The translations under genes were made by a program, and so were the position numbers. 35,170 nt of DNA from Syntrophobacterales bacterium GWC2_56_13. GTDB taxonomy: Bacteria > Desulfobacterota > Syntrophia > Syntrophales > UBA5619. Shown piece after piece: positions 1 to 35,170 of this stretch (the stretch's first letter is position 1; the number at the start of each line of letters is the position of its first letter). Below the pieces are notes generated by a model. It saw only the letters and a program-made list of their open reading frames with translations. It made no database searches and was not told where the DNA came from. The stretch lies in contig MICJ01000119.1 of NCBI GenBank assembly GCA_001830835.1, positions 3,091 through 38,260 of the forward strand. Reading direction: 5' to 3'.

Positions 1-807
1 CTCCGCGACCGGATTGCGCGGATCACGAAAAAGATCGCGAAACCGGAGAAGCGTATCGCCTTCTTTGGCGGCTGCACGATCGATTTCGTCTTCCCCGAGA
101 CGGGGGAGTCGGTCTTCAAGGTCTTCCAGGATCTGAATATGGAGGCGCTCTTCCCCGAGGGGCAGAGCTGCTGCGGAAAGCCAGTGATTGCGATGGGGGA
201 CGAGGAGACGACACGGAAGATCGCCAGAGATAACATTGCGGCCCTGGAGGAGATGAATCCCGACGTGATCATCGCCGCCTGCCCCACCTGCACGGAATCC
301 CTCCAGCACTACGCCGAGCTCCTCAAGAAGGACCAGGAGTGGGGTCCCAGGGCGGAGCGGATGGCGAAAAAGGTCCGGGAGTTCTGCAGCTTCGTCGCCG
401 AGGAGTACGCAAAGCGCGGCCGGCTGACGAAGGCTGAAGGGGGGCCGAAGGTGACCTACCACGACTCCTGCCACATGAAGCGGGTCCTTATGATCGATAA
501 GGAGCCGCGCCGGCTCCTGGAGGCCGCCGGCTGCGAGCTCGTGGAGATGAAGGACGCCGACAAGTGCTGCGGCATGTCGGGGATCTTCGGGGTGAAGTAC
601 GCCGAGCTCTCCATGCCGATTCTGGAGCAGAAGATCGCGAACATCCGGGACACGGGCGCGGAGATTGCCGCCTGCGCCTGCTCGGGCTGCATGGTCCAGA
701 TCCAGGGCGGCCTCGACAAGCAGCTCCCCGGCGTCCGGATGAAACACGTGGCGGATATCCTGGCGGAGCAGATCAAGGGGGAAATATCCCCTAAGCAGCA
801 AAAGTAA
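1..807 (+). CDS. Fe-S oxidoreductase subunit with two CCG (cysteine-rich) domains, 5'-truncated by the window edge
   Basis: The reading frame is open from base 1, so the start lies outside the window; 268 residues are visible. Two tandem CCG domains are seen: FFGGC, then SCCGKP and AACPTC; and HDSCH, then KCCGMSG and CACSGC. In HdrD/HdrB, GlcF and LldE/LutA families such domains bind a 4Fe-4S cluster and pass electrons between a flavin dehydrogenase and an acceptor. A ferredoxin-type 4Fe-4S domain would be expected in the missing N-terminal part. It is probably the Fe-S subunit of a lactate, glycolate or other 2-hydroxyacid dehydrogenase or an Hdr-like complex; the substrate cannot be read from this fragment. 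Its 3' end overlaps the convergent neighbour by 17 bp. Confidence 0.85.
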   Translation, partial: LRDRIARITKKIAKPEKRIAFFGGCTIDFVFPETGESVFKVFQDLNMEALFPEGQSCCGKPVIAMGDEETTRKIARDNIAALEEMNPDVIIAACPTCTESLQHYAELLKKDQEWGPRAERMAKKVREFCSFVAEEYAKRGRLTKAEGGPKVTYHDSCHMKRVLMIDKEPRRLLEAAGCELVEMKDADKCCGMSGIFGVKYAELSMPILEQKIANIRDTGAEIAACACSGCMVQIQGGLDKQLPGVRMKHVADILAEQIKGEISPKQQK

Positions 808-1738
808 GCCGAGTGCCCGCCATGTTCAGGATAAAGCTCTCAGGCAGGGACGCCTCGATCTGCTGGATCGATTTCCGCCCAGTACAGTGCGTGGGGACGA
901 TGTAACGGGGGTTGATCTTCCGGAGCTCCTCGATCGTCCGGCCGACGATGGGCTCGAAGACCGGGCCGTTGAGGTGGAAACCGCCCATGATCACGTGAAC
1001 GGCTTCGACACCCGTCGCCTCGCGGGCATACCGGACTGTATTGACGATCCCGGAGTGCGCGCAACCGGACAGGACGATGAGCCCCTTCCCCTTCAGGTTC
1101 ATGCAGAGCGAGGTATCGTCCTCGATGTCGTCCTTCTTCTCAACGACCCCCTCCTCAAAATAGGCGTTCGGCATCCCCTTCTCGAACTCCGTCCGGCGCG
1201 GAATTTCACCTAAAAAGAGGACATCCCCGCCAAGCAGCGGCCGGGGCTCCTTAGCCTCCACGACCCTCGTCCCGGACACCTTGGTCATTTTCCTTGTAAA
1301 GCGCGGGTAGTACGCCTTGAACTCCTCGTCGATCTTCAGGTAGCGGGGCGCCTTGAAGGCCCCGGGATGGACGACGAGTTCAATGCCCGGCTTGCCGATC
1401 AGCTTCACCAGCTCTCGGAAGCCCCCCATGTGGTCGCCGTGGCTGTGGGAGAGGGCGATCGCCTCGATCTCCCCCATCGGCAAGCCCAGAGTCCTGGCGT
1501 TGAATGTCGCGCCGATCTCGGAGAATCCGAAATCGAAGAGCATCGTCCGCGTACGTTCGCCGGCTGTCGTCCGGATCACCGCCGAGAAACCGTGTTCGGC
1601 GAGGACCGATTTTCTTTCCTGCCCCTTCACGCGCGTACCTGCCCGATGGATCATGGCGCTGTTGTCCGTCGCCGTCATGTCGATGTAGTTGTCCTGGAGG
1701 GTGAGAATCTCCACCCGGTCGAGTTCATTGATGATCAT
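791..1738 (-). CDS. Metallo-beta-lactamase-fold protein, COG1237-like
   Basis: The protein is 315 residues from the ATG at 1738, chosen because a GGGAGGG Shine-Dalgarno lies just upstream; a longer frame to 1834 runs into a dispersed repeat and is unlikely to be coding. The metal-binding motif SHSHGDH is at residues 97-103, followed later by GCAHSG, GGFHL and VPTHCTG, a ligand set typical of the COG1237 branch, which includes archaeal dihydropterin-aminobenzene phosphate synthase-like proteins. A hydrolase or transferase with a dinuclear metal site in the cytoplasm is expected; no signal peptide is seen. The true substrate in bacteria is unknown to me. It is convergent with the Fe-S protein gene. 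Confidence 0.85.
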   Translation of the reverse strand: MIINELDRVEILTLQDNYIDMTATDNSAMIHRAGTRVKGQERKSVLAEHGFSAVIRTTAGERTRTMLFDFGFSEIGATFNARTLGLPMGEIEAIALSHSHGDHMGGFRELVKLIGKPGIELVVHPGAFKAPRYLKIDEEFKAYYPRFTRKMTKVSGTRVVEAKEPRPLLGGDVLFLGEIPRRTEFEKGMPNAYFEEGVVEKKDDIEDDTSLCMNLKGKGLIVLSGCAHSGIVNTVRYAREATGVEAVHVIMGGFHLNGPVFEPIVGRTIEELRKINPRYIVPTHCTGRKSIQQIEASLPESFILNMAGTRLTFAA

Positions 1739-1764
1739 AACCGCCCTCCCGATGTTGACGGCTA

Positions 1765-1922
1765 CGTAGAAAGTCCGGATGCTGCGTTGCGCTTCATCCT
1801 TCGTCATTGCGGCGTACGCCACAGTACGCCTCATTCCTCAGGATTCGCGCGCCTTGCCTGCGGACTTTCTACGAAGCCATCCCCAATTCAAGGCTTTTGA
1901 GACTTTTTACGAGAGCGTCAAT
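1765..1922. repeat. Structured intergenic repeat, copy 1
   Basis: The segment is closely similar to 2533-2691. It is bounded by a perfect 13-bp inverted repeat (1765-1777 against 1861-1873) and holds an inner hairpin with the stem GGCGTAC/GTACGCC and a six-base loop. A conserved tail of about 50 bp follows the outer inverted repeat (AAGGCTTTT core). The loop differs from copy 2 while the stem does not. It lies between the start of the MBL-fold gene and the end of mobB. It resembles REP/MITE-type elements; no transposase is linked. Confidence 0.85.
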
Positions 1923-1978
1923 GTACCGTCTGTCTTTTTCCACAGAGCAAATCGAGCGTACTGCCTAACACCGATGGT

Positions 1979-2479
1979 TTATGCCTGCCGGGCGAGAAAT
2001 CGCCCCTCGATCAGATCCGCGAGACCCGCTGCATCGTTCCAGTCGAACCAGGGCGCTTCCGCGGAAACCGGATGATCCCCGGCGAGAGCGATGAGATTCT
2101 CCTCAGAGCCGCAGAGACGCTCCCTTCTGAGATCCGTCCGGAAGACCTCGATCTTGGGGTGAGGGTTCTGCTTGTACCCCTCCGCGAGGATGATGTCCGC
2201 GTTGCGGATGTAAAGGTCCCGTATCTCTGCGAGTTCATAATCCCTCGCCGTATCCTCGATCACGGCGATCCGGGAGGGCGAGGCGACGACCGTCGCGACG
2301 GCGCCGGCCTGCTTGTGGCGCCAGCTGTCCTTTCCCTCGCGGTCGATCTCGAAGCCGTGGCGGTTGTGCTTGATCGTCGCCACGCGAAAGCCGCGGCGAG
2401 TCAGCTCAGCGACGAGCTTCTCGATGAGCGTGGTCTTGCCGGAACCGGATTTGCCGACGATGGACACGATGGGTATCAT
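1979..2479 (-). CDS. mobB: Molybdopterin-guanine dinucleotide biosynthesis adapter MobB
   Basis: The protein has 166 residues. The N-terminus carries a P-loop, GKSGSGKTT at residues 9-17, followed by LIEKLVAEL and the family-typical TIKHNRHGFEIDREGKDSW stretch, then HKQAGA. MobB is a GTP-binding protein that assists MobA in attaching GMP to molybdopterin. Its length matches stand-alone MobB. The ATG at 2479 immediately precedes the P-loop strand; no strong ribosome binding site is seen. It is flanked on both sides by copies of the same structured repeat. Molybdenum or tungsten cofactor fits the nearby fdhE, which serves formate dehydrogenase. Confidence 0.9.
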   Translation of the reverse strand: MIPIVSIVGKSGSGKTTLIEKLVAELTRRGFRVATIKHNRHGFEIDREGKDSWRHKQAGAVATVVASPSRIAVIEDTARDYELAEIRDLYIRNADIILAEGYKQNPHPKIEVFRTDLRRERLCGSEENLIALAGDHPVSAEAPWFDWNDAAGLADLIEGRFLARQA

Positions 2480-2532
2480 GCGGTGATCATAGCCTATTCA
2501 GGCCGGATTGGCCATGTAATTTTGACAACTTC

Positions 2533-2691
2533 GTAAAAAGTCCGGATGCTGCGTTGCGCTTCACCCTTCGTCATTGCGGCGTACGTCTATGTACGCCTCA
2601 TTCCTCATGGTTCGCGCGCCTTGCCTGCGGAACTTTTTACGAAGCCGTCCTACATTCAAGGCTTTTACGACTTGTTACGAGATCATCAATT
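2533..2691. repeat. Structured intergenic repeat, copy 2
   Basis: This is the second copy of the 1765-1922 element, in the same orientation. Its outer arms (2529-2544 and 2628-2644) pair with a single bulged base, and the inner GGCGTAC/GTACGCC hairpin is kept with a different loop. Compared with copy 1, the left arm has A where copy 1 has G, and the right arm has the matching T for C, so pairing is preserved. It lies between mobB and oadB. Confidence 0.85.
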
Positions 2692-2736
2692 TTCGCATGA
2701 GGAGCTTGCGGGTTGTACTCCCGGTCATAATGCGTA

Positions 2737-2763
2737 CAGGCCGGGTCGAAACGACCCGGCCTG
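2737..2763 (-). terminator. Perfect 12-bp hairpin downstream of oadB
   Basis: The arm CAGGCCGGGTCG at 2737-2748 is perfectly complementary to 2752-2763, with a three-base loop. It lies 56 bp past the stop of oadB on the minus strand, as expected for the end of the oadG-oadB transcript. There is no T-tract on either side, so termination is inferred from position and stem strength only; an mRNA-end stabiliser is the alternative. Confidence 0.5.
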
Positions 2764-2818
2764 CTGCGAACCGCATCCCCCGGAAAGGGTTGGCGTTGAT
2801 TTACCGGAACTTGATGCC

Positions 2819-3967
2819 TTAACGGATGATCCCCATCCCCGCCAGTACCGACAGCATGACCGCCGCGGCGATGACCGAACCGACCTGGCCGCCGGCGTTG
2901 GCGCCCATTGCGTGCATGAGCAGATAGCTCTTCTTGTTCCACTTCGCACCTTCGCGCTGGACGACGCGAGCCGCCATCGGAAAGGCGGAGATCCCGGCCG
3001 CGCCGATCAGGGGGTTGACCTTTCCGCCGGTGGCGACCCGCATGACCTTGCCCATCAGGACGCCGCAGACCGTATCGAGGCAGATGGCCACGAAACCGAG
3101 CGCCAGGATGATCAGGGTCTGCGGCTTGATGAAGGCGCTTCCCACCATGGTCGCGCCGATGCAGAGACCGAGGAAGAGGGTCACGACATTGGCGATTTCA
3201 TTCTCCGACGCCTTGGTCAGGCGGCTCACGACGCCGGATTCACGCATCAGGTTTCCCAGCATGATCGTCCCAAGGAGGGGGAGACCCTTCGGGGCGATAA
3301 GGCCGCCCAGGACCGTGATGACCAGGGGGAAGAGCATCTTCGTCGTCTTGGAGACCGGCTTGGCCACGGCCTTCATGACGGTCATGCGTTCCTTCTTCGT
3401 CGTCAGAAGCCTCATGATCGGCGGCTGGATGACCGGCACCAGCGACATGTAGGAATAGGCCGCCACCGACACGGCGCCGAGGAGATGCGGGGCGTACTTC
3501 GACGTGACGTAGATGGCCGTCGGCCCGTCGCAGGCCCCGATGATCCCGATGGAAACCGCGTCAAGCTGGGGGAAACCCAGCGCCAGGGCAATGATCAGCG
3601 TGATGAAAATCCCGAACTGGCCCGCCGCGCCGAGGAGGAAGGTCGACGGCTGGGCGAGGACCGGTCCGAAGTCCGTCATCGCACCGATGCCGATGAAGAT
3701 CAAAAGCGGGAAGAGCTCCGTCGTGATCCCGGCGTCATAGATGGCCCGGATGAACCCCTCGTTGCTCATGACATCCGAAAGAGGGATATTGACCAAAATA
3801 CATCCGAAACCGATGGGAACCAACAGGAGAGGCTCGCAGTCCTTCTTGATCCCAAGATAGAGGAGGACGAAACCCACGATAAGCATGATACCGTTGCGCC
3901 AGTCGCCCGCGAGCATCTGAAATCCGATGGTGAGGCCGCTGAGGCCGTTTACGATTGCGTCTGCCAT
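2819..3967 (-). CDS. oadB: Sodium-translocating decarboxylase beta subunit (OadB/GcdB/MmdB family)
   Basis: The protein is a 382-residue, very hydrophobic polytopic membrane protein. It contains the family hallmark DGPTAIYVTSK in the middle of the chain, with the Asp known to be essential for sodium transport, plus GFVLLYLGI, GAMTDFGP, and GANAGGQVGSVIAAA near the C-terminus. Beta subunits decarboxylate carboxybiotin and couple this to sodium export. Which acyl-CoA or keto acid is served (oxaloacetate, methylmalonyl-CoA, glutaconyl-CoA) cannot be decided because the alpha and biotin subunits are not here. The ribosome binding site AAGGAGG lies inside the end of the upstream gamma-like gene, indicating translational coupling. 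Confidence 0.93.
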   Translation of the reverse strand: MADAIVNGLSGLTIGFQMLAGDWRNGIMLIVGFVLLYLGIKKDCEPLLLVPIGFGCILVNIPLSDVMSNEGFIRAIYDAGITTELFPLLIFIGIGAMTDFGPVLAQPSTFLLGAAGQFGIFITLIIALALGFPQLDAVSIGIIGACDGPTAIYVTSKYAPHLLGAVSVAAYSYMSLVPVIQPPIMRLLTTKKERMTVMKAVAKPVSKTTKMLFPLVITVLGGLIAPKGLPLLGTIMLGNLMRESGVVSRLTKASENEIANVVTLFLGLCIGATMVGSAFIKPQTLIILALGFVAICLDTVCGVLMGKVMRVATGGKVNPLIGAAGISAFPMAARVVQREGAKWNKKSYLLMHAMGANAGGQVGSVIAAAVMLSVLAGMGIIR

Positions 3968-3970
3968 GAT

Positions 3971-4108
3971 CTACGCCTCCTTCTTTTCCGGCTTTTCAGG
4001 GAACAGTTTCCCCAAAAGCCCCATGACGAGGCTCATGATCCACAGGGTCAGGATCGTTCCCCCCATTCCGCAGATGAGCATTGTAATCCCGAATGTAAAA
4101 TTGTCCAT
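3971..4108 (-). CDS. Small OadG-like gamma subunit, 45 aa
   Basis: This short gene starts at the ATG at 4106-4108 behind a strong GGAGGTG site and ends with TAG just 3 bp before the oadB start. The product has one predicted membrane helix (about residues 8-33, rich in Leu, Ile, Met and Gly) followed by a short charged tail (PEKPEKKEA). This is the architecture of the gamma subunit of sodium-pump decarboxylases, a single-helix scaffold next to the beta subunit, although at 45 residues it is shorter than usual and lacks the long Pro/Ala linker and zinc-binding C-terminus. The assignment rests on size, topology and operon position rather than clear sequence similarity. Confidence 0.75.
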   Translation of the reverse strand: MDNFTFGITMLICGMGGTILTLWIMSLVMGLLGKLFPEKPEKKEA

Positions 4109-4182
4109 GCAATGCACCTCCGTTACGGTCCGTTAAGCGTCTGCTGAATAACTTACCAGATTCCCCCTATGAATTACCGGCT

Positions 4183-4211
4183 TGAATACCGGAGCCCCCC
4201 TGGGATGTCAA
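4183..4211 (-). promoter_or_regulatory. Sigma-70-type promoter for oadG-oadB
   Basis: On the minus strand, TTGACA (4206-4211) is separated by exactly 17 bp from TATTCA (4183-4188). It reads toward the OadG-like start at 4108, leaving a leader of about 70 nt. The divergent fdhE promoter lies 160 bp away in the same gap. Confidence 0.65.
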
Positions 4212-4373
4212 GCCCAAAGTGATACCCCTTTGGGGAGCGGAGACACCCGGAGATCATGGCGCATCAGCGGGATCTTGTCGCCTTCCGATCGCAGCGGAAA
4301 GCCACTCACAACCTTTTGCAATCCCTGAATTATTTTTAAAAGCTTGTTCCGCCGCGAGCCTGGCAAATATCGC

Positions 4374-4402
4374 TTGAACTTGCCTGCGAAAGGGGATATA
4401 CA
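4374..4402 (+). promoter_or_regulatory. Sigma-70-type promoter for fdhE-nth
   Basis: TTGAAC (4374-4379) and TATACA (4397-4402) are spaced by 17 bp, about 38 bp before the fdhE ATG. Together with the divergent minus-strand promoter it accounts for the 331-bp gap 4109-4439, in which I see no other gene. Confidence 0.6.
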
Positions 4403-4439
4403 GCGGCATACTTCACAAACGATAAGGAGAAAAACCGGC

Positions 4440-5276
4440 ATGGCATCAATATTGAGGGATTCTTTGCAGACGATACAGACGTACAGGAAAATGAACCCCC
4501 ACTACACGGAGCTATTGGATATCCTGGAGGAGATCCTGATCCTCCGGGAAGAGTACCGCCGCCGGATGAAGGGGGAGATCTTTCCCGTCGAGGAAAAGCT
4601 GATTGCGGCCAAGATGGCGGGAGGATTTCCACTCGTGGACTTTTCTTCGCTCAGCTGCGACCTTACGGAACCAAAAGAGTATTTTCTGGCCCTCCTTGGG
4701 ATTGCGGAGAAGCGTGATCCCGGAGAGACGGTAGAAATGGCAAGGAAAATCCGCAGCGGCGAAATTCTTTTTCATGACCTGATCTATGAATCATTTAACC
4801 CTCTGCCCGATGAAGAAGAGGCTGCGGAAGACGAGGAAGATGCCTCCTTCGACCTCGTGGAGCTCTTCATTGAAGAGAGCCTGAGACCGGCCTTGGAACA
4901 GGTCGTGGCGCGCCACGGCGATGCAGTCACGAAGGCAGACTGGTCGGAGGGCTACTGCCCCATCTGCGGGCGGGAACCCAAGATCGGCGAGATCCGGGAT
5001 GAGGAGGAAACGCGTTACCTCTTCTGCAACCAGTGCGGGTTTCAGTGGAGTTTCCGGCGGATCAGATGCCCCTTTTGCGGGAACGAAGAACAGCAGACCC
5101 TCGCCTACTTCACGATCGAAGGGGACGAGCGGTACCGCGTCGATGTCTGCAATGCGTGCAAACGGTACATCAAGATCGTCGATTTCAGGGAAACGAACAG
5201 GAAGGCGGACATGGACGTGGAGGACATCGCCACGCTCCATCTGGATATGCTGGCCAATGACGAGGGCTACGACTAA
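4440..5276 (+). CDS. fdhE: Formate dehydrogenase accessory protein FdhE
   Basis: The protein is 278 residues from the ATG at 4440, chosen for the AAGGAGA site 10 bp upstream; the frame is open 32 codons further but passes through the promoter. The C-terminal half carries four CxxC pairs: C173/C176, C196/C199, C210/C213 and C237/C240, the rubredoxin-like metal-binding pattern of FdhE. FdhE is needed to activate formate dehydrogenases; it binds iron and interacts with the catalytic subunit. The N-terminal half is helical with an acidic linker (about residues 124-135). A formate dehydrogenase is not in the window, but mobB nearby serves the same cofactor pathway. Confidence 0.9.
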   Translation: MASILRDSLQTIQTYRKMNPHYTELLDILEEILILREEYRRRMKGEIFPVEEKLIAAKMAGGFPLVDFSSLSCDLTEPKEYFLALLGIAEKRDPGETVEMARKIRSGEILFHDLIYESFNPLPDEEEAAEDEEDASFDLVELFIEESLRPALEQVVARHGDAVTKADWSEGYCPICGREPKIGEIRDEEETRYLFCNQCGFQWSFRRIRCPFCGNEEQQTLAYFTIEGDERYRVDVCNACKRYIKIVDFRETNRKADMDVEDIATLHLDMLANDEGYD

Positions 5277-5303
5277 CGACCCCTCCGCAGTCAGAGAACG
5301 CGC

Positions 5304-5960
5304 ATGGACGACCGGCATATGGCGGAGATCATCCGCCTTTTAGAGAAGGAGCTGAAAAAGCGGGAACTCCCCATCGTCTCGCAACTGGCTCACGAGCGTC
5401 GCAATCCCTTTGAGATCCTGATCTCCACTCTCCTGAGTCTCCGGACCAAGGACGAGGTGACGGCGGCGGCTACGGAGAGGCTCTTCGCCCTGGCCTCCAC
5501 GCCGGAGGAGATGCTCCGGCATTCCGAAGAGGAGATCCAAAAGGCGATCTACCCCGTCGGATTTTACCGGAACAAGGCTGCGACGATCCTTCACGTCTGC
5601 CGGGAGCTGATCGCGCGCTTTCATTCCCTTGTACCGGAGACGCTCGAAGAGCTTCTGACGCTTAAGGGGGTAGGCCGAAAGACGGCCAACCTCGTTTTTT
5701 CCCTCGGTTTCAACGGGGCGGGTCTCTGCGTGGATACCCATGTACACCGGATCTCCAACCGTCTTGGCTATGTCCGGACGAAAACCCCCGAAGAGACGGA
5801 ATTCGCCCTCCGGGAAAAGCTTCCGGTAAAATACTGGTCCCGCTACAATACCCTTCTGGTCGCCTTCGGGAGGAACACCTGCCGTCCCATTTCGCCCCTC
5901 TGCAGCGACTGCCCGGTGGCGGCGCTTTGCGACCGGATCGGCGTGACTAAAAGCCGCTGA
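5304..5960 (+). CDS. nth: Endonuclease III
   Basis: The protein is 218 residues. The helix-hairpin-helix LKGVGRKTA is at residues 120-128 with catalytic Lys126; the catalytic Asp144 lies in VDTHVHR; and the C-terminal 4Fe-4S cluster loop has C193-x6-C200-x2-C203-x5-C209, the exact family spacing. It removes oxidised pyrimidines and nicks the abasic site in base excision repair. The lesion-pocket segment reads LLSLRTKD rather than the enteric LLSAQATD, so the Gln used by E. coli Nth is replaced by Arg. It follows fdhE by 27 bp and is probably co-transcribed. A second in-frame Met at residue 6 is a possible start. Confidence 0.93.
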   Translation: MDDRHMAEIIRLLEKELKKRELPIVSQLAHERRNPFEILISTLLSLRTKDEVTAAATERLFALASTPEEMLRHSEEEIQKAIYPVGFYRNKAATILHVCRELIARFHSLVPETLEELLTLKGVGRKTANLVFSLGFNGAGLCVDTHVHRISNRLGYVRTKTPEETEFALREKLPVKYWSRYNTLLVAFGRNTCRPISPLCSDCPVAALCDRIGVTKSR

Positions 5961-5970
5961 TAAAATAATA

Positions 5971-5999
5971 TTGACTAATATCGGCATGCTGTCTATGAT
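5971..5999 (+). promoter_or_regulatory. Strong sigma-70-type promoter for gap-tpiA-secG
   Basis: TTGACT (5971-5976), a 17-bp spacer and TATGAT (5994-5999) form a near-consensus promoter immediately after nth. The AAAGGAGGT ribosome binding site of gap is at about 6042-6050. Confidence 0.75.
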
Positions 6000-6055
6000 T
6001 TAACATCTAATAATTCATCGCCTTAAAAGTCTATTTCCCTCAAAGGAGGTCAGTC

Positions 6056-7072
6056 ATGGCAATTAGAGCAGCGATCAATGGATTCGGCAGAATCGGCAGA
6101 TACCTCGTCCGGGCGTGTCTCGGCTGCGATGAGATCGCAATTGTGGCGATCAACTCCCGGGCCAGGCCCGACAATCTGGCCCATCTTCTCAAGTATGATT
6201 CGGTGCACGGAAAGATCGGCGCCGAAATCGCGGTGGAAGACGGCCATCTCGTCGTCAACGGGGAAAAGATCCTGATCACGGCGGTGACCTCGCCTCTGTC
6301 CGATCTCCCGTGGAAAAAACTGGGCATCGACATCGTCCTCGAAGCGACAGGAGAGTTCCGGAAAAAGGACGACGTGATCGGACACATCACGGCAGGAGCC
6401 AAGAAGGTGATCCTTGCGGTCCCCGGCAAGGGGATCGACGGGACATTCGTCATGGGGGTGAACGAGGAGACCTACGACCCGGGGAGGCACCATATCGTCT
6501 CCAACGCCTCCTGTACGACGAACTGCCTCGCCCCGGTGGCGAAGGTCCTCCACGACGAGTTCACCATCGTCAAGGGGCTGATGACGACTGTCCACTCCTA
6601 CACGATGGACCAGCGGCTCCTCGACGGCTCCCATAAAGACTTGAGAAGAGGCCGTGCGGCGGCCCTGTCCATCGTGCCGACCTCGACCGGAGCGGCCAGG
6701 GCGGTCACCGAGGTGATCCCGGCGCTCAAGGGCAAGCTCGACGGTGCGGCGCTCCGGGTCCCGACACCCAACGTTTCTCTCATCGATCTGGCTGTGGAAG
6801 TCGGAAGGAACGTCACCGTCCAGGAGGTCAACGAGGCATTGAGGACGGCGGCGGCAGGAAAGATGAAGGGGATCATCGATATCTGCGATGAGGAGCTTGT
6901 CTCCATAGACTTCACGGGCAGCCCCTATTCGGCCATCGTGGACGCCCCCTTGACGGCGGTGATCGGCGGCAACTTCGTCAAGGTCTTCGCCTGGTACGAC
7001 AACGAAAGCGGCTACGCCTGCCGGATGAGGGATCTCGCCATGTACATCGGACGCCGGTCGTTCGGAGGTTAA
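6056..7072 (+). CDS. gap: Glyceraldehyde-3-phosphate dehydrogenase, probable NADP-accepting variant
   Basis: The protein is 338 residues and full length. The Rossmann motif NGFGRIGR starts at residue 8; the active site SNASCTTNC contains Cys153, with His180 in TTVHSY. It interconverts glyceraldehyde-3-phosphate and 1,3-bisphosphoglycerate. Two cofactor positions are unusual: the Asp that normally ends the second beta strand and rejects the 2'-phosphate of NADP is Ser34, followed by Arg (AINSRA); and the usual Leu-Pro after DQR-LD is Gly-Ser (DQRLLDGSHKD), resembling the Ala-Ser of chloroplast NADP enzymes. This suggests NADP or dual use, inferred from residues only. The start has an excellent AAAGGAGGT site. 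It is first gene of an operon with tpiA, one base apart. Confidence 0.93.
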   Translation: MAIRAAINGFGRIGRYLVRACLGCDEIAIVAINSRARPDNLAHLLKYDSVHGKIGAEIAVEDGHLVVNGEKILITAVTSPLSDLPWKKLGIDIVLEATGEFRKKDDVIGHITAGAKKVILAVPGKGIDGTFVMGVNEETYDPGRHHIVSNASCTTNCLAPVAKVLHDEFTIVKGLMTTVHSYTMDQRLLDGSHKDLRRGRAAALSIVPTSTGAARAVTEVIPALKGKLDGAALRVPTPNVSLIDLAVEVGRNVTVQEVNEALRTAAAGKMKGIIDICDEELVSIDFTGSPYSAIVDAPLTAVIGGNFVKVFAWYDNESGYACRMRDLAMYIGRRSFGG

Positions 7073-7073
7073 A

Positions 7074-7826
7074 ATGATCCGGCCGGTGATCGCTGGGAAC
7101 TGGAAGATGAACAAGAAGATCGCGGAGGCGGTCGATTTCGCTTCGCGCCTTCGGTATGACCTCGAAGCGCCGCCGGATCGGGAGGTGATCATCGCCCCGC
7201 CCTTCACGGCGCTCCAGGCCGTGGCGGAGGTCCTCCGGGGATCGGCCATCCGCCTGGCCGCCCAGAACCTCCACGAGGCCGAAAAGGGGGCGTATACCGG
7301 CGAGATCTCCGGCGGAATGCTCAGCGAGGCCGGTTGCGAATACGTTATCGTCGGCCACTCGGAGAGGCGCACCCTCTTCGGCGAGGGGAACGAAACCGTG
7401 AACCGGAAGCTCCGGGCGACCATCGCGGCGAGGTTGAAACCGATTTTCTGCCTCGGAGAGACCCTTAGAGAGAGAGAAGAAGACAGGACCAAAGCGGTCA
7501 TCGAGCGGCAGTTAAAAGAAGGATTGAATAATTTGACTGCCGGTGATATAGGGCGATCTCTACTCGCCTATGAGCCGGTCTGGGCGATCGGCACCGGCAG
7601 AACGGCAAGCCCGGAACAGGCCGAGGAGGTTCACCGCTTCATCCGGGAATGGATCGCCGGCCGGTACGGGCGGGAAAAGGCGGAAGAGCTGGCAATTCTC
7701 TACGGGGGAAGCGTCACGCCGAAGAATATCGCCGAGTTGATGCTCCAGCAGGACATCGACGGGGCGCTGGTCGGAGGGGCCAGTCTGGATGCAGCATCGT
7801 TCCTGCAAATTGTAAGGTATGAATAA
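7074..7826 (+). CDS. tpiA: Triosephosphate isomerase
   Basis: The protein is 250 residues, normal length. Catalytic residues are all present at canonical positions: Lys11 in GNWKMN, His95 in VGHSERR, and Glu167 in AYEPVWAIGTG, with the phosphate-gripping YGGSV near the C-terminus. It interconverts dihydroxyacetone phosphate and glyceraldehyde-3-phosphate. The start is one base after the gap stop and its GGAGG site lies within the gap stop region, so translation is coupled. The common gap-pgk-tpiA order is broken here: pgk is absent from the cluster. Confidence 0.96.
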   Translation: MIRPVIAGNWKMNKKIAEAVDFASRLRYDLEAPPDREVIIAPPFTALQAVAEVLRGSAIRLAAQNLHEAEKGAYTGEISGGMLSEAGCEYVIVGHSERRTLFGEGNETVNRKLRATIAARLKPIFCLGETLREREEDRTKAVIERQLKEGLNNLTAGDIGRSLLAYEPVWAIGTGRTASPEQAEEVHRFIREWIAGRYGREKAEELAILYGGSVTPKNIAELMLQQDIDGALVGGASLDAASFLQIVRYE

Positions 7827-7845
7827 CATTCGCGGGGTATAACAA

Positions 7846-8205
7846 GTGCAAATTCTCGTCATTATATTACATGTGATCGTCTGTATAGTCCTGATCCTCA
7901 CCGTGCTGCTGCAGGCGGGGAAAGGCGCCAACATGGGCGCGGTTTTCGGAGGCTCCAGCCAGACCGTCTTCGGCAGCAGCGGCCCGGGGACCTTTCTCGG
8001 CAAGATGACTACCATAGTGGCCATTATCTTCATGTTGACCTCGTTCAGCCTCTCCTACACGGCCTCCCGCAAGGGGAGTTCCCTGATGGAGGGCGCCTCA
8101 AAGCCCGCCGCGCAGAAAACGGCGCCGGCAACGAAGCCGGGGGCGCCGCCGGCCCCGCCAGCCCCGGCACAGAAGGCCCCGGCCGGCCCGCAGACGGCAA
8201 AATAG
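7846..8205 (+). CDS. secG: Protein-export membrane subunit SecG
   Basis: The protein is 119 residues from a GTG start at 7846. It has two membrane helices (about residues 3-22 and 53-70) around the conserved loop LLQAGKGANMGAVFGGSSQT. SecG is the small subunit of the SecYEG translocon. The C-terminal 45 residues are a low-complexity Ala/Pro/Lys tail that varies widely among SecG proteins. It follows tpiA by 19 bp, a common arrangement. No convincing terminator follows; the 8206-8244 stretch has only a weak GGCG/CGCC inverted repeat. Confidence 0.93.
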   Translation: MQILVIILHVIVCIVLILTVLLQAGKGANMGAVFGGSSQTVFGSSGPGTFLGKMTTIVAIIFMLTSFSLSYTASRKGSSLMEGASKPAAQKTAPATKPGAPPAPPAPAQKAPAGPQTAK

Positions 8206-8244
8206 ACCTACCGGCGCGGGAACGGATCGTCGCCTCTTTTGATA

Positions 8245-8273
8245 TTGACAAAGGAGCTCCAAACGGATAAGTT
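8245..8273 (+). promoter_or_regulatory. Promoter of tRNA-Leu
   Basis: TTGACA (8245-8250), 17-bp spacer, TAAGTT (8268-8273). The bases after the -10 are GC-rich (CCCGGCG), the discriminator type associated with stringent control of stable RNA genes. The tRNA begins about 45 bp downstream. Confidence 0.65.
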
Positions 8274-8318
8274 CCCGGCGAAGGCCCGCTCCGGTAAACA
8301 CGGAGGAGTGATCTGGAT

Positions 8319-8405
8319 GCCGAAGTGGTGGAATATGGTAGACACGCTATCTTGAGGGGGTAGTGGGCAAAACCCGTCCGGGTTCAAGTCCCGGCTTCGG
8401 CACCA
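8319..8405 (+). tRNA. tRNA-Leu (anticodon GAG)
   Basis: This is an 87-nt class II tRNA with encoded CCA (8403-8405). The acceptor arm GCCGAAG (8319-8325) pairs with CTTCGGC (8395-8401), and the discriminator base is A. The anticodon stem CTATC/GGTAG encloses the loop TTGAGGG, giving anticodon GAG, which reads CUC and CUU. A long variable arm (GGG/CCC stem, AAAA loop) and a T arm with CCGGG-TTCAAGT-CCCGG follow. No integrase or duplicated 3' end that would mark an integration site is seen. Confidence 0.96.
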
Positions 8406-8434
8406 AAAATGACAGAATATTCTTAGTGAAGATG

Positions 8435-8472
8435 GGGGAGTTAGAGATACAGTCTAACTCCCCATTGTTGTT
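8435..8472 (+). terminator. Rho-independent terminator of tRNA-Leu, overlapping the convergent ATPase 3' end
   Basis: An 11-bp perfect stem (8435-8445 with 8453-8463) and a seven-base loop are followed by a T-rich run on the plus strand. The right arm includes the last codons and stop of the convergent ATPase gene, so the hairpin probably serves both units. Confidence 0.7.
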
Positions 8473-11294
8473 TGGGGTACTTTGGGCCGCACCATCCTGG
8501 TTCTCTTGTGCCGGATGTAGATCTTGACGAGTTCCATTGCGATCGGCGAGGTAAAGAAGAACGGCAGCATGAAAAGCCAGTCATCCGGTGACAGGGTGAC
8601 AGTGTAAAAGAAGGGTTGCAGGAACGGAACGTAAACGACGGTCAGCACAAGGAGGAACGAAACGACCGTCGCACCGACCATCCAGCGGTTGGAGAAAACA
8701 CCGATCTTGAAAACGCTCAGGTATTCGGAGCGGGCGGTGAAGGCCCTCACCAGCTCCGATATGCATAAGGTCACAAAGGCCATGGTCTGGGCGGCCTCGA
8801 TCTGACCGGGATAACGACCCATCCCCAGATGGAACACCAGGAGGATGGCTACGGCGTCCACGACCGCGACCACGGAAATACCGATCGTCATATCCGCATT
8901 GACCAGCGGTTCCGCCGGCGGTCTGGGCGGTTGTTTCATGGCATCGGGTTCGCCTTTTTCCATTCCGAGGGCCAGGGCCGGGGCGCCATCCGAAATGAGG
9001 TTCAGCCACAGCAGATGGATGGGCCTGAGCGGAATGGGAAGCCCCATCAGCATGGCGCAAAAAACGACCAGGATTTCACCGACGTTGCAGGCCAGCAGAA
9101 AGTAGACGAACTTCCGGATGTTGGAATAGATGATCCGGCCCTGCTCGACGGCGGAGACGATGCTGGAGAAGTTGTCGTCCGTCAGGATCATGTCCGCCGC
9201 CTCCTTGGAGACGTCCGTCCCGGTGATGCCCATGGCAATGCCTATGTTCGCCCGTTTGAGGGCCGGAGCGTCGTTCACGCCGTCGCCGGTCATCGCCACG
9301 ATGTGGCCGTGCGCCTTGAGGGCGTCGACGATCCTTGTCTTGTGAGTCGGAGAGACGCGACAGCAGACCTCCAGTCTGTCCGCTTCGGCTGTGAGCCGCT
9401 CGTCGCTCATCCCGTCGAGCTCAGTTCCGGTCAGGACCAAACCGCCGGACGTCTTCAGGCCGATCTCCCTCGCCACGGCCTCGGCCGTATCCCGGTAGTC
9501 GCCGGTCACCATGACGGTCTTCAAACCGGCCCCGGCGGCCACCTTTATTGCGTCAATCACCTCGGGCCGCGGCGGATCGATCATGCCGAGCAGGCCGATG
9601 AAGGTCAGATCTTTTTCAACCTTATCCGGGTCGGGGTTTTCGGGAACGGCATCCAAGGGGCGGTACGCCACGGCGAGCACCCGGAGGGCGTTGCCGGCCA
9701 TTTCACGGTTCCGCTCAAGAACATCTCTGCGCTTGTCTTCCGTCAGGGGAACGGCTTGCCCGTCTTGAAGAACACGGCTGCAGAGGTCCAGAACGACGTC
9801 CGGCGCCCCCTTGACGAAGGCGACGACGGGCGGATAAGAGAATCCAGCCGGTGTACTCGTCCGGGCGGCGGTTGGGTCATGCCGGTGGATCGTGGTCATC
9901 CGTTTCCTGTCCGAATCAAAGGGGATCTCCGCCACCCTTGGCAAGGCCTTTGCCGTTTCCGCACGCAGAAAACCGGCCTTTGCTGCTGCAACGACCAGAG
10001 CGCCTTCCGTGGGATCGCCGATGATCCGCCAGGATGAGTCTCCCCCCCCTTCCGCCAGATTGGCGTCATTGCACAGCTGGCCGCCCTGGAGGAGCGCTGC
10101 GATATCGGCCTCCCTCCGGGGATTGAAAACCTGACCGTTCCGTGTGAACTGCCCAGTCGGGGCATACCCCTCCCCCGTCACGTGGAATCCCGCTACCCCG
10201 GCCCACCCCTGCAGGACGGTCATCTGGTTCTGCGTCAGGGTCCCTGTTTTGTCGGTGCAGATCACCGTGGTGCTGCCCAGCGTCTCAACGGCTGTTAGCT
10301 TGCGGACCAGGGCGTGGCGCTTGATCATCTGCTGCATCCCGATGGCGAGACAGATGGTCACGATCGCGGGAAGGCCTTCCGGGATGGCGGCGATGGCGAG
10401 ACTGACGGCGGTCATGAACAGACCGATGATATCCTTCTGCTCGGCGATGAGGTAGTTGATAAAACCGTCTTGAAAGGCGTTCGTGAGATTGGTATCCCGA
10501 ATGAGACCATAGATGAAGACGAATCCGCAGATGGCCAGGCAGGCGGTCCCGAGCACCTTCCCCAGGTGGGCCAGCTTCTGCTGCAGGGGGGTCTCCTCTT
10601 CCTCGTAAGACTGGAGCATCTCGGCAATGAGGCCGATCTGCGTGTCCATGCCCGTTCCCGTCACGACCCCCCGGCCGCGCCCGTAGGTGATCAGGGTGCT
10701 CATGAAGACGGTATTCTTCCGGTCTCCCAGGGGGATCTCCTTGTCCAGCACGACCTTTGCCTTCTTCTCGACCGGCAGCGACTCCCCCGTCAGAGAGGCT
10801 TCTTCGACCTTGAGATTGACGCTCTCCACGAGGCGCATGTCGGCGGGGACGTAATTGCCGGCCTCCAAAAGGACGATATCACCGACCACCAGCTCCCGGC
10901 CGGGAATCGATGTCTGACGCCCGTCACGGATGACCTGGGCATGAGGGGCGGCCATCTTCTTGAGGCTGGCGATCGCCTGTTCGGCCTTCGATTCCTGAAT
11001 CACCCCCAACACGGCATTGAGAACGATGATGACCGTGATGGCGATCGCGTCGATATATTCGCCCAGAAGAACCGTTACGACCGCTGCGACGATCAGGATG
11101 ATCACGAGGAAGTTGTTGAATTGCTCAAGGAACAGGGCGAAGAATCCGGGACGCGGTCGCTCCCAGAGCTCGTTGAGCCCGTACTTCCGGAGGCGAACCT
11201 GCGCCTCGACCTCACTCAGTCCCATGTCGAGGTCTGTATAAAGCCCGTGGACCACCTCATCAATCGACTTTTCGTGGCTTTCCGCATCTATCAT
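8454..11294 (-). CDS. P-type IIA cation (calcium) ATPase
   Basis: The protein is 946 residues, full length for the PacL/SERCA-like group. In order: N-terminal cation-ATPase domain; actuator TGES at residues 169-172; TM4 motif AIPEGLP at about 303-309; phosphorylation site CTDKTGTLT with Asp348; hinge TGDGVNDAP; TM5 CNVGE; TM6 NLISDG; and C-terminal helices. The TM4 Glu, TM5 Asn/Glu and TM6 Asn/Asp correspond to SERCA calcium ligands, with Ser for Thr in TM6, so calcium export is the best guess; manganese is possible. Start at 11294 has a GGGAGA site. A terminator separates it from the upstream uspA-like gene, so it likely has its own promoter or depends on readthrough. Confidence 0.92.
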   Translation of the reverse strand: MIDAESHEKSIDEVVHGLYTDLDMGLSEVEAQVRLRKYGLNELWERPRPGFFALFLEQFNNFLVIILIVAAVVTVLLGEYIDAIAITVIIVLNAVLGVIQESKAEQAIASLKKMAAPHAQVIRDGRQTSIPGRELVVGDIVLLEAGNYVPADMRLVESVNLKVEEASLTGESLPVEKKAKVVLDKEIPLGDRKNTVFMSTLITYGRGRGVVTGTGMDTQIGLIAEMLQSYEEEETPLQQKLAHLGKVLGTACLAICGFVFIYGLIRDTNLTNAFQDGFINYLIAEQKDIIGLFMTAVSLAIAAIPEGLPAIVTICLAIGMQQMIKRHALVRKLTAVETLGSTTVICTDKTGTLTQNQMTVLQGWAGVAGFHVTGEGYAPTGQFTRNGQVFNPRREADIAALLQGGQLCNDANLAEGGGDSSWRIIGDPTEGALVVAAAKAGFLRAETAKALPRVAEIPFDSDRKRMTTIHRHDPTAARTSTPAGFSYPPVVAFVKGAPDVVLDLCSRVLQDGQAVPLTEDKRRDVLERNREMAGNALRVLAVAYRPLDAVPENPDPDKVEKDLTFIGLLGMIDPPRPEVIDAIKVAAGAGLKTVMVTGDYRDTAEAVAREIGLKTSGGLVLTGTELDGMSDERLTAEADRLEVCCRVSPTHKTRIVDALKAHGHIVAMTGDGVNDAPALKRANIGIAMGITGTDVSKEAADMILTDDNFSSIVSAVEQGRIIYSNIRKFVYFLLACNVGEILVVFCAMLMGLPIPLRPIHLLWLNLISDGAPALALGMEKGEPDAMKQPPRPPAEPLVNADMTIGISVVAVVDAVAILLVFHLGMGRYPGQIEAAQTMAFVTLCISELVRAFTARSEYLSVFKIGVFSNRWMVGATVVSFLLVLTVVYVPFLQPFFYTVTLSPDDWLFMLPFFFTSPIAMELVKIYIRHKRTRMVRPKVPQTTMGS

Positions 11295-11347
11295 TCAAGG
11301 TCTCCCAGTTTTCGCCTCAGGTTCGGCGGGCTGTTTCTTGTCTTTTC

Positions 11348-11382
11348 AAAAAAAACCGGGGGTGCGTCTTCTGCACCCCCGG
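11348..11382 (-). terminator. Strong Rho-independent terminator after the UspA gene
   Basis: On the minus strand a perfect 10-bp stem (11356-11365 with 11373-11382, CCGGGGGTGC) with a seven-base loop is followed by eight T residues. It sits between the UspA stop and the ATPase start, only 53 bp before the latter. Confidence 0.85.
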
Positions 11383-11424
11383 CCGTTGCTTGCCTCATGG
11401 CGGATTTGCATCCATCTCCCAAGC

Positions 11425-11889
11425 TTAGCAGGAATAAGGCACTATCACTACCGGGCAGGGAGCATTATGCAGGACCCCCATACTTACGCTGCCCAGCACA
11501 CTTCCAAGAACTGCGTTCAGACCCCGCGATCCCATCACAATCAAGCGCATACCAAGGTCCTTGCATGCCGCCCCTTCTGCGTTGTCAGCCCGGGCCTCCT
11601 TGCAAATCTGTTCACGGGGATCTCCGACCCGTATCTTAGTCATAAACCCGACACCGGACTGTTTCAAAATGTCATCACCCGGCTGAATTGCCTCGTCAGC
11701 CATTTGGTTCCGGTAATCATCAATCTGGCTTTGACTGAAAAACCTTTTGGTATGTGGCGTCTCGTAGCTCGGCTGAACATTGAGCAGAACAATCTTTTCG
11801 TTGAACGCTTTAGCCATGTCGATTGCCACTCGCAGCGCCTCCGTAGCATTGGCCGAACCATCAAAGGGAACCAGTATGTCTTGTTTCAT
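11425..11889 (-). CDS. Universal stress protein, UspA family
   Basis: The protein is 154 residues, one Usp domain. The ATP-binding signature G-x2-G-x9-G-S is at residues 120-134 (GSRG to GS) and the N-terminal strand reads ILVPFDGS, so it belongs to the nucleotide-binding subgroup. Such proteins are cytoplasmic and induced by starvation or stress; the precise role is not known. It has a good GGAGG site before the ATG at 11889, its own near-consensus promoter and a strong terminator, so it forms a monocistronic unit. Confidence 0.92.
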   Translation of the reverse strand: MKQDILVPFDGSANATEALRVAIDMAKAFNEKIVLLNVQPSYETPHTKRFFSQSQIDDYRNQMADEAIQPGDDILKQSGVGFMTKIRVGDPREQICKEARADNAEGAACKDLGMRLIVMGSRGLNAVLGSVLGSVSMGVLHNAPCPVVIVPYSC

Positions 11890-11957
11890 CTGTATTCCTC
11901 CAAATCAGTCTGGGTCAGAAGAGGTTGATTGATAAGAACCTGTTTTTGCGTAAGCTA

Positions 11958-11986
11958 AGTCTACGGAAAGGAGTCTTGTGTGTCAA
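11958..11986 (-). promoter_or_regulatory. Near-consensus promoter of the UspA gene
   Basis: On the minus strand, TTGACA (11981-11986), 17-bp spacer, TAGACT (11958-11963). Predicted leader is about 60 nt to the ATG at 11889. Confidence 0.75.
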
Positions 11987-12040
11987 TGATAATTTATTTT
12001 TAGTGAATTACCCAGCCCACAGGGCGGTGCATCCAAAACA

Positions 12041-12250
12041 TTAAACCCATTCTAACTGTATGAGAGTCGTTTCGTGATCACAGTGATACTGAGTATACTT
12101 TCTGATTACTTCGGCCGTTACTCTATCTCCTACGGTCCGGGCAAAATATCCGTCTTCCCGAAATTCACCGCCCCAAATCCGATCACAGTCACGTGTTATA
12201 TATGGCACATCTCTGCCTTCGGCAGGAAAACTTTTCATCCCCGTCCACAA
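12041..12250 (-). pseudogene. IS200/IS605-family transposase (TnpA) remnant, C-terminal part
   Basis: About 45 residues (IWGGEFREDGYF, TVGDRVTAEVIRKY and a short tail) match the C-terminal end of IS200/IS605 Y1 transposases, including the helix that carries the nucleophilic Tyr (IRKY). The N-terminal two thirds with the HUH metal site are missing, and residues before IWGG look unrelated. It is therefore a dead fragment. It lies in the 533-bp stretch 11890-12422, which otherwise holds the UspA promoter, two small repeats and the restriction operon promoter. It marks the left edge of the defence island. Confidence 0.7.
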
Positions 12251-12257
12251 GACGGGG
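12239..12257. repeat. Hairpin next to the TnpA remnant
   Basis: CCCCGTC (12239-12245) pairs with GACGGGG (12251-12257) around a five-base loop. Short hairpins near the ends are recognised by IS200/IS605 transposases, so this may be a leftover element end; that link is inference. Confidence 0.45.
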
Positions 12258-12294
12258 TATTCTGCGGGAGGAGCTCATAAATACTGATTTCAAT

Positions 12295-12316
12295 TTGGTC
12301 AACACTTGGTCAACAC
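12295..12316. repeat. Tandem 11-bp direct repeat
   Basis: TTGGTCAACAC occurs twice back to back. It lies between the transposase remnant and the restriction operon promoter. Possible explanations are a recombination scar or a protein-binding site; nothing else identifies it. Confidence 0.6.
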
Positions 12317-12369
12317 ATTGCAGAAAATAACCCCGTGTTTCGCCTGAAAATCCCATATGAAAAAATTCC

Positions 12370-12398
12370 TTGACTTAAATGTCATAATGCTATAGCAT
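12370..12398 (+). promoter_or_regulatory. Promoter with overlapping palindrome, restriction-modification operon
   Basis: TTGACT (12370-12375) with a 17-bp spacer leads to TAGCAT (12393-12398). A perfect 12-bp palindrome ATGCTATAGCAT (12387-12398) covers the -10, and CATAATG is repeated directly at 12383-12389 and 12396-12402. The first gene encodes an XRE-type HTH at its N-terminus, so autoregulation by the fused methyltransferase is plausible. Site symmetry and position are seen; the regulator is inferred. Confidence 0.6.
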
Positions 12399-12422
12399 AA
12401 TGGCTAACTATTGGAGGTTGTT

Positions 12423-14930
12423 ATGCTGGATAGCAAAGATATAAGCAGGGTCGTCAAAGAACTCAGGCATCAACTGAACCTTAGCCAGGAAGAATTGGCG
12501 GCAAAGCTCGGGGTCTCCTTTGCCACGGTAAACCGCTGGGAAAACGAGAAGATAACGCCCAGAGGCAAAGCCAGAGAGGCCATCTTGAAGTTGATAGAAG
12601 AGTCGGGCCTCGACCAGGATTCCCTGGAGAATGCCGGGGATATTGTCGGTAATCATAAAAAGCGCCACCGGAAATTATCCAAGGAAGACGTCCTCAGCAC
12701 AAAATCTATGGAGCAGATGCTCTGGAGCGCCGCCTGTTCCATCCGCGGTGAAAAGGACGCGCCGAAGTTCAAGGATTATATCCTTCCTCTTGTTTTTATC
12801 AAACGCCTGTCCGACGTCTTTGAAGATGAAATTGAGCGGTTGGCCGAAACCTATGGCGACAGGGAAACGGCGCTGACCATCATCGAAGCCGATCATCAAC
12901 TGGTCCGGTTTTATATTCCCCACGAGGCGCGCTGGCCGGTGGTCAGCGGTCGTGAAAAGTTTGACTGGCCTGAAGACCGCAAGCCCAAGACGCTGGGCGA
13001 ACAGCTCACCATGACCGTCCGCGCCATCGCCAAGGCCAATCCATCCTTAACGGGCGTTATCGACATTGTGGATTACAATGAGACCAGAAGCGGGGAGCGG
13101 GAAATCAGCGACACGGCGCTTTCCGGCGTGATCGAGGCCCTTTCCGATCCCCGGTACCGCTTAGGATTGTACGATGTGGAGCCGGATTTCCTTGGCCGCG
13201 CCTACGAATACCTCCTGAGAAAATTTGCCGAAGGCCAGGGCCAGAGTGCCGGTGAGTTCTTCACGCCTACGGAAGTGGGGTGGCTGATGGCCTATATCCT
13301 GCGTCCCCGCCAGGGTGAAGAGGTTTATGATTTTGCCTGCGGTTCTGCGGGACTGCTCATCAAGTGCGAGTTAGCTCTACAAGAACGGGAAATCAAGGTA
13401 CAGCGGCCGCTGAAACTCTATGGTCAGGAGCTGACGGGTTCCAGTTACGCCATCGCCCGGATGAACATGGTCGTCCACGACATGGAAGGCGAGATCGTCC
13501 GCGGCAACTCCATGACGAATCCGAAATTCAAGGATTCCGATTCCAGCCTGAAGAAATTCGATATCGTCGTGGCCAATCCCATGTGGAACCAGCCCTTCGA
13601 CCCAGCCGTTTACGAAAATGATCCCTTTGATCGGTTTGAGTCCCAGGGCTGCGTTACCACCGGAAAAGCCGACTGGGCATGGCTTCAGCATACTGCTGCT
13701 TCGCTGAGTACCCACGGCCGCGCCGCCATCGTCCTCGATACGGGTGCCGTTACGCGGGGCAGCGGCAGCAAGAGCGAAGACCGGGAAAAGAAAATCCGCC
13801 AGTGGTTTGTCGAGCGCGACTGGATTGAAGGCGTCATCCTCCTGCCCGACAACCTTTTCTACAACACCACCGCTGCCGGAATTATCATCTTCTTCAACAA
13901 GGCGAAATCAATGGCGCGGCAGGGGAAGATCATCCTGGTCAACGCCGGCCGGGAATTCAAGAAAGGCAGGCCCAAAAACTATATCCCCGAGGAAAACATC
14001 CGCAAGATCGCCAATGCCTTCATCAAGGGCGAAGATGCCGATAAGTTCGTCAAAGTCATCACGACAGCAGAGGCGGCAGAAAACGATTTCAACCTGTCTC
14101 CGTCGAGATTCGTGGATGTGAATGAAGGGGAAACCTATCGGCCTATCCATATTATCCTGCAGGAACTGGAAGAAGTTGAAAGGAAAGCTGAAAGTGTCAA
14201 CAATGATTTAGAAGCAATTTTCAAGAAATTGAGACATGTTTTTACTCGCGGCTTATATGGAGAAAAGTTGAAAGAGACGGAGATCGGGCCAATACCGGAA
14301 AGCTGGGACGTTATACCATTAGGAGAGGCGTATGATTTTACGAAAAAACCAAAAGAAATAGTATACTCCAATTATGATTACATACCTTTCATTGCAATGG
14401 ATTCGATACCAATCGATACGACACATTTAAACAAGTTCAAATTCAAGAAAGTCACAGAAATTTCAAGCGGGACATATATTGAAGATGGCGATATTCTCTT
14501 AGCGAAGATCACTCCATGTTTTGAAAATGGCAAGCAATGTATTGTTAGTGGATTGCCCAATGGTTTCGGAATAGCGTCAACAGAGATAATCCCGATCAAG
14601 GAAAAACCTGGAATAAGCGACAAATATTTTCTGTATTACTATCTCTTAAAAGAGGATGTCCGTAAGCTGATTGCCGGGAAAATGGAAGGAGCGACGGGGC
14701 GGCAAAGGGTTCCTGTTCATCTCATGCGGGAAACTCTGATTCCTTTTCCTTCATTGCCTGAACAGCAAAGAATAGCGAAATTATTCCTGACAATCGAAAA
14801 AAGAATGGAGATACATACAGTCCAAAAATCCACCCTGCAAGACCTCTTCAAAACTATGCTGAACAATCTGATGACAGGCGAGATTCGGGTTAAGGATCTG
14901 GATATTGATGTGTCCGAGGTAAGCGCATGA
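12423..14930 (+). CDS. HTH-HsdM-HsdS fusion: type I-like adenine methyltransferase with one target-recognition domain
   Basis: The protein is 835 residues from the ATG at 12423 (GGAGG five bases upstream; a TTG 12 bp earlier has no site). Order: XRE helix-turn-helix (about 6-62); HsdM N-terminal helical domain (about 90-250); adenine methyltransferase core with EFFTP (278-282), SAM motif DFACGSAG (303-310) and catalytic motif IV NPMW (385-388); a helical spacer (about 575-610); then a single HsdS-type TRD (about 620-800; IGPIPESWDVIPLG, SLPEQQRIAKL) and a conserved end helix. It should modify adenine and give specificity to HsdR. Normal systems have separate M and a two-TRD S; one TRD implies dimerisation. 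Motif IV has Met where Pro is usual. The TRD part is visibly AT-richer than the core. Confidence 0.88.
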   Translation: MLDSKDISRVVKELRHQLNLSQEELAAKLGVSFATVNRWENEKITPRGKAREAILKLIEESGLDQDSLENAGDIVGNHKKRHRKLSKEDVLSTKSMEQMLWSAACSIRGEKDAPKFKDYILPLVFIKRLSDVFEDEIERLAETYGDRETALTIIEADHQLVRFYIPHEARWPVVSGREKFDWPEDRKPKTLGEQLTMTVRAIAKANPSLTGVIDIVDYNETRSGEREISDTALSGVIEALSDPRYRLGLYDVEPDFLGRAYEYLLRKFAEGQGQSAGEFFTPTEVGWLMAYILRPRQGEEVYDFACGSAGLLIKCELALQEREIKVQRPLKLYGQELTGSSYAIARMNMVVHDMEGEIVRGNSMTNPKFKDSDSSLKKFDIVVANPMWNQPFDPAVYENDPFDRFESQGCVTTGKADWAWLQHTAASLSTHGRAAIVLDTGAVTRGSGSKSEDREKKIRQWFVERDWIEGVILLPDNLFYNTTAAGIIIFFNKAKSMARQGKIILVNAGREFKKGRPKNYIPEENIRKIANAFIKGEDADKFVKVITTAEAAENDFNLSPSRFVDVNEGETYRPIHIILQELEEVERKAESVNNDLEAIFKKLRHVFTRGLYGEKLKETEIGPIPESWDVIPLGEAYDFTKKPKEIVYSNYDYIPFIAMDSIPIDTTHLNKFKFKKVTEISSGTYIEDGDILLAKITPCFENGKQCIVSGLPNGFGIASTEIIPIKEKPGISDKYFLYYYLLKEDVRKLIAGKMEGATGRQRVPVHLMRETLIPFPSLPEQQRIAKLFLTIEKRMEIHTVQKSTLQDLFKTMLNNLMTGEIRVKDLDIDVSEVSA

Positions 14931-15934
14931 AAGAAGAACCCAGAGGTGAAATTGTCATCTATCGAGCCAAGGATGGTAAAGCTGCCCTGGAAGTCAAGTT
15001 GAAGGAAGAAACCGTCTGGTTATCCCAGGCGCAAATGGGACAATTATTCGATAAGAACAAGAGAACAATTTCAGAGCATATCAATAACCTTTTTAGGGAA
15101 GGTGAATTGATAGAAAATACAGTTGTCCGGAATTTCCGGACAACTGCCGCTGACGGAAAATCATACCAAGTCGAATATTACAACCTCGATGTCATCATCT
15201 CTGTTGGCTACCGAGTCAAGTCTCAACGCGGCACACAGTTCCGCATCTGGGCCACGCAGGTCCTTAAAGATCATATCCTGAAGGGTTATTCCATCAACGA
15301 AAAGCGCCTGCAGGAGCAGAACGCCCGCTTCCTTGAATTGCAGAAGACCGTCGGCCTCATGCAGCGGGTCATGGAAGGCCGGGAGCTGGCCCGCGATGAG
15401 GCCACGGGGCTTCTTCAGGTGATCACGGATTACTCTTATGCCTTATCGCTCCTGGATCAGTATGATCACCAGCAGTTGAAAATCCGCCATCTTACGAAAA
15501 AGAAACCTTTTTTTCTGACCTACGAAGCGGCCAGGAGGGCCATTGATAAACTCGGTGAACAATCGAAGAAAAAAGGACGACTCGTTACATTATTTGGACG
15601 GGAAAAGGATCAATCGTTCAAGGGTTCATTAGGCGCGATCTACCAGACCTTTGACGGAAAAGAGGTCTATCCCAGCATCGAAGAAAAAGCGGCCCACCTT
15701 CTCTACTTTGTAGTCAAGAATCACTCTTTTATCGACGGCAACAAGCGCATCGGTGCTTTCCTGTTCATCTGGTTTCTGGATGCCGGCGGGATTCTTTATG
15801 CCGGCGACGGCAGCAAGCGGATAGGCGACAATGCCCTCGTGGCTCTGACGCTTATGATTGCGGAGAGCCGGCCCGAAGACAAGGACATCATCATCAAGGT
15901 CATCGTGAACCTGATCAACAGGGATAACATCTGA
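14927..15934 (+). CDS. RhuM-Fic fusion protein
   Basis: The protein is 335 residues. The N-terminal part (about 1-120: EVKLKEETVWLSQAQMGQLF, TISEHINNLFREGEL, YYNLDVIISVGYRVKS) is the RhuM (virulence protein) domain with a winged-helix look. A coiled linker follows (about 122-160). The C-terminal Fic/Doc domain has HSFIDGNKR at 266-274, an intact HxFxDGNxR active site with catalytic His266, so AMP transfer or phosphotransfer to a target protein is possible. I see no clear inhibitory (S/T)xxxE(G/N) helix. Its ATG overlaps the methyltransferase stop (ATGA), giving tight coupling. It sits between the modification and restriction genes. Target and trigger are unknown. Confidence 0.85.
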   Translation: MKEEPRGEIVIYRAKDGKAALEVKLKEETVWLSQAQMGQLFDKNKRTISEHINNLFREGELIENTVVRNFRTTAADGKSYQVEYYNLDVIISVGYRVKSQRGTQFRIWATQVLKDHILKGYSINEKRLQEQNARFLELQKTVGLMQRVMEGRELARDEATGLLQVITDYSYALSLLDQYDHQQLKIRHLTKKKPFFLTYEAARRAIDKLGEQSKKKGRLVTLFGREKDQSFKGSLGAIYQTFDGKEVYPSIEEKAAHLLYFVVKNHSFIDGNKRIGAFLFIWFLDAGGILYAGDGSKRIGDNALVALTLMIAESRPEDKDIIIKVIVNLINRDNI

Positions 15935-15947
15935 AAAGGGAGAAAGA

Positions 15948-18866
15948 ATGACGCCGACTTTAGGTACAGAAAAAACGACAATCCAGGACCCGATTGTCAA
16001 GTATGCGCAAGAAATCGGCTGGAGCGTCGTTTCCCAAGAAGAGGCCTTCCCCCTGAGAAAAGGGGAAAGCGGAACGCTGTTCTACCGGGTTCTTGAAGAA
16101 AAGCTGCTGGAACTGAATCCGGGATTGGTAAGCCGTGAAAATGTGGATGACATCATTCACCGCATGGAAGCCGTCCGGAACAATATCGAGGGGAATGCGG
16201 AAATCCTGTCCTGGCTCCGGGGGGAGCAGGCCATTTACGATGAAAACGAAAAGCGGCGCCGCAACGTCACGGTTGTTGACTTTGTCTGCGCCGAACGCAA
16301 CCTGTTTCAGGTGACTGACGAATGGCAGTACACAAACGGCCGGGAGACAAACCGGGCGGACATCATGTTTCTCATCAACGGGATTCCCGTCGCCATTGTG
16401 GAGACCAAGAGCGCAAAAAAGGCCAACGGTATGGAAGAGGCGTTCATTCAGATCCGGCGGTATCACCGGGAAACCCCGGAAATGCTGACCGTGCCGCAGG
16501 TCTTCGATATGACCCATCTGGTCGATTTTTTCTATGGCCCCACCTGGAATCTGAACCGTAAAAATATCTTCAACAGGAAGGATGAGGAAAAGGGAAACTT
16601 TGAAAAGAAGGTGAAGCGTTTTTTCGATCGGGAGCATTCCCTTAAAATGCTGAGGGAATGGATTTTGTTCTATGTCAAAGATGACGAGCTCCAGAAAACG
16701 ATTCTCCGCCAACACCAGACACGGGCTATCGAGAAAATCGTTCAGCGGTGCGCCGACGAGAATAAAAAGACAGGCCTGATATGGCATACACAGGGATCGG
16801 GCAAGACCTTCACGATGATCACAGCGGCCGAGCAGATTCTGAAAAACAAGAACGTCTTCGGGAAGGCGACGGTCATCCTGATGATCGACCGCAACGAGCT
16901 GGAAGGCCAGCTTTCCGGCTGGGTAGAACGGATTCTCGGCGAGATGCAATCCCATGCCATCAGCATTGAACAGGCCACCAGCAAGGTTCGCCTGCGGCAA
17001 CTCCTCAAGGCGGACTTCCGGGGGCTGATTATTTCCATGATTCACAAGTTTGAAGGGATTCCCAAGAACATCTGCACCCGCGTCAACGTCATCGTCATGC
17101 TCGATGAGGCGCACCGGTCTGTCGGGGGAGACCTGGGCAACTACATGGTCGCCGCCCTGCCGCAAGCGACCCTGATCGGGTTTACGGGAACGCCCATCGA
17201 CAAAACGGCCTATGGCAAGGGAACCTTTAAAATCTTCGGAAAAGAAGACGACAAAGGCTACCTGGATAAATATTCCGTTGCCGAATCTATTGAAGACGGC
17301 ACGACGCTTCCCCTCAACTATATGCTGGCCCCCAATGAAATTCGCGTACCCCGGGAAGAACTGGAAAGAGAATTTCTTGGCCTTATCGAGGCGGAAGGCA
17401 TCAGCGATGTGGAGGAGCTGAATAAGATCCTCAACCGGGCGGTAAAGCTCAAGACCTTTCTCAAGTCGGCAGACCGTGTGGAGAAGGTGGCGGCCTTCGT
17501 TACCCGGCACTTTCGTGAAAATGTTGAGCCCCTTGGCTATAAGGCCTTTGTGGTCGGTGTGGATCGCGAGGCCTGCGCCCTTTACAAAGAAGCCCTCGAC
17601 AAGCTCCTGCCGCCGGAATGTGTAACAACTATTTATACGGCCGCCCACAATGACAGCGAAAAATATCCCCTAATCCACAAATACCAGCAAACGGCGGAAG
17701 AAGAGAAAAAGGCCAGGAAGCTGTTTCCCAAGCCAGACGCCCTGCCGAAGATCTTCATCGTCACGGATAAACTCCTCACCGGATTTGACGCCCCCATTCT
17801 GTATTGCATGTATCTGGACAAGCCGATGCGCGACCATGTGCTTCTCCAGGCCATCGCCCGCGTCAACCGGCCCTATGAGGAAGAAGGAGACATCAAGAAA
17901 CCCTGCGGCCTGGTGGTTGATTTCGTTGGTGTCTTCGAGAAACTGGAAAAAGCGTTGGCCTTCGATTCCGATGTCGTCAGCGGGGTGATCAACAATCTGG
18001 ATGTCCTGATCGCCCACTTTATGGAATTGATGACGGGACAGGCCCGTCCATACCTCGAACTGATCCGCGGCAAGGTCGATGACACTATGGTCGAAAGGGC
18101 CATAGACGCCTTTGTAGATCAGGGAAAAAGAGAGGAATTTTACAAATTTTTTAAAGAACTGGAGACGCTGTACGAGATACTATCTCCCTCCCCCGATCTT
18201 CGGGATTATGTCGAAGACTTCGGCCTCCTCTCGATCCTCTACCAGATCGTCCGCAATGCCTTCCGAAAAAAATCAGGATTTTACGGCGACATCGCTAAAA
18301 AGACGGAGCAACTGGTCAGGGAGAAGGCGGCGACCTTCGGTCTGGAGACCGCAACACCAGCAGCAGTCAAGATCGATGAGACGACTCTGAGGGCGCTGAA
18401 AGACAGCAAATCATCAAGCAACTCGAGGGTGATCAATCTCATCAACAGCATCATCAAAACGGCAGTGGATGAAGGCGACGACAGTCCCTATTTGAAACCC
18501 ATCGGAGAACGGGCGGAAGCCATTCAGGAGGCTTTCGATGATCGTCAGGTAACGGCGCTTGAAGCACTGAAAAAGGTAGAGGCACTTATCAATGAGATTC
18601 TCGAAGCCCGGAGAGAGCAGGAAAAGACGGGTTTCGACATCAACACCTTTACGATTTACTGGCTCCTCAAGCAGGAGAACGTGAAGTGGTTTGATAGCCT
18701 CGCCCCGATTGTCAATAACGCATTTCTCCGCTTCCCGAATTTCAAGGATAACATTGCGGAACTGCGGCAGCTCAAAGCGGAACTATACAAGCTGATGCTC
18801 CCTGTCGTCGGCAAGGATTCAATGCTGGGCATTGTTGAAAAGCTGTTGAGGCTGGACCGCAAATGA
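15948..18866 (+). CDS. hsdR: Type I restriction enzyme R subunit
   Basis: The protein is 972 residues. Order: N-terminal PD-(D/E)xK nuclease with Asp138 and E152-x-K154 (ADIMFL and VETKS); SF2 translocase with Walker A QGSGKT (282-287), DEAH box (386-389), GFTGTP motif, and later helicase motifs (TDKLLTGFDAP, QAIARVNRP); C-terminal helical region for binding the M-S core. It translocates unmodified DNA using ATP and cleaves at a distance. All key residues are intact. The start has a GGGAGAAAG site and lies 13 bp after the Fic gene. Confidence 0.95.
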   Translation: MTPTLGTEKTTIQDPIVKYAQEIGWSVVSQEEAFPLRKGESGTLFYRVLEEKLLELNPGLVSRENVDDIIHRMEAVRNNIEGNAEILSWLRGEQAIYDENEKRRRNVTVVDFVCAERNLFQVTDEWQYTNGRETNRADIMFLINGIPVAIVETKSAKKANGMEEAFIQIRRYHRETPEMLTVPQVFDMTHLVDFFYGPTWNLNRKNIFNRKDEEKGNFEKKVKRFFDREHSLKMLREWILFYVKDDELQKTILRQHQTRAIEKIVQRCADENKKTGLIWHTQGSGKTFTMITAAEQILKNKNVFGKATVILMIDRNELEGQLSGWVERILGEMQSHAISIEQATSKVRLRQLLKADFRGLIISMIHKFEGIPKNICTRVNVIVMLDEAHRSVGGDLGNYMVAALPQATLIGFTGTPIDKTAYGKGTFKIFGKEDDKGYLDKYSVAESIEDGTTLPLNYMLAPNEIRVPREELEREFLGLIEAEGISDVEELNKILNRAVKLKTFLKSADRVEKVAAFVTRHFRENVEPLGYKAFVVGVDREACALYKEALDKLLPPECVTTIYTAAHNDSEKYPLIHKYQQTAEEEKKARKLFPKPDALPKIFIVTDKLLTGFDAPILYCMYLDKPMRDHVLLQAIARVNRPYEEEGDIKKPCGLVVDFVGVFEKLEKALAFDSDVVSGVINNLDVLIAHFMELMTGQARPYLELIRGKVDDTMVERAIDAFVDQGKREEFYKFFKELETLYEILSPSPDLRDYVEDFGLLSILYQIVRNAFRKKSGFYGDIAKKTEQLVREKAATFGLETATPAAVKIDETTLRALKDSKSSSNSRVINLINSIIKTAVDEGDDSPYLKPIGERAEAIQEAFDDRQVTALEALKKVEALINEILEARREQEKTGFDINTFTIYWLLKQENVKWFDSLAPIVNNAFLRFPNFKDNIAELRQLKAELYKLMLPVVGKDSMLGIVEKLLRLDRK

Positions 18867-19207
18867 TTAACACGTCAACAGGCAAAGCGATAAACCTGCA
18901 AACGAAAGGACAGCTCAAGGCCGAAATTGCCCGTTGGACTGACATTATGAAGGTTAAGCCAGTGCAGATTCGCATCCAGAGGATGACGAAAAAGTGGGCC
19001 TCATGCTCAAGCAAGGGACGGGTCTGTTTCAGTGCCGATCTTCTTCAGGAATCGGGAGCGTTCCAAGAATATGTCATTGTCCACGAACTCCTCCACCTCC
19101 ATGTGCCTAACCACGGCAAACTCTTCAAGAGCCTGATGAACGCCTACTTGCCGGGCTGGGAAGCGATTTTGGCGGAACGAAACGGAAGTGCAACAAGGAG
19201 CTTATGA
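18863..19207 (+). CDS. YgjP-type (DUF45/M48-like) zinc metallopeptidase
   Basis: The protein is 114 residues. The zinc motif HELLH is at residues 74-78, and a likely third ligand His84 is in VPNHGKLF, the pattern of YgjP/WLM-type gluzincins (HELCHL and NHG in relatives). The preceding KWASCSSKGRVCFSADLL also matches the YgjP core (RWGSCSS). It is shorter than free-standing YgjP (about 170-230 residues), having little N-terminal extension. The ATGA overlap with hsdR indicates coupled translation. The catalytic motif is intact; substrate unknown. Such small peptidase genes behind hsdR occur in other type I loci. Confidence 0.85.
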   Translation: MINTSTGKAINLQTKGQLKAEIARWTDIMKVKPVQIRIQRMTKKWASCSSKGRVCFSADLLQESGAFQEYVIVHELLHLHVPNHGKLFKSLMNAYLPGWEAILAERNGSATRSL

Positions 19208-19404
19208 ATATAAAAACTGCACAGGTCTCGGAACGTGTTTTTCGTTTTCATTCGGCCTCTCTATCCGAGATTAGAAAACGTGTCAATTTTCAAAGAGCAT
19301 TTGTAATAGCTTTACAGAGAGTTATCACTGTTTCATTGTACAAAAAGTCAAAAGAGCCGCCTTTGACAATCTTCCTAAGGTGCTTGTTAGACAGGTTTAC
19401 TTGA
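19204..19404 (+). CDS. Unrecognised protein, 5' part of an apparently frameshifted gene
   Basis: This 66-residue frame starts in an ATGA overlap with the peptidase gene and has AAGGAG just upstream, so it is the true translation start of the next gene in the operon. It ends inside the beginning of the next frame, which has no ribosome binding site of its own. Adding one base to the run of five A at 19342-19346 joins the two frames smoothly (reading SLYKKVKRAAFDNLPKVL) into a protein of about 293 residues. I do not recognise the family. Confidence 0.55.
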   Translation: MNIKTAQVSERVFRFHSASLSEIRKRVNFQRAFVIALQRVITVSLYKKSKEPPLTIFLRCLLDRFT

Positions 19405-20084
19405 CCCTTATGGCTCAAATATTGAGCAAATCTAAGCTGGCTAATGATGATCTAAAGATGCTCCGTGCTATACTTGCGCTTACAATGGCTCTACCAAGAG
19501 ACACCTTGCTCATTGGCGATGTCGTTAGAATTGGAGAAAGATTAACCCACCTCACGGCAAATTTATCATTTCGTGCGCATACCGATGGGGCCGCGCACTG
19601 GGCAATCAGTACACAGTTTGCCATACCGGTAATTGTTACAATTAGCCAATTAGACGATCGTCCTGACGTTTCGCTCGTCACTCTTTGTCTTGCGCTCATA
19701 TTGTTGTCATTTCCCAAGGAAATTTCCGAAGACGTCTTAGCTGGAATTATCCCCCCCCGAAACGAGGCTAATATTCAGGTAGTAAATTACGATGAGGCAA
19801 AAGACTTGGTACCACTTGAAAAGGCAGGTCTGATTTCTATGGAAAATGTCTGTTCAGTAACGCGTGCGACAGACCCCAAAAGTGACGATTGGGTACCGAT
19901 AGTTGTGATAACACGTGATGATATTACATCTGAGTGGCTTGTTGGTGAAGGCCGCGGGAATTCGGGACAGATTCTATTTGCGGAGGTTCTTGTTGAGCTT
20001 GTATATCACCTCTTTGCAGGAGAGATAGAGCTCGAAACCTTGTATCCTAAGATTATGTCGTTAGTAAAAAAAACTGTTGTATAG
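19380..20084 (+). CDS. Unrecognised protein, main part of the frameshifted gene
   Basis: The open frame is 234 residues from a GTG at 19380; an ATG at 19410 is an alternative start. Neither has a ribosome binding site, whereas the overlapping 19204 frame does, so this is probably the 3' part of one gene of 19204-20084. The product has helical N-terminal segments, a mid region with alternating hydrophobic stretches (TLCLALILLSFP) and an acidic C-terminus; no motif is recognised and there is no clear signal peptide. Its base composition is visibly AT-richer than hsdR, which suggests a separately acquired cassette. Last gene of the restriction operon. Confidence 0.7.
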   Translation: MLVRQVYLTLMAQILSKSKLANDDLKMLRAILALTMALPRDTLLIGDVVRIGERLTHLTANLSFRAHTDGAAHWAISTQFAIPVIVTISQLDDRPDVSLVTLCLALILLSFPKEISEDVLAGIIPPRNEANIQVVNYDEAKDLVPLEKAGLISMENVCSVTRATDPKSDDWVPIVVITRDDITSEWLVGEGRGNSGQILFAEVLVELVYHLFAGEIELETLYPKIMSLVKKTVV

Positions 20085-20254
20085 CACCCTTTACAGCCAC
20101 AATCGATATGAGGAATGCGATGTTTCCTGAACTGGCTGACCATCCTTATACATGGTATTGCCAACCGGGAGGAGAATTGACCGCACCGAGAGAGATTGAA
20201 CAAAAAAGGACCCATCGATGGCAAAGCCTGAAGATCTGTGGTATAGATTGAACG
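20085..20254 (+). other. 170-bp gap with two tiny candidate frames
   Basis: The gap between the unknown gene and the nucleotidyltransferase module holds a 43-codon frame (20120-20251) with a GAGGA site before its ATG that ends 3 bp before the next start, and a 25-codon frame (20218-20295) with AAAGGA upstream. Either could be a leader peptide coupled to the downstream pair, or chance. No promoter stands out. Confidence 0.35.
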
Positions 20255-20476
20255 ATGATAAAGAACGCATACATATTGAGAAAATTCGAAGATGACCTCA
20301 TCAGAAGCGAAACAAAGAGATCTGCAGAGCAGTCTTCTGAGCTTTTTACAGCGATGTGGAAGGAAGGGGTTGTCCTTGGCGTCCTGCCTCCCTCAGACCC
20401 ATGGGAAGGCATCGACGTTGATGTCCGGATTGCGGGGATACTGAATTCATGTTTGACAAAATCCTTGCCCGATTAG
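20255..20476 (+). CDS. Small partner protein of the nucleotidyltransferase (antitoxin-like)
   Basis: The protein is 73 residues, starting MIKNAYILRKFEDDLIR. A conserved end reads LGVLPPSDPWEGIDVDVRIA. Small proteins with the FEDDLIR and LEGI-DVDIRIA features are, as I recall, commonly encoded directly upstream of AbiEii-like nucleotidyltransferases, which is the case here. The frame overlaps the next gene by 28 bp, so the two are expressed together. A partner or antitoxin function is inferred from the arrangement only; no DNA-binding motif is evident. Confidence 0.75.
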   Translation: MIKNAYILRKFEDDLIRSETKRSAEQSSELFTAMWKEGVVLGVLPPSDPWEGIDVDVRIAGILNSCLTKSLPD

Positions 20477-20997
20477 GCGCAACGCTGAACGAAAGCAACC
20501 TGCCTTACATGATCATCGGCGGACAGGCCGTTCTTCTTTACGGGGAACCGCGCCTGACCAGGGATATCGACATTACCCTCGGCGTCGGCATTGACCATCT
20601 CGATGTGCTTCTCCAAACGATTAAAAAGATCCCCCTCAGAGCTCTTCCCGAAGACGTCGCAGCATTTGTGCAACAAACCATGGTTCTTCCCGCTATAGAC
20701 GAATCGACGGGAATCAGGGTGGACTTCATCTTTTCATTTACACCCTACGAATCGCAAGCCATCAACAGGGCAAACCATATAAGGATCCTTGGACAGGATG
20801 TCTTTTTCGCGAGAGTAGAAGACCTGATCATCCACAAAATTTTTTCCGGCCGTCCCAGAGACATGGAAGATGTAAGAATCATACTGCTGAAAAACCAGGA
20901 CATCGATACCCGGTACATTGAGACCTGGCTGATGGAATTTGATGCCGCCGCGAATGAAAAAATCTTCTTATCCGCATTCAGAGCCCTTTTGAAGTGA
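20449..20997 (+). CDS. Nucleotidyltransferase, AbiEii/MenA-like
   Basis: The protein is 182 residues. The polymerase-beta-type core is seen as IIGGQAVLLYG (22-32) then DIDITLG with the metal-binding Asp39 and Asp41, and a probable third carboxylate Asp92 in RVDFIF. The later VEDLIIHKIFSGRPRDMEDV matches the C-terminal part of AbiEii/AbiGii-type and DUF6036-type enzymes. Such enzymes transfer nucleotides to RNA or protein and several are toxins in type IV-like toxin-antitoxin or phage abortive infection modules. Target unknown. It forms a pair with the overlapping 73-residue gene and is placed between a restriction operon and sbcDC. Confidence 0.85.
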   Translation: MFDKILARLGATLNESNLPYMIIGGQAVLLYGEPRLTRDIDITLGVGIDHLDVLLQTIKKIPLRALPEDVAAFVQQTMVLPAIDESTGIRVDFIFSFTPYESQAINRANHIRILGQDVFFARVEDLIIHKIFSGRPRDMEDVRIILLKNQDIDTRYIETWLMEFDAAANEKIFLSAFRALLK

Positions 20998-21058
20998 CAC
21001 AGGGAAAAATTCTCATTCTTTCAAATTCTATCTGCACCGCCAACACCAAAGGACAAAC

Positions 21059-22288
21059 ATGAAGCTTCTCCACACATCCGACTGGCACATTGGCCGAGTC
21101 CTTTACGATCGCAAGCGATATGACGAGCACGAAACCTTCCTGAACTGGCTGGCGGCGCTCATCGAGGGCGAAGACATCGATGTGCTGCTCGTGGCGGGAG
21201 ACGTGTTTGACAACAGCACCCCCAGCAACCATGCACAGGAACTGTATTACCGTTTCCTGTGCCGCGTGGCAGCCTCTTCGGACCGCCGCGTCGTTGTGAC
21301 CGCCGGCAATCATGATTCGCCCTCTTTTTTGGATGCGCCCCGTGAGCTCCTGAAATCTCTGAACGTCCATGTTGTCGGTTGTGCATCCGACTCTCCTGCC
21401 GAGGAAGCGATCGTGCTGTCCGGGCCGGATGATGAGCCCCGGCTTATTGTCTGCGCCATCCCGTATCTCAGGGACCGTGACATCCGCACCGCCGAAGCCG
21501 GTGAAAGCGTTGAGGACAAGGAGAGGAAAATCATTGAAGGGATCAGGACCCATTACCGCCTGGTGTGCGAAGCGGCCCAGCAGAAACGCACCCTGCTGAA
21601 AAAGCCTGTCCCGATTGTCGCCATGGGGCATCTGTTCACGGCGGGTGGCCGGACCGTTGGCGGCGACGGGGTGCGTGAACTGTATATCGGCTCCCTGGCG
21701 CAGGTCAGAATGGATGTATTCCCCGAATGTATCGACTATCTTGCGCTGGGTCATCTCCATGTTCCGCAAACGGTGGGCGGTTCGGACTTCATCCGCTATT
21801 CCGGTTCCCCCCTGCCCATCGGTTTCGGGGAAGCCGGGCAGGAAAAGAGCGTGGCCCTTGTGGAGTTTTCGGGTAATGCACCCAAGGTCACGAACATACC
21901 CGTGCCGAGGTTCCAGGAGTTGAAGATCCTGCGAGGCGATTGGCAAACCATTGCCCGGGAAATCGAAGAGCTGAAGTCAGGGGAAAGCAAAGCCTGGCTC
22001 GAGATCGCATATGAAGGGGATGAGGCAGCCGGCAGCCTGCGCGAGCGACTGGATGTGGCAATCGCGGGGAGTGGAATGGAGATCCTCCGCGTCAAGAACA
22101 ACCGGGTTTGGGAACACGTCCTGAGCAGGATGGGTGCAGAGGAAACACTCGACGACCTGGATGTAACAGACGTGTTTGAGCGCTGTCTTGAAGCGCATGA
22201 GGTCCCTGAGGATCAGCGCCAGGCGCTTTTACGCGCCTATCGGGAAGTGGTCGTATCCCTGGATGAAACAGACCTGATGGCTGAATAA
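21059..22288 (+). CDS. sbcD: DNA double-strand-end nuclease subunit SbcD (Mre11-like)
   Basis: The protein is 409 residues. Calcineurin-like phosphoesterase motifs are in order: SDWHIG (Asp8, His10), GDVFD (Asp48), GNHDSP (Asn84, His85, Asp86), MGHLFTAGG and LGHLHVPQ. With SbcC it forms the ATP-controlled nuclease that opens hairpins and trims protein-blocked DNA ends. The start has AAAGGA upstream. The sbcC gene follows by 11 bp. No clear promoter is seen in the 61-bp gap before it, so it may be transcribed with the upstream nucleotidyltransferase pair. Confidence 0.95.
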   Translation: MKLLHTSDWHIGRVLYDRKRYDEHETFLNWLAALIEGEDIDVLLVAGDVFDNSTPSNHAQELYYRFLCRVAASSDRRVVVTAGNHDSPSFLDAPRELLKSLNVHVVGCASDSPAEEAIVLSGPDDEPRLIVCAIPYLRDRDIRTAEAGESVEDKERKIIEGIRTHYRLVCEAAQQKRTLLKKPVPIVAMGHLFTAGGRTVGGDGVRELYIGSLAQVRMDVFPECIDYLALGHLHVPQTVGGSDFIRYSGSPLPIGFGEAGQEKSVALVEFSGNAPKVTNIPVPRFQELKILRGDWQTIAREIEELKSGESKAWLEIAYEGDEAAGSLRERLDVAIAGSGMEILRVKNNRVWEHVLSRMGAEETLDDLDVTDVFERCLEAHEVPEDQRQALLRAYREVVVSLDETDLMAE

Positions 22289-22299
22289 GAGGAAATGGC

Positions 22300-25200
22300 A
22301 TGAGGATACTCGGCGTACGCTTCAAAAACCTCAATTCACTCGCGGGCGAATGGCATGTCGATTTCACCCACCCCGACTATATGTCGGACGGCATATTCGC
22401 AATTACAGGGCCTACAGGCGCAGGAAAGACGACCATCATGGACGCCATCTGCCTCGGACTTTACGGCAGGACGCCCCGTCTGGACAAGGTGACCAAAAGC
22501 AGCAACGAGATCATGTCGCGCCAGACAGGCGAATGCTTTGCCGAAGTCACATTCGAGACGCAGAAGGGCCGTTACCGTTGCCACTGGAGCCAGCACCGCG
22601 CCCGGAAAAGGCCTGATGGCGAATTGCAGCAGGCAAAGCATGAAATAGCCGATGCTGATTCCGGGTCAGTCCTGGAAACAAGGATAACTGAGGTAGGTGC
22701 ATTCATCGAGTCGGCCACGGGCATGGATTTTGAGCGCTTCACCCGTTCAATGCTGCTTGCGCAGGGGGGATTTGCGGCATTTCTCCAGGCCCCTCCCGAC
22801 GAACGGGCCCCCATCCTTGAGCAGATCACCGGTACCGAAATCTACAGCCGGATATCCATAAAGGTTCATCAACGGAGAACTGAAGAACGTTTCCAACTTG
22901 AGTCCCTTAAGGCCGAACTGTCGGGGATACAGATCCTTAGCGAAGAGGAAGTGAAGGAACTCCGAGCCAGCCTGAATGAAAAGCAGGGCCGGGAGACCGA
23001 ACTTACCGGGAAATGGGAAGAGATGCGCAAGGCCCTGGCCTGGCTCGCAGGTATGGCAGCGCTGGAAAAGGAACTGGGAGAACTGGCCAAGAAACAGCAG
23101 GATTTCGAGAAACGCCGGCGGGAGTTTGAACCGGAATCGAAAAAACTCGAAAAATCCCGCAAGGCGCTGACCATAGAAGGCGATTACGGGACAGTAGCCG
23201 CCTTGCGTCGCCAGCAGGGCAATGAAATAACTGAACTCAACGAAGCCTGTGGAAAGCTTCCGGAACATGAGATGGCCCGGGCAAATGCCCTCGAAGCAAA
23301 GCAGGCAGCTACGGCAAGGCTTGCCGAGATCACTGCCGGGCAGAAGCTGGAAGCCGCCATTATCAGAAAAGTCCGGGAATTGGATACCAGGCTTTCGGGG
23401 AAAATCGGGCAGTTTGAGGAAGCGGGCAAGTCCATAGGAGAAGCTGAGAAGCAGCTTCAGGAGTACGGCACCCATCTCAAGAAGATAGGACAATCGCTGA
23501 AAATATCACAGGAAGCTCTCCGGAATATCGACGAATATATCGCCGGACACGCCATCGATTCAGGCCTGGTGACCAATCTTTCGGCAATAACCAGAATATT
23601 TGCCGGGCTTCGCGACATGGAGGCAAAGCACATAAAGGCATGCGAAGACCTCTCTTCTGCCCTTAGAAAAAAAGAGTCTGCTCTTGCAGAATGTCAAAAG
23701 CGCCGGACCGATAACGAAAAATCCCGCCAGGAATTTGCGCGGGCGGAAAGCGAGCTTAAGCGGCTAAATGATGCGCTCAGCGCAATGCTTATGGGACGCG
23801 ATCCCGGTGATTGGCATAACGAGCTTAATTCCCTCAAAGACCGCGAACGTCTTCTTGAGCAGGCAAACCAGGCGCTGGAGCGGATTGATGCGAAACGTTG
23901 TGCGCTGGACATGTTGAAAACACGCCTTGAGTCCTTGAGAAATAACCAGGCGCAGTTGTCCGGCGAGATTGAATTATGTTCAAAAAAGAAAGCCGGTTGC
24001 GAAAAAGATGTCGATACTCTTGAGAGGCAGGCATCCCTGCTCAGCCGTATCCGTGACCTGGATGAAGATCGGAAGCGCCTTGAGGATGGCAAGCCGTGTC
24101 CCCTGTGCGGCGCAACCGATCATCCTTATGCAAGAGAGAATATCCCCGAATTGAGCAAATCGGAGGCCGAATTAGAACTGGCAAAGGCAGAACTGAAAGA
24201 GACATCCGACCACTTGCGCAGACTGGAAATCGGACAGGCCGAAACTGTAAAGGAAATCCAGCAGGCGCAAAAAGAGGCAGAAGAGAAAACGACCGCGCTG
24301 GATGCCGATGAAAAGCAATGCAGCCGGGCATTCAGCGAGTTGAAGATTGAAACCGCCCCGGGGGAACGCCTGAACAAGATTCGTGAAGAACTTGAAGGGG
24401 TGAAGGCCGGAATCGCTGATACTTCCCGGATAATCGCAGAAGCAGGTAAGAAAGGCAAAATGGAGAAGGCTTCCCAGAAAGCCCTGGAAAAGACCCGCAG
24501 GGCCTTTGAGGAATCAGAGAAGGCGCTTCAGGACGGCAATCATCATCGTCAAACCGCTGAACACGATCATAAACGGCTGCTCGGCGAATGCACGGCGTTC
24601 TCCGAACAGGCAGGAAAGGCTCGAATGGAGGCCCTCAAAGAGGTTGAAATTTACGGCATTGGGGAGATTTCAACTGCCGGCCTGACCGCCATACTGGAAA
24701 ATCTTACGAATCGTCGCGACACATGGCAGGCCAAGCAGGCGGATAAGCGCAAACACGAGGGGAATATCGGTGCATTGAACGCCGAGCTGGAGAAATACAA
24801 AGCCCTGTCGGAAAAACTCGAAGGGGATCTGCAGGCAAAGCAGAATGAACATGACGCACTTGCACAACAGTCTGAGCAGTTGCGCAAAGAGCGCCATGAA
24901 CTGTATGGCGACAGGAACGCCGACGAGGAGGAAAAAAGGCTTGCCGATGCCGTTGAACTGGCCGGCAAGGCACTGGAACAATCACAGGATAAGTGCGGGC
25001 GGGTTGAAAAGGATGTAAATAACATCAAGGCGAGAATAGCGTCGCTGGACTCTTCCACTCAAAAAAGGGCAAAGGAACTGGTGCAGGAGGAACAGAAACT
25101 GACAGATCGCATAAAAAGGGCAGGGCTTCAAGACGAGGCGGACTATCTTTCATCATGCCTGAGCGAAGAGGCGCGGAACAGGCTTGCCGAAAAAGAGGAA

Positions 25201-25971
25201 TCCTTACTCAAGGAGAAAACCGAACTTAATGCCCGCCGGAAGGACAGGGCAGAAGCGCTTGAATCCGAACGTGAGAAACGCCTGACGGATCAGCCCCTGG
25301 AGGCGCTTCGGGAAAACATAAGCGCCTGTGATTCAGACCTGAAACAGGTAAGGCTCGATAGCGGCGGAATCATCAGGAGCTTGAGTGAAAATGAAAAGCT
25401 AAGAGAAAAGCAGCAGGAACGCTTAAAGAACATCGAGGCCCGGAAAAAGGAATACGCACGCTGGGATGCCCTGCATGAACTCATCGGCTCAGCCGACGGA
25501 AAGAAATTCCGCAACTTTGCCCAGGGCCTTACGTTCGAGATGATGACAACCCATGCCAACCGCCAGCTCAAGAAGATGACGGACCGCTACCTGCTCATAC
25601 GCGACTCAGCGCAACCGCTGGAACTCAATGTCATCGACAACTACCAGGCGGGCGAGATCCGCTCCACGAAAAATCTCTCCGGCGGCGAAAACTTCATTGT
25701 CAGCCTTGCCCTTGCGCTTGGCCTGTCTCAGATGGCCAGCCGGAATGTGCGCGTCGACTCGCTCTTTCTCGATGAGGGATTCGGAACCCTCGACGAAGAT
25801 GCGCTCGAAACGGCCATCGAAACCCTTGCAGGACTGCAGCAGGACGGCAAGCTTATCGGCGTCATATCGCATGTCGCCGCGCTCAAGGAGCGCATCGGCA
25901 CACAGATACAGGTGATCCCGGAGGCAGGCGGCCGCAGCAGCATCGCCGGCCCCGGATGCAGAAGGATTTGA
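22300..25971 (+). CDS. sbcC: DNA double-strand-end processing ATPase SbcC (Rad50-like)
   Basis: The protein is 1223 residues. The N-terminal Walker A GPTGAGKTT is near residue 38; two very long coiled-coil arms rich in Glu, Lys, Leu and Ala flank the zinc hook CPLCG at 600-604; the C-terminal lobe has signature LSGGENF, Walker B LFLDEGFGTLD and a D-loop/H-loop region (VISHVAAL). It clamps DNA ends and gates SbcD. The final 15 residues (Gly/Ser/Pro/Arg) are an unconserved tail. AGAGGAAA before the ATG; no clear terminator after it. Confidence 0.95.
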   Translation: MRILGVRFKNLNSLAGEWHVDFTHPDYMSDGIFAITGPTGAGKTTIMDAICLGLYGRTPRLDKVTKSSNEIMSRQTGECFAEVTFETQKGRYRCHWSQHRARKRPDGELQQAKHEIADADSGSVLETRITEVGAFIESATGMDFERFTRSMLLAQGGFAAFLQAPPDERAPILEQITGTEIYSRISIKVHQRRTEERFQLESLKAELSGIQILSEEEVKELRASLNEKQGRETELTGKWEEMRKALAWLAGMAALEKELGELAKKQQDFEKRRREFEPESKKLEKSRKALTIEGDYGTVAALRRQQGNEITELNEACGKLPEHEMARANALEAKQAATARLAEITAGQKLEAAIIRKVRELDTRLSGKIGQFEEAGKSIGEAEKQLQEYGTHLKKIGQSLKISQEALRNIDEYIAGHAIDSGLVTNLSAITRIFAGLRDMEAKHIKACEDLSSALRKKESALAECQKRRTDNEKSRQEFARAESELKRLNDALSAMLMGRDPGDWHNELNSLKDRERLLEQANQALERIDAKRCALDMLKTRLESLRNNQAQLSGEIELCSKKKAGCEKDVDTLERQASLLSRIRDLDEDRKRLEDGKPCPLCGATDHPYARENIPELSKSEAELELAKAELKETSDHLRRLEIGQAETVKEIQQAQKEAEEKTTALDADEKQCSRAFSELKIETAPGERLNKIREELEGVKAGIADTSRIIAEAGKKGKMEKASQKALEKTRRAFEESEKALQDGNHHRQTAEHDHKRLLGECTAFSEQAGKARMEALKEVEIYGIGEISTAGLTAILENLTNRRDTWQAKQADKRKHEGNIGALNAELEKYKALSEKLEGDLQAKQNEHDALAQQSEQLRKERHELYGDRNADEEEKRLADAVELAGKALEQSQDKCGRVEKDVNNIKARIASLDSSTQKRAKELVQEEQKLTDRIKRAGLQDEADYLSSCLSEEARNRLAEKEESLLKEKTELNARRKDRAEALESEREKRLTDQPLEALRENISACDSDLKQVRLDSGGIIRSLSENEKLREKQQERLKNIEARKKEYARWDALHELIGSADGKKFRNFAQGLTFEMMTTHANRQLKKMTDRYLLIRDSAQPLELNVIDNYQAGEIRSTKNLSGGENFIVSLALALGLSQMASRNVRVDSLFLDEGFGTLDEDALETAIETLAGLQQDGKLIGVISHVAALKERIGTQIQVIPEAGGRSSIAGPGCRRI

Positions 25972-25995
25972 ACCGATAGAAATCGCCACAAGAAA

Positions 25996-26023
25996 TTGTT
26001 TTACATGATTGCAGGAATATGAT
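25996..26023 (+). promoter_or_regulatory. Candidate promoter of the Lap locus
   Basis: TTGTTT (25996-26001), 16-bp spacer, TATGAT (26018-26023), in an AT-rich stretch 130 bp before the outer-membrane channel gene. The leader is long (about 120 nt); I saw no recognisable c-di-GMP riboswitch in it. Confidence 0.45.
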
Positions 26024-26149
26024 ATTTTAAGGGTCCGGCAGAAATTCCGCCGAAACTGTTCTTAGGGCATGTATAGTGCTGAGGGACTGGTAATAGATGA
26101 ATATTTATAGGAGTTTCTAACAATTAACAACCGAGAGGAGGCCCGAAAA

Positions 26150-27481
26150 ATGAAATTTTCTCTTAAGTACATCGGCATGGCGGCAGGAATTCTTTTATTG
26201 GGGAGCGGCAGCGCCCGGGGGGAAACTCTGCAGGATGCGGTTAAAAATATGCTGCAGACCAATCCGGAAATTAAGGCCGTATCCTATAATCGGCTGGCCA
26301 GAGACCAGCAGGTCATCCAGGCCAAGGGAGGATATTTCCCCACTCTTGATGTCTCCCACTCTTCCGGCATCGACTACCAGAATGGCTATAATATAGGCTA
26401 CACCGAAATAAGCCGGCCAAAATCAACAGTTTTGAGCCTCCGCCAAAATCTGTATCAGTTTGGCGCGACCGACAGCGAGGTCAGTCGGCTGGAAGCAACT
26501 GTCCGGTCTCAAGCTTATCTGCTGCAGGGAACTTCAGAAAACCTCGCCCTTAAGGCATCCAGTGTTTACTTAAATGTGCTTAGTAACCTTGAACTGTACG
26601 AACTTGCTAAAGAAAATCTGGTCAACCATGAACGAATTTACGACCAGATGAAGCTTAGGAGTACTTCAGGAGTGGACCGCAAAGCTGATTTCGACCAGGT
26701 TACGGGACGCCTGGCTTTGGCACAGACCAACATGGTTGTAACCCAAACCAACATTGCTGATGCAAAAACAGATTACCAGGCGGTAATCGGCCGTTTGCCG
26801 GAAGACCTGGTCAAGCCCTCGTCCGTGAATGCAGACATTCCCGTATCAATGGAGGAAGCGGAGCAGTTGGCTGTGAAAAACTATCCCATCGTCAAGTCTG
26901 CTAAGGCCGATCTGGAGGCGCGGGAGGCGCAGTATGAAGTGGCAAGGCGGATCAATTATCCGAGACTTGACGCAGCGGTAGATTATAAGTGGGAAACTGA
27001 TGTGCAGAACCCTAATCGCACGGAAGATTTTATAGCAACGGCAGTGGTCAGCGTCAATATCTTCAATGGTTTGCGGAATAAGGCGCGCATAGAAGAAACA
27101 TTGCAATCAGTCTATGAAGCGCGGGAAATACTAAATAATACTACGCGTCAGACCGTTCAATCCATTCGTCTTTCCTGGCAGTCCTATAAGACGGCTCAAG
27201 ATAGAGTCACTTACCTTGAGGAATATGTCAAGGCAACCGGTTTAACGGCAGAGGCCTTTGACAAGCAGTGGACTATAGGAAGACGCACCATGTTCGACGT
27301 ATTGGACAGCCAGGCGGAAAATATCAATGCCAAATCTGCTCTCGTAAAAGCGAAGTACGATAAAATATACGCTGAATACAGGGTGTTAAGCGGTATAGGC
27401 AAGTTGGCAAAGGCCCTGGGGCTGGAATGGCCTGTGGAAAGCAGCATAGAGACTGCACAGGCGGATGCCCCTCAGAAATAA
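26150..27481 (+). CDS. lapE: TolC-family outer-membrane channel (LapE-like)
   Basis: The protein is 443 residues with a signal peptide (about residues 1-24, hydrophobic core MAAGILLLG, cleavage near SARG). The mature part has the two repeated outer-membrane-efflux halves: ETLQDAVKNMLQTNPEIKA at the start, the GGYFPTLD strand, long helices, and VNIFNGLRN then SWQSYKTAQ and FDVLDSQAE in the second half, which is typical of AggA/LapE-type TolC proteins of type I secretion. It should form the outer-membrane tunnel for the LapB-LapC exporter encoded downstream. Strong GAGGAGG site before the ATG. Confidence 0.9.
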   Translation: MKFSLKYIGMAAGILLLGSGSARGETLQDAVKNMLQTNPEIKAVSYNRLARDQQVIQAKGGYFPTLDVSHSSGIDYQNGYNIGYTEISRPKSTVLSLRQNLYQFGATDSEVSRLEATVRSQAYLLQGTSENLALKASSVYLNVLSNLELYELAKENLVNHERIYDQMKLRSTSGVDRKADFDQVTGRLALAQTNMVVTQTNIADAKTDYQAVIGRLPEDLVKPSSVNADIPVSMEEAEQLAVKNYPIVKSAKADLEAREAQYEVARRINYPRLDAAVDYKWETDVQNPNRTEDFIATAVVSVNIFNGLRNKARIEETLQSVYEAREILNNTTRQTVQSIRLSWQSYKTAQDRVTYLEEYVKATGLTAEAFDKQWTIGRRTMFDVLDSQAENINAKSALVKAKYDKIYAEYRVLSGIGKLAKALGLEWPVESSIETAQADAPQK

Positions 27482-27510
27482 GTCTCCGTTACAGGAAATT
27501 CTTCAAATAA

Positions 27511-27586
27511 CCTGACCCCCGGAAACGGGCCCGGCTTGCAAGTCAGTATCTTCTGGGATAATCTGGAGTCCTGTTGAGGGGTCAGG
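27511..27586. repeat. Spaced 9-bp inverted repeat
   Basis: CCTGACCCC (27511-27519) is matched by GGGGTCAGG (27578-27586), and a small CCCG/CGGG hairpin lies inside. Located between the LapE and LapG genes. It lacks a T-tract on the plus strand, so it is not a clear terminator; a processing or binding site is possible. Confidence 0.5.
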
Positions 27587-27636
27587 AAAAAACGACGGAA
27601 TCGCCGCTTGTATTCAATCCATTTTTAATTCAATAC

Positions 27637-27645
27637 TGGTATAAA
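27637..27645 (+). promoter_or_regulatory. Extended -10 promoter candidate for lapG-lapD
   Basis: TGG followed by TATAAA forms an extended -10 (27637-27645) about 30 bp before the GTG start of lapG. No good -35 is present, as allowed for extended -10 promoters. Confidence 0.4.
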
Positions 27646-27673
27646 AGATCGGGGCAAGGCAATTCCAATTACG

Positions 27674-28351
27674 GTGCTCAAGTACTTTAAAAAAACAGAA
27701 TCAATCCTGTTGACCCTGTTAATTTTCGCGGGTCTGGTCATTGCGGGACCGGTCCTCACGGAGCTGGTCTTTCACTTCGACAAAGAGTTCCTGAAGAAGG
27801 CAGAGGAGAAGTGCGGCAAAGAGGCGCCGGCGCGGTTCAGTACCTGGGAAGATTTGATCTACCAGGATAAAAGCCCACCGGACCGGGAAAAACTCGAAAA
27901 GGTCAACCATTTTTTTAACAGCAGAATTGAATTTGTCAGCGACATCGACCTCTGGGGGGTGCAAGATTACTGGGCGACGCCTATTGAGTTTCTCTGTAAG
28001 AAGGCCGGTGATTGCGAGGATTTTGCAATTGCCAAATTTTTTACCCTTAAGGCGATGGGTGTCGCAGAAGAAAAATTGAACATTACATATGTAAAAGCAT
28101 TACAATATAATATAGCCCACATGGTCCTGACTTATTACAGTGAACCCGGCGCTGAGCCTCTGGTTCTCGATAACCTGGTTGATTCCATCAACCCCGCATC
28201 GAAACGGACTGATTTGTTGCCTGTATTCAGTTTTAACGGCGCCGGACTTTGGACGGCCAAAGAGCGCGGAAAAGGGAAACTGGCCGGCAGCAGCGACCGA
28301 CTCAAACCCTGGCAGAATCTCTTGCAGAAAATGTCAGAGAACAAACTGTAA
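27674..28351 (+). CDS. lapG: Periplasmic transglutaminase-like cysteine protease (LapG-like)
   Basis: The protein is 225 residues from a GTG start. An N-terminal membrane/signal segment (about 11-30) leads to the bacterial transglutaminase-like cysteine protease domain. The triad is Cys114 in AGDCEDFAIAK, His149 in IAHMVL, and Asp166 in LVLDNL. The Asp-Cys-Glu stretch also contains the residues that hold calcium in Pseudomonas LapG. The family cleaves the N-terminal retention module of giant adhesins at a di-alanine site to release biofilm cells. It is followed directly by the LapD receptor gene, its known inhibitor. Confidence 0.92.
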   Translation: MLKYFKKTESILLTLLIFAGLVIAGPVLTELVFHFDKEFLKKAEEKCGKEAPARFSTWEDLIYQDKSPPDREKLEKVNHFFNSRIEFVSDIDLWGVQDYWATPIEFLCKKAGDCEDFAIAKFFTLKAMGVAEEKLNITYVKALQYNIAHMVLTYYSEPGAEPLVLDNLVDSINPASKRTDLLPVFSFNGAGLWTAKERGKGKLAGSSDRLKPWQNLLQKMSENKL

Positions 28352-28367
28352 ATCGAGGGTTTATACA

Positions 28368-30344
28368 ATGACACTATACCGCCAATTAATCATTTTTACT
28401 CTGGTTCTGTTTTTTCTTCTCTTTGCCGGGACATGGTATGCCAAGCTGGACAGCACCCGTTCGTTCCTGACCGATCAGCTCGAATCACATGCCCAGGATA
28501 CGGCAACCTCCCTTGGCCTCTCCGTCTCGCAGTACGTGATTCAAAACGACATGCTGGTGGTGGAGAGAATGATCAGTGCCGTCTTCGATCGCGGGTATTA
28601 CCGGGTCGTCAAGTTGACCGACATGAAGCAGCAGGTCCTGATCGAGCGCGTCCTTGATGTGAAGATCGAGAACGTCCCCCCGTGGTTCATCCGCTGGATC
28701 CCCCTGAAGACCCCCGAGGCCGTCGCAAACGTCATGTCCGGGTGGATTCAGGCCGGAACGATTCACGTGATGAGCCACCCCGGCTACGCCTACAAGACGC
28801 TCTGGGAGGATATGGTCCGCACGACCCTCTGGTTTTTTGCCTGCGGCATTTTTGTGCTCATTGCAGGAGGCTTTGGACTGCGCGTACTGCTCAGGCCGCT
28901 TGTTCTTGTGGAACGGCAGGCGGATGCTTTATGCAGAAAGGAGTACGAAATCCAGGAACGTGTGCCGTGGACAAAGGAACTCAGGCGTGTGGTCGAGGCC
29001 ATGAACCGCATGACCTTTAAAGTGAAGGAGATGTTTGAAGAACAGGTGACCCAGGCCGAAGGACTCCGGGAACGCGCCTACCACGACCCGGTGACCGGTT
29101 TGGGCAACCGCCGTTACTTCGAGAGCCAGATCACCGCCCGGCTCGATCGCCGCGACAGCGTCACCAAGGGCATTGTGCTGCTGATCAAGTTGAACGAGCT
29201 GGAGAAACTCAATCAGCAGAAGGGTTTTCAGGCCGGCGATGAATTGCTGAAGAGGGTCACGGCGCTGCTGCAGGAAGTCACCAAACAGTATGCGAGCTGC
29301 GTCCTTGCCCGTCTTACGGGAGGCGATTTTGGAATCTTCCTTCCCGACGCCCCACCATGGGATGCGGAGACGATCGCCGGCGGCGTGGCCAACAAGCTGA
29401 GCCAGCTTGCCGCGGAGCAGATCACGGTAACGGATAATGTCGGCCATGTGGGGGCCGCTACTTATGACTGTACCACCACGATCGGCCGCCTGCTCTCGGA
29501 GGCCGATCTTGCGCTGGGCGCAGCCCGGCAGACGGGACCGAACGGATGGAATGTCCGTGCGATTACCGAAGAAACGGACAAAATGCCCCTGGGGCAGCAG
29601 CAATGGAAGGATATGCTTGAAAAGGCATTGAAAGATAGGAGAATCAGCCTGGATGGTCAGCCTGTTGTTAAAACAACGGACAGGAATCATATCCTTCATC
29701 TGGAGATATTCTCGAGGATTATCCAAGAGGACGGGAAATTTTTAAGCGCCGGCGTATTCATGCCTCTTGCCGAGCGCTTGATGCTGGTTTCATCCATAGA
29801 CCGCATCGTTCTCGAAGAGGTGATGCAGCTCGACAGCAGCCGGCTTGGCATCGGAAATATCGCGGTGAACGTTTCTCCGGCTTCGCTGCAGGATGATTCG
29901 TTCCAGCAATGGCTGAAATCCGCCTTGAAAAATCTGCCCCAGACAGCACCCCGCCTCATATTTGAATTTTCTGAATTCGGCGCAGTCCAGAATTTGAGTC
30001 TTGTCAAGGAGTTCAGCACGTTTGTGCGTGAATATGGACACGCGATGGGACTCGATCATTATGGCCAGAGTTTCTCGAATCTGGGGTATCTGAAATCACT
30101 GCGTCCCGATTATGTCAAAATCGATCGGGCCTATACAGGGGAACTTAAAGATGAGGAAAGCGACAGCCGATTCTTCATCGGATCGCTGTGCAGCGTCGCC
30201 CACAGCATCGATATCATGGTGATCGCGGAGGGGGTGGAAACCGAACAGCAGGTCCAGATCCTCAAAGAATTGAATCTGGACGCCATTCAGGGATATGTCA
30301 TCGACAGGCCGAAGCCGATCAAGGAAATGCTCAAGAATGCATGA
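28368..30344 (+). CDS. lapD: Inner-membrane c-di-GMP receptor (LapD-like)
   Basis: The protein is 658 residues from the ATG at 28368, with GAGGG upstream; the longer frame from 28140 overlaps lapG and is rejected. Order: TM1 (about 6-24); periplasmic LapD/MoxY domain (25-150) containing PPWFIRW near 104-110, comparable to the Trp that grips LapG; TM2 (153-175); HAMP; GGDEF domain with degenerate RLTGGDFG (315-322); EAL domain with EIF in place of EAL (446-448) and DHYGQ in place of DDFGTG. Catalysis is therefore unlikely, and the protein should bind c-di-GMP and recruit LapG. EGVET (621-625) is kept. Confidence 0.93.
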   Translation: MTLYRQLIIFTLVLFFLLFAGTWYAKLDSTRSFLTDQLESHAQDTATSLGLSVSQYVIQNDMLVVERMISAVFDRGYYRVVKLTDMKQQVLIERVLDVKIENVPPWFIRWIPLKTPEAVANVMSGWIQAGTIHVMSHPGYAYKTLWEDMVRTTLWFFACGIFVLIAGGFGLRVLLRPLVLVERQADALCRKEYEIQERVPWTKELRRVVEAMNRMTFKVKEMFEEQVTQAEGLRERAYHDPVTGLGNRRYFESQITARLDRRDSVTKGIVLLIKLNELEKLNQQKGFQAGDELLKRVTALLQEVTKQYASCVLARLTGGDFGIFLPDAPPWDAETIAGGVANKLSQLAAEQITVTDNVGHVGAATYDCTTTIGRLLSEADLALGAARQTGPNGWNVRAITEETDKMPLGQQQWKDMLEKALKDRRISLDGQPVVKTTDRNHILHLEIFSRIIQEDGKFLSAGVFMPLAERLMLVSSIDRIVLEEVMQLDSSRLGIGNIAVNVSPASLQDDSFQQWLKSALKNLPQTAPRLIFEFSEFGAVQNLSLVKEFSTFVREYGHAMGLDHYGQSFSNLGYLKSLRPDYVKIDRAYTGELKDEESDSRFFIGSLCSVAHSIDIMVIAEGVETEQQVQILKELNLDAIQGYVIDRPKPIKEMLKNA

Positions 30345-30371
30345 GCGGATGGGGAAACGACCGTAGTGAGT

Positions 30372-30701
30372 TCAAAGAATATCGTCAACCATCAGGTCCT
30401 GGGGGTTCAGCGTATCTCGAAGCCTCTTGCGCTCCTTGATTCTCTCCTGGGCCTGTTCCGGAAGCTCCGTGAAAAAGATGACGTTTTTGTGGATGAGCAG
30501 GTCGATCAGGTCTTCCAGCAGGCGGATGATACCCATATCCGACAGCGACAGGAGCAGTTTCCGGGAATCCGCGCTGACGGTCGTGTGGAGGAAATCGAGA
30601 ATTTCCTCATCCATCACGGACTTCTGTTCACCGGCATGCGGATGAGGGCTGCTGTGCAGGGCGACAATCTTTCCATTCTCGGTTCGTTCTACATACAGCA
30701 T
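30372..30701 (-). CDS. Conserved small protein, often mislabelled tryptophan synthase beta subunit-like
   Basis: The protein is 109 residues from the ATG at 30701 with GGAGAG upstream; a longer frame to 30821 has an AT-rich unlikely start. It begins MLYVERTENGKIVALH and ends with DMGIIRLLEDLIDLLIHKNV then FTELPEQAQERI. This resembles small proteins of gammaproteobacteria and deltaproteobacteria that databases often label tryptophan synthase beta-like without catalytic basis. No PLP lysine or other active site is present. It is acidic and soluble. Its position, antisense inside the Lap locus, suggests nothing certain about function. Confidence 0.75.
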   Translation of the reverse strand: MLYVERTENGKIVALHSSPHPHAGEQKSVMDEEILDFLHTTVSADSRKLLLSLSDMGIIRLLEDLIDLLIHKNVIFFTELPEQAQERIKERKRLRDTLNPQDLMVDDIL

Positions 30702-30879
30702 GGCTTTGCTCTCCGTTCGGGATTTGTCTCCAGAGGCCTTTACACTTTTCTCAACCTCACTGTATTCAAAAATAGCATGATTTTTATAAAAAATATATGC
30801 TAAAATAAAACTGAATAACACAGGGCGACGATTCCTGCTCTGCAGAAATCCATTTTCCCCCGGTTGAAAGAAACTGTTT
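30702..30879. promoter_or_regulatory. AT-rich divergent promoter region
   Basis: The gap between the minus-strand small gene and lapB contains a very AT-rich core (30770-30812) with TAGCAT (30773-30778) and its complement ATGCTA (30797-30802) as an inverted pair, and TAAAAT/TATAAA boxes able to act as -10 elements in both directions. -35 boxes are weak. Confidence 0.4.
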
Positions 30880-33054
30880 ATGACGGAAAAAAGTGCCGAA
30901 GCCCCCGCGAAGGATTGGAATCTGGGACAGGATACGGATGTTCACGAGGACCCGCTTCTGGATTGCCTGATCCAGCTCACGAAGCTCCACGGGCGCCAGG
31001 CGTCCCGAACCGCGTTGAGCGCCGGCCTGCCCCTCGTCCGCAACCGTCTGACGGTGGAGTTGTTTTCCCGGGCCGCCGACCGAGCCGACCTCGCCTCCCG
31101 CGTCCTGAAGAAACCCCTGGGAAGGATCGCCCACCTGCATCTTCCGGCGGTATTGCTTCTTCATGACCGCCAGGCCTGCGTCCTGGTTGAAAATGAAGCA
31201 GGGGGAAATCAATTGAAGATCCTGCTCCCCGAAACGGGGATGGGGGAAAAGATCTTCTCCAGGGAGGAACTGGAGAAGCTCTACACCGGCTATGCCATCT
31301 TCGTCCGTCCCAAATTCCGGCCGGAGAGGAAGACCCTCGACGATCTGAGCCCGGGCTCGACAAAGCACTGGTTTTGGGGCACCCTCTTCCAATCCTGGCG
31401 CATCTATCGGGATGTCCTTGTGGCCTCCTTCCTGATCAACGTCTTCGGTCTGGTCAGCCCCTTCTTCGTTCTGATCGTCTATGACCGGGTCATCCCCAAC
31501 AATGCCGTGGAAACCCTCTGGGTGCTCGCCATCGGGGTCACCGTCATCTATCTCTTTGCCGTCCTGATGCGCAGCCTCCGAGGTTATTTCGTGGACGAGG
31601 CGGGAAACAAGGCCAACCTCAAGATCTCCGCCATGCTCCTCCAGAAGGTCCTGGATTTGAAGCTGGAGGCCCGCCCCCAGTCCATCGGTTCGTTTACCAG
31701 GAACCTGCAGGAGTTTGAAGGCATCCGCGATTTCATCACCTCCTTTTCCATTACCTCCGTCATCGATCTGCCCTTCATGATCCTGGGCCTGTTCGTGGTC
31801 TGGTATATCGGGGGCGCCATCGTCTATCTGTTCATAGTGGCGATCTTCGTCGTACTGCTCTATGCCTTACTGATCCAGATCCCCCTGAAAAAGGCCGTCG
31901 GAAACACCTTCCAGGCCTCCTCCCAGAAGAACGCCATTCTGGTGGAGGGATTATCGGGCCTGGAGACCGTCAAGATGCTGGGCGCGGAGAGCCAGGTGCA
32001 GCGTGCCTGGGAGGAGGCGGTCAGCTACATCGCCAAATGGAGCTCGAAGTCGAGATTCCTTTCCTCCACCGTCAACGACTTTTCCTACTTCCTCCAGAGT
32101 ACGGTGGTGGTGGCCGTCGTGATCGCCGGGGTCTATATGATCGCCGAGGGCAATCTCACCCAGGGCGGCTTGATCGCCCTGGTCATTCTCTCCCGGCAGG
32201 TCGTCGCCCCCTTGGGGCAGGTAGTGAGCCTCGCCACCCGCTACCAGCGGGCCAAGGAGGCCCTCAAGACGCTCAACGACATCATGGCCCTCCCCGTGGA
32301 GCGGCCCCCCGGAAAGACCTTCGTGCACAGAACACGATTTCAGGGCGCCATCGGGGTCAAGAATCTCATCTTCTCCTATCCCGGCCAGACGACCAAGGTC
32401 CTCAACAACATCACCCTGAACATCGCCGCCGGCGAAAAGGTCGGCATCATCGGCCCCATCGGATCGGGGAAGACCACGCTCGGCAAGCTGATTTTGGGAC
32501 TGTTCGAGCCGAGCAGCGGCATGGTCACGATTGACGGCACCGACATCCGGCAGATCGATCCCTCGGAATTCCGCCATTTCATCGGCTACGTCCCACAGGA
32601 TATCACCCTCTTCCGGGGGACCGTCCGGAACAACGTCACCATGGGGACGCATGATGTGGATGACAGAACCATTCTCCACGCCGCGAAGATCGCCGGCGTC
32701 GACGAATTCATCAAGAAGCACCCCATGGGTTTCGACATGGAGGTCCTTGAATTCGGCCGGGGCCTCTCCGGGGGACAGAGGCAGTGCATCGTCCTGGCGA
32801 GGGCGCTGCTGCTCGATCCGCCGGTACTCGTTCTGGACGAGCCGACCAGCAACATGGACAACCGGACGGAGGTCCGGCTGAAAAACAGTTTATCCAAGGT
32901 GATCCAGGAGAAAACCCTGATCTTGATCACACACAGGGCCTCGCTTCTGGAGATGGTGGATCGTCTGGTCGTCATCGACAACGGCGCCATCGTCGCGGAC
33001 GGCCCGAAGGTCGCCGTCATCGAAGCGCTGAAAAAGGGCCAACTGAATATTTAA
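30880..33054 (+). CDS. lapB: Type I secretion ABC transporter, ATPase-permease (LapB-like)
   Basis: The protein is 724 residues. Order: N-terminal C39-like domain (about 15-150) without the peptidase Cys-His arrangement, so not a cleaving peptidase; six-helix ABC membrane domain (about 180-460) with VFGLVSPFFVLIVYDRVIPN; ATPase domain with Walker A GPIGSGKTT (about 525), signature GLSGGQRQ (about 628), Walker B VLVLDEPTSNMD and ITHR. It should export a large RTX-type adhesin in one step with LapC and LapE. It is the first gene of a three-gene run with lapC and the LuxR gene. Confidence 0.93.
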   Translation: MTEKSAEAPAKDWNLGQDTDVHEDPLLDCLIQLTKLHGRQASRTALSAGLPLVRNRLTVELFSRAADRADLASRVLKKPLGRIAHLHLPAVLLLHDRQACVLVENEAGGNQLKILLPETGMGEKIFSREELEKLYTGYAIFVRPKFRPERKTLDDLSPGSTKHWFWGTLFQSWRIYRDVLVASFLINVFGLVSPFFVLIVYDRVIPNNAVETLWVLAIGVTVIYLFAVLMRSLRGYFVDEAGNKANLKISAMLLQKVLDLKLEARPQSIGSFTRNLQEFEGIRDFITSFSITSVIDLPFMILGLFVVWYIGGAIVYLFIVAIFVVLLYALLIQIPLKKAVGNTFQASSQKNAILVEGLSGLETVKMLGAESQVQRAWEEAVSYIAKWSSKSRFLSSTVNDFSYFLQSTVVVAVVIAGVYMIAEGNLTQGGLIALVILSRQVVAPLGQVVSLATRYQRAKEALKTLNDIMALPVERPPGKTFVHRTRFQGAIGVKNLIFSYPGQTTKVLNNITLNIAAGEKVGIIGPIGSGKTTLGKLILGLFEPSSGMVTIDGTDIRQIDPSEFRHFIGYVPQDITLFRGTVRNNVTMGTHDVDDRTILHAAKIAGVDEFIKKHPMGFDMEVLEFGRGLSGGQRQCIVLARALLLDPPVLVLDEPTSNMDNRTEVRLKNSLSKVIQEKTLILITHRASLLEMVDRLVVIDNGAIVADGPKVAVIEALKKGQLNI

Positions 33055-33067
33055 GGGAGAAAATCCA

Positions 33068-34420
33068 TTGTCACCTGAGAAAAAACCCGACGATGTGTTC
33101 TACCGCTTGCCGGCCGAGGATATCGACCTCGCCACGGATATCCGCTCGTCCATCCTGGCGCAGTATCCCCGGGGAGGCAGGGTGATTCTGTGGGCGGTCC
33201 TGTTTCTTTTCGCCGCCGGCCTCTTCTGGGCCTCCGTCTCGGAAATCGAGGAGGTGACCCGGGGCATGGGCAAGGTCATTCCCGCCAGCCAGATCCAGAT
33301 GGTCCAAAACCTGGAAGGGGGAATCCTCTCGGAGATCATGGTGAAGGTGGGCGATACGGTGAAAAAAGACCAGTTGCTGCTGAAGATCGACCAGACCCGG
33401 TTTTCTTCATCGCTTCAGCAGAATCGGGCCAAATACCTTGCCAACAAGGCCAAAGCGGCCCGCCTGCAGGCGGAAACGAGCGGCGCGCCCTTTAGAGTCC
33501 CCTCGGACGTCATGAAGGAAAGTCCGGAGATCGGCGTACGTGAACAGGAGCTCTATGATTCCAGAAAGAACGAGCTGCGCTCCGGCCTGGAAATCAAGCA
33601 GCAGCAGATCAATCAACGCAACAATGAATTGAAAGAGCTCAACACCAAACTGGGGGAGCTGAGTAAGACCTACGTCCTTTTTCAAAAAGAACTGGCGTTG
33701 ACCAAGCCGCTTGTCGCCCAGGGCGCCGTTTCGGAGATGGAGGTCCTTCGTCTTGAACGTCAGGCAAGCGAAATGCAGGGAGAGATAGAACAGACAAAAC
33801 AGGCGATTCCGAGGGCGCAGTCAAAGATCGAGGAGAGCCAGGTGGCCATGAAAGAGTTGCGGCTCGCCTTCTCCAACAAGGCAAAAGCGGAATTGAATGA
33901 GGTCATGTCGCAGCTCGGGGAGGACTCCGCGACATCCATTGCGCTGAAAGACCGGCTCGATCGAACCTTTGTGAAATCCCCCGTCAACGGCACGGTCAAT
34001 CGTCTCCTGATCAATACGGTCGGCGGCGTCATCCAGCCCGGCATGAACCTCGTCGAGATCGTTCCCACGGAAGGCACGTTGCTGATCGAGACCAAGATCC
34101 CACCCCGCGACATCGCCTTCCTGAGACCGAACCAACAGGCCACGGTGAAGTTCACCGCCTATGATTTCACGATCTACGGCGGCCTGGATGCCAAACTCGA
34201 ACAGATCAGCGCGGACAGCATCACCGACGAGAAGGGGAACAGCTTCTATCTCGTCCAGTTGCGGACCGACAAGAACTACCTCGGCTCCAAAACCAATCCA
34301 CTGCCCATTATTCCGGGGATGATCGCGTCGGTAGACATCCTGACCGGTAAAAAAACGATTCTCTCGTATCTTTTGAAACCCGTACTAAGAGCCAAGCATA
34401 TGGCATTAAGAGAGAGGTGA
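33068..34420 (+). CDS. lapC: Type I secretion membrane-fusion protein, HlyD family (LapC-like)
   Basis: The protein is 450 residues from a TTG start at 33068 behind a GGGAG site. A single membrane helix (about 40-60) follows a short cytoplasmic tail; then a biotinyl-lipoyl-like half (EGGILSEIMVKVGDTVKKDQ), a long coiled-coil hairpin (about 120-290), the returning lipoyl half (VKSPVNGTVNRLLINTVGGVIQPG) and the beta-barrel with C-terminal IPGMIASVDILTGKKTILSYLLKP, the HlyD signature. It bridges LapB to the TolC-like channel. Starts 13 bp after lapB. Confidence 0.93.
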   Translation: MSPEKKPDDVFYRLPAEDIDLATDIRSSILAQYPRGGRVILWAVLFLFAAGLFWASVSEIEEVTRGMGKVIPASQIQMVQNLEGGILSEIMVKVGDTVKKDQLLLKIDQTRFSSSLQQNRAKYLANKAKAARLQAETSGAPFRVPSDVMKESPEIGVREQELYDSRKNELRSGLEIKQQQINQRNNELKELNTKLGELSKTYVLFQKELALTKPLVAQGAVSEMEVLRLERQASEMQGEIEQTKQAIPRAQSKIEESQVAMKELRLAFSNKAKAELNEVMSQLGEDSATSIALKDRLDRTFVKSPVNGTVNRLLINTVGGVIQPGMNLVEIVPTEGTLLIETKIPPRDIAFLRPNQQATVKFTAYDFTIYGGLDAKLEQISADSITDEKGNSFYLVQLRTDKNYLGSKTNPLPIIPGMIASVDILTGKKTILSYLLKPVLRAKHMALRER

Positions 34421-34424
34421 CCCC

Positions 34425-35045
34425 ATGGCCATCCTACTGAGCAGTGCAAACAGGGCGGTGATCAAGAGGTGGAACGACCTGCTTGCCGGCGAGCACCCGC
34501 TGGAGCAGACGTCATCGCTGGGGGAGTTGGAGCGCCTATGCGCGGGGAAAAAGTTCGACCTGATCCTCCTGCACCGGTCGCTCGTCGACATGGCCGCCTT
34601 TTCGCAGCTGCGCCGATTGACCCCCCTGTCCAAATTCTTCCTCCTCTCCGATCTGCCGAACGAGGAGGAAGGGATCGCCTTCCTGAAGCTGGGAATTGCG
34701 GGATACGGGAATACCTATATCTCACCGCCCCGGCTTGCCGAGGCGGTGCGGGTCATTTCAGCCGGGGGGGTCTGGCTGGGCCAGAAGGTGATCCAGCAGT
34801 TGATTCTGGAAACAGCTGTCAGGGCGAAAGAGCAGGCGGCGCCGGAAACCGAAGAAAGATTGGCCGGCCTGACGCGCCGGGAGCTCAAGATCGCCGGGTT
34901 GGTGGCCCAAGGCCAGTCCAACCTCGAAATCGCCGCCGGACTCAAGATCACCGAACGGACGGTCAAAGCCCACCTGACCTCCGTTTATGAAAAGACGAAG
35001 ATCGGCAGCCGGCTGAGCCTGGCCCTCCTGATCAACCGTCGCTGA
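34425..35045 (+). CDS. LuxR-family regulator with pseudo-receiver
   Basis: The protein is 206 residues. The N-terminal 120 residues resemble a response-regulator fold, but the strand that should end in the phosphorylated Asp reads LILLHR, with His50 in its place, so control by phosphorylation is unlikely. The C-terminal LuxR/NarL HTH (about 147-204) reads LTRRELKIAGLVAQGQSNLEIAAGLKITERTVKAHL. It starts 4 bp after lapC and is probably co-transcribed; it may control the adhesin or Lap genes. Several Pseudomonas and Vibrio adhesin-export loci have such a gene beside them. Confidence 0.9.
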   Translation: MAILLSSANRAVIKRWNDLLAGEHPLEQTSSLGELERLCAGKKFDLILLHRSLVDMAAFSQLRRLTPLSKFFLLSDLPNEEEGIAFLKLGIAGYGNTYISPPRLAEAVRVISAGGVWLGQKVIQQLILETAVRAKEQAAPETEERLAGLTRRELKIAGLVAQGQSNLEIAAGLKITERTVKAHLTSVYEKTKIGSRLSLALLINRR

Positions 35046-35098
35046 TCGATTATTCCCGCAGCCGTCTCAACCTCTCCCTCCTCATCAACCGGGGTTGA
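35005..35098 (+). repeat. Tandem partial duplication of the LuxR gene 3' end
   Basis: The last 41 bp of the gene (35005-35045) are repeated imperfectly at 35058-35098, 32 of 41 bases matching, both ending in TGA. The second copy encodes SRLNLSLLINRG in another frame against SRLSLALLINRR. The remaining 35099-35170 contains no gene or clear terminator that I can see. Confidence 0.75.
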
Positions 35099-35170
35099 AA
35101 CGAAGACGGGTTAGCGCATCCTTTGAAAATAGGGAGCTGCTTTCCCTTTCCACCCTTTTCCGCCTATAAA

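Follow-up and report, generated by a model that had tools for sequence, protein, structure and literature searches.

Structured repeats flanking mobB in a Syntrophobacterales genome: probable MITEs with a covarying hairpin and exchangeable palindromic cargo

In the genome of Syntrophobacterales bacterium GWC2_56_13, mobB lies between two copies of a palindromic repeat. The stretch of contig MICJ01000119.1 analyzed here (35,170 nucleotides, referred to as the window) thus raises the question what these repeats are and what maintains their structure. An earlier note on this DNA regarded them as a sign of selection for structure or of a mobile palindromic element, and suggested that, as direct repeats, they could permit loss of mobB by recombination. 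Mobility and structural selection were both borne out by the analysis, while the proposed loss of mobB found no support.

The repeats around mobB

Two repeats of about 160 bp were confirmed, but their limits, set here by the transposon ends, differ from the ~158-bp units placed at 1765-1922 and 2533-2691 in the earlier note, starting 8-9 bp more to the left and ending 3-4 bp earlier on the right (Table 1). Copy 1 and copy 2 have 142 identical positions in a global alignment. Each element starts with its left end, followed by the core hairpin and by an inner right arm with which the left end pairs; about 21 bases of spacer separate this arm from the outer right end. The ends are GAC...GTC inverted repeats. 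The outer arms and inner hairpin described previously were recognized in both repeats, which fold far better than shuffled sequences (RNA fold z of -5.2 to -7.5 for both strands of both repeats, with 0 of 200 shuffles as good). A third arm had been overlooked: the outer right arm, which is the real transposon end. The same holds for the duplication flanking copy 2. Elsewhere in the window, no repeat of 35 bp or longer was detected.

Table 1 Features of the two repeats and of the gene between them (positions in the window)
Feature	Position	Strand	Remark
MITE copy 1 (putative), 163 bp	1757..1919	- (structured strand)	flanks GATGTT/AATGTA, 4/6 alike
Six-mers flanking copy 1	1751..1756; 1920..1925		GATGTT; AATGTA
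Copy 1, left terminal inverted repeat	1757..1773	+	GACGGCTACGTAGAAAG
Copy 1, core hairpin used in covariance model	1775..1863	-	107.5 bits, best match of own genome
Copy 1, inner right arm	1865..1881	-	pairs with left end
Copy 1, outer right terminal inverted repeat	1903..1919	-	
mobB	1979..2479	-	Pfam MobB, 1.6e-48; context, between the copies and outside the element
Target duplication left of copy 2	2518..2523	.	AATTTT
MITE copy 2 (putative), 164 bp	2524..2687	-	empty site in G004 and G006
Copy 2, left terminal inverted repeat	2524..2540	+	GACAACTTCGTAAAAAG
Copy 2, core hairpin	2542..2631	-	103.8 bits
Copy 2, inner right arm	2633..2649	-	pairs with left end
Copy 2, outer right terminal inverted repeat	2671..2687	-	
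Target duplication right of copy 2	2688..2693	.	AATTTT

Recombination between the repeats could in principle remove mobB; no deletion allele was seen. The congeners G001, G002, G003, G004 and G006 all have a mobB-like sequence, and the two with a closely aligned upstream site (G004 and G006) have mobB and lack copy 2. Two other features of the window were recorded. The mechanical start of an ORF with a metallo-beta-lactamase fold (791-1834, minus strand) falls inside copy 1, so that its real start is probably located further in, and a tRNA-Leu (gag) is encoded at 8319-8405 (plus strand).

Dispersal, target duplications and an autonomous relative

The earlier note had proposed to count copies elsewhere in the genome, and many were found. 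In the own genome, which comprises 2.6 Mb in 119 contigs, blastn yielded 29 pieces; counting this genome, 44 of 61 had matches. A covariance model built from 50 sequences gave 26 matches in the own genome, among which the two copies of the window rank first and third, and in a sample of the phylum it found matches in 54 of 118 genomes and 45 of 92 genera. The element thus occurs in roughly every second genome sampled from the phylum. When named genomes were scanned with the core, at least 118 stretches were returned, mostly in Desulfobacterota, with some in Methylomirabilota, Nitrospirae and others; a few of these matches (e.g. L187 and L248) may be due to chance.

Copy 2 is flanked by a perfect 6-bp target duplication, and the flanks of copy 1 agree at four of six positions only. 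Among 61 full copies with readable flanks, taken from the own genome and seven relatives, the 6-bp flanks are identical in 33 and alike at five of six positions in another 17. Together these make 50 of 61 copies, against 7.2 % reaching the same level of match when flanks were mispaired. The right-flank six-mer begins with A in 56 and ends with T in 51 of these 61 copies. Furthermore, in the two congeners G006 and G004 alignment of the mobB upstream region stops at window position 2523 and resumes at 2736-2737, no element being present between. Four copies (L141, L097, L002 and L099) have duplications of 11-16 bp that extend into the element and take the place of its terminal GTC; the longer or shifted duplications of L141, L097 and L099 are not explained by a strict 6-bp cut.

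A search for the same ends around other interiors revealed a multicopy element in G039, the ends of which break contigs. Of 155 genomes, 15 contain one end of this type of element. The own genome is among them, with three such contig ends (G000:C32, C102 and C18), where the end of the autonomous element is seen with GACGGCCTCGTAAAAAGTC or GACGACCTCGTAAAAAGTC. An intact autonomous relative is present in a genome of the same family (locus L383). Its ends, GATGAACTCGTCAAAAGTC and GATGCCCTCGTCAAAAGTC, lie at 704 and 2627 and enclose a 597-aa ORF, and ATTGTT on either side constitutes a 6-bp duplication. The protein scores above the Pfam cut-offs for DDE_Tnp_1_6 (PF13751), DDE_Tnp_1 (PF01609) and DUF772 (PF05598). 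Best among the NCBIfam models listed was IS1182 (NF033551), with 162.5 bits, which is below the cut-off of 270; the transposase is therefore named IS1182-like only. A search with the shorter L338 protein gave matches in 12 of 61 genomes and no transposase coding sequence in the own-genome bin (G000), where only ends at contig breaks were seen. The coding part of the autonomous element thus seems to be missing from this bin.

The flanking repeats are very probably non-autonomous transposons (MITEs) that an IS1182-like DDE transposase mobilizes in trans. This conclusion, like that of transposition itself, is drawn from sequence comparison, and agrees with the mobile palindromic element considered in the earlier note: terminal repeats, duplications of 6 bp, the empty sites and an autonomous relative sharing these ends all point this way. 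The enzyme, which is or was presumably active on these elements, would recognize the 17-19 bp ends TGACGRCYTCGTAAAAAGT and would paste the element into A....T six-mers, duplicating 6 bp.

A different type of transposition was considered as well. Single-strand (REP/RAYT, HUH) elements have imperfect hairpins with strand asymmetry, which the repeats resemble, and the own genome has six Y1_Tnp matches. GGGGAC-type motifs occur at two of these six loci, none of them palindromic like those inside L004, L006, L017 and L020. Against such an element speak the target duplications of 50 of the 61 copies, since HUH elements are not known to make any, the absence of replication-strand bias in G253 (13 of 23 copies on the lagging strand, a manual count based on positions and GC skew) and the existence of a DDE element with the same ends. 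Single-strand transposition was rejected on the duplications and the absent strand bias, and is very improbable. As a gene lies between the repeats, integron attC sites were also considered; they were dropped, the repeats being explained by transposon ends, duplications and an autonomous partner.

Pairing, strand and genomic placement of the hairpin

The paired arm change reported in the earlier note was observed at pair 13/113, which is G-C in copy 1 (arms GTAGAAAG and CTTTCTAC), A-T in 60 of 62 copies and G-T in one. Two copies alone prove little, and covariation was therefore tested on larger alignments. In a hand-picked set of 50 diverse sequences (alignment A1, drawn from the 68 A copies, which gave 19, and from the diverse loci, which gave 31) 120 two-sided (compensatory) cells were counted, with a shuffled mean of 37.3 (sd 6.5) and 0 of 500 shuffles as high. 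Two-sided changes occurred at 16 pairs (shuffled 10.0), and 93.1 % of cells pair (shuffled 84.7), a score on which the structure is favoured by having been derived from the same 50 sequences; no shuffle out of 500 reached either value. Related sequences can beat shuffles without any structure, which makes a control with slid pairing important: it gave at most 51 two-sided cells and at most 43 % paired cells. A second set consisted of 62 full copies of the family of the window (61 with readable flanks), omitting L008, L012, L121, right ends with more than 6 mismatches and 8 copies with changed or cut cores. It showed 70 two-sided cells, with a shuffled mean of 22.7 and a maximum of 35. The covariation expected in a larger alignment was thus upheld in both sets, and the hairpin core is under structural constraint, its covariation exceeding that of shuffles.

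The core forms a long hairpin on the minus strand. Tandem G.A pairs, which only this strand can form, are found at four column pairs in 43, 39, 44 and 42 of the 50 sequences, and some of the exceptions are Watson-Crick pairs. Wobble pairs in the arms also favour the minus strand, by 42 to 11 in 68 copies (8 copies with changed or cut cores left out), and over all pairs of the 62 copies they do so by 88 to 35. No comparable bias of mutations is seen in the spacer, which is unpaired (G>A 14, C>T 19; T>C 16, A>G 25). The wobble excess and the G.A pairs, next to an unbiased spacer, point to selection on minus-strand pairing, either as RNA or as single-stranded DNA. Compensatory change on this strand maintains the pairing of the palindromic hairpin, and the element represents a clear case of strand-specific structural selection, by compensatory changes and tandem G.A pairs, on the interior of a bacterial transposon.

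The strong covariation, the wobble preference with its unbiased spacer and the conserved G.A columns would also suit a structured RNA, regulatory or stable, that is transcribed from the minus strand and selected by the host, its spread by transposition being secondary. That the same locus is empty in two congeners argues against this. Furthermore, between tandem genes the minus strand of the element is mostly antisense, by 26 to 9 on crude ORF calls (9 to 3 in the own genome, 3 to 0 in G250, reversed to 3 to 5 in G253), and this makes a simple role in mRNA less likely. An Rfam search gave no match at the gathering threshold or at E<=1, and unrelated palindromes can replace the hairpin (see below). 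A host-selected RNA is therefore unlikely as the primary explanation.

It may also be speculated that the repeat is a mobile two-way transcription terminator, kept for ending transcripts between genes. A-tract, stem and T-tract are the usual look of a two-way terminator, and the arms have this appearance (AAAAAG...CTTTTT); moreover, converging genes surround 20 of the 65 intergenic copies that were scored. The same A and T tracts, however, belong to the transposon ends, and copies are also located between diverging genes (10 of 65) and within ORFs (16 of 85 evaluated). Termination as the reason for which the repeats are kept is quite unlikely. The interpretation as MITEs was retained. That their cargo is palindromic may be due to a folded hairpin or cruciform juxtaposing the ends of a very short DNA for transposition, or to hairpins being tolerated between genes.

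Palindromes exchanged between frames, and comparison with known systems

Loci fetched around the ends (n = 160) contained 81 inward end pairs, 45-330 bp apart. Fifty-five of these were kept, having flanks alike at 5-6 of 6 positions, a level reached by 11 % of mispaired flanks; the other 26 were dropped for a match below 5/6 or for another element inside. In 54 of the 55 end-bounded elements the interior differs from the window-type core and consists mostly of known palindromes, many of them head-to-head dimers. The largest class comprises 22 GTCATTCC(C/G)G elements, mostly dimers, which were assigned by regex class and not checked individually for their features. It is followed by 13 CCCTCCCC hairpins, 11 GTCAYCCTGAAY dimers and 5 GTCATTTCGA dimers. 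Single cases are a GTCACCCCGG dimer, a CTTCGACAAGC palindrome, one window-type core (L406) and one unclassified interior. A GTCA(T/C) tag near an end is present in 41 of the 55. Frame lengths cluster near 84-87, 132-133, 142-144, 152-156 and 171 bp across different cargoes. Helical phasing of these lengths is not claimed: the score for a 10.5-bp periodicity (0.35) did not stand out, and periods of 9.5 or 10 scored higher. At L266 (locus 1501-1570) a minimal A frame was seen, about 65 bp long and almost without interior.

In 242 kb of loci chosen for their ends, 22 tagged dimer-like units were counted, of which 19 lie between two A ends, 3 have one intact end and none is free; as the loci were selected around ends, this is an enrichment and not a census. 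In 1.38 Mb of loci fetched on other grounds, the dimer pattern matched twice, neither time in an A frame. One of these matches looks spurious by eye; the second, in G253, is a GTCATTTCGAG dimer. Free dimers thus occur outside this order, and restriction of dimers to frames holds just for the 242 kb of loci.

The window-type core is in turn found between other types of ends. Read by eye, L164, L183, L021, L241 and similar loci have this core in frames with ends CAGGCTGTTGAAAAA or CAGGCTGCTGAAAAA and with CTAG or TNA-like duplications, which suggests that another transposase is involved; at further loci the arms are well paired but unrelated. Three A frames (L004, L006 and L020) and one B frame (L017) of the own genome have the palindrome GGGGACGGATTTCAAATCCGTCCCC in place of the right half of the core, with identical junctions. 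The same exchange in two end types suggests passage of cores between frames, or a shared hot spot. Also in the own genome, A-type arms of L016 enclose a CTCGACAGG...CCTGTCGAAC palindrome in place of the core, and L011/L015 have another inverted repeat in place of the apical loop. The hairpin between the ends is thus an exchangeable cargo, as these ends carry several further palindrome families and this core is present between other types of ends.

Like MITEs of DDE insertion sequences, the repeats are small, encode no transposase, and have terminal inverted repeats and target duplications; they occur in many copies at dispersed places, with empty sites in relatives, and have an autonomous partner with the same ends. 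They differ from these by the strand-specific, covarying hairpin interior, and by the many unrelated palindromes carried between the same ends. The L383-type transposase resembles the IS1182 family in its best NCBIfam model and in its DUF772 and DDE domains, and differs from it by a score under the family cut-off. A literature search of open-licence papers with the letters of the repeat gave no match. Other searches of such papers, judged by the listings, gave background on MITEs and REPs, but neither this element nor dimers of REPs within frames of the IS1182 type appeared there.

Multicopy palindromic intergenic sequences of Geobacter, a related bacterium, are likewise dispersed, palindrome-based intergenic families, a likeness that holds at the level of their description; the available parts of the two papers name no mobilizer (PMC2700814; PMC2996986).

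A further comparison is with REPs tagged by CGTC. According to the accessible sections of the study on these repeats (Di Nocera et al. 2013, PMC3733652), they lack a dedicated transposase, include Neisseria dRS3 and the rickettsial RPE repeats, and form dimers within longer palindromes in H. neapolitanus; mobilization by many transposases is offered there as one option. The longer palindromes of H. neapolitanus may be the ends of a frame of the kind described here. Other cargoes of the frames fit the CGTC-tagged REPs as far as these are characterized in those sections: L310 and similar loci, read directly, have a TGTC tag, an 8-bp stem beginning with AT, a 4-base loop, a CCA tail and head-to-head dimers. 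The window core has a CGTC beside its hairpin, preceding AT and the apical hairpin but located inside a longer paired helix. It is also longer than these REPs and has internal G.A mismatches; instead of a continuous stem of 8-9 bp, a loop of 4-5 bases and a CCA tail, it shows a loop of about 6 bases on a 7-bp apical stem with mismatches.

That the same ends carry other orphan palindromic repeats suggests how such repeats move, and IS1182-like enzymes are candidate mobilizers of CGTC-tagged repeats. It is tempting to go further and to suppose that IS1182-like DDE transposases are the missing mobilizers of CGTC REPs; that short end-frames are standard vehicles which take up, swap and spread palindromes, the hairpin helping end juxtaposition or transcript survival; that cores shuttle between the frames of different transposases; and that, so, many widespread bacterial palindromic repeats are MITE cargo modules and not independent elements. 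As one joint claim this is possible, if somewhat doubtful. The link that would matter is that of IS1182-like ends as vehicles for orphan palindromes. As palindromes in this order sit in transposon frames with an autonomous partner that can be named, the question of the CGTC-REP mobilizer becomes testable.
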